Source: Pontixanthobacter sp. CEM42 (GTDB lineage Bacteria; Pseudomonadota; Alphaproteobacteria; Sphingomonadales; Sphingomonadaceae). From it: a stretch of 64,000 nucleotides of DNA. Positions 1 through 64,000 of the stretch are shown in pieces. Every line of letters starts with the position of its first letter. The stretch's first letter is position 1. The translations under genes were made by a program, and so were the position numbers. Location: contig NZ_JADQTN010000002.1 in the NCBI RefSeq assembly GCF_017812015.1, forward strand, positions 124,001 to 188,000, read 5' to 3'. The notes beneath the pieces were generated by a model. That model had not been told where the DNA came from, searched no databases, and was given only the letters and a program-made list of their open reading frames with translations.

Positions 1-2
1 AA

Positions 3-2630
3 TTTGTATTCGGCCGGTCGATCAAGGAAGCGCTCAAACGCGCCGCACCCGAACGCAAGCAAGGGCTGACGCACAGCTTTGATATGCTCGGCGAAGCGGC
101 AATGACTTACAAGGATGCCGAGCGCTACCGCGTCGCCTATGAAGACGCCATCGAGCGGCTTTCGGGCGAAACTGACGGACAGGTCAGCACATCGCCGGGT
201 ATCTCGGTCAAATTGTCCGCATTGCACCCGAAATACTTCTTCACTCACGCCGATGAAGTCACCGCAGCGCTGGTGCCGATCCTCAAAGCGCTGGCGATCA
301 AAGCCCGCGATGCAAATATGCATTTTACCATCGATGCGGAGGAAGCAGAGCGCCTCGAAGTATCGATGGATATCATCGAGACGCTGGCTGCTGACGATCA
401 GATTTTCGTGAAAAGCGATGGTACCCGCTGGGGCGGTTTCGGCCTGGCGATTCAAGCCTATCAGAAACGCGCTGCGCCGCTGTGCGACTGGGTCATAAAG
501 CTAGCGCGGCGACATGACCGCCGCTTGATGGTGCGCCTCGTCAAAGGGGCTTACTGGGATACCGAGATCAAAGTGTCGCAGGTCGGAGGATATACAGACT
601 ATCCGGTGTTCACTCGGAAGATCGCGACCGATGTTTCCTACCTCGCTTGCGCCTCCAAACTGATCGATGCGGGCGACGCGATCTATCCAGCCTTCGCCAC
701 GCATAACGCGTATACCGTTGGGGCGGTCAAGGCTTTGGTCGCGGATTCGCGCCATGATGCCAATTTCGAGTTCCAGCGCCTGCACGGCATGGGCGAAGAT
801 ATCTTCGAAGAGCTCGCCAAGCTGGAGGGTAAGCAGCGCACCCCGGTGCGTATCTATGCTCCGGTTGGCAGTCACAAAGATCTGCTCGCCTATCTGGTCC
901 GGCGTTTGCTGGAGAACGGCGCGAACTCGTCTTTCGTAAACCGGATGGCCGATGCAGAAGTGCCCGCCGCCGAACTCGCAACGGATCCGGTGGCCGACAT
1001 CGCCGCGCTTGAACCCAAACGGAATCCTTCGATCCCGTTGCCGGCTGATATCTTCCCGGGCCGCGTGAACAGTGCCGGCGTCGATCTGTCCGATCCGCTG
1101 GTGCGCGAGCCATTGATGCAGCGTATCGAAGCCCTGGAAACGAAGCATTGGCATGCAGAGCCGACCTTCTGCTCAGACGATCCCGATTTCGAGGCAGAGA
1201 TTGCCCCGATCAACAAGCCGCAAGATTTGACCAGCGAAGTCGGCACGCGGCGCGACAGCCTGCCTGAAGAAGTTGATACGGCGATTGAGAAAGCGAACGC
1301 CATACAGCCCGGCTGGAATGCACTAGGCGGCGAGAAGCGTGCGGTACTGCTTGAAGCCGCAGCCGACGCGTTTGAGGCGCATACAGACGAATTCCTGTCC
1401 TTGTGCCAGCGCGAAGCGGGCAAGACTCTGCTCGATGCTGTTCTCGAGCTGCGGGAAGCCGTCGACTTCTTGCGTTACTACGCATCGGAAGCCCGTCATC
1501 TGTGTTCGGAACCATTTCTGCTTCCCGGTCCGACCGGCGAGGAGAACCGCCTGAGCCTCGCAGGGCGCGGCGTGTTTGCCACTATCAGCCCGTGGAATTT
1601 CCCGCTGGCAATTTTCATCGGGCCCGCAGCTGCGGCATTGGCAGCAGGCAATACTGTTGTCGCAAAACCCGCCGAGCAAACCCCGCTGATCGCCGCGCTC
1701 GCAGTCAAACTGTGCCATGATGCCGGTATCCCCGAAGACGTCTTCCAACTGCTACCCGGAGCAGGCGATGTCGGGGAGCTGATCACCAGCGACCCGCGTC
1801 TGGCCGGGGTCGCGTTCACCGGATCAACCGATACAGCGCGCGCAATCAACCGCACGCTGGCCGCGCGCGACGGACCACTCGCAACCTTTATCGCCGAAAC
1901 CGGCGGGCAGAACGCAATGATCGTCGATTCCTCTGCTTTGCCCGAGCAGGTGACACGCGATGTTGTGGCAAGCGCATTCCAAAGCGCGGGGCAGCGCTGC
2001 TCGGCATTGCGCATGCTCTATCTGCAGGAAGAGATTTACGACGAAACGCTGGAGATGATCTACGGCGCATTCGAAGCACTGCATATCGGTGATCCCGTCG
2101 ATTTTGCCACTGATGTTGGCCCCGTCATCGACCCTGACGCGAAAGCAGCGCTGGAACGACACATTGCCCGCCGGAAGAAGGCCGGACGCAAAGTCTGGCG
2201 GCGCAAACTGCCGAAAGGCACTGGTACCGGCTGCTTCGTTGCACCGACAATTATTGAGTTGGACTCGATCCTCGATCTTAAGCGAGAGAACTTTGGACCG
2301 GTTTTGCACGTCGCACGTTTCAAAGGAGAGGATCTCGGTAGCGTTGTCGATGACATCAACACGACAGGTTTTGGCCTCACGCTTGGCCTACACAGCCGTA
2401 TCGAAGAGACTCGCCGCTTCGTCGAGGCGCGTGCGCGTGTCGGCAATTTCTACGTCAATCGCAACCAGATCGGGGCGGTGGTGGAAAGCCAGCCGTTTGG
2501 CGGCGAAGGCCTGTCAGGCACTGGCCCCAAAGCAGGCGGACCGCATTACGTCGCGCGCTTTGCGACCGAGCGTGTGGTCTGCATCGACACGACAGCAGCA
2601 GGCGGCAACGCCAGTCTACTTGCAAGCTAG
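3..2630 (+). CDS. putA: Bifunctional proline dehydrogenase / L-glutamate gamma-semialdehyde dehydrogenase (5' end missing)
   Basis: Oxidises proline to glutamate in two steps, using an FAD proline dehydrogenase domain and an NAD aldehyde dehydrogenase domain. The reading frame is already open at base 3, so the N-terminus lies outside the window; 875 residues are visible, and short PutA proteins run to about 1000. The first third holds the proline dehydrogenase barrel (KGAYWD, then FATHN). The rest is aldehyde dehydrogenase: SPWNFP, GSTDTA, ETGGQ with the general-base Glu near base 1896, and GQRCSA with the catalytic Cys near base 1998. These two lie 34 residues apart, as expected for the family. 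Whether it carries an N-terminal DNA-binding domain cannot be seen. Confidence 0.95.
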   Translation, partial: FVFGRSIKEALKRAAPERKQGLTHSFDMLGEAAMTYKDAERYRVAYEDAIERLSGETDGQVSTSPGISVKLSALHPKYFFTHADEVTAALVPILKALAIKARDANMHFTIDAEEAERLEVSMDIIETLAADDQIFVKSDGTRWGGFGLAIQAYQKRAAPLCDWVIKLARRHDRRLMVRLVKGAYWDTEIKVSQVGGYTDYPVFTRKIATDVSYLACASKLIDAGDAIYPAFATHNAYTVGAVKALVADSRHDANFEFQRLHGMGEDIFEELAKLEGKQRTPVRIYAPVGSHKDLLAYLVRRLLENGANSSFVNRMADAEVPAAELATDPVADIAALEPKRNPSIPLPADIFPGRVNSAGVDLSDPLVREPLMQRIEALETKHWHAEPTFCSDDPDFEAEIAPINKPQDLTSEVGTRRDSLPEEVDTAIEKANAIQPGWNALGGEKRAVLLEAAADAFEAHTDEFLSLCQREAGKTLLDAVLELREAVDFLRYYASEARHLCSEPFLLPGPTGEENRLSLAGRGVFATISPWNFPLAIFIGPAAAALAAGNTVVAKPAEQTPLIAALAVKLCHDAGIPEDVFQLLPGAGDVGELITSDPRLAGVAFTGSTDTARAINRTLAARDGPLATFIAETGGQNAMIVDSSALPEQVTRDVVASAFQSAGQRCSALRMLYLQEEIYDETLEMIYGAFEALHIGDPVDFATDVGPVIDPDAKAALERHIARRKKAGRKVWRRKLPKGTGTGCFVAPTIIELDSILDLKRENFGPVLHVARFKGEDLGSVVDDINTTGFGLTLGLHSRIEETRRFVEARARVGNFYVNRNQIGAVVESQPFGGEGLSGTGPKAGGPHYVARFATERVVCIDTTAAGGNASLLAS

Positions 2631-2680
2631 ATCGCAAATTTCAGTTCACGTTCAGTCGGTGACGCATTAGAAGCTGCGCC

Positions 2681-3226
2681 ATGTCCCGACTGAATGCTGC
2701 ACTCCGCCTATTATCGCTAACACTGGCGATGATCCTATCGGGTTGGTCATTGCCAGCCGCGGCGGAAGTGAAAATGAGCTTTCACAGCTTCAATGGCTCC
2801 GTGCTGTTCGGCCGATACCCGCATGCATTTGTGCGATTGAAAGGCACGATGAAAGCTACCGGTAAAGCAGTGGATGAGAATTACGGGTTTACGGCCAAGA
2901 AAGTTTCTACCGCTATTCTTCGAGGCCCGGTCGAACATGACATCCTGATCGAGGATGAGAAATACATGAAGAAGACCAACGTCCATTTTACCGTCACCCT
3001 GACAGACGCTCAGGTTGAACAGGTCCGCGCAACAATGCGCGAATGGCGCGATGCTCCGGGCAAATATTACGATCTGGAAAAGCGCAATTGCATCCATTTC
3101 GTCGGCGCGATGGCGCAGATTGCCGGGCTGAAAGTGGACTATCCCAAGAAGATGCTGCGCCGTCCCAAAAAGTGGCTCAACTATATCAGTGAGAAGAACC
3201 CGGATCTGGGCGCGAAGAAGATCTGA
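2681..3226 (+). CDS. Secreted protein, possibly of permuted papain-like (NlpC/P60-type) fold
   Basis: A 181-residue protein. An N-terminal signal peptide (hydrophobic core around residues 7-22, then PAAAE) predicts export to the periplasm. The mature part has a His in an HAFVRL strand near residue 47 and a Cys in RNCIHFVG near residue 137. This His-before-Cys order resembles permuted papain-like domains such as DUF4105 proteins, but I cannot confirm that relationship. The C-terminus is basic. It follows putA by about 50 bases on the same strand and is separated from dcd by a hairpin, so it may be monocistronic. The family is not firmly recognised. Confidence 0.75.
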   Translation: MSRLNAALRLLSLTLAMILSGWSLPAAAEVKMSFHSFNGSVLFGRYPHAFVRLKGTMKATGKAVDENYGFTAKKVSTAILRGPVEHDILIEDEKYMKKTNVHFTVTLTDAQVEQVRATMREWRDAPGKYYDLEKRNCIHFVGAMAQIAGLKVDYPKKMLRRPKKWLNYISEKNPDLGAKKI

Positions 3227-3248
3227 CCGCCACCATGCATGACTATCG

Positions 3249-3267
3249 GCGGGGATAAAAACCCCGC
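3249..3267. terminator. GC-rich hairpin between the secreted-protein gene and dcd
   Basis: Perfect 6-bp stem GCGGGG/CCCCGC around the loop ATAAAAA, 23 bases after the preceding stop codon. There is no T-tract after the stem, so it is at best a weak intrinsic terminator or an RNA-stabilising structure. Confidence 0.4.
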
Positions 3268-3308
3268 AACAGCTTGCCCCAAACGCGCCACTCGGGAATC
3301 ACAAGCCT

Positions 3309-3863
3309 ATGGCGATTCTTAGCGACAAATGGATACGGTCTGCGGCACAAGAAAAGGGCATGATAGAGCCTTTTGTCGAGGCACAGCGCCGTGATGGCTG
3401 CATATCCTACGGCCTCAGCTCATACGGATATGACGCGCGGGTAGCGCCCGAGTTCAAGATCTTTACCAATGTCGACAGTACAATCGTCGATCCCAAAGAG
3501 TTCGACCCGAAAAACTTCGTCGATCGCGAAACCGATGTCTGCATCATCCCGCCCAACTCTTTCGCTTTGGCGCGCACGGTCGAATATTTCCGTATTCCCG
3601 AAGATGTGCTGGTCATCTGCCTCGGCAAGTCAACCTATGCGCGCTGCGGGATCATCGTGAATGTCACTCCGCTCGAGCCAGGCTGGGAAGGCCACGTGAC
3701 ACTGGAATTTTCCAACACAACGCCGTTGCCCGCAAAGATCTACGCCAATGAAGGCGCGTGCCAGTTCCTGTTCCTGAAAGGGAATGAACGCCCCGAAGTC
3801 ACCTATGCGGACCGAGCGGGCAAATATATGGGCCAGAAGGGCGTTACGCTGCCGAAATTGTAG
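3309..3863 (+). CDS. dcd: dCTP deaminase
   Basis: Deaminates dCTP to dUTP, the first step of one route to dTMP. The 184 residues are close to the usual length of about 190. The nucleotide-binding segment KSTYARCG (residues 107-114) supplies the Ser and Arg expected to contact the triphosphate. TLEFSNT (131-137) contains the catalytic Glu133, matching Glu138 of the E. coli enzyme. The C-terminal [12 protein letters not shown] tail is typical of the trimeric enzyme. It is followed by a stem-loop at 3874-3893. Its link to nucleotide metabolism fits the nrd genes elsewhere in the window, but they are not in one operon. Confidence 0.95.
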
Positions 3864-3873
3864 GGGTTTCGCG

Positions 3874-3893
3874 GAACGATGAAGGCATCGTTC
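3874..3893. terminator. Stem-loop downstream of dcd
   Basis: Perfect 8-bp inverted repeat GAACGATG / CATCGTTC with loop AAGG, starting 11 bases after the dcd stop. No U-tract follows, so it may act as a 3' end structure rather than a classical intrinsic terminator. Confidence 0.4.
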
Positions 3894-4039
3894 TCGTCCG
3901 GTTTCGACCCATTCTCGGTCATAGCGCGTTGGCCAAAGGTGGGCCGATTGCCGAATGATTGGTTCTAGCTCGCCAAAGCTGAAAAGCAGACATGCTGTTC
4001 ACGACCCATTTGCAGTCTTGCTGACGAACGGCCAAAGTC

Positions 4040-4471
4040 ATGAGAATGAGCGTTTCCTACTTCCAACGCATGTTTGTTAGCCTCGCTATTTGTGCGGGAC
4101 TGACAAGCTGCACTTCTAGCGCGCCATCGAACGAACAGCAGTGGGTCTTTTGCATGCCTGACGGATGGATATTCACAGTGAACGAACCCGAGCAGCGAGT
4201 TCGATGAGCTGACGTGGAATTCGATTATGGACCGAATTGCGTCGGACGTTGCCTCAAAGGATTTGACGCTGTGGTGAACGCGCTGAAAGAGAGACGTGAA
4301 GGAGGGTCGACCTTCGGCACATGGCAAACCTATGTTGATCGCAACGATGGGATTGAGGAAAGCTACACCTTCTCTATCCAAGCAGACACACCAGATGATT
4401 TGATCGTCGATTCACAGGTTTACGAGTCGGCCAGCCAATTGTTTGGTTGCGAATTTGCCCTACGACTTTGA
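4040..4471 (+). pseudogene. Small lipoprotein gene interrupted by an in-frame TGA
   Basis: Reading from ATG at 4040, the frame encodes a lipoprotein signal (hydrophobic stretch, then lipobox LTSC near residues 21-24) and stops at TGA 4205-4207 after 55 residues. The same frame stays open immediately after that codon to TGA at 4469-4471, adding about 87 codons, and includes a GTG at 4214 that could restart. Both parts look coding, with paired Cys and compact soluble sequence. I therefore read this as one gene of about 143 residues split by a single nonsense codon. The alternatives are a short 55-residue lipoprotein plus an unrelated frame, or a sequencing error. No homologous family was recognised. 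Confidence 0.45.
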
Positions 4472-4817
4472 TGTCCGCTTTCCACCCCACAAACCGCCGA
4501 TCATGGTTTTCCTACACCCGCTACGTCTGCTAGCCAGCGCCATCATATTGTCGTTCACCAAGAGCAGGAGGGCTTGCGCTAAGTCTCTTTGTCATCTGGA
4601 GCAGCGGAAGTTCCCAAACACCCCCGGGGCCCCAACTGTGACAACCAACTTGGCATCGAGTGATAAATTCTCACTATATCAATGAGATAGACGGAACCCC
4701 CGGAGTTGACACACTGTCGCCTTTGTCGCCCATCTGTCACCCAAGTACCGCCATGCCGTAACGGCTTTGACTCGCGCCGCGTCACAGCGCATCACTGCGC
4801 GCGAAGGAGAGATTTTG
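4472..4817. other. Intergenic stretch with a possible promoter for the reductase gene
   Basis: About 345 bases with no convincing gene. A TTGACA hexamer sits at 4706-4711, about 110 bases before the downstream start codon, but no good -10 box is visible 16-18 bases after it. The run CCCCCGGGGCCCC near 4621-4633 is locally GC-rich. I see nothing else. Confidence 0.3.
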
Positions 4818-5996
4818 ATGTCCAAGGAAAACCGCGAATTCGATATCGTTGTATATGGTGCGACAGGCTATACTGGCCGTCTGGTCGCCGAATATCTGGT
4901 CAACCAGTACGGGGGCCGCGATGACGGTCCAAAATGGGCGATGGCAGGCCGCAACCAGTCGAAGCTGGAAGATGTCCGCGACCTGATCGGCGCACCCAAG
5001 GATACGCCGCTGATCGTTGCCGATGCGTCCGATCCGGACAGCCTGACCGATATGGTCCAGAAGACCAAAGTCGTTCTGACAACTGTCGGACCTTACCAGC
5101 TTTACGGTAATGAATTGGTCGAGGCGTGCGCACGTGAAGGCACGGACTACACGGATCTTTGCGGCGAACCCGGCTGGATGCGCGAGCAGATCGACAAGCA
5201 TGAAGATCTGGCCAAAGCCAGCGGCGCACGGATTTGTTTCTCTTCGGGCTTCGACTCGATCCCGTTCGATCTCGGCGTGTTGATGCTGCAGAAGGAAGCC
5301 AAGGCGAAATTCGGCAAGCCTGCGCCGCGCGTCAAAGGCCGCGTTCGCGCCATGGCCGGAACCTTCAGCGGCGGTACCGCAGCCAGTCTGACCGCAACGA
5401 TGAAGTCTATCGCCAAAAACCCGAAACTCATTCCGATCCTGCAAAGCTCATTCGGCCTGACACCCGGATTTGAAGGCCCCTCACAGCCATCGGGCCTGAT
5501 CCCTGAATATGACAAGGATCTGGGCAAATGGGCTGCGCCATTCATTATGGCTGCAATCAACACAAAGAACGTTCACCGGACCAACTTCCTGCTCGGCCAC
5601 CCCTATGGCGAAGACTTCAAATATGACGAGATGATGCTGACCAGCGCTGGCGAAATGGGCGAGAAAGCCGCCAAGGCAGCGGCGGAAATGCTCAAAAACC
5701 CATTCGGTGCAAAGCCGCCCAAGCCCGGCGAAGGTCCAACGCCCGAAGAGCGCGAGAACGGTTTCTATGATGTGCTGTTCGTTGGTGAAATGCCCGATGG
5801 CGAAACCATCCATTACGGCGTCAAAGGCAAGTATGATCCGGGCTATGGCTCTACCAGCCGGATGATCACAGAAACTGCGATCGGATTGCTCGAAAGCGAC
5901 GCTGACGGCGGGATTGGCACACCGGGATCATTCCTCGGCGAAGCACTGGTCAAGCGCTTGGAAGATAATGCCGACCTGACCTTCGCGGTCGAGTAG
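4818..5996 (+). CDS. Saccharopine dehydrogenase-like NAD(P)-binding protein (trans-acting enoyl reductase type)
   Basis: A 392-residue protein of the saccharopine dehydrogenase-like superfamily. The N-terminal Rossmann motif GATGYTG lies at residues 14-20. The overall layout (VVYGATGYTG, VGPYQLYG, YTDLCGE, GFDSIPFDLG, FSGGTAASL) matches the lineage that includes mycobacterial trans-acting enoyl reductases used in complex lipid synthesis. Family-level assignment is firm, but the substrate is not. ATG 4818 was chosen because AAGGAGAG sits 8 bases upstream; an in-frame extension to 4767 has no ribosome binding site. It is probably transcribed alone, since the next gene is on the opposite strand and converges with it. 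Confidence 0.85.
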   Translation: MSKENREFDIVVYGATGYTGRLVAEYLVNQYGGRDDGPKWAMAGRNQSKLEDVRDLIGAPKDTPLIVADASDPDSLTDMVQKTKVVLTTVGPYQLYGNELVEACAREGTDYTDLCGEPGWMREQIDKHEDLAKASGARICFSSGFDSIPFDLGVLMLQKEAKAKFGKPAPRVKGRVRAMAGTFSGGTAASLTATMKSIAKNPKLIPILQSSFGLTPGFEGPSQPSGLIPEYDKDLGKWAAPFIMAAINTKNVHRTNFLLGHPYGEDFKYDEMMLTSAGEMGEKAAKAAAEMLKNPFGAKPPKPGEGPTPEERENGFYDVLFVGEMPDGETIHYGVKGKYDPGYGSTSRMITETAIGLLESDADGGIGTPGSFLGEALVKRLEDNADLTFAVE

Positions 5997-6004
5997 GTCT
6001 AAGG

Positions 6005-6607
6005 CTATTCGGGACAGGGAATGCGAGTGGCAAGCAAGCGGATTTGTTTGACCCACTCGCCATTCTCATCCTTCGCCAGCGTAACGCGGTGCCAGCTATC
6101 GGGCCCTAGACGCTCGAAATAGGCCCTGAAGTTCGGGCGCTGCGGATATTCCTGCCACATGGTCAGCTTGCCATCGATCATCTTGGCGCGCAGATCCTGT
6201 ACCTGATTGGTCGCCGTGTGGACCCACATCATATCCCATTCGCCGGCTTTCGTGTCCCACATACGAACATTGATGCCGCGCGGCGTTTCGGGATCGATGC
6301 CGGGGTCGACTTGGTACCAATCATCCTCAATCGCCATACCGCCAAGGATATAGCGCCCATTCCAGCGAGACGGTGGTGCACCAGGGCGTGGTGGTGACCA
6401 ACCCGTACCCAGCCAGGCATGGCCGGTAATCGTATAGTCACCGATCAGAAAATCGAACTGCGACAACTCTTCGGGAGCATTGGCATGCGGCATTCCATAG
6501 TCGCATCCAGGAGGAGCAAGTGCCACATCAGCATCCTGCGCGGCAGCCGGTACCATCGCGCACAGCGAAACTGCGGCTACCAGTGTCAGCTTATCTAGGT
6601 ATTTCAT
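6005..6607 (-). CDS. Secreted lipocalin-like protein (DUF1579-like)
   Basis: A 200-residue exported protein. The signal peptide covers residues 1-23 (cleavage after PAAA). The mature domain begins with FDFLIGDYTITGHAW and continues with WNGRYILGGMAIEDDW and MWDTKAGEWDMMW. This alternating aromatic beta pattern resembles DUF1579 or related lipocalin-like barrels, which often bind small hydrophobic ligands. The start at 6607 is set by GGAGGG about 7 bases upstream; the longer frame adds 22 residues with no signal character. It lies 69 bases beyond the end of the TonB receptor gene on the same strand and could be co-transcribed, but no functional link is evident. Confidence 0.7.
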   Translation of the reverse strand: MKYLDKLTLVAAVSLCAMVPAAAQDADVALAPPGCDYGMPHANAPEELSQFDFLIGDYTITGHAWLGTGWSPPRPGAPPSRWNGRYILGGMAIEDDWYQVDPGIDPETPRGINVRMWDTKAGEWDMMWVHTATNQVQDLRAKMIDGKLTMWQEYPQRPNFRAYFERLGPDSWHRVTLAKDENGEWVKQIRLLATRIPCPE

Positions 6608-6676
6608 GCCCTGTCCCTCCACAATTCGCGGACGTGCTAACACGCGCCGCGAACCGTGGGAAGGAGACGGCAAAGC

Positions 6677-8800
6677 TTAGAAGCTGGTGCGAACGCTTAC
6701 TTTGAAGTTGCGTCCTGCAAGCGGAAGGAATTCCTTGGTAAAGCTCGTGTGACGGCGACCTTCAACGTCGAAAATATTGTCAGCCTGCAACAGGACAGTA
6801 ACATTGTCGCGATTCTTCAGCGGACGCCATGCGATCGCAGCATTGACGAACGTGAAGGCGGCGGTCTCTGTCTCGAACTCAGCAACATCGTCTTGCTTAC
6901 CGAAATGCTGAACTTCCGCACGCGCTTCGAACGGACCTGTTTCCGCAATGACAGCGCCAAGCAGGCTCAGGGGCGGAATGCGGGGTACGTTTGAGCCATC
7001 ATTGATCTGGGCATCCACATAGGATGCCCGCAGATCGGCCGATATCGTGAAGCCGTCTTGTTTGACAACCGGAAGCATTAGCTCACCTTCGAAACCGAAG
7101 AACCGCGCATCGTCCTGCAGGAAAACGAACACAGGCAGATCATCTTCCTCCTGATCGGTAGGGCTGAGATAAATGTAGTTGTCGAACTGCTGGTAATAAA
7201 TCGATGCGCCGAACGAAACGTCGCCGGTCTCACCGCGAATGAAAGTCTCCAGACCCCATGCGCTTTCGACGTCGAGGTTAGGGTCGCCGATTTCGAATGT
7301 CTGAGTCGCAATGTGCGGCCCGTTCGCAAACAATTCTTCACCCGCTGGCGCACGCTCTGAACGCGAACCGGTAATACCGAAGCGAATATCGTTCTCGCTC
7401 CCCACAACCGCCGAAAGCGCGCCGGAGAACAGATTGAAGTTACGCTCAAGCCCGAGCGGATCGGAATCGACGCTAACATTCTCGTAGCGCGCCGCTCCTT
7501 CGATCTGCACATTGCCAACATCAAATTCTTGCGCCGTGAAGATACCGATCTGGGTCGTTTCATTAGGCGCTACGAAAGCTTCCTCGCCGACAGCTTGGAA
7601 ATCCCGCGATGTAAACTGCGCACCAAAAACGCCGCTGCCACTCTGGATCAGCTCGGCGCGTGCTTCAAAAGTTTCGGTGTCGAATACTGTACCGACTTCG
7701 GTGCCTTCGAATTCAGTGTGAGTGTAGTCGGAATAGCCGCCACGGATCTTCAGACGTTCAAAGAAACCTCCGCCCAGCGCAATGTCGCCGCGGAAATCAA
7801 AACGCCATTGCTCGAGGCCGATTGAGACAGTTTCTTCGCCTTCTTCCTCTTCTTCCTCTTCGCCTTCTTCCTCACCGTGATGGTGACCGCCCTCGGGGTT
7901 GCCCGGAATTCCGTAGAAGGTGTCGTAATAACCAGCCGATGCGCCGAAGCTCGATTCGCCAAGGATCACTCCGATACCGCCGTTGAAAGTGTAGGTTTCG
8001 GTTGAAGTATTCGGAACGAAACCAAACTGGTTGGCTGCTTCGCGAAGCTCTTCCGCCTCTTCCAATTCGCCTTCTTCCTCTTCCTCTGCAGCGTCGCCGA
8101 GCAAATCGGTGCGCAGCGCGTCAGTGACCTGAAATCCCGGAATCTCAAGATTGCCGGTCTCGCGGTAAGAGCCGTCGACATGGACAACAAAGCTGTCGCC
8201 AAGGCCGGCATCGAGCGAAATACCGCCACTGCGGAGATCACTGGCCGTATCACCCGCGAGCAATGCATCGACATGAATACCATTTTCAGGAACTGCGATT
8301 GGGATACGCTTGTCGATGACATTCACAACACCACCGATTGCCTGACTGCCGTATAGCAGCGCCGCTGGTCCGCGCAGCACTTCAATCCGGTCAACGGTCA
8401 ATGGATCAATGGTCGTTGCATGATCGGCAGAGGTGTTGGCCACATCGGCCGTACCCAAGCCATCAATCAAAATGCGAACGCGCTCACCGTCTTGACCGCG
8501 TAAGATCGGACGCGACGCACCTGGTCCAAAACTGGTGGCTGAGACACCAGGGACTTTGGCAAGCACCTCACCAAGCTGTCCGTTCAGGTTGCGCTGGATT
8601 TCATCGGGTCCAAGAGTGGTTTGGCCAGCAATAAAGTCTAGCTGCTCCAGGCCTTCTGCAGTCACCAATATTTCGCCGCGATCATGCGGATCTTTTGGTT
8701 GCCCTTCTTCGGTCGTTTCTGCCTCTTGGGCAGAAAGCGTTTGCGGCAGGGCAAGCGCCATAAGTGGCAATGTGCAGAGCGAGAGGTTGCGCAGCTTCAT
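6677..8800 (-). CDS. TonB-dependent outer-membrane receptor, ZnuD-like (probable zinc uptake)
   Basis: A 707-residue outer-membrane receptor energised by TonB. Signal peptide residues 1-25, TonB box EILVTA near 43-48, plug domain about 55-165 (LRGQDGERVRILIDG, EVLRGPAALLYGSQAIGGVVN), then a beta-barrel ending in an aromatic C-terminus (VSVRTSF). Two insertions stand out: an acidic stretch near 238-255, and a loop near 306-324 with three adjacent His followed by a long Glu run. His/acidic extracellular loops of this kind are known from the zinc receptor ZnuD and its relatives. Zinc (or another divalent metal) is therefore the inferred substrate. The ATG at 8800 was preferred over an in-frame TTG 15 bases upstream. 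A Fur/Zur-like palindrome lies just upstream. Confidence 0.88.
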   Translation of the reverse strand: MKLRNLSLCTLPLMALALPQTLSAQEAETTEEGQPKDPHDRGEILVTAEGLEQLDFIAGQTTLGPDEIQRNLNGQLGEVLAKVPGVSATSFGPGASRPILRGQDGERVRILIDGLGTADVANTSADHATTIDPLTVDRIEVLRGPAALLYGSQAIGGVVNVIDKRIPIAVPENGIHVDALLAGDTASDLRSGGISLDAGLGDSFVVHVDGSYRETGNLEIPGFQVTDALRTDLLGDAAEEEEEGELEEAEELREAANQFGFVPNTSTETYTFNGGIGVILGESSFGASAGYYDTFYGIPGNPEGGHHHGEEEGEEEEEEEGEETVSIGLEQWRFDFRGDIALGGGFFERLKIRGGYSDYTHTEFEGTEVGTVFDTETFEARAELIQSGSGVFGAQFTSRDFQAVGEEAFVAPNETTQIGIFTAQEFDVGNVQIEGAARYENVSVDSDPLGLERNFNLFSGALSAVVGSENDIRFGITGSRSERAPAGEELFANGPHIATQTFEIGDPNLDVESAWGLETFIRGETGDVSFGASIYYQQFDNYIYLSPTDQEEDDLPVFVFLQDDARFFGFEGELMLPVVKQDGFTISADLRASYVDAQINDGSNVPRIPPLSLLGAVIAETGPFEARAEVQHFGKQDDVAEFETETAAFTFVNAAIAWRPLKNRDNVTVLLQADNIFDVEGRRHTSFTKEFLPLAGRNFKVSVRTSF

Positions 8801-8842
8801 AGCAGTATGATCCAATTTCTTGATGTTACAACGTTACGTACC

Positions 8843-8861
8843 TGATAACGATACAGTATCA
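8843..8861 (-). promoter_or_regulatory. Fur/Zur-like operator upstream of the TonB receptor
   Basis: A 19-bp inverted repeat, TGATA-N9-TATCA, with a second overlapping palindrome GATAC-A-GTATC at 8850-8860. It lies about 43-61 bases upstream of the receptor start codon, in a plausible promoter position. The left half resembles the Fur-family half-site TGATAAtGATA. This agrees with metal-repressed expression, but the metal and the regulator are inferred. Confidence 0.45.
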
Positions 8862-8994
8862 CATTGCAACCCGCTGAATCGACGAACTGCCCCCGTTCCC
8901 CCACGAACGACGCCGACAGTGACCAAATTGCCACGAATGATGGCCAGCCTGCGTTGCAACCCTTTTGGGACCGCTGGCATCATGGGCTCTGAAT

Positions 8995-10659
8995 TCAAAT
9001 GCTTGGGAGATTGAGTCCTTTCTCGCGGGCGCAATCGATAGCCTCATCATAGCCGGCATCGGCGTGACGCATCACGCCGGTTGCCGGATCATTCCAAAGC
9101 ACACGGCCAAGCCTGCGCGCGGCATCGTCTGTGCCGTCCGCCACAACAACCATCCCGCTGTGCTGGGAGAATCCCATCCCGACCCCGCCGCCGTGATGCA
9201 GACTGACCCATGTCGCGCCCGAGGCGGTATTGAGCAGCGCATTAAGCAGCGGCCAGTCGGACACTGCGCTTGATCCGTCTTTCATCGCCTCGGTCTCGCG
9301 ATTGGGGCTGGCGACCGAGCCACTGTCCAGATGATCGCGCCCGATCACCACCGGCGCACTCAACTCGCCGCTCGCCACCATTTCGTTGAAGGCCAGACCA
9401 AGACGGTGACGGTCGCCCAACCCGACCCAGCAGATCCGCGCAGGCAAGCCCTGAAATTCGATCCTTTCGCGCGCCATATCGAGCCAGCGATGCAGATGCG
9501 CATCATCGGGCATCAGTTCCTTCACCTTCTCGTCGGTCTTGTAGATGTCCTCCGGATCACCCGAAAGCGCAGCCCAGCGGAACGGGCCGACACCACGGCA
9601 GAATAGCGGGCGGATATAGGCCGGTACGAACCCGGGGAAGTCGAACGCGTTCTCTAGCCCCTCATCCAGTGCGACTTGCCGGATATTGTTGCCGTAATCG
9701 AGCGTCGGCACACCCGCATTCCAGAAATCGAGCATCGCCTGCACTTGTATCTTCATCGAGGCGCAGGCGGCTTTTCCCACCGCTTTGGGGTCGCTTTCTC
9801 GCTTCTCAAGCCATTCGCCCATTGTCCAATCGAGCGGCAGATAGCCATTGACCGGATCATGCGCCGATGTCTGGTCGGTGACGATATCCGGACGCACGCC
9901 GCGCTTGACCAGTTCGGGGAAAACTTCAGCCGCATTGCCACATAGACCAACCGACTTTGCTTCGCCCGCAGCGGTCCATTTCTCGATCAGCGCCAATGCC
10001 TCGTCCAGCGTATCAGCCCTTTCATCAAGGTACCGAGTCCGCAGACGGAAATCGATGCTCTCAGGATTGCACTCCACCGCTAGGCAGCATGCCCCCGCCA
10101 TTACGGCAGCGAGTGGTTGCGCGCCGCCCATCCCGCCGAGCCCTCCGGTGAGTATCCATTTGCCCGTGAGATTGCCGTCATAATGTTGGCGCCCGGCCTC
10201 GACAAAGGTCTCATATGTGCCCTGCACGATGCCCTGCGTGCCGATGTATATCCACGAGCCAGCCGTCATCTGGCCGTACATCATCAGGCCTTTCTTATCG
10301 AGCTCGTTGAAGTGGTCCCAATTCGCCCAATGCGGGACGATGTTAGAGTTCGCGATCAATACGCGCGGTGCGTCTTTATGCGTCTGGAATACACCAACCG
10401 GCTTGCCCGATTGGACCAGCAATGTCTGATCTTCAGTGAGCGTTTTCAGCGTATCGGCGATCCGGTCAAAATCACCCCAAGTCCGCGCCGCGCGCCCGAT
10501 GCCGCCATATACGACCAGCTCGTCAGGGTTCTCCGCAACCTCCCGATCCAGATTATTGTGCAGCATCCGAAACGGTGCTTCGGTTGTCCAACTCAGGCAA
10601 TTGAGATCGGAGCCTGTCGGACTTTTAACATCGCGGCGGTTGGGTAGGGTTCGGGTCAC
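8995..10659 (-). CDS. hutU: Urocanate hydratase
   Basis: Converts urocanate to imidazolone propionate, step two of histidine degradation, using tightly bound NAD+. The 554 residues match the family length. The NAD-binding glycine-rich segment [10 protein letters not shown] is at residues 172-181, and the conserved [15 protein letters not shown] region lies in the C-terminal half. Translation starts at GTG 10659, which overlaps the hutG stop codon (GTGA). GGAGAG inside the end of hutG supplies the ribosome binding site, so the two are translationally coupled. It is the last gene of the hutI-hutH-hutG-hutU operon. Confidence 0.97.
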
Positions 10660-11462
10660 AATGTCTCTCCAAAAGAGTGTGCTTTTGCTATGTTGGAAAT
10701 GGCGTTCAAAACGTTGCGCAAGACGCCGCGCAAGGCTTCGGCTCTGCCTGCGTCATAGGCAAAGGGTGGTTCTTCACTTGCCAGATAATTGCGCTGTGCC
10801 AATTCCATCTGGATCGCGTGAACGCCATCTTCCGGGCGGCCATAATGCCGCGTCGTCCAGCCGCCTTTGAAACGGCCATTGGTGATGCTTGTATATTGGT
10901 TGGTGGATTCGCATTGCCGCGCGACCGCTATAGTGATTGCCGGGTCGCAGGTTTGCCCCTGATTGTCGCCAATATTGAAATCGGGCAGCTGGTTATCGAA
11001 CAGATGCGGGATTTCGCACCGGATCGAGTGGCAGTCATAGAGAATAGCAAATCCATGGGCTGCTTTCGCGCGGTCGATCTCACTCTTTAGCGCCGCATGA
11101 TATGGTCGGTGAAAGCTATCAAGACGCCGCGCATTCTCGGCTTCGTCCGGCTCGAGCAGCCAGATCGGCTCATCATCAAAGCTACTGATCGGAACCAATG
11201 AGGTCGTGTTCTGGCCGGGATAGAGACTGATGCCAGCCGGATCGCGATTGGCATCGATCACATAGCGGCTGAAATTCGCACGCACGACAGTCACATCGTC
11301 CAGCAGGCCGTCATATAGCTGCGGAATATGCCAATCGGTGTCGCGCAATTCCTTGCCGAGATCGTTGAGATTGCGCTCGATATCCGGCGGCACATAGGTA
11401 CCCGAATGCGGCTGTCCCAAAATGATGGGGGACGAACCATGAATGACCGAAACGGGCTCCAT
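10656..11462 (-). CDS. hutG: N-formylglutamate deformylase
   Basis: Hydrolyses N-formylglutamate to glutamate and formate, the last step of the five-enzyme histidine pathway. The 268 residues belong to the N-formylglutamate amidohydrolase family, recognised from [11 protein letters not shown] near residues 16-26, RDPAG, and the YDCHSI metal-site region. It starts two bases after the hutH stop codon and overlaps hutU by four bases. The presence of hutF in the divergent operon explains why a deformylase, rather than a formiminoglutamase, completes the pathway. Confidence 0.93.
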
Positions 11463-11464
11463 GG

Positions 11465-12997
11465 TTACAGATCCAGCGGTGCGACATCATGCGCCGCCTC
11501 AGCCAAGCACGTATCGTTGCTGACCAGATCAGCGAGAACTTGCAGATCGGGGCTGACGATCCGGTCATCAATCAAGGCTGGGCTATGCTTGCGGATCTCT
11601 GCGATCACTTTCTGCAAGAATGGACTGGTTGAGAGCGGGGCGCGCAGTTCGATCCCTTGCGCGGCGGCCATCGCCTCTACGCCCAATATCCCCGCCAGAT
11701 TGCGGTTCATCTCCAACAAGCGCCTCGCGGCATGGCAGGCCATTGAAACATGGTCTTCCTGATTGGCCGAGGTCGGGGTGGAATCCACCGAGCGCGGATT
11801 GGCAAGCGCTTTGTTTTCGCTCATCAAGGCAGCCGAGGTTACTTCGGCAATCATCAGGCCAGATTTCAATCCCGGATCTGGGGCGAGGAAAGCCGGCAGG
11901 CCGAAACTCAGCGCCGGATCGACGAGCAAGGCCACACGACGCTGCGCAATTGCACCGATTTCCGAAATCGCAATGGCAATCAAATCAGCAACCAGCGCGA
12001 CGGGTTCGGCGTGAAAATTGCCGCCGGATACGATCTCCCCGTCAGAAAGCACCAACGGGTTGTCTGTCGCTGCATTGGCTTCGACTTCCAGCGTAGCGGC
12101 TGCATGGCGCAACTGATCCAGACAGGCGCCGATCACTTGCGGGGCGCAGCGCAGGCAATAGGGGTCTTGCACCCGCTCATCGCCTTCTTGATGGCTTTCG
12201 CGAATTTCTGATCCGTCGAGCAGGCTTCTGAGTCGCGCGGCGCTTTCGATCTGGCCGCGATGTCCGCGCAGTGCATGAATTTCGCTGTGGAATGGCGCAG
12301 ATGACCCCATCGCTGCATCGATCGACAAAGCGGCTGTCGTCAGCGACGCTTTGGCCAGTTGCCACGCCTCGAACAGCCCCACCAGAGCGAGCGCGGTCGA
12401 TGCCTGCGTCCCATTGAGTAGTGCAAGGCCTTCCTTCGCCTGCAGTGCCAAAGGCTCCAACCCAGCCGCGTGCAATGCCGCAGAGGCATCCATCCGCTCA
12501 CCACGATAGAATGCGTCGCCCTCACCCATCATCGCGGCGGCCATGTGCGCGAGCGGGGCAAGGTCGCCCGATGCACCGACCGATCCCTTTTCAGGGATAA
12601 GCGGGATTACATCCGCGCCGGCCATGTTCTGGAGTTGCTCGATCACTTCGACCCGCACGCCCGATGCACCGCGCCCCAAGGAAATGCATTTGAGCGCCAT
12701 GATCAGCCGCACAATCTCTACAGGGAGTGGTGGACCGAAACCGGCACTATGCGATCGCACGAGGTTGCGCTGAAGGTCGGCCAGCCGGTCATCTTCAATC
12801 CGCACCGAAGCCAGTTTGCCGAAGCCGGTATTGACGCCATAGATGGGGTCACCATCGCTTATCCGGTCGGCAAGTGTTCGGGCCGATGCGCGTACAGCCG
12901 TGAAGGCTTGGTCATCCAACGCAAAGGCCGATTGTTCCCGATACAGAGACTGAAGTTGATCGAGAGAAACCGATCCCGGTTTGAACGAGATAGTCAT
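11465..12997 (-). CDS. hutH: Histidine ammonia-lyase
   Basis: Removes ammonia from histidine to give urocanate, the first committed step. The 510 residues match the family. The MIO cofactor precursor Ala142-Ser143-Gly144 lies in [14 protein letters not shown] and has the same numbering as the Pseudomonas putida enzyme. The catalytic Tyr53 is in [10 protein letters not shown]. The start codon overlaps the hutI stop by four bases (ATGA), so translation is probably coupled. No frameshift or missing catalytic residue is seen. Confidence 0.98.
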
Positions 12998-14220
12998 GCG
13001 GCAGTCCTGCTTGAAATAGTTTTGAACAAGGGCGAACCACCGATCCAGTAGGAAAGCTCGGATGGATGCTCAGCATCCCACACAGCAAGCTCCGCCTGCG
13101 CGCCGGTTTCGATAGTCCCGTAGTCGCCGGCTAGGCCAAGCGCTTTAGCGGCATTGCGGGTTGTGCCAGCCAGAACCTCTTCAGGTGTCATGGCGAATTG
13201 GGTGCTCGCCATATTCATTGCGGTGAGGATCGATGACAGCGGCGAGCTGCCCGGATTGCAATCAGTCGCAACCGCAATCGGCACCTGGTGGGCGCGTAAG
13301 GCCTCGATCGGCGGCAGTTTGGTTTCGCGCAAAGTGTAGAACGCCCCAGGTAGGATCACCGCAACCGCGCCAGAGTTCGCAAAGGCAGGCACATCCTCCT
13401 CGGCCAGATGTTCGAGGTGGTCAGCAGACAACCCACTATATTCACCAACCAGCAAGGCGCCCTTTAGATCGGATAGCTGCTCAGCATGCAGCTTCACCGG
13501 AAGATTCAGCTCTTTCGCAGCTTTGAACACTCGCTGTATCTGCTCAGCAGTGAAAGCGATTGTCTCGCAGAATCCGTCAACCGCGTCAGCCAAGCCCTCA
13601 GCCGCAGCTTGCTTCAGTCCAGCAATTGCGACCTCGTCCAAATAGGCGTCGGCGCGGTCCTTATATTCTGGCGGCAAAGCATGCGCGGCAAGCCATGTGG
13701 TGACGATCTTGACCGGACGCAGCGTTTCAAGATGCCGCGCCAGCCGCAGCATCCGCATTTCATCCTCGATAGTCAGGCCATATCCAGATTTGATTTCAAT
13801 CACCGCGACGCCCGCAGCGATCAGATCATCCAAGCGGCGAAGTGCGCCTGCGATCAGTTCCTCATCGCTCGCATCGCGCGTGGCATTTACTGTCGAGACG
13901 ATACCGCCACCGCTGCGCGCTATTTCTTCATAGCTCGCGCCATTGAGCCGCATTTCAAACTCGCGCGCGCGATTACCACCGAACAGCAAATGCGTGTGGC
14001 AATCGATCAAAGCCGGAGTGACTAAGCGTCCGCTCAAATCGTCCTGATCGAAAGCCGAGAATTGGTCGGGAAGTGTGCTTCTCTCGCCAAACCAAGCGAT
14101 TTTGCCGCCCTCCAACGCCACCGCGCCATCGGCGATCAGGCCATAGGGAATACCGCCTTCGGCCATCGTCGCCACGGTGCATCCGGTGAGGAGAATCTTT
14201 TGCTGCATCACACTTGTCAT
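12994..14220 (-). CDS. hutI: Imidazolonepropionase
   Basis: Opens the imidazolone ring to form N-formimino-glutamate, the third step of histidine degradation. A 408-residue amidohydrolase. The metal-binding pair His75/His77 is in [10 protein letters not shown], with later ligands in KLHAEQ and ATDCNPG. ATG 14220 was selected because GGAG is placed about 4 bases upstream; a longer frame reaching 14295 would run through the palindromic operator and overlap hutF, so it is unlikely. First gene of the leftward hut operon, with its promoter shared with the divergent hutF. Confidence 0.95.
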
Positions 14221-14235
14221 CACGCTCCACTTTCG

Positions 14236-14255
14236 TATTATGTATGCACATAATA
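14236..14255. promoter_or_regulatory. Candidate HutC operator between the divergent hut operons
   Basis: Perfect 8-bp arms TATTATGT and ACATAATA separated by ATGC, placed midway between hutI (start 14220) and hutF (start 14274). The core GTATGCAC fits the GT-N-TA-N-AC type of site bound by the HutC branch of GntR regulators, with two differences in the centre. Repression of both operons with relief by urocanate is the known logic of HutC and is inferred here. Confidence 0.7.
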
Positions 14256-14273
14256 AAGTGAGGCGCAAGCGCG

Positions 14274-15644
14274 ATGGTCCAGACAATCTCGGCACGGCAG
14301 GCTCTGACAGCAGATGGCTGGCGCGAGAATGTGACCGTCGCGATCGATGCCTCGGGGGCGATAAGTGCCATTGCCGACGGCACCGCCGAAGCCGATCATC
14401 AGGCCGGGATATTGCTGCCCGCTTTGTCCAATGTGCATAGCCACAGCTTCCAGCGCGCGATGGCCGGTCTGGCCGAGAAACGCGGCGACAATGCGCATGA
14501 CGACTTCTGGACTTGGCGCGAGGTCATGTACCGTTTTCTGGAATTGCTCACACCCGACGATGTCGAAGCCATCGCCGCGCAGGTTCAGATGGAAATGCTT
14601 GAAGCTGGCTATGCAGCCCAGGCAGAGTTTCACTACCTCCATCATGCTCCGGGCGGGCAACGCTACGACCGGATCGACGAACTATCGGCGCGTCATATCG
14701 AAACCGCGCGGCAAACTGGCATCGGCTACACCCACTTGCCGGTGCTCTATATGCAAGGCGGATTGGACGGCAGAGCACTCGAAGGCGGTCAGCTACGGTT
14801 CGGTTGCGATATCCACCGGTTCGAGGAACTTTTTGCGGCAATCCGATCGGGCTGGGCTGGCTGCCCAACCGACTTCACCCTTGGTGTTGCGCCACACAGT
14901 CTGCGCGCCGTTTCACGCAGCGGGCTGGATGCTGCCATTGCATTAGCGCCCGATGGGCCAATCCAGATCCACGCTGCCGAGCAGGTGGGCGAAGTGCGCG
15001 AGGTGCAGGAGGCATTGGGCGCGAGACCGATAGAGTGGCTGCTCGCAAATATGCCCATCGATGAACGTTGGTGCTTCATCCACGCTACACAAATGGAGCC
15101 AGCAGAATGCGATGCGTTGGCTAAATCCAAAGCGGTCGCTGGGCTGTGTCCGATTACTGAGGCGAACTTAGGCGATGGTATCTTCGACGCAGCACGCTTT
15201 CTTGGTGCTGGCGGGCGGATCGGCATCGGTTCTGACTCTAACGTGAGAATTGCATTGAGCGAGGAATTGCGAATGCTGGAAGTGTCACAACGCTTGCGCG
15301 ACAAGCGCCGCGTTGTCCTAACCAGCGATGGCGTCCGATCCAACGGTCGCAACCTCTACGAAAAGGCGGCCGCAGGCGGGGCGCAAGCGATTGGCCGCAA
15401 TGCCGGGCGCATCGAAGTCGGCGCTTTGGCCGATCTGACAGCACTCGATGATAGCCACCAAACGCTCGCCGCACTGAGCGGTGACACAATTCTCGACAGC
15501 TGGATATTCGCGTATGACGACAGTTTGGTCAGCGATGTATGGTCCGCCGGACGCCACACAGTAAGTGACGGCAGGCATCCGCAGCATGATCAGATCAGCG
15601 AGCGTTTTAAGAACACCATGATCCGCCTCCGCAACGCACTATGA
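14274..15644 (+). CDS. hutF: Formimidoylglutamate deiminase
   Basis: Deaminates N-formimino-L-glutamate to N-formyl-L-glutamate, the fourth step of the five-step histidine pathway. A 456-residue amidohydrolase-superfamily protein with metal ligands His55/His57 in NVHSHSF, later His residues in IQIHAAEQ and CFIHATQ, and an Asp in GIGSDSNVR. It starts 54 bases from the divergent hutI and is followed 10 bases downstream by hutC, so hutFC forms the second operon controlled from the same region. A TGAGG element lies about 10 bases before the start. Confidence 0.94.
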   Translation: MVQTISARQALTADGWRENVTVAIDASGAISAIADGTAEADHQAGILLPALSNVHSHSFQRAMAGLAEKRGDNAHDDFWTWREVMYRFLELLTPDDVEAIAAQVQMEMLEAGYAAQAEFHYLHHAPGGQRYDRIDELSARHIETARQTGIGYTHLPVLYMQGGLDGRALEGGQLRFGCDIHRFEELFAAIRSGWAGCPTDFTLGVAPHSLRAVSRSGLDAAIALAPDGPIQIHAAEQVGEVREVQEALGARPIEWLLANMPIDERWCFIHATQMEPAECDALAKSKAVAGLCPITEANLGDGIFDAARFLGAGGRIGIGSDSNVRIALSEELRMLEVSQRLRDKRRVVLTSDGVRSNGRNLYEKAAAGGAQAIGRNAGRIEVGALADLTALDDSHQTLAALSGDTILDSWIFAYDDSLVSDVWSAGRHTVSDGRHPQHDQISERFKNTMIRLRNAL

Positions 15645-15654
15645 GTATGGACGC

Positions 15655-16347
15655 ATGAGCAGCATGTCTCACCAAACAATCCGCAAGGCGGTGCTCGACC
15701 GTATCCAGTCGGGCGAGTGGCCGTTGGGGGCGTTGATTCCGGGCGAGGTGGAACTGGCCGAAGAATATGGCTGCGCACGAACGACAGTGAACCGCGCCCT
15801 GCGCACTCTTGCCGAAGAAGGTCTGGTGGTTCGCAAACGCAAAGGCGGCACACGCATCTGCGCCATGCCCGTGCGGCAGGCGAAGTTCGAAATCCCGATT
15901 ATTCGGGAGCAAGTCGAGGCTGGCGGTAGCACGTACGGTCACCGGGTCATCACACGCACTGTAACCGTCCCACCATCTGAAATAGCCGAACGTCTGAGTA
16001 TCCCTTCAGAAGCTGAAGCGCTGCACCTTACGACGCTACATATGGCCGGTGAAGAACCATACGCTTGGGAAGATCGTTGGGTGAATGTTCAAGCCGTTCC
16101 CGCGATTGCTGACGCCCCTCTGGAGACGATCAGCGCCAATGAATGGCTGGTGCAATCGGTGCCGCTCTCCAGCGGCGATGTCCGGTTCTCTGCCGAGAAT
16201 GCCTCAAAGGCGATCGCCGAGACGTTAGGGGCAGAAGCCAACACCGCACTCTTCCGCATAGACCGCACAACGTGGCTTGAGGATCAGACGATCACCACAA
16301 TGACCCTGTATTACCATGAAGGTTTTCAACTCACGTCGCAGCTTTGA
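15655..16347 (+). CDS. hutC: Histidine utilisation repressor (GntR/HutC family)
   Basis: A transcriptional repressor of the hut genes, normally released by urocanate. Of 230 residues, the first 75 or so form the GntR winged helix (CARTTVNRALRTLAEEGLVV is the recognition region). Residues from about 90 to 225 form the UTRA ligand-binding domain, ending in LYYHEGFQLTSQ. It is the second gene of hutFC, so it is probably autoregulated through the palindrome at 14236-14255. No hut-specific permease gene is seen next to the locus. Confidence 0.93.
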   Translation: MSSMSHQTIRKAVLDRIQSGEWPLGALIPGEVELAEEYGCARTTVNRALRTLAEEGLVVRKRKGGTRICAMPVRQAKFEIPIIREQVEAGGSTYGHRVITRTVTVPPSEIAERLSIPSEAEALHLTTLHMAGEEPYAWEDRWVNVQAVPAIADAPLETISANEWLVQSVPLSSGDVRFSAENASKAIAETLGAEANTALFRIDRTTWLEDQTITTMTLYYHEGFQLTSQL

Positions 16348-16389
16348 TACGCAGAAGCGTACCAAACCGATCTCAGATCTGAAAGAAAA

Positions 16390-16464
16390 TGGAGCGGGCG
16401 AGGCGATTCGAACGCCCGACCCCAACCTTGGCAAGGTTGTGCTCTACCCCTGAGCTACGCCCGC
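16390..16464 (-). tRNA. tRNA-Gly(GCC)
   Basis: Read on the minus strand, the acceptor stem GCGGGCG (16464-16458) pairs with CGCCCGC. The anticodon loop TTGCCAA gives GCC at 16432-16430, and the T loop is GTTCGAATC. The discriminator is T, and CCA is encoded at 16392-16390. The D arm (GCTCAGGGGTAGAGC) and all stems pair well. Confidence 0.97.
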
Positions 16465-16694
16465 TCACTAGACGTTACCGGAAAACCGGCTCCGAGATTT
16501 CGATCCAGCTAGTGAATCACCCTGTCTCGGTGGGGAGGCGGGCAATTAGCAGCGGTTTCTCAACCCCGCAAGGCCAAAATGCGCGAATGTTAGGGCCATG
16601 GAAAGGTCTTGCTGCAGCGCTCTGTTTCGCCCTTCACATATCGGCTAGAAGACCCACATAGAACAAGCAGATTACCACCAAGAAGGATAGTACG

Positions 16695-17609
16695 TTGGCA
16701 AGCATGGGCATGAATATCGACGAACAGAAAGCCGTAGAACGCTTCAAGACAGAGGTCGTCGACCCATCAATGACGCAATTGGTGATTTTGGATTTCTGGG
16801 CCGAATGGTGCGGGCCGTGCAAAGCGCTGGCGCCGATGCTGGAGAAAGTCGCGGCGGAATACGCTGACAAGGGCGTGATCTTGGTCAAAGTGAACGTCGA
16901 TGAAGAAAAATTCATCGCCAGCCAGTTCCAAGTCCAGTCGATTCCGACCGTCTATGCCATGTTCCAAGGCCAACCGGTCGCTGATCTGACGCAAGCGCGC
17001 AGCGAATCGCAAATGAAAGAAGTGCTCGATCAGCTGGTCGAGAAACTGCCCTTGCAAGTCGGCGGAGGCGCACAGCAGCAACCCGATGTTGAGCAGTTTA
17101 TCACCATGGCCGAACAAGTGCTGGCCGAAGGTGATGCCGAGCGAGCCGCCGGTGTCTTTATGCAAGTCATCGATATGGTATCCGACAACGCCGCCGCTCA
17201 TGCGGGTTTAATCCGCGCATTTGTCGCTGGAGGCAAAGTAGACGAAGCCCAACAGATCGCAGACGCTATCGAGCCAGAGATCAAGGAAGATGCCGCTGTG
17301 CAGCAGGCGCTCTCCGTTCTGGAACTGGCCGGTACGCAGGTCGATGATGGCGAGCTCGCTGCTCTGCGCACAACCGCTCAGGACAAGCCCGAAGATATGG
17401 ACGCACAATTGGCCTTTGCCGAAGCGGCATTCGCCGCGAACCAGCGTGATGAAGCTGCTGACACGCTGCTCGCCATGGTCAAAGCTGACCGCGAGTGGAA
17501 TGATGCGGCCGCGCGGACTAAACTTTTGCAGATTTTCGAAGCAGTCGGGCTGGAAGACGAATGGGTCTCCGCCACGCGCCGCCGCCTGTCGAAGATCCTA
17601 TTCGACTGA
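16695..17609 (+). CDS. Thioredoxin-TPR co-chaperone, CnoX (YbbN)-like
   Basis: A 304-residue protein with an N-terminal thioredoxin domain (about residues 10-115; active site WCGPC at 38-42, cis-Pro in SIPT) and a C-terminal helical TPR-type region to the end. This is the architecture of CnoX/YbbN, which holds unfolded or oxidised proteins and passes them to chaperones. Here the redox CGPC pair is intact, whereas E. coli CnoX lacks it, so thiol-disulfide activity is likely retained. TTG 16695 has AAGGA 7 bases upstream; ATG codons at 16704 and 16710 are poorer for spacing. It is coupled to the next gene with a two-base gap. Confidence 0.85.
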   Translation: MASMGMNIDEQKAVERFKTEVVDPSMTQLVILDFWAEWCGPCKALAPMLEKVAAEYADKGVILVKVNVDEEKFIASQFQVQSIPTVYAMFQGQPVADLTQARSESQMKEVLDQLVEKLPLQVGGGAQQQPDVEQFITMAEQVLAEGDAERAAGVFMQVIDMVSDNAAAHAGLIRAFVAGGKVDEAQQIADAIEPEIKEDAAVQQALSVLELAGTQVDDGELAALRTTAQDKPEDMDAQLAFAEAAFAANQRDEAADTLLAMVKADREWNDAAARTKLLQIFEAVGLEDEWVSATRRRLSKILFD

Positions 17610-17611
17610 AG

Positions 17612-18223
17612 ATGGCAGAGCGACTTTCCATCTTTCCGCTGACCGGAGCACTGCTATTTCCCGGATTGCAGATACCGTTGCATATCTTCGAGCCGCGCTA
17701 TCGTGCGCTGGTCAGCGATGCGCTTGCGCGTGATCGGCGGATCGCGATGATCCAGCCGCAACGCCCCGAAGAGGGGGCGCCGCTGTTCCAAGTCGGATGC
17801 GTAGGGAAGATCGGCGATGTCGAAGCGATGGATGACGGACGCTACAACGTCGTCCTTGAAGGTCAGAGTCGTTTTCGTATCCTGCGCGAATTGGATGTCA
17901 CCACACAGTTTCGCCAAATCGAAGCCGAGCTGATCTTAGAACCTAAAGATGAGTTTCTGAGCAGCATCGAACGTGCAAGCTTTGAGCGCGAAGCAAAACG
18001 TTTTGCCGATGCACAGGGTTACAGCGTCGACTGGGACTCAGTCACACGGCTCGACGACGTATCGCTAATCGACGGCGTGTCTCAAATTGCCCCGTTCGAC
18101 CCGGCTTCCAAACAAGCATTGCTGGAGGCGAATACCTTGAACGAACGCTGCGAGCTATTGGTCCAGCTGATGCAATTTTATAGCCGCCGCGATGGCGATG
18201 ATGACCGCGTAACGCTGCAATAG
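17612..18223 (+). CDS. Lon substrate-binding (PUA-like) domain protein
   Basis: A 203-residue stand-alone Lon N-terminal-like domain (FPLTGALLFPGLQIPLHIFEPRY near the start, then QPQRPEEG and GCVGKI), without the AAA+ or protease parts of Lon. The function of such proteins is not established; recognition of misfolded proteins is an inference from the domain. ATG 17612 is two bases after the stop of the thioredoxin-TPR gene, which suggests translational coupling and a shared role in protein quality control. It converges with the marC-family gene, with three bases between the stop codons. Confidence 0.85.
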   Translation: MAERLSIFPLTGALLFPGLQIPLHIFEPRYRALVSDALARDRRIAMIQPQRPEEGAPLFQVGCVGKIGDVEAMDDGRYNVVLEGQSRFRILRELDVTTQFRQIEAELILEPKDEFLSSIERASFEREAKRFADAQGYSVDWDSVTRLDDVSLIDGVSQIAPFDPASKQALLEANTLNERCELLVQLMQFYSRRDGDDDRVTLQ

Positions 18224-18226
18224 GGA

Positions 18227-18850
18227 TCAGATCCCAAAGCTGCCCTTCAAGCCATCGATCACATATTGTGCTGCCAGCGCCGCCAGCAGAACGCCGAGAA
18301 GACGTGTGACAACTGCTTCGACACGGTCACCAAAGATACGCATCAACGGTCCCGCTGCGATCAGCGCCAGCATGGTCAGCAGCAGCACTGATCCGAGCGC
18401 TCCAAGCACGACCAGAGTCTGATCAGTGCCCTCCGCCTCATTCATCAGCAGCATGATTGCGGCGATTGCGCCCGGTCCCGCGAGCATCGGCATGGCCATC
18501 GGGAAGACCGACACGTCTTCGATCTCGGGATCGGCGCTAACTTTGTCGGCCCGTTCGGTCCGGCGCTGAGTGCGTTTTTCGAACACCATTTCAAACGCGA
18601 TCCAGAACAGCATCATGCCGCCCGCTATGCGGAAACTGTCGAGCTCAATATGAAGCGCCGAGAGCAATTGCTCGCCGAACAGCGCGAAACCAACAAGGAT
18701 CACGGTCGCAATCAAGCACGCGCGGATCGCCATGCTGCGCTGCTGTGCGGTGGTCGCGCCTTTGGTCAGGCCAGCATAGATCGGCGCACAACCCGGCGGA
18801 TCGATCACCACGAACAGCGTGATAAAGGCAGATATAAAGAGTTCAGTCAT
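18227..18850 (-). CDS. MarC family integral membrane protein
   Basis: A 207-residue inner-membrane protein with about six hydrophobic segments and the signature DPPGCAPIYAGLT near residues 17-29. MarC/UPF0056 proteins have no established transport substrate; the old link to multiple antibiotic resistance was withdrawn. It lies 16 bases downstream of the lipoprotein gene on the same strand, so it may be the distal gene of the yggT-folD-lipoprotein-marC string. Confidence 0.85.
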   Translation of the reverse strand: MTELFISAFITLFVVIDPPGCAPIYAGLTKGATTAQQRSMAIRACLIATVILVGFALFGEQLLSALHIELDSFRIAGGMMLFWIAFEMVFEKRTQRRTERADKVSADPEIEDVSVFPMAMPMLAGPGAIAAIMLLMNEAEGTDQTLVVLGALGSVLLLTMLALIAAGPLMRIFGDRVEAVVTRLLGVLLAALAAQYVIDGLKGSFGI

Positions 18851-18866
18851 GGGCGTTCCCCACCGC

Positions 18867-19643
18867 TTAGTCGGTAGATACAGCTCCCAATGGTTGATCC
18901 AGTGCGACTTGCCAACTGCCCGATGTCAAATATTCGGCGACAAATCTGCGCTGACCAGCCCCGGGATGCTCCCACCGCCACCGCAGCGTTCCATCGCGAG
19001 AGGTAGCGACGGTGTTGCGGGTTCCCTCTGGAATGGCGAGCGCGGGCGGCGCAGGCTTTGCATCCGCTCGCTCGAAACCGGGGCGCTCGCAATCGGCGAC
19101 AAGGCCGCGGATCGATTCAAGCGCGGTAACCAAAATCTCGTCTTCGCCAATGGGTTCTTCCGGTGCCTTTTGTGCAGGCTGCGGGTCATCACGAACCGCA
19201 GCATCATATATCCAGAGGTACTCACGATCGGGTTGGCGCTGCCACACGGTCACGAAGCTTCCGACAACGCCATCGGGCTCACGGAAACGCCCTTCGCTGA
19301 CCGCAACGGAACCATCGCAGCTCATCCAAACCGTATCCGGAGACCAGCGAACCGCTTCTTCGGGGTCCTTAAGAGCCGAGAGCCACGTCGATGCAACGAC
19401 GGGTCCTTTGCGGCCGTGAATGATCGCGCCGGGTGCTGCGAAAGCCCGGAATGCGGTCCATTGCCCGTCTTCTTGCGCCGCGCGAGCAAAAGCCAGTTCT
19501 GCTGCGACGACTTTGCTTGGCTGCGCCACACCGGGCGCGCCAACCAATGCGCGCTTGATCCGCTCTTGAGAGATTCTCGGTCCGCCGCCGGTGCACCCAG
19601 CAACGAGTGCAGCCAGCGCAACGAGCGTGATCGCGCGGATCAT
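18867..19643 (-). CDS. Lipoprotein with a SnoaL/NTF2-like domain
   Basis: A 258-residue protein with a lipoprotein signal and lipobox VAGC (lipidated Cys17). The region from about residue 45 to 150 ([29 protein letters not shown], then [22 protein letters not shown]) looks like an NTF2/DUF4440-type cone fold. This identification comes from pattern only. The C-terminal part contains a WRWEHPG segment. The ATG overlaps the folD stop codon by four bases (ATGA), so it is co-translated with folD, although no functional link to folate metabolism is known. Confidence 0.75.
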
Positions 19644-20536
19644 ATCGCACCCTCGGAAAGCGCGATATTCTCATTGCGATGCGCAGCAACCAGCGTGTTG
19701 CGGAGCAGGACCGCAATGGTCATCGGCCCGACGCCGCCGGGAACAGGCGTGATCGCTGCCGCAACTTCGCTTGCTTCGCCGAAATCGACGTCGCCGACCA
19801 GCTTGCCCTTCTCCGCACCCGGTTCGGGCGAAAGCCGGTTGATGCCAACATCGATCACGGTCGCGCCGTCTTTCAGCCAGTCCTTCTTGACCATTTCGGG
19901 CCTACCCACAGCTGCGACAACAATATCTGCGCGGCGCACTACTGAGGGCAAGTCCTTGGTTCGGCTATGCGCAATTGTGACTGTCGCATTCGCATCGAGC
20001 AGCAATTGCGCCATCGGTTTACCGACAATGTTGGAACGGCCAATAACAACAGCCTCAAGACCTGAGAGATCACCCAACCGGTCAGTCAGCAGCATCATAC
20101 AGCCCAGCGGTGTGCAGGGCACAAACCCGCTTTGCCCCACAGAAAGTCGCCCCGCATTGATCACATGGAACCCATCAACGTCCTTATCGGGCGCAATCGC
20201 GGCGATGATCGCTTGTTCGTCCAGGTGGTCGGGCAACGGTAATTGCACCAGAATGCCGTCGATGCGGGGATCGGCGTTGAGTTCTTCGACCAGCGCCAAC
20301 AGGTCAGCCTCGCTGGTATTGCTCGGCAACAAATGACCGAAACTTTCCATATTTGCCGCGACAGTCGCCTTGCCTTTACTGCGAACATAGACTTGGCTTG
20401 CTGCGTCATCGCCAACCAGCACCACGGCGAGACCGGCTTTGCGGCCTGCCTTGCTCTCAAAATCGGCGGCTAATGCGCCAACGCGTTCGCGTAAATTTGC
20501 GGCGAAAGCTTTGCCGTCAATACGAGTCGCGCTCAT
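19640..20536 (-). CDS. folD: Bifunctional methylenetetrahydrofolate dehydrogenase / methenyltetrahydrofolate cyclohydrolase
   Basis: Interconverts methylene-, methenyl- and 10-formyl-tetrahydrofolate with NADP. The 298 residues match the family. The catalytic YxxxK pair is Tyr50/Lys54, the same numbering as E. coli FolD. DVDGFH, the [11 protein letters not shown] Rossmann segment and the C-terminal [11 protein letters not shown] motif are all present. The ATG at 20536 overlaps the yggT stop (TGATG); a TTG one codon upstream is less likely. The gene order yggT-folD with overlaps indicates one transcript. Confidence 0.97.
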
Positions 20537-20814
20537 CAATACGCAACGTTGCTAAGCACGATCAGGATCGCGTTCAGCGCCAAAATTAACACCAATGGCG
20601 AGAAATCGAGCGCGCCAGTCTGCGGCAAAATCCGCCGGATGGGGGCCAGCACCGGGTCGAGTAGTGAATTGATCGATTGATAGACCTGGGCCAGAAACTG
20701 ATTGGATGTGTTGATCACGTTGAACGCGAACAGCAGGCCAATCACAAACTGGATGATGATCAGCATAACGAATGCATTGATCAGCATCCCGAGTATCTGA
20801 ATGAAGGCAATCAT
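20536..20814 (-). CDS. YggT family membrane protein
   Basis: A 92-residue inner-membrane protein with two hydrophobic segments (residues 5-25 and 68-90) and the family-typical middle [21 protein letters not shown]. YggT proteins are implicated in membrane and osmotic functions and in division-site organisation in some lineages, but no precise activity is known. It overlaps folD by one base and lies about 105 bases downstream of argB on the same strand. Confidence 0.9.
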
Positions 20815-20919
20815 AGCGATGTCTTTCGAGAATTGAAGCGCAAGCCGCTCTTACGCGAAGCAATAGGGGTGTATCAACACCCTAACACAGATTCAAACTG
20901 GTGATCTTGAATTTGGTGA

Positions 20920-21819
20920 TTACTGGGCACTAATCAATGTGCCGGCACCGCTTGAGGTAAAGAATTCGAGCAGCATTGCATGTGGCACCCGCCCGTCGAG
21001 AACCACCGCCGCATCGCATCCAGCCTCAACTGCTTGCACGCAGGTTTCCAGCTTCGGGATCATGCCGCCGCTAATCGTGCCATCTTCGCGCAACGCCGCG
21101 ACATCGTTTGGACTGAGGTCGGTCAACAACCCGCCATTCTTATCCAGCACTCCGGCGACATCGGTTAGCAGGAACAGCCGCGCCGCGCCCAATGCTGCTG
21201 CAATCGCGCCTGCCATTGTGTCGGCATTGATGTTGTAAGTATCGCCATCTTCACCCGCACCGATCGGGGCGATGATCGGGATCATGCCCGCTGAGACGGC
21301 CGTATCGATTACTGCAGTATCGACATGCGAAGGCTCGCCGACAAAACCCAGATCGATCACGCGTTCGATATTGCTTTCCGGATCACGAGCGGTCCGTTCA
21401 ACCTTGGTTGCGGTAACGAGCCCGCCATCCTTACCCGAAATGCCAATTGCCTTACCGCCAGCTTGTGCGATCCAGCCGACCAGTTCCTTATTGATCGCGC
21501 CGGACAAAACCATCTCGGCGACTTCTGCAGTGGCCTTGTCGGTCACCCGCAGGCCGTCGATAAATTCACTTTCGACGCCGAGTTTCTTGAGCATCGCACC
21601 AATTTGCGGACCGCCGCCATGGACCACCACCGGATTGATACCGACCGCTTTGAGCAGCACGATATCCTCGGCAAATTCGCGAGCCGCCTTGGGATCACCC
21701 ATTGCATGACCGCCATATTTCACCACAAATGTGCGGCCCGCATAACGCTGGAAATAGGGCAGCGCCTCAATCAGCGTTTCGGCTTTGGACAATGTGGTTT
21801 TGTCGTCAGTGGCACTCAT
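20920..21819 (-). CDS. argB: Acetylglutamate kinase
   Basis: Phosphorylates N-acetylglutamate in arginine biosynthesis. A 299-residue amino acid kinase fold with [11 protein letters not shown] and [11 protein letters not shown] for ATP and substrate, and ADTMAGAIA downstream. The N-terminal helix preceding the fold ([17 protein letters not shown]) is the feature found in arginine-inhibited hexameric enzymes, so feedback control by arginine is likely. The start codon is preceded by AAAGGAC, which is itself part of a three-copy tandem repeat at 21825-21862. Confidence 0.97.
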
Positions 21820-21824
21820 TATGC

Positions 21825-21862
21825 GGTCCTTTGGGCAGTCCTTTGGGGCGGTCCTCTTGGGC
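21825..21862 (-). repeat. Three tandem 12-13 bp repeats carrying Shine-Dalgarno-like cores upstream of argB
   Basis: On the plus strand the units read GGTCCTTTGGGC (21825-21836), AGTCCTTTGGGG (21837-21848) and GGTCCTCTTGGGC (21850-21862). Read toward argB, each unit contains AAAGGAC or AGAGGAC. Only the proximal unit is at ribosome-binding distance from the ATG at 21819. Confidence 0.7.
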
Positions 21863-21999
21863 TTGCGGAGACGCGTCTAGCGACTTCGCACGCGAGTGGG
21901 AAGCACCAGCAACTGGTCGGCCAATCTTGGCCGTTGCGCAATTTTGCTTAGGTAGTGAGCCGGATAGCGGCGAGCCAAGCGCGCGCTCAGACTGCGGCG

Positions 22000-22419
22000 A
22001 TGCTACGACTACTAATAACTCTAGCATTGTGTGTGCCCGCTGGTTCTGCGGTCGCTTTGACCGGCACTGATTTGCGCGCAAGCTTTGCACCCTGCGGCTC
22101 GGGCAAGCGCGTAACCTGTATTGTCGATGGCGACACATTCTGGCTGCGCGGGACCAAGATACGGATCGCTGACATCAACACACCTGAAGTTACCCATGCG
22201 GATTGCCAGGCAGAGAAGGCACTCGGTAACCAAGCGACACAGCGGATGATGGCATTGCTCAACGCCGCACCATTTGCGTTGATCCGCGATGGGCGTGATG
22301 AGGATCGCTATGGTCGAAAGCTACGCGTGGTGACCCGTGCCGGGCATTCTCTAGGGAAGCAACTGGTGCGCGAAGGCCTTGCCGAACTATGGAATGGCAA
22401 ACGTCGCAACTGGTGTTGA
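22000..22419 (+). CDS. Secreted thermonuclease (SNase)-like nuclease
   Basis: A 139-residue protein with a signal peptide (LLITLALCVPAGSAVA) and a staphylococcal nuclease-like domain. VDGDTF provides the calcium-site Asp, KIRIADINTPE the first catalytic Arg and Glu, and DRYGRKL the second Arg. The ATG at 22000 places the signal peptide at the N-terminus; a GTG at 21955 would add 15 residues with no support. A paralog follows 51 bases downstream. Extracellular or periplasmic nucleic acid hydrolysis is the likely activity. Confidence 0.8.
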   Translation: MLRLLITLALCVPAGSAVALTGTDLRASFAPCGSGKRVTCIVDGDTFWLRGTKIRIADINTPEVTHADCQAEKALGNQATQRMMALLNAAPFALIRDGRDEDRYGRKLRVVTRAGHSLGKQLVREGLAELWNGKRRNWC

Positions 22420-22470
22420 TGGCCGAATTGCAGCGCTTTCGGTACACGTGTTTTTCTGAGACAAGGTGGC

Positions 22471-22971
22471 ATGGCACGCAGCCCCAAATTTCATACTAAA
22501 CCGCTTCGTAGACGCGGCCGAAAAAGAAACCTCGGGGTCCAGCTCATTACATTGCTTGTCATCGCTGCCGCCTCTGCGATCATTTGGTACTGGCCAGCGG
22601 GCGAATGGGAGCGGGTGGATACGCGCTTCACCCTATGTGGAGAACGCGGTTCGCAGGCCTGCGTGATTGATGGCGACACATTCATGATTGGACGGCGCAA
22701 AATCCGGATTACCGGCTATAATGCGCCCGAACTGAATGGCGAATGCCCAGCTGAAATCGCGCTCGCCAAACAATCTCGCAACGGATTGCGCGATTGGCTA
22801 AACGCGGACCCATTCCAGATGAGCGGTGGCGACGATCCACCATATGACCAATATGGCCGAGAGCTACGCGCGTTAAAGCGTGCCAATGAATGGCTATCGG
22901 ACGCAATGCTGGAAAAAAAGCTGGCGCAAGAATCCGGCTGGGGCTTCGAACGCGGCGGTTGGTGCGATTAA
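22471..22971 (+). CDS. Membrane-anchored thermonuclease (SNase)-like nuclease
   Basis: A 166-residue protein. The basic N-terminus (RRRGRKR) is followed by one membrane segment (about 23-42), then an SNase domain: CVIDGDTFMI, KIRITGYNAPE and DQYGREL keep the three catalytic positions. Both nucleases end in a closely similar Cys-containing tail (RRNWC in the first, RGGWCD here), so they are paralogs from a local duplication. The basic region before the segment suggests an N-in orientation with the nuclease outside the cytoplasm. The stop codon overlaps the convergent sulfotransferase gene by four bases. Confidence 0.85.
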   Translation: MARSPKFHTKPLRRRGRKRNLGVQLITLLVIAAASAIIWYWPAGEWERVDTRFTLCGERGSQACVIDGDTFMIGRRKIRITGYNAPELNGECPAEIALAKQSRNGLRDWLNADPFQMSGGDDPPYDQYGRELRALKRANEWLSDAMLEKKLAQESGWGFERGGWCD

Positions 22972-23885
22972 TCGCGAGTCAGTGCGGCAACCAGACTTGC
23001 GTAGTTCGAATGGCCTGTCACCGGCTCAACTTGCTCTGCCCATATCGCGTCAAGCTGATCAAACACTGATTTGGGCAGCGGCACCCGCTCTGCATCTTTC
23101 GCGCGGATCTTGGCAGAATCGCTGTCCATAGGAAGGTTTGCTTTTTCGAACGTCATTCGCCGCATCATTGGGTCGGCGAAGGGCGCTTTGTGCTCCATCA
23201 TAAAGTCGCGGCTGGTGCGGTTTTCAACGAGATCAATGGCTGCCTGATCTGCCGCGATGTCGCAGAAGTCGGCAAGGCGGCGGATCGCATCGCGCTTGTT
23301 TTTCAGTACCGCGCGATAGTCCGTCAGCAGCGTGTCCGGCGTATCCCGACGTGCCCACCAGCTGAGCAGATGAGTATAGTAATTGGGTCTATCGGGGCGC
23401 TCCCAAAGCCAAACCGGAACGAATTCCTCAATCGAGATAGTCCCGGGGTCAAAGAACCAACCACTGAAGAAATGATAGAGCGAAACCAAAGCCTCATCGG
23501 GCGGACGCAACGTCACCACATAACGCAATCCGGGTGGCAGGCCCTCATAGTGTAAGTGGCTCTTGAACCCGCGCGGTTTGGCGCGTTGCTCGGCGTTGAT
23601 ATCGAGTTCCAGCTCGGGCGCCGTCTCGATCCATGGGACTACGCGGCTGATGTCGTCAAAATCCATATCACCGCCATGCGGTGCCATACGCAATTGATGG
23701 AACATCTGCTGCATCATCGTGGTGCCGCATTTGCCAAACGGCGTTATTATCACATCGCTGCTTTGTGGATTGTAAGGTTTGGAAGCAGATATCTGTTCTT
23801 GCGACGGGCCAGTCTTGGGCAGCACTTGCACAAGCTCTGCGAAGGACCGTGCACGGCCTGATGAGTGCTCGCCATGATCGGTCAT
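22968..23885 (-). CDS. Sulfotransferase family protein
   Basis: A 305-residue cytosolic enzyme expected to transfer sulfate from PAPS to an alcohol or amine. The 5'-phosphosulfate-binding loop is ITPFGKCGTTMM (about 47-58), and VVTLRPPDEALVSLYHFFSGWF corresponds to the 3'-phosphate-binding region. MTFEKANLP resembles the usual late region of the family. ATG 23885 has AAAGG 7 bases upstream; a longer frame overlaps the divergent lipoprotein region without support. The acceptor substrate cannot be predicted. Confidence 0.85.
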   Translation of the reverse strand: MTDHGEHSSGRARSFAELVQVLPKTGPSQEQISASKPYNPQSSDVIITPFGKCGTTMMQQMFHQLRMAPHGGDMDFDDISRVVPWIETAPELELDINAEQRAKPRGFKSHLHYEGLPPGLRYVVTLRPPDEALVSLYHFFSGWFFDPGTISIEEFVPVWLWERPDRPNYYTHLLSWWARRDTPDTLLTDYRAVLKNKRDAIRRLADFCDIAADQAAIDLVENRTSRDFMMEHKAPFADPMMRRMTFEKANLPMDSDSAKIRAKDAERVPLPKSVFDQLDAIWAEQVEPVTGHSNYASLVAALTRD

Positions 23886-23960
23886 CGCATTACCTTTGCC
23901 TTCTCCATTCGCAATCCGCATATGATTGCCCGCTGCCCACCGGTCTGCCAAGAGGGCGGT

Positions 23961-24617
23961 ATGACAAAAAACACTGCCTTCGTCGCATTGCTCGCCCCGT
24001 TTTCGCTCATCGCCTGTTCGCAGGGTGCCGAGCCGCCGCCAGAAGCCTCACCGCAAGATCAGTTCTGGGCGGCACTCTCCAGCCGTTGCGACAACGCCTA
24101 CCAAGGCAAGCTGGTTAGCAATGACGAAGCTGACACCGATATGCAGGGCGCAGAAATGCTGATGCATGTCCGAACATGCAGCGACGAACAGATCACGGTT
24201 CCGTTCCATATCAAGCAGGCTGGTGCGGAATGGAACCGCTCGCGCACCTGGGTGTTTACCCGGACCGGGAACGGCTCCAAAACAGGAATACGCCTCAAAC
24301 ATGACCACCGGCACGAAGACGGTGAAAGCGACGACGTAACCATGTATGGCGGCGACACTGCCGATGCCGGGACTGCGACCAAGCAGGATTTCCCGGTCGA
24401 TCAGTTCAGTATCGACATGTTCAAACGCGAGGGGCTGGACGTCTCGGTCACTAATATCTGGTCGGTCTCGGTCGATCCTGCTGGAACGGACAATGCGCAA
24501 TATGTGTATCACCTCCAACGCAGCACCGAACGCGGCGCGCCCGAAGATCGCAACTTCCGCGTCATCTTCGATCTGACCAATCCGGTCGACGCACCGCCTG
24601 CGCCGTGGGGATTTTAG
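23961..24617 (+). CDS. Lipoprotein of unknown function
   Basis: A 218-residue lipoprotein: the signal peptide ends in lipobox LIAC with the lipidated Cys near residue 19. The mature protein starts with a proline-rich linker, then a compact domain with a Cys pair (SSRCDNAYQG and HVRTCSDEQ) and RTWVFTRTGNGSKTGIRLKHDHRHEDG. The His/Asp-rich stretch around residues 111-119 is notable but not a recognised metal site. It is divergent from the sulfotransferase gene and followed by the SigF-type promoter. I recognise no family with confidence. Confidence 0.75.
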   Translation: MTKNTAFVALLAPFSLIACSQGAEPPPEASPQDQFWAALSSRCDNAYQGKLVSNDEADTDMQGAEMLMHVRTCSDEQITVPFHIKQAGAEWNRSRTWVFTRTGNGSKTGIRLKHDHRHEDGESDDVTMYGGDTADAGTATKQDFPVDQFSIDMFKREGLDVSVTNIWSVSVDPAGTDNAQYVYHLQRSTERGAPEDRNFRVIFDLTNPVDAPPAPWGF

Positions 24618-24636
24618 CCTCTCGCGGCTTCGATCT

Positions 24637-24662
24637 GTAACCTTTTGATACTCCCTAGCGAA
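24637..24662 (+). promoter_or_regulatory. SigF-type ECF promoter motif upstream of the bufferin-like gene
   Basis: GTAACC at 24637-24642 and CGAA at 24659-24662 are separated by exactly 16 bases. As I recall it, this is the GTAACC-N16-CGAA consensus described for Caulobacter SigF, the ECF factor tied to metal stress and bufferin operons. It lies 61 bases before the start codon, leaving room for a leader. Confidence 0.65.
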
Positions 24663-24723
24663 CCCGGATTCGGGGTGGGCATAATTTCGTGCGTGCTCCG
24701 GTTCATTCGATGGAGAATTTCAC

Positions 24724-25083
24724 ATGAGTACCACATCCAACAAAGCATTCACCGCCGCGCTACTGGCAGGCCTTGCGGTTGCTGGCTGTTCGCAGGCTGC
24801 CGAAGAGAAAGCCATGGAAGGCGACACGATGGCGGACGCATCTGCTGCGACCGAAATGAGCGGCGAAGAAGCGATGACCGATGTGTCTGCAGATGGCGAC
24901 AAAGAGAAATGCTATGGCGTTGCGAAAGCGGGCAAGAACGATTGCGCCGCCGGTCCCGGCACCAGTTGCCAAGGCACCAGCACGACCGACTATCAGGGCA
25001 ATGCCTGGAAATATGTCGATGCAGGTACCTGCCTCGAAATCGAAACGCCCAACGGCAAAGGCTCGCTCGAAGCGATAGCCTAA
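24724..25083 (+). CDS. Orphan bufferin-like (DUF2282) lipoprotein
   Basis: A 119-residue protein. Residues 1-22 form a lipoprotein signal with lipobox AVAGC. An acidic, Met-containing linker runs to about residue 58, and the core matches the DUF2282/BufA pattern: [17 protein letters not shown], then SCQGTS and KYVDAGTC. All four core cysteines are present (63, 74, 82, 103). BufA proteins are ribosomally made copper-binding peptides whose central Cys are modified by BufB (DUF692) with BufC. Neither partner is in this window, and canonical BufA proteins have ordinary signal peptides. Lipid anchoring and isolation are therefore unusual. GGAG lies 8 bases before the ATG. Confidence 0.85.
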
Positions 25084-25129
25084 GGGGATCTGGTCCCTGC
25101 GTTCGGCGCGAAGCCGCACGGCGCAGGGA

Positions 25130-26110
25130 CTACCGCCGAACAGGGGCTTCCTGCCTGAGCACTTCCAGCCCGCGCACGCCGACCGGGATACGCCAGATAT
25201 CGCCGCCACCGCGAAACGTTGTGGTGGCATAGAGCGACAGATGGTCAAACTCGCCCTCGCCAAACACCAGGCTGGCGATATGCGGCATGCCTGCAGCGAT
25301 CACGATCACCGCGCTTTCACCGTCTTTGGCCGCCGGGTCATAGCGCAGCACCCGTCCATTATTGTTGTCAGCAACATAGACGCGGCCCCGCGCATCAATC
25401 GCGAGTCCGTCCGCTCCTTTAGCCTTCACGCCGCCCGCGACCAGTTCGGACACCATGCGCGCTTCACCCGCGCTCATATCCTCGTTCAATTCAACTGCCC
25501 ATAGCTTACCGTCGAGGATAACGGGCCCGACTTGAGAGAATATCTGCGCGACCCAGATCGTCCGATTATCAGGTGAAAGCACCATGCCATTGGGGAACGG
25601 CACACCACTCGTCCACAATTCTGCTACCGCACCCTGCCCGGCCCCTGCAGGCACACGGTAGATTGCATCGAGACCGTCATCGGAGACCAGAAAACTACCG
25701 TCAGGCAAAACCAATATCGCGTTGGGGTCATGAATACCCTGCGCTGCCACGGTTCTGGTCCCATCGGGCGCAACGCGAAAGACTTTGCCGTCCAGCTCCT
25801 GCTCATCGCCATTATTGAAAATATTGGTCGGCCCGAAATCTGCCGCCAGCACATCGCGCGCACCGATACCAGCCTGTCCCAGATTGCTGTCGAGATCGGC
25901 CAGCTTCACCGCATTACCCTCTGTATCGAGCCGCCAAACCGCGCGGTTCGCGCCGACATGGAGTTCCCCGGCACCGTTGAACGTGATGCCCTCCGCCGCT
26001 TCGAACTGATCGGTAAAGAGAATGGGCTCCACTGGATAGGCCTGCTCGTTCGGCAGCGTCGCGCAGGAGGCCAGCATAGCGAGCACGGGCAGCAAAGCAG
26101 CATGTTTCAT
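25130..26110 (-). CDS. Lipoprotein with SMP-30/gluconolactonase-like beta-propeller
   Basis: A 326-residue lipoprotein (lipobox LASC, Cys16). The mature part shows repeated propeller blades: EGITFNGAGELHVGA, DPNAILVLPDGSFLVSDDG, PNGMVLSPDNRTIWVAQ and ADGLAIDARGRVYVADNNNGRVLRY. This pattern is shared by SMP-30/gluconolactonase and related lactonases. A hydrolase of sugar or other lactones is possible, but the substrate is unknown. ATG 26110 was selected by GGAGG 6 bases upstream; an ATG at 26113 is an alternative, and the longer upstream frame lacks signal-peptide character. Confidence 0.8.
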   Translation of the reverse strand: MKHAALLPVLAMLASCATLPNEQAYPVEPILFTDQFEAAEGITFNGAGELHVGANRAVWRLDTEGNAVKLADLDSNLGQAGIGARDVLAADFGPTNIFNNGDEQELDGKVFRVAPDGTRTVAAQGIHDPNAILVLPDGSFLVSDDGLDAIYRVPAGAGQGAVAELWTSGVPFPNGMVLSPDNRTIWVAQIFSQVGPVILDGKLWAVELNEDMSAGEARMVSELVAGGVKAKGADGLAIDARGRVYVADNNNGRVLRYDPAAKDGESAVIVIAAGMPHIASLVFGEGEFDHLSLYATTTFRGGGDIWRIPVGVRGLEVLRQEAPVRR

Positions 26111-26178
26111 CATGAACCTCCAACCTCTGCGTAGCGCGTAGATCCTATTCTCGCCACCCGCGCAAACCGGCGGATGAG

Positions 26179-26193
26179 TTGCATGCAATGCAA
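26179..26193. promoter_or_regulatory. Palindrome TTGCATGCAA with overlapping TGCAATGCAAG in a divergent intergenic region
   Basis: A perfect 10-bp palindrome at 26179-26188 overlaps TGCAATGCAAG at 26183-26193. It lies between the divergent propeller lipoprotein gene and the next rightward gene. The same 11-bp sequence occurs in inverted orientation upstream of nrdB (30935-30945). The binding factor, if any, is unknown. Confidence 0.35.
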
Positions 26194-26249
26194 GTAAAGT
26201 CGCGGCCATGTCACTGGTCGCCCGCGATGGCTGGGAGTACACTTTGGGC

Positions 26250-26714
26250 ATGACCGACATCCAATCTCGCGCGCTCCCATCGGGCAGTCTGCTTGCGGCG
26301 GGATGTGCGTCCGCCGACTATACCGATTGCTTCATTGCCGAGGTTCCGCGCGCCGTCTCTTTGGAAGAATATGTCATCGCCTTCTACAACAGCGCCGCGT
26401 TTCGGCCCGAACGCTGGATCCTGCATGCTATAGGAAAAGGCTCGGGCGGCGGCGATGTGCGTGCCTTGGCGGCGGGTGAAACCGAAGAATTCGCGGCATG
26501 GACCGTCGAGGCGCGCACCAACACCGAAATCCTGATGCGCGATTTCCAGCAGCGGACCTGCAGCTGGCTTTGCGTTGAGGACCTATCCGGCAGGACCCGC
26601 CTCTATTTCGGCAGCGGCGTGCGAAAGCCCGATGGCGCATTGGTGAAAGCGCTGATGCCGTTCCACCGATTCTACGCGAAGACGTTGCTGAAGTCGGCAG
26701 CGGCAAGCGTATAG
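26250..26714 (+). CDS. Conserved-looking protein, possibly DUF2867-like
   Basis: A 154-residue soluble protein without signal peptide. Recognisable blocks are ADYTDCFIAEVPRAVSLEEYVIAFYNS and RLYFGSGVRKPDGALVKALMPFHRFYAKTLL. The C-terminal block resembles small DUF2867-type proteins of unknown function, but this is a weak match by eye. The frame extends upstream to an ATG at 26208 (168 residues). Neither start has a good ribosome binding site, and 26250 leaves more space for a promoter after the palindrome at 26179. It is followed by an inverted repeat that may terminate transcription. Confidence 0.6.
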   Translation: MTDIQSRALPSGSLLAAGCASADYTDCFIAEVPRAVSLEEYVIAFYNSAAFRPERWILHAIGKGSGGGDVRALAAGETEEFAAWTVEARTNTEILMRDFQQRTCSWLCVEDLSGRTRLYFGSGVRKPDGALVKALMPFHRFYAKTLLKSAAASV

Positions 26715-26724
26715 TCTGCCATCC

Positions 26725-26752
26725 GTTCAGTTTGGCGGAATTTAGACTGAAC
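26725..26752. terminator. Inverted repeat after the DUF2867-like gene
   Basis: 7-bp arms GTTCAGT and ACTGAAC enclose a 14-base loop, 10 bases after the preceding stop. No T-tract follows. A short direct repeat, ATGGAACA twice, comes directly after it. Confidence 0.35.
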
Positions 26753-26913
26753 AGATGGAACACATGGAACAGGGTCCTAAAGGGAAATTTCTGGGCCGAT
26801 ATGAGGCCCGAAAGATGACCGGAGTGAGAGATGAGGCGCGCAGTATTCATCCGCCGATGATGGCATAGGTGCCGGTCTGTAGGACAGGCCAAACGCCAAT
26901 CTGCGCCGTTTGT

Positions 26914-27483
26914 CTACTCCGGAGGATAGGGCAGCGCCGCGCCGTGATCGTAGCTGATGCTTTCGGACAGGCGGAATTTGCCTTCGCCGCCCATCCATTG
27001 CCACACATGGGTGTAGCTTGCCCCGCCGACCAGCACCCAGTCGGGACCGCCCGGATCGTCTGAGCCCAGCGCGCCCGCAGGTCGCTCGCGCAGTTCGAAG
27101 AACACATGGTCGCCATTCTCGACCACACCCCACTCGCCCATCCGGCGAAACGTACGCGTGCCCGGTACGGCAAGGCGGCGGTTTTTATAGCCTTCATTTT
27201 TCCCGCCGGTCGCACGGTCAACGCAGCCCTGCCGGATCGCGCCAACAAACGCCTCGCGGCTATCGGCGACCAGCCCGCCTTTGTCATGGATCATCCGGTA
27301 ATCGGGCAGCATCATATCGGTCAGCACATCGGGCGTGCATCCCTCAAACGCGGCGTAGAACAGCTTGGCGTCGGCGGCCTCGATCCGCTGCTGAACCTCT
27401 GTGTCTGCGGGCATTGGCACCGGAACTTCCGCAACGGCGGGTGTGGCTTGGAGGGCGAGTGCGAGAAGGGTTGAGGTAAGCAT
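26914..27483 (-). CDS. Secreted SnoaL/DUF4440-like protein
   Basis: A 189-residue exported protein with a signal peptide (TSTLLALALQATPAVAEV) and an NTF2-like domain of the DUF4440/SnoaL kind. It begins IEAADAKLFYAAFEGCTPDVLTDMMLPDYRMIHDKGG and ends with the YTHVWQWMGGEGKFRLSESISYDHG strand pattern. This fold serves many ligand-binding and enzymatic roles, so no activity is assigned. ATG 27483 is preceded by GGAGAA. A much longer upstream frame on the same strand covers the divergent M15-like gene and is not real. It is divergent from that gene. Confidence 0.8.
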   Translation of the reverse strand: MLTSTLLALALQATPAVAEVPVPMPADTEVQQRIEAADAKLFYAAFEGCTPDVLTDMMLPDYRMIHDKGGLVADSREAFVGAIRQGCVDRATGGKNEGYKNRRLAVPGTRTFRRMGEWGVVENGDHVFFELRERPAGALGSDDPGGPDWVLVGGASYTHVWQWMGGEGKFRLSESISYDHGAALPYPPE

Positions 27484-27564
27484 GGGGGTTCTCCGACGTG
27501 TGTTGCTTGAATAATACAGCTGCGGCGATATGATACAAGGACATTTGCAGAGGAGCCCGCGCCG

Positions 27565-28131
27565 ATGCGCAAACCCACCAGCGTTTCCACACTCGACACT
27601 TTGGGCCGTGTGCGGCTGTCGAAGCACTTCTTTATGCGCGATATGCTGCATTCGGAGATTGCCCAGATACACGGGCTGGCGAATACTCCCGATGATCCCG
27701 ATCTGGCTATCGAGACGGGCACACGGCTGTGCGAGGATTTGCTTGAGCCGATTCAGGAACGCTGGGGCCGGATCACGATCCGCAGCGCGTATCGCAGCTG
27801 CGAGGTCAACGCGCTCGGCAACCGGATGCAGGCGGAGGGTAAGGCAGGCTATAATTGCGCCAGCAACGAGTCGAACTATGCGGGCCATATCTGGGATCGG
27901 CTCGACGCGAACGGCCACAAAGGCGCAATGGCCTGCATCGTCATCCCCGCCTTCGCAGACGCACATCCGAACGAAGGCGATTGGCAAATTCTGGCGCGCT
28001 GGATCCGCGACAATCTGGAATTCGGCCAGCTCTATTTTTATCCGAAACTATGGGCCGTGAATGTCGGCTGGCACGAAAAGCCGGAGCGGCGGGTGGATAG
28101 TTATGCGGCGCCTAAAGGGCGCTGGGTGTAA
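27565..28131 (+). CDS. Peptidase M15-like protein
   Basis: A 188-residue protein resembling D-Ala-D-Ala carboxypeptidase-like (M15) proteins. LSKHFFMRDMLHSEIA at the N-terminus and TIRSAYRSCEVNALGN (71-86) are typical, and a GHIWD-to-ACIVIP region (107-128) follows. In classical M15 enzymes a His-x6-Asp pair binds zinc. Here His118 is followed by Cys124 near the expected Asp position, and I see no canonical pair, so activity is uncertain. No signal peptide is present. AGGAG lies 9 bases before the ATG. Confidence 0.65.
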   Translation: MRKPTSVSTLDTLGRVRLSKHFFMRDMLHSEIAQIHGLANTPDDPDLAIETGTRLCEDLLEPIQERWGRITIRSAYRSCEVNALGNRMQAEGKAGYNCASNESNYAGHIWDRLDANGHKGAMACIVIPAFADAHPNEGDWQILARWIRDNLEFGQLYFYPKLWAVNVGWHEKPERRVDSYAAPKGRWV

Positions 28132-28149
28132 CGGTACATCACCTAGACT

Positions 28150-29715
28150 TCAGTTGGGATCACTAGCCGTTATCCATGTCAACCGAACTTGATAGCCCAT
28201 ACGGCGAAGGTTCTTTGCTAACCCTGCCATGCCCACTTTAGAGAGAAAGGGAAAATAGCTTTTCCCTTCATCCATAATCGCTACAACTACTTTGTAGTCC
28301 TCAGTGGTCGGCCTAGCTTCAGGTATGAGCTCATCCATATCAGGATGAGCTTCTCTCATTTGTTCTCTCAGCAAAGGGTATTCGAGAAAGGCCTCAGCAG
28401 ACACAAAGGCTTGCTGAAATACGTGACTCAGCGTTGAAGAAGAAGTCCGTTTCTTGACGTGGATGATATGTTTGTCATCGGAAAGTAGGTCGCAAAATTC
28501 GATCCTGCCTCGCTCGCCTTTGAAGGTCACAAGATCCTTATCATAGTAGTGTAAGCCGTCGTCGTCGATTGCTGCACTGGTGTTGTAATCGCCCTCGGTC
28601 GTCCCGAATGCGTAGTCAGGCAGAGGCCATTCGCAGTCTGGAATAGCGGCAACTTGCTGATTGATCGACGCTACGTAGTCGCCAGCAACTTGGTACCACT
28701 GGCCAGCCGTTAAGACGTACTTTTCCTCGTCCAGATCAATCTCAGCAGAAAGGCATTTATAGACAGTCCATCTGTCGAAGTAATCTTCTGAATTTTCGGT
28801 TTGAATTTTGACCTTGTCTGAACGCATTTGATCGAGACTGACTGAGTTCCGAACTTGAAGGTAGTTGGACACAGACAAACTGATGAAGGGCCCTCGTCGG
28901 CCTTGCCCGGTAAATTTGATTGTTTCGAGCGACCCATTTTCAAAAATCTCAGGCGGTGCCAAGTGCACTAAGTCTGTTTCGCCAGAGTTAATGGTATTCA
29001 CCAGCTCTTCGTCGAGTAGTGCTTTCACGCTCGTGTCTCTCACAGGAATAATATTCCCGCACCACTCGGCAATCTCTGGTGGTAAATCAGCGTAATAAGC
29101 GTCAAGTATCTCAGTCAACTTGGATCCGAGACTATTGAAGTCAACCTCGGTCGTCAGTTTAAAAGCGTCAGCACCACTCATCGTCGACCCGAAGGAAGCG
29201 TCCTCCGCCAATGTTGATATCGCATTCAGAATCGAGTTGTGCGCGTCGAAGCCAAATCCGAAGATCCCTGTCGGTCGGCTACTTTGTGTTCTGGACACAA
29301 GAGTGCCTTCTTCCGGCCTTCTGAAGTCGACGCTGCGAAGTGCCCGCTCGCCAGATTTCGCCAAAGCTACCCGCATTCCAAAATGCGGTTCAAATTTGTC
29401 AATATCTAACGAGAAATACCCACCGCCAAAGCAGAGCGCTAACCACCTAACATTTTCCAGATTGCTCGTAGTCGCGCGGCAAAATAATACACCCGCCGGG
29501 GCTTCACCACGCAAACTATTCAATTCTAATTGCACTGGCTGAGGAAAGAACTTCCGCCATTTTGGCCGATTAGAATAGGCTCTGCCAGCGAAAAAACGAA
29601 AGTTCTCTCCCGGCACTTGTATTTCGGCCAATGAAGAATTCGTTTTCATTGCCTCTAGGGGATCTAGAATCTCTTCCTTGAGGATACGCAAATTCAAAGT
29701 TCGACGATCTGACAT
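28150..29715 (-). CDS. TIGR04141/DUF6119 family sporadically distributed protein
   Basis: A 521-residue soluble protein. The C-terminal half matches what I recall of the TIGR04141/DUF6119 family: FDRWTVYKCL, KYVLTAGQWYQV, DYNTSAA, IEFCDLLSDDKHIIHVKKR and SSTLSHVFQQAFVSAE. The function is unknown. The family appears patchily across bacteria and archaea, which suggests horizontal transfer and a possible defence or mobile-element role. This gene is visibly AT-richer than its neighbours and has a different codon style (for example 25 G+C of 60 at 28441-28500). It sits alone between the M15-like gene and nrdB, without integrase, toxin or restriction partner. A TTAA-N7-TTAA box lies just upstream. 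Confidence 0.7.
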   Translation of the reverse strand: MSDRRTLNLRILKEEILDPLEAMKTNSSLAEIQVPGENFRFFAGRAYSNRPKWRKFFPQPVQLELNSLRGEAPAGVLFCRATTSNLENVRWLALCFGGGYFSLDIDKFEPHFGMRVALAKSGERALRSVDFRRPEEGTLVSRTQSSRPTGIFGFGFDAHNSILNAISTLAEDASFGSTMSGADAFKLTTEVDFNSLGSKLTEILDAYYADLPPEIAEWCGNIIPVRDTSVKALLDEELVNTINSGETDLVHLAPPEIFENGSLETIKFTGQGRRGPFISLSVSNYLQVRNSVSLDQMRSDKVKIQTENSEDYFDRWTVYKCLSAEIDLDEEKYVLTAGQWYQVAGDYVASINQQVAAIPDCEWPLPDYAFGTTEGDYNTSAAIDDDGLHYYDKDLVTFKGERGRIEFCDLLSDDKHIIHVKKRTSSSTLSHVFQQAFVSAEAFLEYPLLREQMREAHPDMDELIPEARPTTEDYKVVVAIMDEGKSYFPFLSKVGMAGLAKNLRRMGYQVRLTWITASDPN

Positions 29716-29724
29716 TCATCGAAC

Positions 29725-29739
29725 TTAACAGATATTTAA
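29725..29739 (-). promoter_or_regulatory. CtrA-type box TTAA-N7-TTAA before the TIGR04141 gene
   Basis: TTAA at 29725-29728 and TTAA at 29736-29739 are spaced by 7 bases, the full CtrA consensus spacing known in alphaproteobacteria. It lies 10-24 bases upstream of the start codon in an AT-rich stretch, so chance occurrence is possible. Confidence 0.35.
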
Positions 29740-29764
29740 ATAATAACAAAACTATGCGCCCGAA

Positions 29765-30829
29765 TCACTCCGCCGCAACAGGCTCCCCGCCTTCTCCGCC
29801 GAACATATCGGGGCCGTCATCCTCGGTGCTGTCTTCCTCGTTCGCGGCTTTCGCTTTCTTGCGGTTGTCGAAGCTGCTCCACACGTCTTGCCAATTGCCC
29901 TTGGTTGCGCCTTTCGAATATTCGGTCGCGCGAGTTTCGAAGAAGTTGGCGTGCTCCACACCGTTGAGCAGCGGGGCGAGCCATGGGAGGGGGTGATCCT
30001 CGACCATGTAAATCTCCGGCAGGCCCAGCTGGCTAAGGCGCCAGTCGGCGATGTAGCGGATATATTTCTTGATTTCCTTCGCGGTCATGCCGGGAACGGG
30101 GCCGTCCTCGAACGCCAGATCGATAAAGGCGTCTTCCAGACGGACGACTTTCTGGCAGCAATCGATGATGTCTTCCTTGACCGCTTTGGTCAGGCAGCCG
30201 CGCTCTTCATTGAACGCGTGGAACATACGGATGATGCCTTCGCAGTGGAGGCTTTCATCGCGGACCGACCAGCTGACGATTTGGCCCATGCCCTTCATCT
30301 TGTTGAAGCGCGGGAAGTTCATCAGCATCGCGAAGCTGGCGAACAGTTGCAGTCCTTCGGTAAAGCCTCCGAACATGGCGAGCGTGCGGGCGATATCTTC
30401 GTCATTATCGACGCCGAAATCCTGCATGTAATCATGCTTCGCCTTCATCTCCTCATATTCGAGGAACATGCCATATTCGCTTTCGGGCATGCCGATTGTG
30501 TCGAGCAAATGCGAGTATGCCGCAATGTGCACGGTTTCCATATTGGAGAACGCGGCGAGCATCATTTTGACTTCGGTCGGTTTGAACACGCGGCCATATT
30601 TATCGTGGTAGCAATCCTGCACCTCGACATCGGCCTGAGTGAAGAAGCGGAAGATCTGGGTGAGCAGATTCCGCTCGTGATCGGTCAGGTTCTGCGCCCA
30701 GTCGCGGCAGTCCTCCCCCAGCGGAACTTCTTCCGGCATCCAGTGGATTTGCTGTTGGCGTTTCCAGAAATCATAGGCCCATGGATATTCAAAGGGCTTG
30801 TAGGTCTTTCTGGCTTCGAGCAACGACAT
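29765..30829 (-). CDS. nrdB: Ribonucleoside-diphosphate reductase small (radical) subunit
   Basis: Houses the diiron-tyrosyl cofactor of class I ribonucleotide reductase. Of 354 residues, METVHIAAYSHLL (97-109) supplies ligands Glu98 and His101 and the radical Tyr105. RDESLHCEG further on supplies the second Glu and His pair. The C-terminal 30 residues are acidic and Gly-rich (DDGPDMFGGEGGEP). ATG 30829 has AAGGA 7 bases upstream; a longer frame to 30895 would run through the GANTC/palindrome promoter region. The partner nrdA is about 2.7 kb upstream on the same strand with five genes between, so the two are separately transcribed. Confidence 0.96.
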   Translation of the reverse strand: MSLLEARKTYKPFEYPWAYDFWKRQQQIHWMPEEVPLGEDCRDWAQNLTDHERNLLTQIFRFFTQADVEVQDCYHDKYGRVFKPTEVKMMLAAFSNMETVHIAAYSHLLDTIGMPESEYGMFLEYEEMKAKHDYMQDFGVDNDEDIARTLAMFGGFTEGLQLFASFAMLMNFPRFNKMKGMGQIVSWSVRDESLHCEGIIRMFHAFNEERGCLTKAVKEDIIDCCQKVVRLEDAFIDLAFEDGPVPGMTAKEIKKYIRYIADWRLSQLGLPEIYMVEDHPLPWLAPLLNGVEHANFFETRATEYSKGATKGNWQDVWSSFDNRKKAKAANEEDSTEDDGPDMFGGEGGEPVAAE

Positions 30830-30869
30830 GTTGTGGTCCTTCACATTTTGATCAGCGTGCGACCATACA

Positions 30870-30968
30870 GAATCAGACTCGCATTGCGAGTGCAAGCGTG
30901 AAGTTTATTTCGCAAAAATTGGGGAGAGTTTTTGCTTGCATTGCAGCGGATGCAAGTGCGCGTGATTC
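30870..30968 (-). promoter_or_regulatory. nrdB promoter region: paired GANTC sites and two palindromes
   Basis: GAATC (30870-30874) and GACTC (30876-30880) are adjacent CcrM-type sites 41-51 bases before the nrdB start; a third, GATTC, is at 30964-30968. ACTCGCA-T-TGCGAGT (30877-30891) is a perfect 7-1-7 palindrome overlapping one site. CTTGCAT-N8-ATGCAAG (30935-30956) is a second inverted repeat, centred about 61 bases further upstream. GTGAA followed by ATTTCGC (30898-30913) recurs upstream of nrdA. Confidence 0.5.
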
Positions 30969-30990
30969 TCGAGAGAGGATTTGCGGACGG

Positions 30991-31161
30991 CTAGGTCAAT
31001 TTCTCGAACAGCACCCATACGACATAGGCTGCGCCGGCATAGGCCAGCAGGCCGAACTCACGCCCGATCTTCTTCCGCTTGCGCCCGACTCCGCCCCAAA
31101 AGACATAGCCGAGAATAAGCAGCGCCAAGGCCGCGCAGGTCAGGAAGATAATTTCGATCAT
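30991..31161 (-). CDS. Small membrane protein (56 residues)
   Basis: Starts at ATG 31161. One hydrophobic segment of about 20 residues (IEIIFLTCAALALLILGYVFW) is followed by the basic stretch GRKRKKIGRE and a second moderately hydrophobic segment (LLAYAGAAYVVWVLF). It lies 19 bases after the small lipoprotein gene and shares its strand and likely transcript. Function unknown. The two-helix plus basic-loop pattern supports a real gene. Confidence 0.6.
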   Translation of the reverse strand: MIEIIFLTCAALALLILGYVFWGGVGRKRKKIGREFGLLAYAGAAYVVWVLFEKLT

Positions 31162-31180
31162 GCCGCTCTATCGAAGGCCC

Positions 31181-31483
31181 TTAGCTGCGGCTTTTCTTAG
31201 ATCCGAAGAATGATCCGCCGCCGAGTACCGTTACGCCGAGGAAGAACCCGAAATCATACCAGCCGCCGCGATTGGGCACGGCGTAGACTGCAATGTCAGG
31301 GTTGAAGAGCGAACCGATGAAGGACCACGGGAAGATAAAGCCGTGCCACAGGCCCCACCAGAAACCGGGGCTTCCCGCTTCTTTTGCAACGCCCGCGTCA
31401 ATTTGCGAGGCGCAGCCCGCCAAAAACAGGGGCAGCGCGAGGATCAATCCGGTCGCGATGAGAATGCTGTATTTTCTGTCCAT
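31181..31483 (-). CDS. Small lipoprotein with C-terminal hydrophobic segment
   Basis: 100 residues. The signal peptide ends in lipobox LAGC (Cys24). The mature part is rich in Trp, Phe and Gly (GFWWGLWHGFIFPWSFIGSLF) and ends with a glycine-rich hydrophobic segment and KKSRS. ATG 31483 is preceded by GGAGG with 8-base spacing, a strong ribosome binding site. It follows the GntP-type permease by 19 bases. No function is known to me. Confidence 0.7.
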   Translation of the reverse strand: MDRKYSILIATGLILALPLFLAGCASQIDAGVAKEAGSPGFWWGLWHGFIFPWSFIGSLFNPDIAVYAVPNRGGWYDFGFFLGVTVLGGGSFFGSKKSRS

Positions 31484-31502
31484 GGCCGTTTCCTCCGTAG
31501 CG

Positions 31503-32861
31503 CTAGATAATCATCGCCAGACCCAGCGTTAGCAAGGTCGCCACGACCGGCACAATCACCGTTACCACACCGATATCCTTATAGGCCTGCTTATGCGTTT
31601 GCTGCGTGATCTGCAGCAACACAATCACTGCCCCGCAATGTGGCAACGAGTCGAACCCTCCACTGGCCATGGCAACCAACCGGTGCAATTCCTGCGCCGA
31701 AACGCCCAACGCCAGATAGGAATCGGCGAAGGTCGCCATGAATATCTGCAAGCCGCCCGAGGATGATCCGGTGATGCCCGAAATCGTACTGGCGGCTGCA
31801 AACATCGACACCAGCGGCGGCAAGTCGGCTCCGACAATTGCCTGAGTAAATGCGGCAAACCCTTCGGTTTGCGCCACCACGCCACCGAACCCGATCACGG
31901 CCGATGTGGCGAGCAGCGGGATGATCGCATCCTGCGTCCCGATGCCCATCAGGCGGATCGCGTTACGGCGCGCCGTCGCGAAGATCAGGACGGCGACGAC
32001 GCTCGCCAACGCCAGCGCGATGGATGGCCACAGAATCGGCTGACTGCTGGCAAAGGCAATCCACGGCGTGTCTGCACTTGCTCCCGCGATTGTCGCCAGA
32101 CGCGGTGAAAGAATTGTTCCGATCACCAGCACCAGCGGGACCAGAGCAAGCCCCCAATGCGGCACATCTTTGGCGATGCTTTCCATGCTCGGGATCGAGT
32201 CATTGGGCCCCGCGACAAAGCCCTCACCATTGGCCTTAGCTATGCGGCGCTCGCGCTCGAGATAGGCCATGCCGAGGATGAACATCATCGCACCACCAAA
32301 GATGCCGAGCAGCGGCGCGGCAAACAGATCAGTGCCCAGCTTTAATGTCGGAATAACATTATGGATCGATGGCGTTCCGGGCAGTGCGGTCAGCGTGAAG
32401 GTCCCCGCACCCAGAGCAATCGCACCACAGAACAATCGCTTGGGTAAATCAGCCGCTTGGAACAGCCGCAAGCCCAGCGGATACATCGCGAAGATCACTA
32501 CGAATACCACGACGCCGCCATAGGTGAGGAGCGCGCCCGACAGCACTGTGATCCACAGCGCTCGCTGCGCGCCCAGCGCATTGACCAACGCCATCGCGAT
32601 GCTGGTTGCGGCGTGGCTCTCGCTCATGATCTTTCCGAACATCGCTCCCGCGGCAAACAGCAGAAAGAACCGCCCGGCAAAAGTGAATGCGCCCAGATCG
32701 CCGAACAGGAATGTCTGGTTGATACTATCCGCGAAGGGCAGTCCGTTGGTCGCGATCACAATCAGCGCACAAATGACCGATGCGAAGATGATATTCACAT
32801 CGCGCAGAGCAAGGAAGATGAGCAGGCCCATTCCAAGAAATAGGCCAAGAATTCCGATCAT
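31503..32861 (-). CDS. GntP family permease
   Basis: A 452-residue inner-membrane transporter with about 12 hydrophobic segments. The layout (repeated Gly-rich helices, TALPGTPSIHNVIPT near residues 157-171, GITGSSSGGLQIFM and SGGFDSLPHCGAVI late) is that of the GntP gluconate:proton symporter family and related organic-acid transporters. The substrate is not determined. The intervening NGEGFVAGP loop is cytoplasmic by prediction. Small membrane and lipoprotein genes on both sides share its strand. Confidence 0.8.
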   Translation of the reverse strand: MIGILGLFLGMGLLIFLALRDVNIIFASVICALIVIATNGLPFADSINQTFLFGDLGAFTFAGRFFLLFAAGAMFGKIMSESHAATSIAMALVNALGAQRALWITVLSGALLTYGGVVVFVVIFAMYPLGLRLFQAADLPKRLFCGAIALGAGTFTLTALPGTPSIHNVIPTLKLGTDLFAAPLLGIFGGAMMFILGMAYLERERRIAKANGEGFVAGPNDSIPSMESIAKDVPHWGLALVPLVLVIGTILSPRLATIAGASADTPWIAFASSQPILWPSIALALASVVAVLIFATARRNAIRLMGIGTQDAIIPLLATSAVIGFGGVVAQTEGFAAFTQAIVGADLPPLVSMFAAASTISGITGSSSGGLQIFMATFADSYLALGVSAQELHRLVAMASGGFDSLPHCGAVIVLLQITQQTHKQAYKDIGVVTVIVPVVATLLTLGLAMII

Positions 32862-32929
32862 GCGTTAGCTCCCCCGCCTAGCGCAGAATGGCTAGTGGTC
32901 GTTGTTAGACATGAAGATTGGTGCGCTGC

Positions 32930-32951
32930 CAAGTGGAGTATGTCCCACTTG
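32930..32951 (-). terminator. Stem-loop between a small membrane protein gene and the permease gene
   Basis: 7-bp arms CAAGTGG and CCACTTG around an 8-base loop, with an outer ATTGG/CCAAT pair on the flanks. It lies 18 bases after the stop of the 59-residue gene (minus strand) and may separate its transcript from the permease. Confidence 0.4.
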
Positions 32952-32968
32952 CCAATTGTTCGCGCAGA

Positions 32969-33148
32969 TCAGCCGCCGCCAAAACCGAGAAAGCCGATCA
33001 GCACAAACAGTACCGCCGCGACGATAAACAGGATCGCGGTCACGCGGCCTAGCTTCGGATCGACCAATTGCGGCATCCGTAAGAACGCCACGGCTATCGA
33101 GGCGAAGGTGATCGCCAGCAGTACAAACAGGCCGCTTAGAATAGTCAT
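32969..33148 (-). CDS. Small membrane protein (59 residues)
   Basis: ATG 33148, with GGGGAAG about 6 bases upstream. Two hydrophobic helices (TILSGLFVLLAITFASIAVAF and AILFIVAAVLFVLIGFLGF) flank a short charged turn (RMPQLVDPKLGRVT), and the protein ends in GGG. This hairpin topology strongly suggests a real membrane peptide. I do not know the function. It precedes the GntP-type permease by 107 bases, with a stem-loop between. Confidence 0.65.
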   Translation of the reverse strand: MTILSGLFVLLAITFASIAVAFLRMPQLVDPKLGRVTAILFIVAAVLFVLIGFLGFGGG

Positions 33149-33221
33149 ATCTTACTTCCCCTCTTAGCTTTGGATTACTGCCAGCGCCCAAGTGTGAGCG
33201 CAATGCCAATGGACGGAATTG

Positions 33222-33542
33222 TCAGCTCTTTGGTTGCGTACTCTTTCCATTTCGACCCAATTTGCGATTCAGATAAACCCGCATTCCCCAAAAAGGGAGT
33301 ATCCACCACGCAAGATAGAACCAACCGCTGGGTCCGGCCTTCAGCGAGCAGAAAGGCAATTCAATCAGACTGCTTCGGTAAGTTCGCAAGTCAAGACATG
33401 CGGAGTTCACTCCCAAAACAGAAGCAAGCATGAAAGTTGCGAAAAACCAGAGGACCAACAATGCAACGAAAGCAAAAAGGCCGAGCCACGTGACATGAAG
33501 TGTCGGTGTTTCGGCCTTTTCGGAGGGGTCGTTCTCGCTCAC
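33222..33542 (-). CDS. Small membrane protein, two predicted helices
   Basis: 106 residues from GTG 33542, with AAGG about 8 bases upstream. Hydrophilic N-terminus (SENDPSEKAETPT), a hydrophobic segment at about 18-44 (WLGLFAFVALLVLWFFATFMLASVLGV), a middle with Cys residues, and a second segment SGWFYLAWWILPFWGMRVY. The C-terminus is basic. It lies 24 bases downstream of the nrdA stop on the same strand. No family recognised. Confidence 0.55.
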   Translation of the reverse strand: MSENDPSEKAETPTLHVTWLGLFAFVALLVLWFFATFMLASVLGVNSACLDLRTYRSSLIELPFCSLKAGPSGWFYLAWWILPFWGMRVYLNRKLGRNGKSTQPKS

Positions 33543-33566
33543 TCGCGAAACCTTAGCGGCTGCAGA

Positions 33567-35630
33567 TTACTGGCAGCTCAGGCATTCCTCATAATCGGTC
33601 TGCTGCTCGCCAAGCTCGGCCTTCAGTTCGATCTCTGGAGCATCGGCGGTGTTATCCGCCTCTACACCGCCGGCAAAACCAGCGCGTTGGATCGATTTGG
33701 ACCGGAGATAATAGAGCGACTTGATGCCTTTCTCCCATGCTTGGAAGTGGAGCATCATCAGGTCCCATTTATCGACGTCAGCCGGAATAAACAGGTTGAG
33801 GCTCTGCGCTTGATCGATGAATGGCGCGCGATCTGCGGCATATTCGAGCAAATACCGCTGATCGACTTCGAAGCTGGTCTTGAAGGTGGCTTTTTCCTCG
33901 TCGCTGAGGAAGTCGAGATGCTGGACGCTGCCGCCATTTTCGAGAATCGAGTTCCACACATTGGTGGAATCCTTGCTCTTCTCGCGCAGCACTTTCTCAA
34001 GATACGGGTTCTTCACGATGAAGCTGCCCGACAGGGTTTTGTGCGTGTAGATGTTGGCCGGGATCGGTTCGATACAGGCGCTGGTTCCACCGCAAATGAT
34101 CGAGATCGATGCAGTCGGCGCAATCGCCATTTTGCAGCTGAAACGCTCCATCGCGCCCATTTCTTCAGCATCGGGGCACGGGCCGCGTTCTTTAGCGAGC
34201 ATCATGCTGGCTTCTTCGGCTTTGCCGCTGATGTGCTTGAACATTTTCAGGTTCCAAACTTTCGCCATGGAGCCTTCAAGCGGCAGGTTCTTCTGCTGGA
34301 GGAAAGAGTGGAAGCCCATGACACCCAGGCCAACCGAACGCTCACGCATGGCCGAATATTTGGCGCGGGCCATTTCTTCAGGCGCACGGTCGATATAGTC
34401 CTGCAGGACATTGTCGAGCATCCGCATCACGTCTTCGACGAAGTCTTTTTCGCCATTCCACTCATCCCATTTTTCAAGGTTGAGCGAGGACAGACAGCAG
34501 ACTGCTGTACGGTCATTGCCGAGATGGTCGATGCCCGTTGGCAGCGTGATTTCGCTGCACAGGTTCGATGTCGACACTTTCAGGCCCAGCTCGCGGTGGT
34601 GCTTCGGCATCATCCGGTTCACCGTGTCGTTGAACACGATGTAGGGTTCACCCGTTGCGAGGCGGGTTTCAACCAGCTTCTGGAACAGCGAACGCGCATC
34701 GACTTCGCCGCGCACTTCGCCGGTCTTGGGAGAGAGCAGTTCGAACTTCTCGCCCGCACGAACTGCTTCCATGAATTTGTCGGTCAGCAGAACGCCGTGG
34801 TGCAGATTGAGCGCTTTACGGTTGAAGTCGCCCGAAGGCTTACGGATTTCGAGGAATTCCTCGATCTCGGGGTGCGAGATATCAAGATAGCATGCCGCCG
34901 AGCCGCGCCGCAGCGAGCCTTGCGAAATTGCCAGTGTCAGGCTGTCCATCACGCGTACGAAGGGAATGATACCGCTAGTTTTGCCGTTCAGGCCAACCGG
35001 TTCACCAATACCGCGAACATTGCCCCAATAGGTACCGATGCCGCCACCTTTGGACGCAAGCCACACGTTCTCATTCCATGTGCCGACAATGCCATCGAGG
35101 CTGTCAGACACGGAATTCAGATAGCAGGAAATCGGCAGGCCGCGTGATGTGCCGCCATTCGAAAGTACAGGCGTCGCAGGCATGAACCACAGACGGCTGA
35201 TGTAATCATACAGACGCTGGGCGTGCTCCTGATCATCGGCATAGGCGTCTGCAACGCGCGCAAACAGATCCTGGAAACTTTCACCGGGCAGCAAATAGCG
35301 ATCGATCAGCGTTTCTTTGCCGAACTCGGTCAGCAGTTCATCACGGCTTTCATCAGTGACAACTGTAAAGCGGCGGTCGTTGACCTTCTTGCTGTCATCG
35401 ACAGGGGCAGCGGCGGCCTTCATCGCCTCGGTCAGCGCTTCGCCGGCCTTTTCGGCCACAAGCTCTTCCGAACCCGCATCTGTCTTGTCCATTGTCACTG
35501 CTGCTTTCGCCTTTGCTTGCTCTCGCGCCTTTTGGGGCTTCTTGGCGGGTGCGCTGTCGTCACGGGTGAGAGTATTTCCAGCTTCTTGCTCAAGACCCAT
35601 GGCCGCGTCGTCCCCAGTTCTAAATTCCAT
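33567..35630 (-). CDS. nrdA: Ribonucleoside-diphosphate reductase large (catalytic) subunit
   Basis: Reduces ribonucleotides to deoxyribonucleotides with the NrdB radical. 687 residues: the conserved barrel shows LPISCYLNS and TAVCCLSS (redox Cys pair), STSNLCSEI (radical Cys) and a C-terminal CLSC pair that receives electrons from thioredoxin. The N-terminus lacks the ATP-cone (no VIKRDG-type motif). It has instead a low-complexity Lys/Ala/Glu segment (about residues 28-80), so dATP inhibition through the cone is not expected. ATG 35630 was chosen as the first start after a run of low-quality codons in the open frame; GGA lies about 8 bases upstream. Upstream lies a GANTC-rich region. Confidence 0.95.
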   Translation of the reverse strand: MEFRTGDDAAMGLEQEAGNTLTRDDSAPAKKPQKAREQAKAKAAVTMDKTDAGSEELVAEKAGEALTEAMKAAAAPVDDSKKVNDRRFTVVTDESRDELLTEFGKETLIDRYLLPGESFQDLFARVADAYADDQEHAQRLYDYISRLWFMPATPVLSNGGTSRGLPISCYLNSVSDSLDGIVGTWNENVWLASKGGGIGTYWGNVRGIGEPVGLNGKTSGIIPFVRVMDSLTLAISQGSLRRGSAACYLDISHPEIEEFLEIRKPSGDFNRKALNLHHGVLLTDKFMEAVRAGEKFELLSPKTGEVRGEVDARSLFQKLVETRLATGEPYIVFNDTVNRMMPKHHRELGLKVSTSNLCSEITLPTGIDHLGNDRTAVCCLSSLNLEKWDEWNGEKDFVEDVMRMLDNVLQDYIDRAPEEMARAKYSAMRERSVGLGVMGFHSFLQQKNLPLEGSMAKVWNLKMFKHISGKAEEASMMLAKERGPCPDAEEMGAMERFSCKMAIAPTASISIICGGTSACIEPIPANIYTHKTLSGSFIVKNPYLEKVLREKSKDSTNVWNSILENGGSVQHLDFLSDEEKATFKTSFEVDQRYLLEYAADRAPFIDQAQSLNLFIPADVDKWDLMMLHFQAWEKGIKSLYYLRSKSIQRAGFAGGVEADNTADAPEIELKAELGEQQTDYEECLSCQ

Positions 35631-36185
35631 TATTTTTTCCGCCCCGTATCCATTGTTTGAACAACGCAGCGCTTGCTCCGATGTTCCACTTCCGTTCGAT
35701 TCGGCGGGAAGCGTCCCACCTAGCATTTTTTGCGTGGCTAAAGGTGAATTACTTATCCCCGTTCTACCCACAGTCCTGTTTTGCCCGATCTATGAAGCCC
35801 ACTGCTTTTGACCGAATCGTCCCCTCCTGCGTGATCCCCGCACGCAGCCAAAACAACACGATCTAGTAGGTGTTACCATTAACCGAACCACTAGATACTG
35901 AATCAAGAGGGACTCGGACGCAAGAGGGTAAATAGTATTTAACCATGCCGAGTGCCACAAAATGTGGGGTGTGTTAGTCTGTTGCAACGCAGCGACGCGG
36001 CAGAACTCCTAGGGTTGTGAATCGCGCAAGCCTAAAAATGAATCCGTGAAAAAATATTTCGCGGGAAAAGTGATTTTTGGGGGTTTGAATCAAACGAATC
36101 GAGGCGCGCAATTTTAGTTCATTCTTGGGGTCATTTCTGTATCATCTCACCAAGCCGTTGGTTCGCGCTATTGGAGTTCTGGTAA
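35631..36185. promoter_or_regulatory. nrdA upstream region with clustered GANTC sites
   Basis: 555 non-coding, AT-rich bases. GANTC sites start at 35698, 35814, 35900, 35911, 36019, 36040, 36087 and 36096 (two more at 36203 and 36208, inside the next gene). Random expectation is about two. Other elements: palindrome CCACA-AAA-TGTGG at 35955-35967, two near-DnaA-box sequences (TTATCCCCG and CTACCCACA) near 35752-35772, and GTGAA-N5-ATTTCGC at 36046-36062, shared with the nrdB promoter. This fits cell-cycle control by CcrM/GcrA, as known for nrd genes in Caulobacter. Confidence 0.55.
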
Positions 36186-36743
36186 ATGCTGGACGGAACA
36201 CTGAATCGAATCACCAATTGGGCGGAGCGCAACAGCACGGTAGTGTTTGTCGCATTGGCATTGCTTACGTCGGGATGCAGTTCGGTCCACTTCGGTGAAA
36301 CAAATCGCCTCCGGGTTTCGATTGACCATTCTGAGTGGCATCCGTCATCAATAGCCAACATCAATCTCGATACAGGGCGGTATATTGTTCGTGCCGGACC
36401 AAGCGACACTTCGAACCCACACAACGAAGACTATCTCCGTCAAAACTGGACGCAAGATGCGAGCGGGCGCCTCTCAGTCGAGCAACTTGATCGATTGCGC
36501 GATGCAGCGGCGAAAGCTGATACGAACGGATTGTTTGACGCTAAATGCGATGCCGATCCAGACAGCGTTGACTATATGATTATAACCAATGGAGGAATGC
36601 CGAGCATCGCTTTGAGGTGGGCAGGCCGAACGCAAAGACATTCTAAACATCTAAAGTGTTGGACAGCAGAGGCAAATGCTCTTCGCCGAGACGCGGGCGA
36701 AGTCTTCGACAATATCGCCGCAGGTCGCGCGGGCAATAACTAA
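36186..36743 (+). CDS. Lipoprotein of unknown function
   Basis: 185 residues. The N-terminus has about 18 hydrophilic residues before a hydrophobic core and lipobox TSGC (Cys near residue 31), so the start could be a little further downstream, although no in-frame ATG is seen before the core. The mature part is hydrophilic with VSIDHSEWHPSSIANINLDTGRYIVR and a Cys pair (FDAKCDAD, HLKCWTAE). GGAG lies 9 bases before the ATG. It converges on the alpha/beta hydrolase gene with a four-base overlap of stop codons. No family recognised. Confidence 0.65.
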   Translation: MLDGTLNRITNWAERNSTVVFVALALLTSGCSSVHFGETNRLRVSIDHSEWHPSSIANINLDTGRYIVRAGPSDTSNPHNEDYLRQNWTQDASGRLSVEQLDRLRDAAAKADTNGLFDAKCDADPDSVDYMIITNGGMPSIALRWAGRTQRHSKHLKCWTAEANALRRDAGEVFDNIAAGRAGNN

Positions 36744-37633
36744 GCCGGCACTGCGCCCTTCGCATGACCCGCGATTTCATCAGCAATCGTATCAACCAGC
36801 TCCATCGGCAGATCGTGACCCCAGCCGGGAATCGTTTTCAGCTTGGCGCCCGGGATGTTTGCGGCAGTGTCGCGGCCGCCCTCAACAGGGACCAACGGAT
36901 CGTCTTCGCCATGCAGAACCAATGTCGGGACTGCGACATCTTTGAGCATTTCGCGCCGGTCACCATCAGCCACAATCGCTGAAAGATGCCGCGTCGGGCC
37001 TTCGGTATAGATGCTGCGGCGAACGCTTACACGCACCCGATCACGCAAGCGCTCTTCATCGGCAGGATAGCCGGGGCTACCGATGGTCCGCGCCAGCTTC
37101 ACGCCGTGATCGACCATCACTTCTTCTTCCAGACTGGCGGGCCGCGTGATCAGAACCTTCATCGCCTCTTTCTTGGCAGCCGGTAGTTTCGGGTTTCCGG
37201 TGGTCGAGAATATGGACGTTAAGGTCAGCGCCTTGTCGGCATGTTTGGCCGCGACATGCTGCGCGATCATTCCGCCCATGCTGGCACCGACAATATGCGC
37301 CCTTTCCAAACCAAGCGCGTTGAGCAGACCAACGCCATCATTGGCCATATCTTCCAGCGTATAGGGAACCTTCGGGGTAATCCCGAACTTGTTCAGGATT
37401 GTCATTTTGATGATCCCGGGAGCCTTCACTCCGTGGAATTTATGACTCAAACCGACATCGCGATTATCATACCGGATGACGCGAAAGCCGCGCTCGACCA
37501 ATGCCTCGACCAGTTCGATTGGCCACAACGTCAATTGCGCGCCAAAGCCCATGATCAGTAGGATCGGGGGATGCGCCGGATCACCGTAGTCTTCATATTC
37601 GAGCGGGATTCCATTGGCGGTGATCTGCGGCAT
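36740..37633 (-). CDS. Alpha/beta hydrolase
   Basis: A 297-residue alpha/beta hydrolase-fold enzyme. The nucleophile elbow GASMGG gives the catalytic Ser, HGEDDPLVP the Asp and GWGHDLP the His. The N-terminal GFGAQLTLWP forms the oxyanion-hole region. The cap region (KFGITPKVPY) is typical of esterase/lipase-like members. It is cytoplasmic with no signal peptide, and the substrate is unknown. There are no adjacent pathway genes to help. Confidence 0.9.
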   Translation of the reverse strand: MPQITANGIPLEYEDYGDPAHPPILLIMGFGAQLTLWPIELVEALVERGFRVIRYDNRDVGLSHKFHGVKAPGIIKMTILNKFGITPKVPYTLEDMANDGVGLLNALGLERAHIVGASMGGMIAQHVAAKHADKALTLTSIFSTTGNPKLPAAKKEAMKVLITRPASLEEEVMVDHGVKLARTIGSPGYPADEERLRDRVRVSVRRSIYTEGPTRHLSAIVADGDRREMLKDVAVPTLVLHGEDDPLVPVEGGRDTAANIPGAKLKTIPGWGHDLPMELVDTIADEIAGHAKGAVPA

Positions 37634-37818
37634 CTATCTGTCCTGTCAGTGCGGCCCATTTTAGAGCCCGTTGCAAAAACGAACGGACCCTATGCTACAA
37701 ATTGGCAGCAGACCCAAGCCCGATCATCTTCACTGTCCGCGAGGCAAACGCAATCGCCGCCCAAGCACCATGCATAATGCTCACGCGGCGAGAGGTTTGT
37801 CAGGCCTATCAGGCTGGA

Positions 37819-38319
37819 TCACGAACCGAGTGAGATAACCTCGCTCTCGGCAACAGATCGTGCGAGCCGGACACGCTCGCTTGTCGCCAGCTCGGCTACG
37901 AAGCGCTGCTTGTCTGCTCGCGTGTTGGCAAAGATGATGTTGGCTTGAAACCTAGCGCCCGCAGCGTTGTTCACTGGCGCATCATTCAAGCCGTCGAGCC
38001 GACGCACGGCCCAGGTCGCAGTGCGGTCAGCAGTAGGGTTGCCCGAACTGCGATAGACTTCCAGATTGACCGGCTTGCCGCTCGCATCGGTTTCAAAACG
38101 CACCTGGACAATGCCCTGCGCAGAACCGAGATTTTTGTGCTTGGCACCGATATTGAGCTGCCGGTTCAGATCGCGCGTTGTGTCGCTTGCCCATTGCTCC
38201 ATCGCGCTTTGCGAGCGGACCACGATGTCTTGGCTCGGGGTAGCACCAGCGTTCGCAGCAATAGGTGTGAGCGAAGCGGCAAGGCCCAGAGCCAAGCCTG
38301 TTTTCATAAGAGTACTCAT
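37819..38319 (-). CDS. Periplasmic protein with a TonB C-terminal-like domain
   Basis: A 166-residue exported protein: signal peptide MKTGLALGLAASLTP to about residue 25, then a domain with GIVQVRFETDASGKPVNLEVYRSSGN and a DRTATWAVRRLDGL helix. That is the beta-beta-alpha pattern of TonB C-terminal domains. It lacks the N-terminal membrane helix and Pro-rich spacer of a true TonB, so an energy-coupling role is doubtful. AAAGGA precedes the ATG at 38319 with good spacing. It is probably monocistronic. Confidence 0.7.
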   Translation of the reverse strand: MSTLMKTGLALGLAASLTPIAANAGATPSQDIVVRSQSAMEQWASDTTRDLNRQLNIGAKHKNLGSAQGIVQVRFETDASGKPVNLEVYRSSGNPTADRTATWAVRRLDGLNDAPVNNAAGARFQANIIFANTRADKQRFVAELATSERVRLARSVAESEVISLGS

Positions 38320-38664
38320 TGGATCATCCTTTGTTTATGTGGATGATCGGCCACAATTGACCAGCACGCACAGCACAGTCCCATCACTGTTGCAGCGGCA
38401 TTAATGGTCGATCGGGTTGGCGAAAGATCACTGATCTCCGCTCCCACACAGCAAGATGCAGTTGTGGCGGATTATTTCAAACCGAGATCGGCCTGTGTCA
38501 GAAATATTCAGATGAGCGCCGGATTCCGTCCGATAAGTTGCATTAGCTACAAAATCGCAACGATGGCGACTCTCGGCTAAGATTGATTGATGAGGAAAAT
38601 TTCGCTCTCGAATGAACCAAACTGGCCATAGGCCGCACTTACATTCCGAAGGAGACACAAACGG
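38320..38664. other. Intergenic stretch between divergent TonB-domain and ECF sigma genes
   Basis: About 345 bases containing two divergent promoters by position. I find no clear -35/-10 pair, no ECF-type GGAAC...CGTT motif, no stable terminator and no convincing short gene. Confidence 0.4.
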
Positions 38665-39219
38665 ATGAGTGCCAGCGCTGCCAAGATACTCGATGAATAT
38701 CTTGTGGCGGATGCGCGTGCGGGAAGCCGTCAGGCGGCTACCCAATTGGTGCGGCGCTGGCATCCCAAGCTGGTCGCGCATGCGTGGCGGCTGACGGGCG
38801 ACCGTGAACTGGCACATGATGCGGTACAAAGCGCGTGGGGTGAAATCATCCGCGGACTCCCCAAACTGCGCGAGGAGCGGGCATTCGCTGCTTGGGCGTT
38901 CCGGATCGTCTCGCGGGCCTGCAATCGCGAGATAGGATCGCTGGTTAAAGCGCGCGAGTTGAAAACAGCGATAGAGAACGAACCGCGCGAGCCCGTAAGT
39001 GCGCCTGATGAGCCGTCAGAAATCGGCCTCTTGCGCGCCGCGATCCGCCAATTGCCATCAGGTGAGCGTGCCGCGATCGCGCTCTACCATTTCGAGGGAC
39101 TGCGCGTCGCCGAAGTCGCCGTCGCGCTCGCTGTCCCGGCAGGGACAGTCAAAACCAGATTGATGAATGCGCGGAAGAAGCTGCGCACGATACTAACCCC
39201 AGAAGGAGAACGATCATGA
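38665..39219 (+). CDS. RNA polymerase sigma factor, ECF type
   Basis: 184 residues with region 2 at about 24-90 (QLVRRWHPKLVAHAWRLTGDRELAHDAVQSAW, then FAAWAFRIVSRACN) and region 4 at about 122-175 (LRAAIRQLPSGERAAIALYHFEGLRVAEVA, GTVKTRLMNARKKLR). AAGGAG lies well placed before the ATG. Translation is coupled to the next gene by ATGA overlap. That gene encodes a membrane DUF6768 protein that probably acts as anti-sigma factor. Target promoters cannot be predicted from here. Confidence 0.92.
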   Translation: MSASAAKILDEYLVADARAGSRQAATQLVRRWHPKLVAHAWRLTGDRELAHDAVQSAWGEIIRGLPKLREERAFAAWAFRIVSRACNREIGSLVKARELKTAIENEPREPVSAPDEPSEIGLLRAAIRQLPSGERAAIALYHFEGLRVAEVAVALAVPAGTVKTRLMNARKKLRTILTPEGERS

Positions 39220-39593
39220 GCACCAATACCACAGACGACCTCGACCGGATGATCGACGAGGCGCTGAATGCAGAGGAGCGCGAATTGCTAGGCGCGATTG
39301 GCGAGGAGCCCGGCTACTTCCAACAAGTATGGGGTGTATTCGGCGGACCGATTGGCTGGATCAGCTGGCTGTTGATGGCAGCGCAATTGATTATGTTCAT
39401 CGCCGCTATGTGGATGGCTGTGCGCTTCTTCGGTGCGACTGATACGCTCGAAGCGCTCCGCTGGGGTATCCCCTCTGCGACACTGCTGATCCTTGCCACT
39501 CTAACCAAACTAACCATGTGGCCTACCCTTCAAGCCAACCGCGTTATCCGCGAAGTGAAACGGTTAGAACTGCAAATGGCGCGGTCGCGCTAA
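39216..39593 (+). CDS. DUF6768 membrane protein, probable anti-sigma partner
   Basis: 125 residues. The N-terminal motif TDDLDRMIDEALNAEERELLGAIGEEPGYF is the hallmark of DUF6768. Two membrane segments follow (WISWLLMAAQLIMFIAAMWMAV and IPSATLLILATLTKLTMW), then a basic C-terminal helix (ANRVIREVKRLELQMARSR). The start overlaps the ECF sigma gene by four bases, the usual arrangement for sigma/anti-sigma pairs. The anti-sigma function is inferred from context and topology; the soluble N-terminal helix could bind the sigma factor. Confidence 0.8.
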   Translation: MSTNTTDDLDRMIDEALNAEERELLGAIGEEPGYFQQVWGVFGGPIGWISWLLMAAQLIMFIAAMWMAVRFFGATDTLEALRWGIPSATLLILATLTKLTMWPTLQANRVIREVKRLELQMARSR

Positions 39594-39684
39594 GCGCGGT
39601 AGGGTTGATATTCGGAGCAATGCCATATTAGTGTCCCGTACCAATTAATTGAGATGATAGAATTGGTCGCCCTACTCTACTCAA

Positions 39685-39690
39685 TATAAT
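39685..39690 (+). promoter_or_regulatory. TATAAT -10-like element before the DNase I-fold gene
   Basis: A perfect TATAAT hexamer lies 15 bases before the GTG start, in an AT-rich stretch preceded by an ACCAAT/ATTGGT inverted repeat (39640-39667). The implied leader would be very short. No good -35 is visible. Confidence 0.3.
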
Positions 39691-39705
39691 CTTGGGAGAT
39701 GGCAC

Positions 39706-40875
39706 GTGGTTCAATATTCTTCTATCCGCTACTGGAGCAGTCCGAAAACGAAACGGCGCGCAATTGATCGTTTGATCAAATTGCGCGCTGCGCTTCAGAC
39801 CGAAGTCAAAGCGAAGCGCGGCGAAGGGTCGATCTTGCTCGCGACCTGGAATCTGCGTGATTTCGACAACAACAAATTTGGCCACGGGCCGCGGTTGGAC
39901 GAGAGCTATCTCTATCTTGCCGAGATAATTTCTGCATTCGACATCGTCGCGCTTCAAGAAATCAACCGCAGCCTCAAACCGCTAAAGAAGCTGGTCAGCT
40001 TTTTGGGCAAGCGGGATTGGGATTACATGGTAACCGATACCACCGAAGGGAGTAGCGGCAATCAAGAACGTATGGCGTTCGTCTATAACAAACACCGCAT
40101 ATCATTCGGGCATATTGCCGGTGAAGTTGTACTCCCCGGCACGAAGGACCGTCAGTTCGCGCGCACGCCGTTTTTGGCTGCGTTCCAAGCCGGTTGGTTC
40201 AAGTTCAACCTGTGCACCGTACACATGTATTTCGGATCAGGATCCGACGGCAAAGAGCGGCGCGTTAAGGAAATCAGCGATCTGGCGAAGTTCGTGAACA
40301 AACGCCAGAAGAAGGAAACCGAAGACTATATCCTGCTGGGCGATTTCAATATCGTTTCTGAATCCGATGACACGATGAAAGCGCTGACCGATCAGGGTTT
40401 CACAATGCACGAAGAACTCATGCGGGTTGGAACGACTCTGAAGGGCGAAAACCCCTATGATCAGATCGCGCTGAAAGTGAAAAACAAGATGCTGGAACTT
40501 GGCGATGCTGGCGTGTTTGACTTTGAAAAGCATGTCTTCGCCGCAGGGGACCACGAAGACTATCGCGGTAGCGCCGCGCAGGCGAAGAAAACGCCCGGGC
40601 TGATCACACCTGCGAAAGAAGGCAAACATGTCGCCCAAGTCAAAGCGCGCGCGCAGAAGGCGGCTGACAAGGCCGGAAAGCCGCTTGTGTGGAACGACAA
40701 AAAAATCGCAGCCGCACGGAAAGATTACTATCTGAAATTCTGGCGCAGCTTCCAGATCTCGGATCACAAACCCATCTGGGTTGAGCTCAAAGTCGACTTT
40801 GCAAAGGACTATCTCCTCAGCCTCAGGCCGAAGGAGAAACCTCTCGCCGATTTCAAAAAGGATGAGGACGAATAG
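39706..40875 (+). CDS. Endonuclease/exonuclease/phosphatase (DNase I-like) family protein
   Basis: 389 residues with the DNase I-like fold: LLATWNLRDFDN near residue 45, IVALQEINRS near 80 (metal-binding Glu), LCTVHMYFG, YILLGDFNI near 210 and SDHKPIWVEL near the end, the catalytic His motif. A charged Lys/Ala-rich segment (about 300-330) precedes the last motif. No signal peptide. It might cleave DNA, RNA or a phosphoester. GTG 39706 has GGGAG 7 bases upstream and no good ATG nearby. Confidence 0.85.
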   Translation: MVQYSSIRYWSSPKTKRRAIDRLIKLRAALQTEVKAKRGEGSILLATWNLRDFDNNKFGHGPRLDESYLYLAEIISAFDIVALQEINRSLKPLKKLVSFLGKRDWDYMVTDTTEGSSGNQERMAFVYNKHRISFGHIAGEVVLPGTKDRQFARTPFLAAFQAGWFKFNLCTVHMYFGSGSDGKERRVKEISDLAKFVNKRQKKETEDYILLGDFNIVSESDDTMKALTDQGFTMHEELMRVGTTLKGENPYDQIALKVKNKMLELGDAGVFDFEKHVFAAGDHEDYRGSAAQAKKTPGLITPAKEGKHVAQVKARAQKAADKAGKPLVWNDKKIAAARKDYYLKFWRSFQISDHKPIWVELKVDFAKDYLLSLRPKEKPLADFKKDEDE

Positions 40876-40892
40876 TCGGAGTTGTTGTGAGA

Positions 40893-40917
40893 TGGGGTGA
40901 GCACGCAGCCCACCCCA
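40893..40917. terminator. Bidirectional hairpin between convergent genes
   Basis: 7-bp arms TGGGGTG and CACCCCA with an 11-base loop, placed in the 48-base gap between the convergent DNase I-fold and OmpA-like genes. It lacks a strong T-tract on either side. Confidence 0.5.
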
Positions 40918-40923
40918 CCTTAA

Positions 40924-41805
40924 TCAAAGTCCGTCGACGCTTTTGCTGACGAGGATATTTACCGCAACACGGCGGTTCTGGGACTTACCGTAATCAGTGT
41001 TGTTATCCGCCGCCGGATCGGCTTCGGCCATGCCCGTGGGGGTAAGCATACGGTAAGGCTTCCAACCGCAAGCCTGCTGCAAATAGTTTACCACGCGGCC
41101 TGCGCGCTTCTCGCTAAGGCGCTGGTTCACGTCCTGACTGCCGGTCGAGTCAGTGTAACCCACGACCAGCATCAGCGCATTGTCCATCGCGTCGGCTTTC
41201 GCAGCGGTCGAACACAGATTGGCTTTGTCCTGCTCGGACAGGTTGGCCATGCCGGTATCGAAATAGACATTGGTCGTATCTTTCAGATTGTACTGATCGA
41301 TATCGCCAACACGGCCACGGAGGGCATCCGTAGCTGCAGTCTGCTCGGCAAAGCCTTGCTCGGTACCGCTGCGGATCATTGCGGCGGTTTTCATATCTTT
41401 GTTTTTCAGATCAACCTGACTGGCCACGAGCGCACGGCCCCATTGAACCGTCTCGACTTCAACCGGCAAACCATTGAGTAGCGCATCTGCGCCGAGCGAC
41501 TTGCGGGCAAGGCCGAGGAACCCGCCGCTTGCTTTGACGACAGTGGCCTCACCGATACGAACTTCGGTGCGTGTGCCATCAACCGATGTAATTTGGATCC
41601 GGTCATCTGCGCGCGCAGAGATAAAGCCTTCGATTTCCGGCCCCTCTTCCAGTTCGGACAAATCGCCCGGAATCGACCCGTAAACGGTCGCGCGGTACTC
41701 ACCTTCGAGTGCTTCCTGCTCTTGCGCGGATGCGCCGACAGACATCGGTATCGCCATCGCGGCGGACAGCAGGAAAAGTTTCGAGTTCGTGGATGTGAAT
41801 TTCAT
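40924..41805 (-). CDS. OmpA-family outer-membrane/peptidoglycan-binding protein
   Basis: A 293-residue exported protein: signal peptide to about residue 27 (VGASA), an N-terminal beta-rich domain (GEYRATVYGSIPGDL...ADDRIQITSVDG), and a C-terminal OmpA-like domain. The last shows TNVYFDTGMANLSEQDKANL, VVGYTDSTGSQDVNQRLSEKRAGRVVNYL and SQNRRVAVNI. The Asp and Arg of this domain bind meso-diaminopimelate in peptidoglycan. The N-terminal part is not a full 8-strand barrel, so it may be periplasmic rather than a porin. Confidence 0.85.
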   Translation of the reverse strand: MKFTSTNSKLFLLSAAMAIPMSVGASAQEQEALEGEYRATVYGSIPGDLSELEEGPEIEGFISARADDRIQITSVDGTRTEVRIGEATVVKASGGFLGLARKSLGADALLNGLPVEVETVQWGRALVASQVDLKNKDMKTAAMIRSGTEQGFAEQTAATDALRGRVGDIDQYNLKDTTNVYFDTGMANLSEQDKANLCSTAAKADAMDNALMLVVGYTDSTGSQDVNQRLSEKRAGRVVNYLQQACGWKPYRMLTPTGMAEADPAADNNTDYGKSQNRRVAVNILVSKSVDGL

Positions 41806-42053
41806 TGCGGTACTCCTTCAAATTTTGTCAGCCGTTCAAATTACTCGCGGCGTCTATCATTACACCGGCCCCTGAATGCAACCCCGGCTGTCGGTACCCC
41901 CGCCACACGCGGGATAAGCGTGTGACTGTTGCGCTAAACCTCGCAGGCGCTGGAAAGGTTCCTGCGCAGCATGCGAGTATCAGGTTAACTCGGGGTTGAG
42001 ATGCGATGAAACGTTTCTAATGCGCAAAAGCCGATACGGGTTTCGCGACTGCT

Positions 42054-43646
42054 TTAGGGAACAAGCACCGTGTCCCGCGCGACATCTGCTGTTTCTGGAT
42101 AATCCAGCGTATAATGTAGCCCGCGGCTCTCGTGTCGTTCGAGCGCTGAGTTCACGATCAGCTCTGCCGCTTGCAGTAGATTGCGCAGCTCGATCAGATC
42201 GGTCGTGACGCGGAAGTGACCGTAATAGTCCTCCACCTCTTCAGTGAGCATACGGATACGGTTGCGGGCGCGCTCCAGCCGTTTGGTGGTGCGCACGATG
42301 CCGACATAGTTCCACATAAAGCGGCGGATTTCTGTCCAGTTCTGCTTGACCACAACCTCCTCATCAGAGTCGGTTACACGGCTTTCGTCCCATTCCTTGA
42401 TGTCGGGCGGAGTCAGCAATTCATCCCACCGGCCCAGAATGTCCCGCGCCGCGGCTTCGCCGAATACAAAGCATTCTAGCAGACTGTTCGAGGCCAACCG
42501 GTTCGCGCCATGCAGCCCGCTTTCAGTCACTTCACCCGCTGCCCATAGGCCAGGCAAATCGGTCCGCGCATCGAGCCCGACCAGCACACCGCCGCAGGTA
42601 TAATGCTGCGCCGGGACCACCGGGATCGGACCTTTGGTCATATCGATACCGAGACCCATCAGTTTCTCGTGAATGGTCGGGAAGTGGCCCGTCACAAATT
42701 CGGGCGTTTCGTGACTAATATCCAGATGCACATAATCGAGGCCATAGCGTTTGATCTGGTCATCGATCGCTCGCGCCACAACATCGCGTGGGGCCAACTC
42801 CATCCGCTCTGGATCATAATCCGCCATGAAGCGGTGACCAGTTTCAGGGTGAAGCAGATGACCGCCCTCGCCGCGCACAGCCTCGGTAATCAGGAAATTT
42901 TTGACCTCCAGATTGTAGAGACAAGTCGGGTGGAACTGCATCATTTCCATATTGGAAACCCGCGCACCCGCACGCCACGCCATGGCAATGCCATCACCTG
43001 TTGCGCCGCGTGGAGCGGTCGAGAATTGATAGACACGGCCTGCGCCGCCAGCGGCAAGGATCGTGGCTGTCGCGGTATAGGTTTCAACCTCGCCCGTTTC
43101 CTGATTGAGCGCATAAGCACCCCAGACGCGGCCAGAGCCTGAGTAATCCTCCGCATTGCGGCCAGTAATCAGATCGACACAAGCGCGGCCCGCCAGCATG
43201 GTGATGTTGGGATTGGCCTCTGCCGCTTTCAGCAAGGCTTCCTGCACCGCCCAGCCAGTCGCGTCGTTCACATGCACAATCCGGCGATGCGAGTGCCCGC
43301 CTTCGCGCGTCAGATGCAGATCGCCCCCTTTCCCATCAAGCCCATCCTGATTGAAAGGCACGCCCAGCTCAACCAGCCGCTCGATAGAACGCGGTGCGCG
43401 TTCGATCACAAACTCGACAGTTTCCTGACGGTTGAGGCCCGCACCCGCGCGCATCGTATCGTGGATGTGATTGTCGAACGTATCGCCCGCATCAAGAACC
43501 GCCGCAATGCCGCCCTGCGCCCAAGCAGTCGAGCCAGTGTTGAGGCCGCCCTTGGCGAGCACCAGAACCTTCTTGTGTTCAGCCAACGCAAGCGCAGCAG
43601 TAAGCCCAGCCGCGCCGGAACCGATGATTAGAACGTCATATTTCAT
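42054..43646 (-). CDS. nadB: L-aspartate oxidase
   Basis: Oxidises aspartate to iminoaspartate for quinolinate and NAD synthesis. A 530-residue flavoprotein with FAD motif GSGAAGLTAAL at residues 9-19, STAWAQGGIAA, REGGHSHRRIVH, the HPTCL segment, and the catalytic Arg region SNSLLECFVFGEAAA. It lies 15 bases downstream of the monooxygenase gene on the same strand. nadA and nadC are not in this window. Confidence 0.95.
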   Translation of the reverse strand: MKYDVLIIGSGAAGLTAALALAEHKKVLVLAKGGLNTGSTAWAQGGIAAVLDAGDTFDNHIHDTMRAGAGLNRQETVEFVIERAPRSIERLVELGVPFNQDGLDGKGGDLHLTREGGHSHRRIVHVNDATGWAVQEALLKAAEANPNITMLAGRACVDLITGRNAEDYSGSGRVWGAYALNQETGEVETYTATATILAAGGAGRVYQFSTAPRGATGDGIAMAWRAGARVSNMEMMQFHPTCLYNLEVKNFLITEAVRGEGGHLLHPETGHRFMADYDPERMELAPRDVVARAIDDQIKRYGLDYVHLDISHETPEFVTGHFPTIHEKLMGLGIDMTKGPIPVVPAQHYTCGGVLVGLDARTDLPGLWAAGEVTESGLHGANRLASNSLLECFVFGEAAARDILGRWDELLTPPDIKEWDESRVTDSDEEVVVKQNWTEIRRFMWNYVGIVRTTKRLERARNRIRMLTEEVEDYYGHFRVTTDLIELRNLLQAAELIVNSALERHESRGLHYTLDYPETADVARDTVLVP

Positions 43647-43661
43647 CGCGTTGCCCTCATC

Positions 43662-43961
43662 TTATAGCTGCTCCGCCGCACCCGCTTCGATCAGGTGTAG
43701 ATCGCGGTCGTGGATACCAAACCGGTCCCAATTGGCGCGCCATTCGAGCAGGTGCTCGGTTTCGAAATGTGCTTCCAAAGCCTCTCGGTCGCGCCAAATT
43801 TCGGCGACATGGATCAGACCCGGTTCGAGCACATCTTCAGAATAGGAATAGGCCTGGCAGCCTTCTTCTTCCAAGCTCGCCTCGATCATTTCCTGCATCG
43901 CATAGCGCGCTTCGTTGAGGTTTTCGGGCGGCATGCGGACTGTGCCGATGACGAGCAGCAT
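43662..43961 (-). CDS. Antibiotic biosynthesis monooxygenase (ABM) domain protein
   Basis: A 99-residue ferredoxin-like ABM protein (LLVIGTVRMPPENLNEARYAMQEMI, then EEEGCQAYSYSEDVLEPGLIHVAEIWRD, and FETEHLLEW). Such proteins are small quinol monooxygenases or haem/polyketide-modifying enzymes, and often have no known substrate. The start overlaps the ABC ATPase stop by one base (TGATG), and nadB follows within 15 bases, so all three are one transcript. Housekeeping detoxification is an inference. Confidence 0.8.
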   Translation of the reverse strand: MLLVIGTVRMPPENLNEARYAMQEMIEASLEEEGCQAYSYSEDVLEPGLIHVAEIWRDREALEAHFETEHLLEWRANWDRFGIHDRDLHLIEAGAAEQL

Positions 43962-44923
43962 CAGGCGGGCCCCTTCGCAGCTTCGCTTGTCAGCGAGACA
44001 AACACATCTTCCAGATCGGCTTCACGCGTTGTCACATCTTCGATGGTCAGACCCTGCTCCTGCAGAATCGCGAGCACCTGCCCGGCGGTGAGCTTATCCT
44101 TGTCGTAGGTGACTTCGACGCCGCGCTCGCCAGCCAGTTCGGATTTTACGAAAGCATCATGTACGGGCGCCGCACTCAGATCGGCTCCGACTGTCACAGC
44201 AACAATCTTCTCGCGTGCCATATCAACCATTTCACGGGTCGGTTTGTTGGCGATCAACTCGCCGTGATTGATAATCGCAATCCGATCACACAGCTGCTCC
44301 GCCTCTTCGAGATAGTGCGTGGTTAGTACGACCGTGACACCATCGGCGTTCAGTTCCTGCACCAGTTCCCACAGCAAGCGGCGCAGCTCAACGTCAACGC
44401 CAGCAGTTGGCTCATCAAGCACCAAAATCGGCGGCGAGTGAACCATCGCCTTGGCAATCAATAGCCGCCGCTTCATTCCGCCCGATAGAGTCCGCGCATA
44501 GGCATCGCGCTTATCTGCGAGATGGACTGCTTCGAGCAATTTTTCCGAGCGGCGCAGGCTCTTGGCAATGCCGTAAAAACCCGCCTGGTTCTCCAGCACT
44601 TCGTATGGCGTAAAGAATGGATCGAAAACGATTTCCTGCGGCACAATGCCGATGGCGCGCTTCGCATTGCGGCGCTGCTCGTCAATGTCAAAGCCCCAGA
44701 TTTCAGCCGAACCGCTGGTCTTGGTCACCAGTCCGGCGAGCACATTAATCAGTGTCGATTTACCCGCACCATTAGGGCCGAGCAGGCCGAAAATACCGCC
44801 CTCAGGCACATCGAAACTGACGCCTTTCAGCGCGAGCTTTCCTTCCTCCCCCTTCACGCCCCCACCCACATTGGCATAGCGTTTGACGACGTCACGGATC
44901 TGGATTGCGGGAGGCGTGCTCAT
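43961..44923 (-). CDS. ABC-type transporter ATP-binding protein (ABC-2 type)
   Basis: A 320-residue ATPase of an exporter. Walker A GPNGAGKST at 49-57, signature LSGGMKRRL, Walker B ILVLDEPTAGVD, and switch His in LTTHYLEEAEQL. The C-terminal 90 residues form the extra domain seen in ABC-2 drug/polysaccharide exporters. An odd insert GGGVKGEEGK before the first strand is present. No permease is adjacent; the transmembrane partner must be elsewhere. ATG 44923 was preferred over an in-frame start at 45001 that lies in the divergent promoter. Confidence 0.9.
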   Translation of the reverse strand: MSTPPAIQIRDVVKRYANVGGGVKGEEGKLALKGVSFDVPEGGIFGLLGPNGAGKSTLINVLAGLVTKTSGSAEIWGFDIDEQRRNAKRAIGIVPQEIVFDPFFTPYEVLENQAGFYGIAKSLRRSEKLLEAVHLADKRDAYARTLSGGMKRRLLIAKAMVHSPPILVLDEPTAGVDVELRRLLWELVQELNADGVTVVLTTHYLEEAEQLCDRIAIINHGELIANKPTREMVDMAREKIVAVTVGADLSAAPVHDAFVKSELAGERGVEVTYDKDKLTAGQVLAILQEQGLTIEDVTTREADLEDVFVSLTSEAAKGPA

Positions 44924-45032
44924 ACCGATCGCCCTAATGCGGATACCGCCAAGCAGTAAAGAGCGAACCGCCAGCATTATGGTTATCACGCTATTAACCA
45001 TACTTTAGCGCTTCACGCTTAGACGCGCGGCC

Positions 45033-45167
45033 ATGACCAAGATCATGCGCCATATCGCCGCGAGCTTCAGCAATGCCCGCAAGGAACGCAACGCCGCGCC
45101 CAAAGAGGCCATTCCGCACCATGTTTCTATGGCCGCGATTGGCGTTACCGCGCCCGAATTTATCTGA
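45033..45167 (+). CDS. Small hypothetical protein (44 residues)
   Basis: An open frame from ATG 45033 to TGA 45165-45167, coding for a basic, Ala-rich peptide (MTKIMRHIAASFSNARKERN, then AAPKEAIPHHVSMAAIGVTAPEFI). It lies in the region between the leftward ABC ATPase gene and the rightward zinc-finger gene. It has no good ribosome binding site and no recognised family, so it may not be expressed. Confidence 0.35.
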   Translation: MTKIMRHIAASFSNARKERNAAPKEAIPHHVSMAAIGVTAPEFI

Positions 45168-45220
45168 ATTCACTGCCGCCGCGCTTGCCTAGCGCCACAT
45201 TGGCATTTAATTGGGCGCAC

Positions 45221-45439
45221 ATGATCACTTCAGCGCCCGAAATCGTAAAGACCCAGACCCGACGCGTCAGCTGCGATGGAGCCACCGCGATTCGTGGCCC
45301 AAGAGATGGTAGCGACCGGTTCAAGCCAGCAGCGCTTGGCCACCCGAAAGTCTATCTCGAGATCGATGAAACCGGCTATGTCGATTGCGGCTATTGCGAC
45401 CGGCGCTTCGTTCTCAAAGGCGGACCGGCGAATATCTGA
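45221..45439 (+). CDS. Zinc-finger (CHCC-type) domain protein, NDUFS6-like
   Basis: 72 residues with one zinc site: Cys18 (RRVSCDG), His41 (LGHPKVYLEI), Cys56 and Cys59 (VDCGYCDRRF). This is the CHCC zinc-finger family related to the NDUFS6 subunit of mitochondrial complex I, common in alphaproteobacteria. A role in respiratory complex I assembly is inferred from the eukaryotic relative. ATG 45221 gives the conserved length; an upstream TTG at 45185 is unlikely. Confidence 0.9.
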   Translation: MITSAPEIVKTQTRRVSCDGATAIRGPRDGSDRFKPAALGHPKVYLEIDETGYVDCGYCDRRFVLKGGPANI

Positions 45440-45499
45440 TTAGGTGTTTGAGTAGGCGTTTGATTTGGCGCCGGAAGCTTTCGGCCCTATCTGTTGCCA

Positions 45500-46924
45500 A
45501 TGACTATCACCGATCCCCGCTCACTTCTCTACACAGACGGCAAACTCGACCCCGACGAAGCGCAGGCTCTCACCGCCGAAACGCTCAGAAATTGTGATGA
45601 TGGGGAGTTGTATCTCCAGCACGGTGTTACCGAAGCTTTCACATTTGACGATGGCCGACTGAAGACGGCCGATTATTCGCGCGATGCCGGGTTTGGATTG
45701 CGCGGCGTATCGGGCGAGATGACCGGCTTTGCCCATTCGAACGATATCAGCGCGGGCGCGATCCGCCGCGCGGGCGAAACATTGCAATTGCTTGATCCGG
45801 CGACCGGAACAACCTCACCGCAACCGCGAAAGAGCAATCAACGGCTCTATACCGATGCGAGTCCTTTGGACGCCGTTCCTTTCGCAAAAAAAGTCGCGCT
45901 GCTTGAAACCATTGACGCTGTGGCGCGCGCGCGTGATCCGCGCGTATCGCAAGTAACCGCATCAATGTCTGCCAGTTGGAGCGTAATCGAAATCGTCCGC
46001 GCTGACGGCTTTCGTGCAACTGATATCCGTCCGCTTGTGCGGCTCAATATCGGGATACTCGCCGAGGCACATGGTAGGCGCGAACGCGGCTCATACGGCT
46101 TTGGCGGTCGCTACCTGTACGATCAATTGTTTGATGACGGCGAATGGAACCACGCCGTCGACGAAGCTGTCCGGCAAGCCATGGTCAATCTGGAAAGCGT
46201 CGATGCGCCAGCGGGCGAAATGCCAGTGCTGCTCGCACCCGGTTGGCCTGGGATCATCCTGCACGAAGCTGTCGGCCATGGTTTGGAAGGCGACTTCAAC
46301 CGCAAAGGCACCAGCGCATTCTCTGGCCGTATTGGGGAACGCGTTGCCGCACCCAGCGTAACCGTGGTTGACGATGGCAGTATCGAAAACAGACGCGGTT
46401 CGCTGAGCATTGATGATGAGGGTACGCCGACCGAAGAGACTGTGCTGATCGAGGATGGTATCCTGAAAGGATACATGCAGGATCGCCTCAATGCGCGGCT
46501 GATGGGCGTCGAACCGACCGGCAATGCCCGCCGTCAATCCTATCAATATGCGCCGATGCCGCGGATGACCAACACCTTCATGCGCGGCGGCAAGGATGAT
46601 CCAGCGGAATTGCTCGCCGGTATGAAAAAAGGCATCTTTTGCGAGAGCTTTGGCGGCGGCCAGGTCGACATCGTATCGGGCCGCTTCACTTTCTCCTGCA
46701 CCGAGGCATACATGGTGGAGGACGGCAAAATCGCCGCTCCCATCAAGGGTGCCACACTAATCGGCGACGGTCCCAGCGTACTCAAAGAAGTGACCGGCAT
46801 CGGCAATGATATGGCGCTGGATAATGGCGTCGGCGTATGCGGCAAAGGCGGGCAGAGCGTGCCTGCCGGAGTGGGTCAACCGACATTGCTGGTGGGCGGT
46901 TTGACGGTTGGCGGAACCGCGTAA
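45500..46924 (+). CDS. tldD: Metalloprotease TldD
   Basis: A 474-residue subunit of the TldD/TldE protease, which in E. coli processes microcin B17 and degrades CcdA. The zinc motif HEAVGH is at residues 255-260, followed by GLEGDFNRKGTSAFSG. QYAPMPRMTNT and a C-terminal GVGVCGKGGQSVPAGVGQPTLL are conserved. TldE (PmbA) is not in the window, as is common when the two are unlinked. ATG 45500 was chosen over a TTG two codons upstream. Confidence 0.93.
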   Translation: MTITDPRSLLYTDGKLDPDEAQALTAETLRNCDDGELYLQHGVTEAFTFDDGRLKTADYSRDAGFGLRGVSGEMTGFAHSNDISAGAIRRAGETLQLLDPATGTTSPQPRKSNQRLYTDASPLDAVPFAKKVALLETIDAVARARDPRVSQVTASMSASWSVIEIVRADGFRATDIRPLVRLNIGILAEAHGRRERGSYGFGGRYLYDQLFDDGEWNHAVDEAVRQAMVNLESVDAPAGEMPVLLAPGWPGIILHEAVGHGLEGDFNRKGTSAFSGRIGERVAAPSVTVVDDGSIENRRGSLSIDDEGTPTEETVLIEDGILKGYMQDRLNARLMGVEPTGNARRQSYQYAPMPRMTNTFMRGGKDDPAELLAGMKKGIFCESFGGGQVDIVSGRFTFSCTEAYMVEDGKIAAPIKGATLIGDGPSVLKEVTGIGNDMALDNGVGVCGKGGQSVPAGVGQPTLLVGGLTVGGTA

Positions 46925-46974
46925 GCATACGCAATATCGCTAGTCAGGCGACATTCAGAAGCGATTCGTGTACT

Positions 46975-47406
46975 ATGCACCGCATGAGACAGATCGCTAT
47001 CACATCGCTCGCCTTCGTTTCACTTGCTCTGGCTGGTTCACTGCCTGTTGGTGCACAAGATGCGGACAATGACACTAATGCCAAGGGTGAGGCCGAACTG
47101 GCCGAGATCCTGGAAGGCTACGAAGCCGGTGAGCCAGTAAAGTGTCTACGCCGGTCCCAGCGCGACAGGCTGCAAATTGTCGATGATACTGCTTTCGTCT
47201 TCCGTGACGGCCGGACGATCTATGTGAACCGGACTAAGTCACCGCGTCATTTGGACGATTTTGACGTACCTGTGTTCAGACTGTTTGGCAGCAGTCTATG
47301 CCGCCAGGATCAGGTTGAAATGCGCAGCCGCGACGGACATTTTGCAGGTCCGATCGTGATCTTGAGCGATTTCGTACCCTATACCAAGGTCGAAACTGAA
47401 AGCTAA
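46975..47406 (+). CDS. Secreted protein, first of a tandem paralog pair
   Basis: 143 residues with a signal peptide (ITSLAFVSLALAGSLPVGA). The mature domain reads AELAEILEGYEAGEPVKCLRR, then AFVFRDGRTIYVNR and SSLCRQDQVEM, with two Cys likely forming a disulfide. The neighbour at 47436 has the same pattern, so the pair arose by duplication. I do not recognise the family. An ATG at 46984 is an equally plausible start. Exported small protein of unknown role. Confidence 0.75.
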   Translation: MHRMRQIAITSLAFVSLALAGSLPVGAQDADNDTNAKGEAELAEILEGYEAGEPVKCLRRSQRDRLQIVDDTAFVFRDGRTIYVNRTKSPRHLDDFDVPVFRLFGSSLCRQDQVEMRSRDGHFAGPIVILSDFVPYTKVETES

Positions 47407-47435
47407 CACGTCCTGCACCCCCGAAGGAGAACATC

Positions 47436-47858
47436 ATGACCAACATCAAACTTATCGTAGCCTCTCTCGCCGCGACAGCCATGATCGCAATTCCTTCTGC
47501 TGGCGCTGAAACGCCGGCAGGCGCCGAGCCGACTAAGGGTGAAACAAAACTCGCCAAGATGCTCGAAGGCCGCATTGCCGGTGAGCCTCAGAAATGCATC
47601 CGCTATCTGCCGCAAACCGATCTAACGGTGATTGACGGAACTGCACTGGTCTATCGGACCGGGCGGACGCTCTATGTCAACGTGCCCAGCAACGCTCGCT
47701 CCATCGACGACAATGACACATTGGTGCGCCGGACGAGCTTTGCCAGCCGCCTTTGCAACACCGATATCATCACAACGGTTGACCGATTCCACGGTAATTA
47801 TACCGGCAACATCAACCTTGGTGAGTTTGTGCCGTACCGCAAAGCTGAAGCTAGCTAA
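47436..47858 (+). CDS. Secreted protein, second of a tandem paralog pair
   Basis: 140 residues with a signal peptide (LIVASLAATAMIAIPSAGA). The domain parallels its upstream neighbour: TKLAKMLEGRIAGEPQKCIRY, ALVYRTGRTLYVNV, SRLCNTD and the shared ending EFVPYRK. Both Cys are conserved. AAGGAG lies 8 bases before the ATG. The gene is 29 bases downstream of the first copy and is probably co-transcribed. No function known. Confidence 0.8.
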   Translation: MTNIKLIVASLAATAMIAIPSAGAETPAGAEPTKGETKLAKMLEGRIAGEPQKCIRYLPQTDLTVIDGTALVYRTGRTLYVNVPSNARSIDDNDTLVRRTSFASRLCNTDIITTVDRFHGNYTGNINLGEFVPYRKAEAS

Positions 47859-47873
47859 GTCAGCGGGACCTGT

Positions 47874-48443
47874 TCAATGTGCATTGCGGTGCAATGCATC
47901 GGCGGAGCCGCCAGTATCATAGATATCAGAGATCGCTGGATCGACGGTGTTGGCGCGTGAAGCCTCGATAATCACACCGAAGACCCAGCCAATGTTGCCG
48001 TCTTTGTCGCGTTGGCACACTCCGCGGGATATTACCGTTTTCTCCACTCCACCTTCGGCCGTCAGCCTAGCGAGGAAGTCAAAGCCTTTGCCAGATTGGA
48101 TAGCGTCATCAACCAGCGCCGCAACCCGATCACGATCCTGAGGATGGTAATATGCCAGCGCTTCCTCCAGCGTCGGAGAGCCTAAGCCCTCATCCCTGTC
48201 ATGCAGGACGAAAACCTGATCTGACCAATCCAGCTCTTCCAATTCGAGATCAAGCGTCCACGTCCCAATGCCGCCAACCTCGCCAGCGAGGCGCAAGCCG
48301 TCTTCCGCGCGGAGCAAATCGGCCTTCAAGTACCGGTTGCTCAAAGTAACAAATATCGCATAGCCGAGAGCGGCCAGCGCAAATATCGCACTGATAATTG
48401 CGCCAAATTCAAGCAAAACGTTGAAGTCGCTCTGTTCACTCAC
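47874..48443 (-). CDS. Membrane-anchored PAS domain protein without output domain
   Basis: 189 residues from GTG 48443. A short hydrophilic N-terminus leads into one membrane segment (about 10-33, VLLEFGAIISAIFALAALGYAIFV), then a coiled stretch, then a PAS fold (GGIGTWTLDLELEELDWSDQVFVLHD, YYHPQDRDRVAALVDDAI, NIGWVFGVIIEA). No kinase, GGDEF or HTH domain follows. It may sense a ligand or light and act through a partner. An inverted-repeat region lies upstream at 48481-48509. Confidence 0.75.
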   Translation of the reverse strand: MSEQSDFNVLLEFGAIISAIFALAALGYAIFVTLSNRYLKADLLRAEDGLRLAGEVGGIGTWTLDLELEELDWSDQVFVLHDRDEGLGSPTLEEALAYYHPQDRDRVAALVDDAIQSGKGFDFLARLTAEGGVEKTVISRGVCQRDKDGNIGWVFGVIIEASRANTVDPAISDIYDTGGSADALHRNAH

Positions 48444-48480
48444 AGGAATACGCCTCTCTACTAAGTCACGAAAACCTAAT

Positions 48481-48509
48481 GAAAGTCTATTAACGTATTA
48501 CGTACTTTC
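48481..48509 (-). promoter_or_regulatory. Overlapping inverted repeats upstream of the PAS gene
   Basis: GAAAGT (48481-48486) and ACTTTC (48504-48509) form an outer repeat. ACGTA-T-TACGT (48493-48503) is a perfect 5-1-5 palindrome inside it. It lies 38-66 bases before the PAS gene start, a likely promoter position. No regulator is assigned. Confidence 0.35.
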
Positions 48510-48547
48510 TTGTCGAATTCACTCGTAGCTGGCTGATAGAAGTGAAT

Positions 48548-49519
48548 TTACGCCGAAATCGCATTCATCCGCTGACGGATATCTTCCGCTTCACCCATGA
48601 TCCGGTCGATTAATTCCTGACAAGTCGGGATGTCATTGATCAGGCCCGCAACCATGCCGCAGCTCCATGCGCCGGCATCCATATCGCCTTCCATCATGAT
48701 GCGTGGATAGACGCCTGCGACTTCTTCGATGATGTCTTCGAACTTCAGATCCGCACCGAGTTCGCGCTCTTTCACTAGCAAGCGCTCGACCGCTTCATTG
48801 GTCATCACACGCTCGGTATTACGCAGCGGGCGCATCACCAAGCGCGTATCCAATTCACTCGCCGCTACGATGGCGGCTTTCACATTCTCATGAACCGGTG
48901 CTTCTTTTGTCGCGATAAAGCGTGTGCCCATATTCATGCCCGAAGCACCCATTGCGAGTGAGGCCATCAGGCTGCGGCCATCAGCCATACCGCCCGATGA
49001 CACGAAGGGAATCTCTAGCTCATCCGCCGCACGCGGCAGCAGAATGAAGTTCGGCACATCGTCTTCGCCGGGGTGGCCGCCGCATTCGAAACCGTCGACC
49101 GATACGGCATCGCAGCCGATGCTCTGCGCTTTCATCGCGTGACGCACGCTAGTGCATTTGTGGATCACTTTGACGCCCGCTTCCTTGAAGAAAGGCAGGA
49201 CTTGCGCGGGATTGTTGCCAGCTGTCTCGACCGCTTTCACGCCGCCTTCGATGATCGCACGGACATAGCCGGGATAATCGGGCGCATTGACTGTAGGCAG
49301 GAAAGTCAGGTTCACGCCGAACGGCTTGTCAGTCATTTCCTTACAGCGCGCAATTTCCTTCGCCAGCAGCTCAGGTGTCTTTTGCGTTAGACCAGTAATG
49401 ATCCCGAGACCGCCCGCGTTGGAGACCGCCGCCGCCATTTCCGCAAAGCCGACATAATGCATGCCGCCCTGGATAATCGGGTGCTGGATGCCAAACATTT
49501 CGGTGATTGCGGTTTTCAT
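48548..49519 (-). CDS. Nitronate monooxygenase family flavoprotein
   Basis: A 323-residue FMN barrel of the nitronate monooxygenase/FabK-like family: FGIQHPIIQGGMHYV at the start, NAGGLGIITG, KVIHKCTSVRHA, DGFECGGHPGEDD, SSGGMADGRSLMAALAMGA-like segment and GTRFIATKEAPVHE. It oxidises alkyl nitronates or acts as a related oxidoreductase; substrate not certain. ATG 49519 has GGAGAG 5 bases upstream; a longer frame lies in the divergent promoter of the SDR gene. Confidence 0.88.
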   Translation of the reverse strand: MKTAITEMFGIQHPIIQGGMHYVGFAEMAAAVSNAGGLGIITGLTQKTPELLAKEIARCKEMTDKPFGVNLTFLPTVNAPDYPGYVRAIIEGGVKAVETAGNNPAQVLPFFKEAGVKVIHKCTSVRHAMKAQSIGCDAVSVDGFECGGHPGEDDVPNFILLPRAADELEIPFVSSGGMADGRSLMASLAMGASGMNMGTRFIATKEAPVHENVKAAIVAASELDTRLVMRPLRNTERVMTNEAVERLLVKERELGADLKFEDIIEEVAGVYPRIMMEGDMDAGAWSCGMVAGLINDIPTCQELIDRIMGEAEDIRQRMNAISA

Positions 49520-49678
49520 AGTGTCTCTCCGGTCATTGATTCTTGGCGCATGGAATGGGGCAGATTTGGGCGGCCTGCAAGTGTCCGCATGCAGCACCCG
49601 AATGCCGTAGCGTCAGGAAATGCACGCTTCCCGTTGCGCGGTGGATGTGGCAATTCTTGTCCAGAGAGGAATTCCCCA

Positions 49679-50647
49679 ATGACAACAGCCCAAGCCCCCA
49701 TTGATTCTCCCTTCGGCATGCGTTCGACCGCGAAGGAGGTTGCCGCGGGTATTGATCTGTCGGGGAAGAATATCATCGTAACCGGCGGCTATTCAGGCCT
49801 CGGCACTGAAACGGTGCGCGCGCTAGCAAGAGCAGGCGCGCATGTGATCGTGGGCGCGCGCCGGCCTGATACCGCTGCAGAAGTGCTGGCTGAAATGGAT
49901 GGGGCAATCACTATCCTTCCGCTTGATCTATCCGATCCTGCATCGATTGATGCATTCGCAAAACTGGTCACTGAAAAAATCGACCAGCTCGACATATTGA
50001 TCAACAATGCCGCGATTATGGCCAGCCCGCTGATGCGCGATGCACGCGGTTATGAAATGCAGTTCGCGACCAACCATCTGGGCCATTTCCAGTTGACCGC
50101 ACGCCTATGGCCGCTGCTGGTCGCGTCAAGTGCCGCGCGCGTTGTGGCGCTGTCTTCGGTTGGCCATCGGCTAAACGGGCTCGATGTCGACGATCCGAAT
50201 TTCGAGAACCGCGAATATGAAAAATGGCCCGCTTACGGCCAGGCGAAGTCGGCCAATGCCCTTTTTGCGCTTGAGCTGGACAAGCTCGGCGAGCCTCACG
50301 GAGTACGCGCATTTGCGGTTCATCCGGGCGGTATCGTTACCCCGCTGCAGCGCCATCTGACGATGGAAGAGCAAACGGCGATGGGCTGGTTCGATGAAGA
50401 CGGCAACACGCATGAATCCTTCAAAAGCATTGAAGAAGGGGCATCGACCAGCGTGTGGAGCGCTGTCTCGCCGCTGCTTGATGGCATGGGCGGCGTGTAT
50501 TGTGAGGATTGCAATGTGGGCGCGATTGCCGATGAAAGTACACCGCGCGGCTCCGGCGTCTCACCGCATATTCGCGACGAAGATTTGGCCAAGCGGCTTT
50601 GGGTGAAGTCCGAAGAACTGACAGGCGTCAGCTTTCCGGCACAATGA
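49679..50647 (+). CDS. Short-chain dehydrogenase/reductase (retinol dehydrogenase-like)
   Basis: A 322-residue SDR of the longer oxidoreductase type. Cofactor motif TGGYSGLG at 35-42, NNAA near 110, and active-site Ser161 with Tyr187/Lys191 (AYGQAKSANALF). The size and the DPNFENREYEKW insertion before the catalytic Tyr resemble retinol dehydrogenase-like members, which reduce diverse carbonyls. AGAGAGGA precedes the ATG by 8 bases. Divergent from the nitronate monooxygenase gene, with no shared operon. Confidence 0.9.
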   Translation: MTTAQAPIDSPFGMRSTAKEVAAGIDLSGKNIIVTGGYSGLGTETVRALARAGAHVIVGARRPDTAAEVLAEMDGAITILPLDLSDPASIDAFAKLVTEKIDQLDILINNAAIMASPLMRDARGYEMQFATNHLGHFQLTARLWPLLVASSAARVVALSSVGHRLNGLDVDDPNFENREYEKWPAYGQAKSANALFALELDKLGEPHGVRAFAVHPGGIVTPLQRHLTMEEQTAMGWFDEDGNTHESFKSIEEGASTSVWSAVSPLLDGMGGVYCEDCNVGAIADESTPRGSGVSPHIRDEDLAKRLWVKSEELTGVSFPAQ

Positions 50648-50658
50648 ACTGTCAGTGC

Positions 50659-51492
50659 CTACTTCCTTAAAGTCAGAACAATCCCGCCAAGGATTAGCCC
50701 GCCAGCAATCGCCACATTCAGCGTTAGCGGTTCGGCTAGCAGTACTGCACCGCCAAGCGCGGCAATCACTGGCGTAGCAAGCTGCATCGACGCCGCTGTT
50801 GCCAGCTTCAGTTGCGGCGCAACGCGGTACCAAATCACATAGCCAAGCCCCGAAGTCACCGCTCCTGAAATGATCGCCAACGTCACGCCCCATACTGACG
50901 GCATCGCGCTGTCGAGTAGAACAAGCGGAATTGCGAAAGGTGTGGCGATCATAAAATTCGCGGCTGTATTGCGCGCTGGATTGCTTCCGCCTCGACCGAT
51001 GATGGTGTAAAAGCCCCATGCGATGCCTGCCGCTGCCATCATCATCGCGGGCACATAATCCGCCGCTTCACCGCCTGGCAGGAACAGCCATCCAAGACCG
51101 ACCAGAGCGATAAAAAGGCCGAGCCAACCGCTTAAGCTTGGACGGTCTCCTTTAAGGATACCAATCGCCATCACGCTCGCCTGCACGCAGCCAAACAGGA
51201 TAAACGCGCCGGTAGCCGCCGATAGGGTGAGATAGGCGAAGGAAAAGCCCGCAATATAGACAAATAGCGCCGCCGCGCCTTTGGCATCGCTGAGCATAGG
51301 CCGCGGTTTGAGAAACGGGATCAGAACCAATGCGCCAGCGGCCAAGCGGATCGCCGAAAACGCACCTGCCTCAATCGCGCCATCCGCCAAAGCCGCGCGC
51401 GCGAGCAATGAATTTCCGGCGAATGCAAGGATCGCAAGCACGGCCAGCGTCAAGAGTTGGAGGTGGTTACGCGCTGGCATAGGCGCACTCAT
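50659..51492 (-). CDS. DMT/EamA family transporter
   Basis: A 277-residue inner-membrane protein with about ten hydrophobic segments in two EamA halves (FAGNSLLARAAL and YVIWYRVAPQLKLATAASMQLATPVIAALGG are typical blocks). Such proteins export amino acids, metabolites or toxic compounds; the substrate is unknown. The ATG at 51492 overlaps the end of the endonuclease III-like gene by 26 bases; an ATG at 51480 is an alternative. Converges with the SDR gene. Confidence 0.88.
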   Translation of the reverse strand: MSAPMPARNHLQLLTLAVLAILAFAGNSLLARAALADGAIEAGAFSAIRLAAGALVLIPFLKPRPMLSDAKGAAALFVYIAGFSFAYLTLSAATGAFILFGCVQASVMAIGILKGDRPSLSGWLGLFIALVGLGWLFLPGGEAADYVPAMMMAAAGIAWGFYTIIGRGGSNPARNTAANFMIATPFAIPLVLLDSAMPSVWGVTLAIISGAVTSGLGYVIWYRVAPQLKLATAASMQLATPVIAALGGAVLLAEPLTLNVAIAGGLILGGIVLTLRK

Positions 51493-52171
51493 TCCGCACC
51501 GGGCAGCTTGCGCAAGTAGGGTTCGTCGGGCGGCATGATGTCTGACCCAGCCGTTTCACCAGCAAATGATGTTCGTCGATATCTTTGGCGCTCCACTCCT
51601 CGGGCACGACAGGCATCAGCGCATCATAGGCACGCGTAGTATCGGCCTTGGGCGCAACCAAACCCATCCGCTGCATCACCCGCCGGTGATGCGTATCGAG
51701 CACCACTGCACGCCGTTCAAAGATGCTGGTGTTGGCAATACCCGCGCTGATCTTTCGTGCGATACCGGGCAGCGTTTCAAGCCAGTGCATAAGATCGGCG
51801 GTTTCGAGATTCGACAGATGCCTCAAGTCCACTTGTCCGCGCTCTGCAATGATTTGCGTGAGACAGTCTTTAAGCCGCCGCGCCGATTGTTCTGGGAAGG
51901 TCTGGTTTGACAGGAGCGCAGTCAATTCATCTATCTGCGCCTCGGCCACCGCCTCCCACGAACCGAACCGCTCCAGCATCGCGTCAGTCGCCGCGTTGGA
52001 AACCGCCGTCTTGGTCCGCGCGCCGATCACACCCTGTACCAAAGTCCAAACCGGATCGCGGCGCTTAGTGTCAGGCCGCTCGATCCGTCCAAACGCAGCG
52101 ATCAGTGCGGCGTGAATGCGCTTAAGCTGATCGGTGCGAGGGTCAGAGCCGAGGGGGAGTTGCATAGGCAT
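51467..52171 (-). CDS. Endonuclease III-like DNA glycosylase
   Basis: A 234-residue HhH-GPD base-excision repair protein. The helix-hairpin-helix LPGIARKIS holds Lys140 (glycosylase/lyase Lys), and Asp159 in VLDTHHRRV is the second catalytic residue. The [4Fe-4S] ligands Cys213, 220, 223 and 229 show the C-x6-C-x2-C-x5-C spacing of endonuclease III. It is shorter and more divergent than housekeeping Nth, so it is probably a paralog with a different lesion preference. The DMT transporter gene overlaps its end. Confidence 0.87.
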   Translation of the reverse strand: MPMQLPLGSDPRTDQLKRIHAALIAAFGRIERPDTKRRDPVWTLVQGVIGARTKTAVSNAATDAMLERFGSWEAVAEAQIDELTALLSNQTFPEQSARRLKDCLTQIIAERGQVDLRHLSNLETADLMHWLETLPGIARKISAGIANTSIFERRAVVLDTHHRRVMQRMGLVAPKADTTRAYDALMPVVPEEWSAKDIDEHHLLVKRLGQTSCRPTNPTCASCPVRNECAYASA

Positions 52172-52213
52172 CTCGTATGATGCCGCGACCTTGCTTGCAA
52201 TCAGCCGGCAGAA

Positions 52214-52930
52214 CTATCCCGCTAAGCGATAGCCAAATTCAACGATCTCTTCAGCAAACGCGGTTTCAATTGCTTCAACCGCCAAAGGATACGGCGCGAA
52301 GCTCGCTGCCGCTGTTGCGACTGCGGGACGGACACCGGATTTAGCAGTCGTCTTGCTGAATATATCGCCGAGTCCGTTGAGTTCCGGGATCGCCAATTCC
52401 AGCGCAGCAATATCCGCTGCGATCTGCTCATAGCGTAGCAAGTGGTGAACGATCCGCTCTCCACCAATCGCATAGCTTTCACGGTTCTGAAGCAGCAAAT
52501 CCACATTGGCTATGCACCATTCGCCGAACTCCGGCAGCATATGGCCAGCCGACGCGCGCCAATGGTACAACGACACAGCCAGATCAAAGGGGTTGCGGAT
52601 GATGGAGACACGCTGCGCACTATCCCAGCGGTCAGCGCCGAGAAGCGCCTGCGCGGCTGCAGCACTCATATGATTGTAAAACTTGCTCGGCACCTCGCGG
52701 CGGCGCTTTGCCCGTTCAACCGCCGCGTGCGGTATCTCGTCGTCCCGAGTAAACCCGTAATTCTGCGCACCGCGCGCGCCAGCCTCCACACGAAACCGCT
52801 CCTCACCCTTGCCGATCGGTGTGATGATATCCTTGGGCTCAGCAAAGTGAGACAGCGCCATCTCGAAAGATGTCCCCGCCACCTTACGCGGCTTGAGGAA
52901 CAAAACCTTCGGATGATGGAGGTAGATCAT
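52214..52930 (-). CDS. Sulfotransferase family protein (short)
   Basis: 238 residues. The N-terminal FLKPRKVAGTSFEMALSHF is the 5'-phosphosulfate-binding loop in its sulfotransferase-2-like form, and RVSIIRNPFDLAVSLYHWR is the 3'-phosphate region. It is unrelated in detail to the larger sulfotransferase at 22968-23885. Targets such as lipids or polysaccharides are possible. No neighbouring pathway genes. A GGTGAT/ATCACC hairpin lies at the start of the leader. Confidence 0.75.
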   Translation of the reverse strand: MIYLHHPKVLFLKPRKVAGTSFEMALSHFAEPKDIITPIGKGEERFRVEAGARGAQNYGFTRDDEIPHAAVERAKRRREVPSKFYNHMSAAAAQALLGADRWDSAQRVSIIRNPFDLAVSLYHWRASAGHMLPEFGEWCIANVDLLLQNRESYAIGGERIVHHLLRYEQIAADIAALELAIPELNGLGDIFSKTTAKSGVRPAVATAAASFAPYPLAVEAIETAFAEEIVEFGYRLAG

Positions 52931-53106
52931 TGGTGGTGATGACCCGCTGAATCACCAAAGCACGATCCTGCGATTAATGCGTCCAAGACAGGTTTATTTG
53001 GTTGATCTATGAGATGGTCTGAGCCAGCGGTCAGTTGCATGTGGATGAACATATATTGCGAATAACACCCTTGCCAGACGTAATTGCATGAGCGCACTAA
53101 GATGGC

Positions 53107-53547
53107 ATGGCGGACAGACCAACATTGGGAGACGTGGGCGCAATATCTGCATTATCAGCCGTCAGTGGCGGATTTTTCTGCGGTTTTGCGCTGGTCGCTT
53201 GGATGTTTAGCGAAACCTACTGGACAGAACACCCGCTGAACGCAGCCGCCGCTGCCATATTTGCCGGGTTTGTCGGAGTGGTCTTGTCACTATTCACAGC
53301 ATGGCCGCTGGGGTGGATCATTGGCGGTTTAATCGCTCGATTTCTTGGATCATCTGCGGGTCACTCGGCGTTGGCAGGTTCGTTGACCGGCTTCACCCTA
53401 TTCGCCGTGAGCATGCGTTCAGATATCTTCCTACATCCCACACTGTTCGGCGGAGCCGCGCTGTTCGCACTCGCAGGCGCCATTCTCGCACCACTTTCAC
53501 AATTCTATATCGCGAACCGAGTGGCTGTCTTTGATCGAGGGGACTGA
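53107..53547 (+). CDS. Integral membrane protein of unknown function
   Basis: 146 residues with four predicted membrane segments (ISALSAVSGGFFCGFALVAWMF, AAAAAIFAGFVGVVLSLFTAWPLGWIIGGLIARFL, LAGSLTGFTLFAVSM and LFGGAALFALAGAILAPL). The N- and C-termini are hydrophilic. It converges with guaA, with one base between the stop codons. No recognised family. Confidence 0.7.
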   Translation: MADRPTLGDVGAISALSAVSGGFFCGFALVAWMFSETYWTEHPLNAAAAAIFAGFVGVVLSLFTAWPLGWIIGGLIARFLGSSAGHSALAGSLTGFTLFAVSMRSDIFLHPTLFGGAALFALAGAILAPLSQFYIANRVAVFDRGD

Positions 53548-53548
53548 C

Positions 53549-55138
53549 TCACTCCCACTCAATCGTACCCGGCGGTTTGCTAGTGTAGTCATAGACCACC
53601 CGGTTGATACCCTGCACTTCGTTCACAATTCGCGTCGCACATTGCGTCAGGAAGCTGGCGTCGAACGGGTATACGTCCGCCGTCATACCATCGGTGCTGG
53701 TCACCGCGCGTAGGCCGCAAACGCTGTCATAGGTGCGGGCATCGCCCATTACGCCGACGGTTTTGACGGGGAGTAGCACGGCGAACGCCTGCCAGATTGC
53801 GTCGTACAAACCGGCGTTGCGGATCTCTTCGAGATAAATCGCGTCAGCTTTGCGCAGGATATCGCAGCGTTCTTTGTTCACTTCGCCCGGAATGCGGATC
53901 GCGAGGCCGGGTCCGGGGAACGGGTGACGGCCGACAAACATATCGGGCAGGCCAAGCTCACGGCCCAGATCGCGGACTTCGTCTTTGAACAGTTCGCGCA
54001 ACGGCTCGACCAGTTTCATATTCATGCGTTCGGGCAAACCGCCGACATTGTGGTGGCTCTTGATCGTTACGCTTGGGCCGCCAGTGAAGGAGACGCTTTC
54101 GATCACATCGGGATAGAGCGTGCCCTGCGCGAGGAAATCTGCGCCACCGATCTTTTCGGCCTCTTCCTCAAACACATTTATAAATTCGCCGCCGATGAAT
54201 TTGCGTTTCTTTTCCGGGTCGGAAACGCCATCGAGGCCCGCCAAAAAGCGTTCCTCCGCATCGACCACGACGAGCGGGATATTGTAGTGATCGCGGAACA
54301 TGGTTTCGACTTGCGTGCGCTCATCCAAGCGAAGCAAACCATGATCGACAAATACGCAGGTTAGCTGGTCGCCGATAGCTTCGTGAATGAGGATCGCAGC
54401 AACCGAACTATCGACACCGCCGGACAGGCCGCAAATGACTTTCTTGTCGCCGACTTGCTCGCGGATCTCAGCGACTTTGGTATCGCGATAGGTGGCCATG
54501 GTCCAATCGCCTTTGAGGCCGCAAACATGGCGCACGAAATTGGCAATCAGCTTGCCGCCATCGGGCGTATGGACGACTTCAGGGTGGAACTGCGTACCGT
54601 AGAATTTGCGCTTCTCATCCGCGATAACAGCAAAGGGAGCGCCATCGCTGGTCGCGACGATCTCAAAGCCGTCAGCAAACTGTGTGACTTTGTCACCATG
54701 GCTCATCCAGACCTGATGGCGATCGCCGACGTTCCAAAGCCCGTCGAAAAGCGCGCATTCTTCGGTCACAGTCAGGAAAGCGCGGCCAAATTCGCCGCCT
54801 TCTCCGGTTTCGTGACCACGCCGGACTTCGCCGCCAAGCTGGTGCGTCATCACTTGCTGGCCATAACAAATGCCCAGGATCGGCAGGCCTGCATCGAACA
54901 GCATTTGCGGTGCCCGCGGGCTGCCTTCATCGGGAACACCGGCGGGTGAGCCGGACAGGATGATTCCCTTGGGCTTCATCCGTTCAAACGCTTCCTCGGC
55001 CATCGAAAATGGTGCGATTTCGGAATAGACGCCCGCCTCGCGCACACGGCGCGCGATCAGCTGGGTTACTTGGCTGCCGAAATCGACGATGAGAATGGAA
55101 TCGGGCCGAATGGAATCGGAAGAGTGCGTTTGGTCCAT
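53549..55138 (-). CDS. guaA: GMP synthase (glutamine-hydrolysing)
   Basis: Converts XMP to GMP. 529 residues: the N-terminal glutaminase domain has catalytic Cys91 in LGICYGQQ and the His/Glu pair in GTQFHPEV. The ATP pyrophosphatase domain has the P-loop GLSGGVDSS. The C-terminal dimerisation domain ends in PPGTIEWE, as in the family. ATG 55138 opens the conserved part; an upstream frame to 55345 is not supported. Separate transcript from the neighbours. Confidence 0.97.
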
Positions 55139-55332
55139 GGGCGAGGCGATAAGACTGCGCGCCGATGCTGGCAAGCGCCCTGCATCGGTCCTGCACGGCC
55201 CCGTGTGTGTGCGCCACAATTCGCCACGTCTGCGAAACAAAATTTCGTGCCGTGTAACCAATATTGCTGCGGATGCGAAAAGCGTTCCAGATGCACTTTT
55301 GCACCAAACACAATATTTAGGAGTTACCCCAA

Positions 55333-55428
55333 ATGCAAAATTCAATGCAGATTCTTACACAGCGCGCCGTCGCATTCATGTTCGCCATTTCACTCAGCGG
55401 ATTGATGCTCAGCCCGACTATCGCCTAA
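55333..55428 (+). CDS. Small hydrophobic peptide (31 residues), tentative
   Basis: ATG 55333 follows GGAG with 9-base spacing. The peptide has a basic start and one hydrophobic stretch ([20 protein letters not shown]). It could be a membrane microprotein, or simply a remnant of a signal peptide. It lies between guaA and a candidate small RNA; conservation data would decide. Confidence 0.35.
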
Positions 55429-55529
55429 ACACAAAACGCTCGCGAAACACTTCCCGACCAATGTTGCAAAAAACTGAACATTAGTCGCAGTTTTGTCATT
55501 TGCATAAAGTGGCACGCAACATTATTTCC

Positions 55530-55770
55530 ACTCCCGAACCGGCGGATAGGTCTCCTCTCCCGAACACTATCCCCGGCGATAACGGGATCACGACAGCGCC
55601 CCCGCATACGTGTCCCGGCTGACATCTCAGCTGCCTGCGAGTGCAGCAGAAAGCGCCCGGCCCAAGGCATAGTCCAACCGGCCCGCTGCTTTAGAGATGA
55701 AAGCGACCAGAGACGCGGCTGACCTTCAGTCCCCCCTCCCTTAACTCAAGGCAGCCGCGTCTCTATTTTT
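55530..55770 (+). ncRNA. Candidate trans-acting small RNA with C-rich loops
   Basis: A non-coding, structured stretch. Three unpaired C-rich motifs complementary to Shine-Dalgarno sequences occur: CTCCC at 55531-55535, CCTCTCCC at 55554-55561, and CCCCCCTCCC in the loop at 55731-55740. Several stems can form, for example ATCCC/GGGAT and GGCTGA/TCAGCT. It ends with the long hairpin at 55709-55764 and a U-run. C-rich loop sRNAs of this kind are known in rhizobia and Rhodobacter. The 5' end is not determined; no clear promoter is visible. Confidence 0.45.
55709..55770 (+). terminator. Long hairpin with T-run
   Basis: Perfect 13-bp arms AGAGACGCGGCTG (55709-55721) and CAGCCGCGTCTCT (55752-55764) with a 30-base loop, followed by ATTTTT at 55765-55770. 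The T-run on the plus side makes this a rightward Rho-independent terminator. It also lies just downstream of the leftward TPR gene, where it might act without a T-run. Confidence 0.7.
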
Positions 55771-55791
55771 CCTGCCCCAATTTTCACAAAA

Positions 55792-57423
55792 TCAGATTTT
55801 CGACAGCAAATCGTCGATATGTTTGCGCTGCGCGGCGTCGGCGAATTCGCGGACACCCGACGCTATTTCACGCGCTTCGGCGCGGCGGCCATTCGCTGCC
55901 AGCGCCGCTGCATAGTGCCAGCGAAACTCAAGATTACCCGGAGCAGCATCTTTCGCTTTGCCCAACCAGGCGAGCGCTTCTTTCTTGTCACCACCCGATT
56001 GCAGCAGCACCCAGCCGAGCGTGTCCATCACAAACGGATCGCCGGGCGTCAGCGCAATGGCGCGCCGTGCCAGTTGCACCGCTTCAGACGAGTTGCCGGT
56101 GTTGAGTTCGGCAATCGCGCCATTGTTAAGCACCAGCGCGTTTGCTTCCAAACCTTCGTCACGCAGGCCCGCATAGATATCGCGTGCTTCCGCCCATTCG
56201 CTGCGCCCGATCGCGCGGTCTGCCGCCGCCAAACGTGAACTCAGATCTTCTGGCGGAGAAACTTTGCCCAGCCGCGCCGCGTAGGGATCATCGCGCCCGA
56301 GTTGCTGCGAAAGACGTGATGCCAGCGCAAGCATTTGCGGCCCCGCAACGGCGCGCGATGCCGGAATCTCTATCGTGGACAGAGCCTTGTCGGTCTCACC
56401 CACCGCCAGCAATGCCTGCGCCATTACGGTCGCGCCTTGGACGTGGCCCGGATTGTCACGCAGGAATGGACGCAGGAAGGCGATCGATTGCTCGTGGCTG
56501 CCGCGTAGATGGGCAATTTCACCCATCAGCAATTGTGCGGCAGGAACTTTGCGAAGAGCGCCTTCACCAGCCTGCATAATCTGGTGCGCTGTGTCCAAAT
56601 CACCGCGCACGAAAGCCAGCTTCGCGTCGAGGAACATACCCATCGGGTGATTGGGCGCGGTTTCGCGCAGCACTTTCAGCGTCTCCGCCGCCTCGTACAG
56701 CTTGCCCAGATCAGCCTGTACCGCCGCAAGCGACAGTCGCGGGCCGAGGATGGACGAGTTGGCAGAAACCGCCTGTGCATAGTGCTGCTCAGCCGCTTCG
56801 AAATCTTCGCGCAGCAGGTCCAATCGACCCGCGAGCATCAGCGCATTTAAATCTTTGCCGTCAGCTTCCAGAGCGCGTGCAGACAGCGAATTGGCCAATT
56901 CAACTTTGCGTTCGGTCAGCGCCATTTCACCGCGCAATGCCAGCAAGCGAACGTCATCGGGATGTGCCGCGACTGCGTCATCCGCCAGTGCAAACGCCGG
57001 TTCTGTCTGACCCAGTGCCAACAGCGCACCGATGCGCACCCATTGGCCTAGTGCGGTCGACGAATCCGCTTTTTCGGCCCAAGCCAGCGCTTCATCGGGC
57101 TTGTCCTGAAGTAGCATCGCGCGGGACATCAGCGCTGCGCCAACACCGCTTTCACGCATCACGACCGGCACTTGCTCAACCGCAGCTTGCGCCGCGATCC
57201 CATCCCCCAGCTCGAGCATAATGTCCGCATAACGCAGGCGGGTCTGGTGGTCGTCTGGTGTCTCTTTGAGGATTGCAAGCAAGTGAACCCGGGCAGCGCC
57301 CAGATCGCCTTCCGCAAGCGCGGTTTCCGCCTCAACCACCGGGTCACCGGACACCCATCCGCATGATGCGGTTCCAAGGGCGAGCGGCACAATGGCGAGC
57401 GACAAGAACAGTCTATTTTTCAT
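55792..57423 (-). CDS. TPR-repeat lipoprotein, PEP-CTERM system-associated type
   Basis: 543 residues. The lipoprotein signal ends in TASC (Cys near residue 21). The rest is a superhelix of tetratricopeptide repeats (AETALAEGDLGAARVHLLAIL, AEQHYAQAVSANSSILGPRLSLA, ATVMAQALLAVGETDKAL, and further copies to the end). TPR lipoproteins of this kind (PrsT) accompany exosortase/PEP-CTERM systems, and a sorting-signal protein lies 149 bases away on the same strand. PrsT is usually about 900 residues, so this is a shorter relative. A role in polysaccharide export or assembly is inferred. Confidence 0.75.
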   Translation of the reverse strand: MKNRLFLSLAIVPLALGTASCGWVSGDPVVEAETALAEGDLGAARVHLLAILKETPDDHQTRLRYADIMLELGDGIAAQAAVEQVPVVMRESGVGAALMSRAMLLQDKPDEALAWAEKADSSTALGQWVRIGALLALGQTEPAFALADDAVAAHPDDVRLLALRGEMALTERKVELANSLSARALEADGKDLNALMLAGRLDLLREDFEAAEQHYAQAVSANSSILGPRLSLAAVQADLGKLYEAAETLKVLRETAPNHPMGMFLDAKLAFVRGDLDTAHQIMQAGEGALRKVPAAQLLMGEIAHLRGSHEQSIAFLRPFLRDNPGHVQGATVMAQALLAVGETDKALSTIEIPASRAVAGPQMLALASRLSQQLGRDDPYAARLGKVSPPEDLSSRLAAADRAIGRSEWAEARDIYAGLRDEGLEANALVLNNGAIAELNTGNSSEAVQLARRAIALTPGDPFVMDTLGWVLLQSGGDKKEALAWLGKAKDAAPGNLEFRWHYAAALAANGRRAEAREIASGVREFADAAQRKHIDDLLSKI

Positions 57424-57514
57424 AGCCTGCGGTATAGCCAAATCTTCCTAAAGAACGGCTAACCACGCTGCTGGCCAAACCGGCGATCTGGAAGTGCCGC
57501 ACACCTCAATAGGA

Positions 57515-57549
57515 AAGGGCTGATACAGCTTCCGCCGTACCAGCCCCTT
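57515..57549 (-). terminator. Hairpin after the sorting-signal protein gene
   Basis: GGGCTG (57517-57522) and CAGCCC (57541-57546) pair across an 18-base loop, extended by AA/TT with one bulged C. It is 23 bases beyond the stop codon of the minus-strand gene at 57572. Confidence 0.45.
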
Positions 57550-57571
57550 GGAAGACTGTCTCTATATCGCG

Positions 57572-58252
57572 TTACGCCGCGGCAATGCTCCGGCGGCGGC
57601 GACCGGCCCACAGGCCAATCAGAGCGAGACCGAACAGAGCGGCACCGCCCGGCGCCGGAACTGGCGTGCCCGGTGTATGCGCTAGATCAAAATTGATATC
57701 CCAGTGCGGAAGCGACCAGCCGTTGGGATTCAGAATGTTAAGCCAGGCAGAACCACCGAAATCGCCGGTTTTATCATTCGCGCCGGGGCCGATTTGCACG
57801 GTGGTGTTGCCAGCGAGTGGATCGCGCGGATTGATGGTGAATTTCTTGCCGCCAATGGTGATAGTACCTGCAGCGCTGGAGTAGAAGTCCATTGTCGAAG
57901 GATTATAAGCGCCGCCGCCAGCTTTGTAGCCCTGGTTGCTGTTAAGCGCGTCTTGAAAGCCCGAAAAGCTGAGGTCGAGCTTAGCGACTTTGCCCGAGCC
58001 GTTAACTGCGGTGCCGGTGAAGGTTGCAGTGCCGGCGTCGGTGTCCTGCGTGAACTTCGTACCGTCTTGGAAAGAGTAGCGGCGATCGCAGCCGCTGCCG
58101 ACCGAATTGGTCCAAAGACCGTGCGAGCAGCCACTGTCGGTCGCGTCGCTGACATCATAATCTATGGTCGATGCCGAAGCCGGTGCAGCAACGGCCATCA
58201 ACGCTACCGGTGCGGCTGCAGCCAAAGCGATGTTGCGTGTCCAAGAAACCAT
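57572..58252 (-). CDS. Surface protein with PEP-CTERM-like sorting signal
   Basis: 226 residues: signal peptide to about residue 27 (PASAS), a beta-rich body with two Cys near the front (DSGCSHGLW and GSGCDRRYSF), and a C-terminal sorting signal in the last 27 residues. This signal has the motif PAPGGAALFGLALIGLWAG followed by RRRR. Canonical PEP-CTERM has Pro-Glu-Pro; here the motif is Pro-Ala-Pro-Gly, a known variant. Exosortase is expected to cleave it and anchor the protein or release it. The exosortase itself is not in the window. Confidence 0.85.
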   Translation of the reverse strand: MVSWTRNIALAAAAPVALMAVAAPASASTIDYDVSDATDSGCSHGLWTNSVGSGCDRRYSFQDGTKFTQDTDAGTATFTGTAVNGSGKVAKLDLSFSGFQDALNSNQGYKAGGGAYNPSTMDFYSSAAGTITIGGKKFTINPRDPLAGNTTVQIGPGANDKTGDFGGSAWLNILNPNGWSLPHWDINFDLAHTPGTPVPAPGGAALFGLALIGLWAGRRRRSIAAA

Positions 58253-58393
58253 AATTCTTACCCCATATTCCCCATCGGATAATGCAGAACCCGTCCGCCT
58301 TACCCTGCGAATTGTAATGTTGAGGTTAAAGCAGGGACGATGCCAAAAATGCGCAACCCAGCAATCCTGCGGCTTACGAAGGTTAACGTGATT

Positions 58394-58424
58394 TCGGATT
58401 TCTATGAGATGTTAGAAATTCCGA
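58394..58424. terminator. Inverted repeat between sorting-signal and CoA-ligase genes
   Basis: TCGGATTTCTA (58394-58404) and TAGAAATTCCGA (58413-58424) form an 11-bp stem with one bulge and an 8-base loop, in a gap between two minus-strand genes. On the plus side CAGTTTTC follows. It may terminate the upstream CoA-ligase transcript. Confidence 0.45.
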
Positions 58425-58440
58425 CAGTTTTCAGGCCGGT

Positions 58441-59982
58441 TCAGCGTTGCTCAGGTGCATCGACCATGGCGCGCAGCTCAGTCTTGAGCAGTTTGCCAAT
58501 ATGGCTGCGCGGCATTTCTGCGATCGAGTGAAGTGCCGATAGCCGCTGCGTCTTTCCAAGCCGCGCATTGACCGCGCCCAGCACAGCATCGGCATTGGTA
58601 TTGCCGCTTGGATCAAGCGTCACAAAGCCAACCGGCGTTTCGCCCCACGCTTTGCTGGGCACACCAATCACGGCGGCCTCGACCACGCCTTCCTCTTTGA
58701 GCAGCTCATTCTCCAGATCGACCGGATAGATATTGAACCCACCAGAGATGATCATGTCTTTCGCGCGACCGACCAGCTCGACAAAGCCGTCTTCATCGAC
58801 CCGGCCAATATCGCCCATCCGCATCCACCATTCGCCGGTGTCGGGATCGATCCATTTTGCTTCGGAGGTTTTCTCGGGCTGGTTTTTGTACTCGCTCATC
58901 ATCGCAGGCCCGCGGCCAACCAACTCGCCAGCCTCGCCCGGCGGCAACAAACGGCCATCTTCGCCCATCACTTTGACTTCGCTTCCAGGAGCAGGCGTGC
59001 CGACAGTGTGCAGCTTGTCCGGATGCTCATGCGCGTAGAGCAAGCAGACAACGCCGCCTTCGGTCATCGAGTAAATCTCGATCAACGCACCCGGCATCCG
59101 CTTAAGCACTTCCGCTTTCAATTCGGCAGAGAAGGGAGCCGAGGTGCAATATTTCATCTGCATGTTCGACAGATCAAAATTATCGAACGTCGGCTCATCC
59201 ATCAGGCGCTGATATTGCACCGGCACCAGCATCGTTGTTGTAATCCGGTCGCGCTGGGCGATTTCAAGCCAACGCACCGTGTTGAACTTGCCCATGATCG
59301 TGACGGTACCGCCTGCCAATAGCGCCGACAAAAACGCGACCATCGTGGTGTTTGAATAAAGCGGCGTTGATGTAAGCGAGCGGACTTCGCGCTCACCCCC
59401 AAGATAGGACGCCGCAGTCGGCGCAAATTGCCGCCAGCGCATCGTATGCGAATGGACAATGCCCTTCGGAATTCCGGTCGTCCCGCTCGAGTAAATAATG
59501 TTGAACGGCTCATCGCCAGTTGGTTCGAAAGGAACAGGTTTTGTGCCCGCCTCCGCCATCCAGCCATCCAATTCTTCGTCCAACACGATCTGTTCGAGAT
59601 CGGTCATAAATGCATCTCCGAGCTCGCTCAGCTTTGCCCGATCAATGAACAGGTGCCGCGCGCCAGAGTCCTTGGCCATACCGTGCAGCTGCTGCGGACT
59701 CGCACTGGTAGTAAGCGGCGCAGCGACGCCGCCAGCCAAGACTGCCGCCAGATAGACCAGCGCATAATTGATCGTAGACGTGCCGAGGATCGCAACCGAT
59801 TGGCCGCGCTCCAGTCCCGTCATTTGCAATTGCGCTGCGATCCGGTCCACGCGGTCGATCATCTCCGTCCAGGACAGCTCGCCATGCTCGTCGCGTAGAG
59901 CCGGGTGATCCGGGCGCTCCTCGGCCCAACCAGCCAATATCTCTCGATATGAACCAAATGGTGCGGAAAGCCGATCGAGCAT
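58441..59982 (-). CDS. AMP-dependent acyl-CoA synthetase/ligase
   Basis: Activates a carboxylic acid with ATP to an acyl-CoA. 513 residues from ATG 59982. The phosphate loop IIYSSGTTGIPKGIVHSH and the hinge/C-terminal part GRAKDMIISGGFNIYPVDLENEL are conserved, with EGVVEAAVIGVPSKAWGETPVGFV and the C-terminal Lys in RSHIGKLLK. Substrate (fatty or aromatic acid) is not predictable. GTG 59988, six bases upstream, has better spacing to AAGGA and is an equal alternative. Divergent from the PIG-L gene. Confidence 0.88.
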   Translation of the reverse strand: MLDRLSAPFGSYREILAGWAEERPDHPALRDEHGELSWTEMIDRVDRIAAQLQMTGLERGQSVAILGTSTINYALVYLAAVLAGGVAAPLTTSASPQQLHGMAKDSGARHLFIDRAKLSELGDAFMTDLEQIVLDEELDGWMAEAGTKPVPFEPTGDEPFNIIYSSGTTGIPKGIVHSHTMRWRQFAPTAASYLGGEREVRSLTSTPLYSNTTMVAFLSALLAGGTVTIMGKFNTVRWLEIAQRDRITTTMLVPVQYQRLMDEPTFDNFDLSNMQMKYCTSAPFSAELKAEVLKRMPGALIEIYSMTEGGVVCLLYAHEHPDKLHTVGTPAPGSEVKVMGEDGRLLPPGEAGELVGRGPAMMSEYKNQPEKTSEAKWIDPDTGEWWMRMGDIGRVDEDGFVELVGRAKDMIISGGFNIYPVDLENELLKEEGVVEAAVIGVPSKAWGETPVGFVTLDPSGNTNADAVLGAVNARLGKTQRLSALHSIAEMPRSHIGKLLKTELRAMVDAPEQR

Positions 59983-60060
59983 GGTCACGTCATTCTTCCT
60001 TGTCCTGTGAAGCACGGCGCATCTATGCAGGCGCAAACGCCAAAGCCAAGGGGAATGCGA

Positions 60061-60822
60061 ATGTCACTACGAATAGTTGCAATGGCGAGCCTTGTCCTCT
60101 TGGCAGCCGCTCCCTCTGAGTCGCAGGAAGAAGCTGCGCGCAATACCATCGCTGTCTTCGCCCATCCCGATGACGAGTTGTTTGTTGCCCCGGCGCTCGC
60201 CAGCGCTACGCGCGAGGGGCACGATGTGACGCTGGTCTACGCAACCAACGGAGATCAAGGTCCGGGTGTTTCAGGCATGGCACCCGGAGAGGAACTGGCC
60301 ACTAGCCGCAAAGGAGAGGCACTGTGTGCAGCGGAAGCTCTGGGGGTCACCACGGTGCACTTTCTCGATCTGGGCGATGGGACTTTGGGCGTAAACGCAC
60401 ACCATCGCGGCAGTTCTGCTCTGAGGTTCTCCGCTGCGCTCAAGCATATTCTCGGCGATGGTGAGTTTAACACAGCAGTGACATGGGGCCCAGATGGCGG
60501 ATACGGTCACTCCGATCACCGAATCGTCAGCGCGCTAACCGCCGAATTGGTCCAAGCCATGGACACCAATCGGCCAAAGCTGCTCTATTCGGGTATCCGA
60601 AAGGGCTCGCGACCACCAGAGATACAAACATGGGCTGAGACGGACTCCGAGCTTCTCACAGTTTCCGTGGCATACACTGCAGAAGATCTAGCCGCGGCAA
60701 CTAAAGCAGCGCAGTGTCACAGAACCCAATTCGATGCCGATGTTCGCGGGGGCATGATGCCTTTGTTTGACCAGTCGATCTGGCAGGGCGCGGTGCACTT
60801 CCGACCTGCATTTGGAACATAG
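60061..60822 (+). CDS. PIG-L family deacetylase
   Basis: A 253-residue secreted or periplasmic zinc deacetylase. Signal-peptide-like N-terminus (RIVAMASLVLLAAAPSES), then the zinc motif AHPDDE at 34-39, with the later His ligand in GYGHSDHR. PIG-L/LmbE enzymes deacetylate N-acetylglucosamine conjugates. The last part (QSIWQGAVHFRPAF) is unusual. ATG 60061 has GGGGA 7 bases upstream; ATGs at 60007 and 60055 are less likely. Converges with sdaA. Confidence 0.85.
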   Translation: MSLRIVAMASLVLLAAAPSESQEEAARNTIAVFAHPDDELFVAPALASATREGHDVTLVYATNGDQGPGVSGMAPGEELATSRKGEALCAAEALGVTTVHFLDLGDGTLGVNAHHRGSSALRFSAALKHILGDGEFNTAVTWGPDGGYGHSDHRIVSALTAELVQAMDTNRPKLLYSGIRKGSRPPEIQTWAETDSELLTVSVAYTAEDLAAATKAAQCHRTQFDADVRGGMMPLFDQSIWQGAVHFRPAFGT

Positions 60823-60826
60823 CCAC

Positions 60827-62209
60827 TCAACATTCGATGACGTTCACTGCAAGCCCGCCTTGGCTGGTCTCTTTATATTTGGTCGACATATCGAGGCCGG
60901 TCTGGCGCATCGTTTCAATCACTTGATCGAGCGAGACAATCGACACTTCATCGCGGTGCAGCGCCAGCCGCGCGGCATTGACCGCTTTCACTGCGCCGAT
61001 GGCATTGCGTTCGATACACGGCACTTGGACGAGACCGCCGACCGGATCGCAGGTCAGACCAAGATTGTGCTCCATCCCGATTTCCGCCGCGCTGGCGATC
61101 TGGGTTGGCGTTCCGCCCCACAGCGCTGCGAGTCCACCAGCCGCCATCGAACAGGCGACGCCAACTTCGCCCTGACAGCCCATCTCCGCGCCTGAGATTG
61201 ACGCGCGTTGCTTATAGAGCAGGCCAATCGCGCCAGCCGTCAGCAAGAATTTTCGGCGGCTCTCAGTGCAGGCATTGTCCTCGGCATCGAGGCAATAGAA
61301 ACGCATCACTGCCGGCAGGATGCCGGCGGCACCATTTGTGGGCGCAGTGACGACTTTGCCGCCCGCTGCATTCTCTTCATTCACCGCCATTGCAAAGCAA
61401 TTGAGCCAGTCGAACAATTGCTCGCGCTCGTTTGATTGCGGGTTCGATTGCAGCTTGCCCCATAGCTCGGGCGCGCGGCGGCGAACGTTGAGGCCGCCGG
61501 GTAGCGTGCCGGTCTGGGTCAAACCACGATCAATGCAACCATCCATCGCGCTCGCAATCTGGTCGAGCCCTGCCTCGGTCTTCGCACGTGGCCGCATTGC
61601 GTCTTCATTGCGCAGGACCAGCTCATGCACTTGCACCTGCTCGGATGCGCAAACCTGAAGCAATTCGGCCGCCGAAGTGAACCGGTGCGGCACCGGATTG
61701 CCTGCCTTGACGCGGTCATCCTTGGCGGGCTGTTCAAGCTGACGCTGCGTCGCGACAAACCCGCCACCGGTGGAGAAATAGCTCCGGTCCGACAGCACTT
61801 CGCCTGCGTCGTCATAGGCGATCAGCCGCATGCCATTGGGGTGCAGATCGGGAATGATGTGTCCCGCCAGGTCGACATCGGCTTTCGCGTCAAACGCAAT
61901 ATCGCGCTCACCACCCAAAGTGAGCATGCCCTCGGCTTCTATCCGATCAAGCTGTTGGTCGCCTTTGGCCGGATCATACGTCTCCGGCTTGTGCCCCATC
62001 AGGCCAAGAATCGAGGCACGCGGCGTGCCGTGACCAATGCCCGTCAGGGCAAGCGACCCCTGCAATTCTATGTGGGTTTTCGCTGTCCGTGCAAACTTTC
62101 CGCTACGCTTCAGCGCCCGGACAAACATGCTCGAAATCCGCATAGGTCCAACCGTATGCGAGCTAGAGGGACCAATCCCGATCCGGAAAATGTCGAGCAC
62201 TGAAAGCAT
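60827..62209 (-). CDS. sdaA: L-serine ammonia-lyase, iron-sulfur dependent
   Basis: Deaminates L-serine to pyruvate using a [4Fe-4S] cluster. A 460-residue single-chain enzyme with an N-terminal part (GPSSSHTVGPM) and a catalytic domain (TAPTNGAAGILPAV, EMGCQGEVGVACSMA, LGLTCDPVGGLVQVPCIERN). The Cys ligands are in GCQGE and the CDPVGG/PCIERN stretch, and the chain ends in NVIEC. The C-terminal Cys is the one that inserts into the active site as fourth cluster ligand in the characterised bacterial enzyme. Starts at ATG 62209; divergent from gyrB. Confidence 0.93.
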   Translation of the reverse strand: MLSVLDIFRIGIGPSSSHTVGPMRISSMFVRALKRSGKFARTAKTHIELQGSLALTGIGHGTPRASILGLMGHKPETYDPAKGDQQLDRIEAEGMLTLGGERDIAFDAKADVDLAGHIIPDLHPNGMRLIAYDDAGEVLSDRSYFSTGGGFVATQRQLEQPAKDDRVKAGNPVPHRFTSAAELLQVCASEQVQVHELVLRNEDAMRPRAKTEAGLDQIASAMDGCIDRGLTQTGTLPGGLNVRRRAPELWGKLQSNPQSNEREQLFDWLNCFAMAVNEENAAGGKVVTAPTNGAAGILPAVMRFYCLDAEDNACTESRRKFLLTAGAIGLLYKQRASISGAEMGCQGEVGVACSMAAGGLAALWGGTPTQIASAAEIGMEHNLGLTCDPVGGLVQVPCIERNAIGAVKAVNAARLALHRDEVSIVSLDQVIETMRQTGLDMSTKYKETSQGGLAVNVIEC

Positions 62210-62357
62210 GGCTGCGCCGATGCTCCCTGCCTTCCGCTACGTCAAGTGGTTGCGGTTGAAACTAATGCACCAAAATTGACCTCTCACCGTGTCCATATGT
62301 GCCAATATTGAGCGCATAAACGCCGCTCGCAGGACCTCACGGGTTGATGGTGGATAA

Positions 62358-64000
<1,643 letters not shown>

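Follow-up and report, generated by a model that had tools for sequence, protein, structure and literature searches.

The described systems closest to the gene studied here are bufferin 1, lipidated Buf2, the lipidated oxazolin and DybA, and stand-alone Buf1 precursors. Bufferin 1 (BufA1) of Caulobacter vibrioides has a DUF2282 core with four cysteines; in Buf1 the central pair is modified and the outer pair forms a disulphide (PMC12452194, Fig. 3 legend), and GTAACC-N16-CGAA is the Caulobacter sigma-F site (PMC3511200). A co-encoded MNIO (BufB) and DUF2063 protein (BufC) are usual for Buf1 rather than strictly defining, as stand-alone precursors without them have been published; modification at a distance was suggested for these, and lipidation, charge inversion and sigma-F sites are not among the traits described in the survey's passages on them (PMC12452194). 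The same survey leaves open whether precursors with no MNIO gene next to them undergo modification in trans or whether some stay unmodified, and mentions preliminary data that make the signal peptide part of BufBC recognition. About 16% of Buf2, a separate precursor family with six or twelve cysteines, are predicted lipoproteins, and the passage with this share sets no Buf1 figure alongside it (PMC12452194). The lipo-NedABC oxazolin and DybA are MNIO-modified RiPP-lipoproteins, as reported from mass spectrometry of NedA and DybA produced in E. coli; for lipo-NedABC a role with copper at the membrane was proposed, and SPII signals were noted in a subset of bufferins (PMC12636315). Unlike the gene described below, these precursors have EGKCG and CPACGMG motifs and lie within their own gene clusters; because the mining in that work took ORFs near MNIO genes, unlinked precursors fall beyond it. 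Lipidated Buf2, stand-alone Buf1, SPII signals in some bufferins and lipidated oxazolin/DybA are already known. In the open-access literature we found no Buf1 family described as both lipidated and unlinked, a weak negative as few subscription papers were covered.

The window (the whole 64-kb stretch of DNA analysed, C2:124001-188000 of the 3.08-Mb genome G000) contains an ATG-initiated gene for a DUF2282 protein (Table 1). The sequence-only reading had recognised the family from its cysteine pattern, and the Pfam profile bears this out (E 2.8e-24). Cysteines 63, 74, 82 and 103 are where that reading placed them and are invariant in alignments A1 (16 rows) and A2 (47 rows). Cys22 is the only other cysteine and stands behind a hydrophobic stretch, in agreement with the lipobox claimed earlier; by this pattern the precursor has the Sec signal peptide of a Buf1 precursor, in a lipoprotein (SPII substrate) version. 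ORF starts and lipoboxes were assigned throughout by our own pattern rule, not by SignalP. Alignment A1 holds 16 of 19 lipobox proteins (excluded were the divergent copy in the tandem of G068, that of G087, and the cysteine-poor G051 protein), and its lipobox cysteine is invariant because the rows were picked for it. With bufferin 1 the gene shares the DUF2282 core, the four cysteines and the sigma-F motif; it differs in having a lipobox in place of the soluble-type signal peptide, an acidic linker and no linkage to BufBC. It resembles lipidated Buf2 in its predicted lipoprotein signal, and stand-alone Buf1 precursors in having no neighbouring MNIO. Given the predicted lipoproteins among Buf2, the earlier statement that known bufferins are soluble was too strong. 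An AlphaFold2 model on 47 sequences was weak (mean pLDDT 59, pTM 0.39), and a search of solved structures gave no credible relative (best E 0.57). The next gene downstream is gluconolactonase-like and convergent, and RNA folding of 25081-25150 gave -35 kcal/mol (z -2.96). Upstream, a 250-aa ORF (23865-24617) with a possible lipobox of its own (IAC) and no Pfam match ends ~20 bp before the promoter motif.

Table 1. Features of the lipobox gene and its surroundings, in window coordinates.
Feature	Coordinates	Strand	Basis
Putative sigma-F (ECF) promoter, GTAACC-N16-CGAA	24637..24662	+	Exact motif match, 61 bp before ATG
Ribosome-binding site, GGAGA	24712..24716	+	Sequence; 7 bases 5' of ATG
Buf1 (DUF2282) precursor, predicted lipid-anchored	24724..25083	+	119 aa; PF10048, 85.3 bits (cut-off 22.4)
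Predicted lipoprotein signal peptide, lipobox V19-A20-G21-C22, +2 = Ser	24724..24789	+	Sequence pattern; aligned with 15 proteins picked for lipobox
Acidic linker, aa 23-61	24790..24906	+	Composition: 12 D/E, 2 K/R and 4 Met in 39 aa
DUF2282 core, aa 60-113	24901..25062	+	Pfam; Cys63/Cys103 = Buf1 disulphide pair, Cys74/Cys82 = Buf1 modified pair (roles from PMC12452194, Fig. 3 legend)
Strong hairpin 3' of stop, possible terminator common with convergent gene, without T run	25091..25132	+	RNA fold

The gene had been called an orphan, with no BufB, BufC or DoxX-type gene in the 64 kb. Inside the window this holds: profiles for MNIO (PF05114) and DUF2063 (PF09836) gave zero matches there, and tblastn of the genome's DoxX, SigF, NrsF, BufB and BufC against it reached E 0.046 at best. 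The search of the whole genome, however, found a complete buf locus at C2 34-38 kb, with bufC-bufB-bufA2 running leftward and bufA1-doxX-sigF-nrsF divergently rightward (NCBIfam MNIO_BufB 383 bits, cut-off 310; BufA2 100 bits, cut-off 60). The gene is therefore an orphan within the 64-kb window only, and the BufB and BufC that usually accompany a Buf1 precursor lie ~112 kb away. DUF2282 matches in the genome were the window gene and C2:36413, and the window protein shares 75% identity over 69 aa with the BufA1 of this genome. MNIO matches lay at C2:34846 and C2:869760, both adjoined by DUF2063 matches. The second MNIO (C2:869.8 kb) was judged an unlikely partner because its neighbours are a Cys-rich precursor of 231 aa and a ferritin-like protein. 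This second MNIO-DUF2063 pair (L006:5326-9475; G000:C2:867.3-871.5 kb) stands behind the 231-aa precursor, which has NSCK-type motifs and scores 20.6 bits with the BufA2 model, below its cut-off; the locus resembles a long Buf2-like system whose partner is unusual.

Our preferred reading, to which we give a probability of roughly 0.7, is that the window gene encodes a lipid-anchored, anionic version of bufferin 1, driven by sigma-F, matured in trans by BufBC and binding copper in the envelope. The sequence-only reading had listed a copper sink on the membrane, a maturase acting in trans and an unmodified protein as options; of these, a lipid-anchored form with maturation in trans fits the evidence best. 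Maturation in trans is favoured because the genome encodes BufB with its DUF2063 partner, the sigma-F motif is common to the window gene and the buf locus, lipobox genes stand beside MNIO genes in relatives, and exactly the second and third core cysteines, the modified-type pair, are lost in the one genus that lacks MNIO. We infer the following course for the window protein. Heavy-metal stress, as in Caulobacter, would cause sigma-F to transcribe the lipobox gene along with the main buf locus; cytoplasmic BufB-BufC would take the precursor and turn Cys74 and Cys82 into thiooxazoles; and the modified precursor would be exported by Sec and acylated at Cys22. The mature acidic peptide would then be anchored in the envelope, most likely in the outer membrane to judge from the +2 Ser, and would bind excess copper beside the soluble, basic BufA1. 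The signal peptide counts against this reading, since it differs from the canonical one although it may be part of what BufBC recognises.

The window protein was compared with 149 genomes of the sphingomonad family and had a match in 49 of these, at 72 places. Four weak places were dropped (G055, G083, G135, G147), and the 68 that were read as ORFs comprised 19 with a lipobox and 49 without. A profile made from 16 lipobox proteins matched 142 of the 397 genomes searched from the family. The lipobox rule was passed by 62 of 235 unique DUF2282 proteins from all loci, and 56 of the 62 come from 50 genomes of the family; 4 of 307 DUF2282 matches were left unclassified, and the lipobox counts are lower bounds because, in the 397-genome search, sequence was retrieved just for places likely to contain the N-terminus. 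Beyond the family, 134 of 385 genomes in a sample of the class had a match, and among the 30 loci listed and 20 further places G449 and G408 passed the lipobox pattern. The best 80 loci of a contig scan gave 79 ORFs, of which six passed, five from Erythrobacter and one from a doubtful MAG (L196). Matches were present in 258 plasmid records, none covering 80% of the query, and spread of the lipobox gene by plasmids was rejected on this count. In a weak tree of the core, built on 56 columns and with 5 starred branches, the lipobox label can be explained by 3 changes, as compared to 37 in shuffles; a single origin of the lipobox form would be compatible with these sequences.

Lipobox Buf1 genes recur in three settings: with an ArgB-type kinase gene nearby (G000, G121), with tgt, and with an MNIO gene. 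Short motifs served to detect neighbouring tgt and MNIO genes, in loci that differed in length. By this means tgt was seen to adjoin 32 of the 56 lipobox genes, with queA on the opposite side in some (the neighbours in G087 gave Pfam TGT 511 bits and Queuosine_synth 403 bits). An MNIO gene lies within ~1 kb of at least 13 of the 56, 11 by motif together with G188 and G236, which the motif missed and which were added from coordinates; the MNIO of G236 was confirmed beside the lipobox gene. G304 and G236 each gave one DUF2282 match, which is the lipobox form beside the MNIO gene. In G041 and G121 the single MNIO gene and a soluble Buf1 gene diverge from each other without an intervening bufA2, and these loci thus stand for an MNIO of this class with only Buf1-type precursors at its locus; the lipobox gene is unlinked in both.

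The exact GTAACC-N16-CGAA motif occurs twice in the window, as compared to 0.05 expected from shuffles. One copy precedes the window gene; the other (55254-55279) falls within a long ORF, away from any start, and is probably due to chance. In the same genome, the exact motif stands 64 bp before bufA2 and 32 bp before sigF, and bufA1 has it with one mismatch 79 bp upstream. With the motif in front and SigF and NrsF encoded in the genome, the window gene is a candidate member of the sigma-F regulon. The copy before sigF (L005:9067-9092; G000:C2:37066-37091) is at the end of doxX, and is a probable internal, self-regulated promoter. Genome-wide, the pattern with gaps of 15-17 had 34 matches and the reversed control 53, showing no enrichment, so the weight of the motif comes from its place and conservation. 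It was found 47-66 bp before the ATG in 22 of the 56 lipobox genes, the window gene among them, with spacers that are unlike one another. The remaining 34 genes, mostly those at tgt loci (26 of 32), do not have it, which weighs against the preferred reading; by setting, 6 of 32 lipobox genes with tgt in the locus carried the motif versus 16 of 24 others. Among canonical Buf1 genes, the motif, exact or with one mismatch, lay within 300 bp in 44 of 49.

The lipobox proteins differ from canonical relatives in charge as well as in the signal peptide. The net charge of the core had a median of -5 in the lipobox form (-11 to 5, n = 56) versus +6 in the canonical form (3 to 10, n = 54), these rows being related and not independent. 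The linker of the window protein had been described as long, acidic and Met-containing. Its acidity is common to lipobox forms (median 26% D+E over 56), but its Met residues are incidental, being absent from this part of 42 of the 56 relatives, and a Met-rich copper site in the linker was rejected for this reason. If Cys22 were a chance cysteine in an ordinary SPI signal peptide, the protein would be unacylated and soluble. The sorting into lipobox and canonical forms by our own rule leaves room for this, but the pattern recurs in 56 family proteins, with Ser or Gly at +2 in 52, and goes together with the acidic linker and inverted charge, whereas in most canonical relatives the signal peptide ends with a site of the A-x-A type; we regard an unacylated Cys22 as quite improbable.

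In E. coli, the +2 rule sorts lipoproteins between the inner and outer membrane. At +2, the 56 lipobox proteins carry Ser (37), Gly (15), Glu (2), Thr (1) or Asp (1), which by this rule points to the outer membrane for most of them. The residue bears on another explanation, that the lipid-anchored form is not a sink but a metal sensor or a partner of the NrsF-sigma-F switch. The sigma-F motif upstream of 22 of the genes would suit such a role, and a membrane location could bring the protein near NrsF; the core is close to BufA1, however, and the +2 Ser suggests the outer rather than the inner membrane, making a sensor or switch partner very improbable.

Substitution rates in the core were low at non-synonymous sites. 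Between the window gene and that of its congener G037, dN was 0.05 and dS 0.85; nine lipobox pairs chosen by us gave dN 0.00-0.05 and dS 0.34-0.85, and four canonical pairs gave dN 0.00-0.07. The low dN relative to dS argues that the lipobox gene is kept by selection, and by these estimates the window gene is under strong purifying selection and not decayed. The sequence-only reading had named a degraded duplicate of a complete bufABC as a case that would speak against it. A complete buf locus is indeed present in the same genome, but the dN and dS values, the intact cysteines and lipobox, the promoter motif and the conservation of lipobox relatives in 50 genomes led us to reject a functionless, decaying bufA1 duplicate, to which we attach hardly any credence.

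MNIO was found in 152 of the 397 family genomes versus 49 of the 50 lipobox genomes (G022: a fragment at a contig end), the exception being G051. By our reading of the lists it is co-present in 139 of the 142 genomes with a DUF2282 match; co-presence thus holds for DUF2282 at large and is not special to the lipobox form. The DUF2282 genomes without MNIO were G051, G128 and G318 (71% complete). G051 and G128 are the only two genomes of their genus that were examined, and the MNIO search gave 0 of 2. Their proteins keep the first and fourth core cysteines and have lost the second and third, and the gene adjoins tgt in both. The G051 lipobox is LSA-C followed by Asp, and that of G128, judged by eye, is the less usual LWG-C, a point against the preferred reading. 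The four core cysteines are present in 55 of the 56 lipobox proteins, all 55 from MNIO genomes. The loss of the second and third cysteines without MNIO fits modification in trans elsewhere; seen in one genus, it counts as one event, which also tells against our reading.

Another view is that the protein is exported unmodified as a plain Cys-containing lipoprotein, serving as a thiol copper ligand or in a redox or structural role. No MNIO was seen nearby in 43 of the 56 by the tests used, some with just 1-2 kb of flank; the signal peptide is altered, and the published discussion allows for some precursors being left unmodified (PMC12452194). Retention of the four cysteines in MNIO genomes, loss of the middle two in the genus without MNIO, and the MNIO gene beside the only DUF2282 match found in G304 and G236 are set against this, and we hold an unmodified lipoprotein to be unlikely.

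Taken at the level of the family, lipid-anchored bufferin 1 matured in trans would form part of a two-compartment bufferin system, which we think somewhat more probable than not: a single BufBC pair would mature the soluble, cationic bufferins and also an anionic Buf1 that is tethered to the membrane and encoded at another site, with the same sigma-F in control in some species. In one genus, loss of MNIO would have been followed by loss of exactly both modified cysteines, with the lipobox and disulphide pair kept in a repurposed lipoprotein. The sphingomonad family offers a direct test of modification in trans versus the unmodified state, the alternative left open by the published survey (PMC12452194). 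Informative genomes are G041 and G121, with one MNIO and both soluble and lipid-anchored Buf1; G304 and G236, with the lipobox form as the sole DUF2282 match found, beside MNIO; and G051 and G128, with MNIO and the modified-type Cys pair gone. The system raises the question of why a cell would maintain, as a second copy of a copper sink, one that is anionic and tethered to the membrane, and bears on how BufBC can act ahead of export if recognition involves the signal peptide.

Several minor observations were made. A second, more divergent lipobox DUF2282 gene stands in tandem behind the first at L107, L289, L284, L104, L276 and L281 (G087, G151, G202, G068, G233 and G388, respectively), and the Cys-poor G051 protein falls near this tandem-copy type in the weak core tree. 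A DUF2282 protein of Microbulbifer rhizosphaerae (L157) has a linker that is charged and rich in Met, together with a possible LPSC lipobox, and may be a separate lipidated Buf1 in the Gammaproteobacteria. Exact sigma-F motifs at L028, L026, L018 and L023 of the window's own genome precede, by 28-50 bp, ORFs that have a ribosome-binding site. These encode a small exported CPTC-motif protein, a glutathione transferase-like protein, an exported, Ala-rich protein of 103 aa and a membrane protein of 115 aa, and are possible members of the sigma-F regulon or chance matches.
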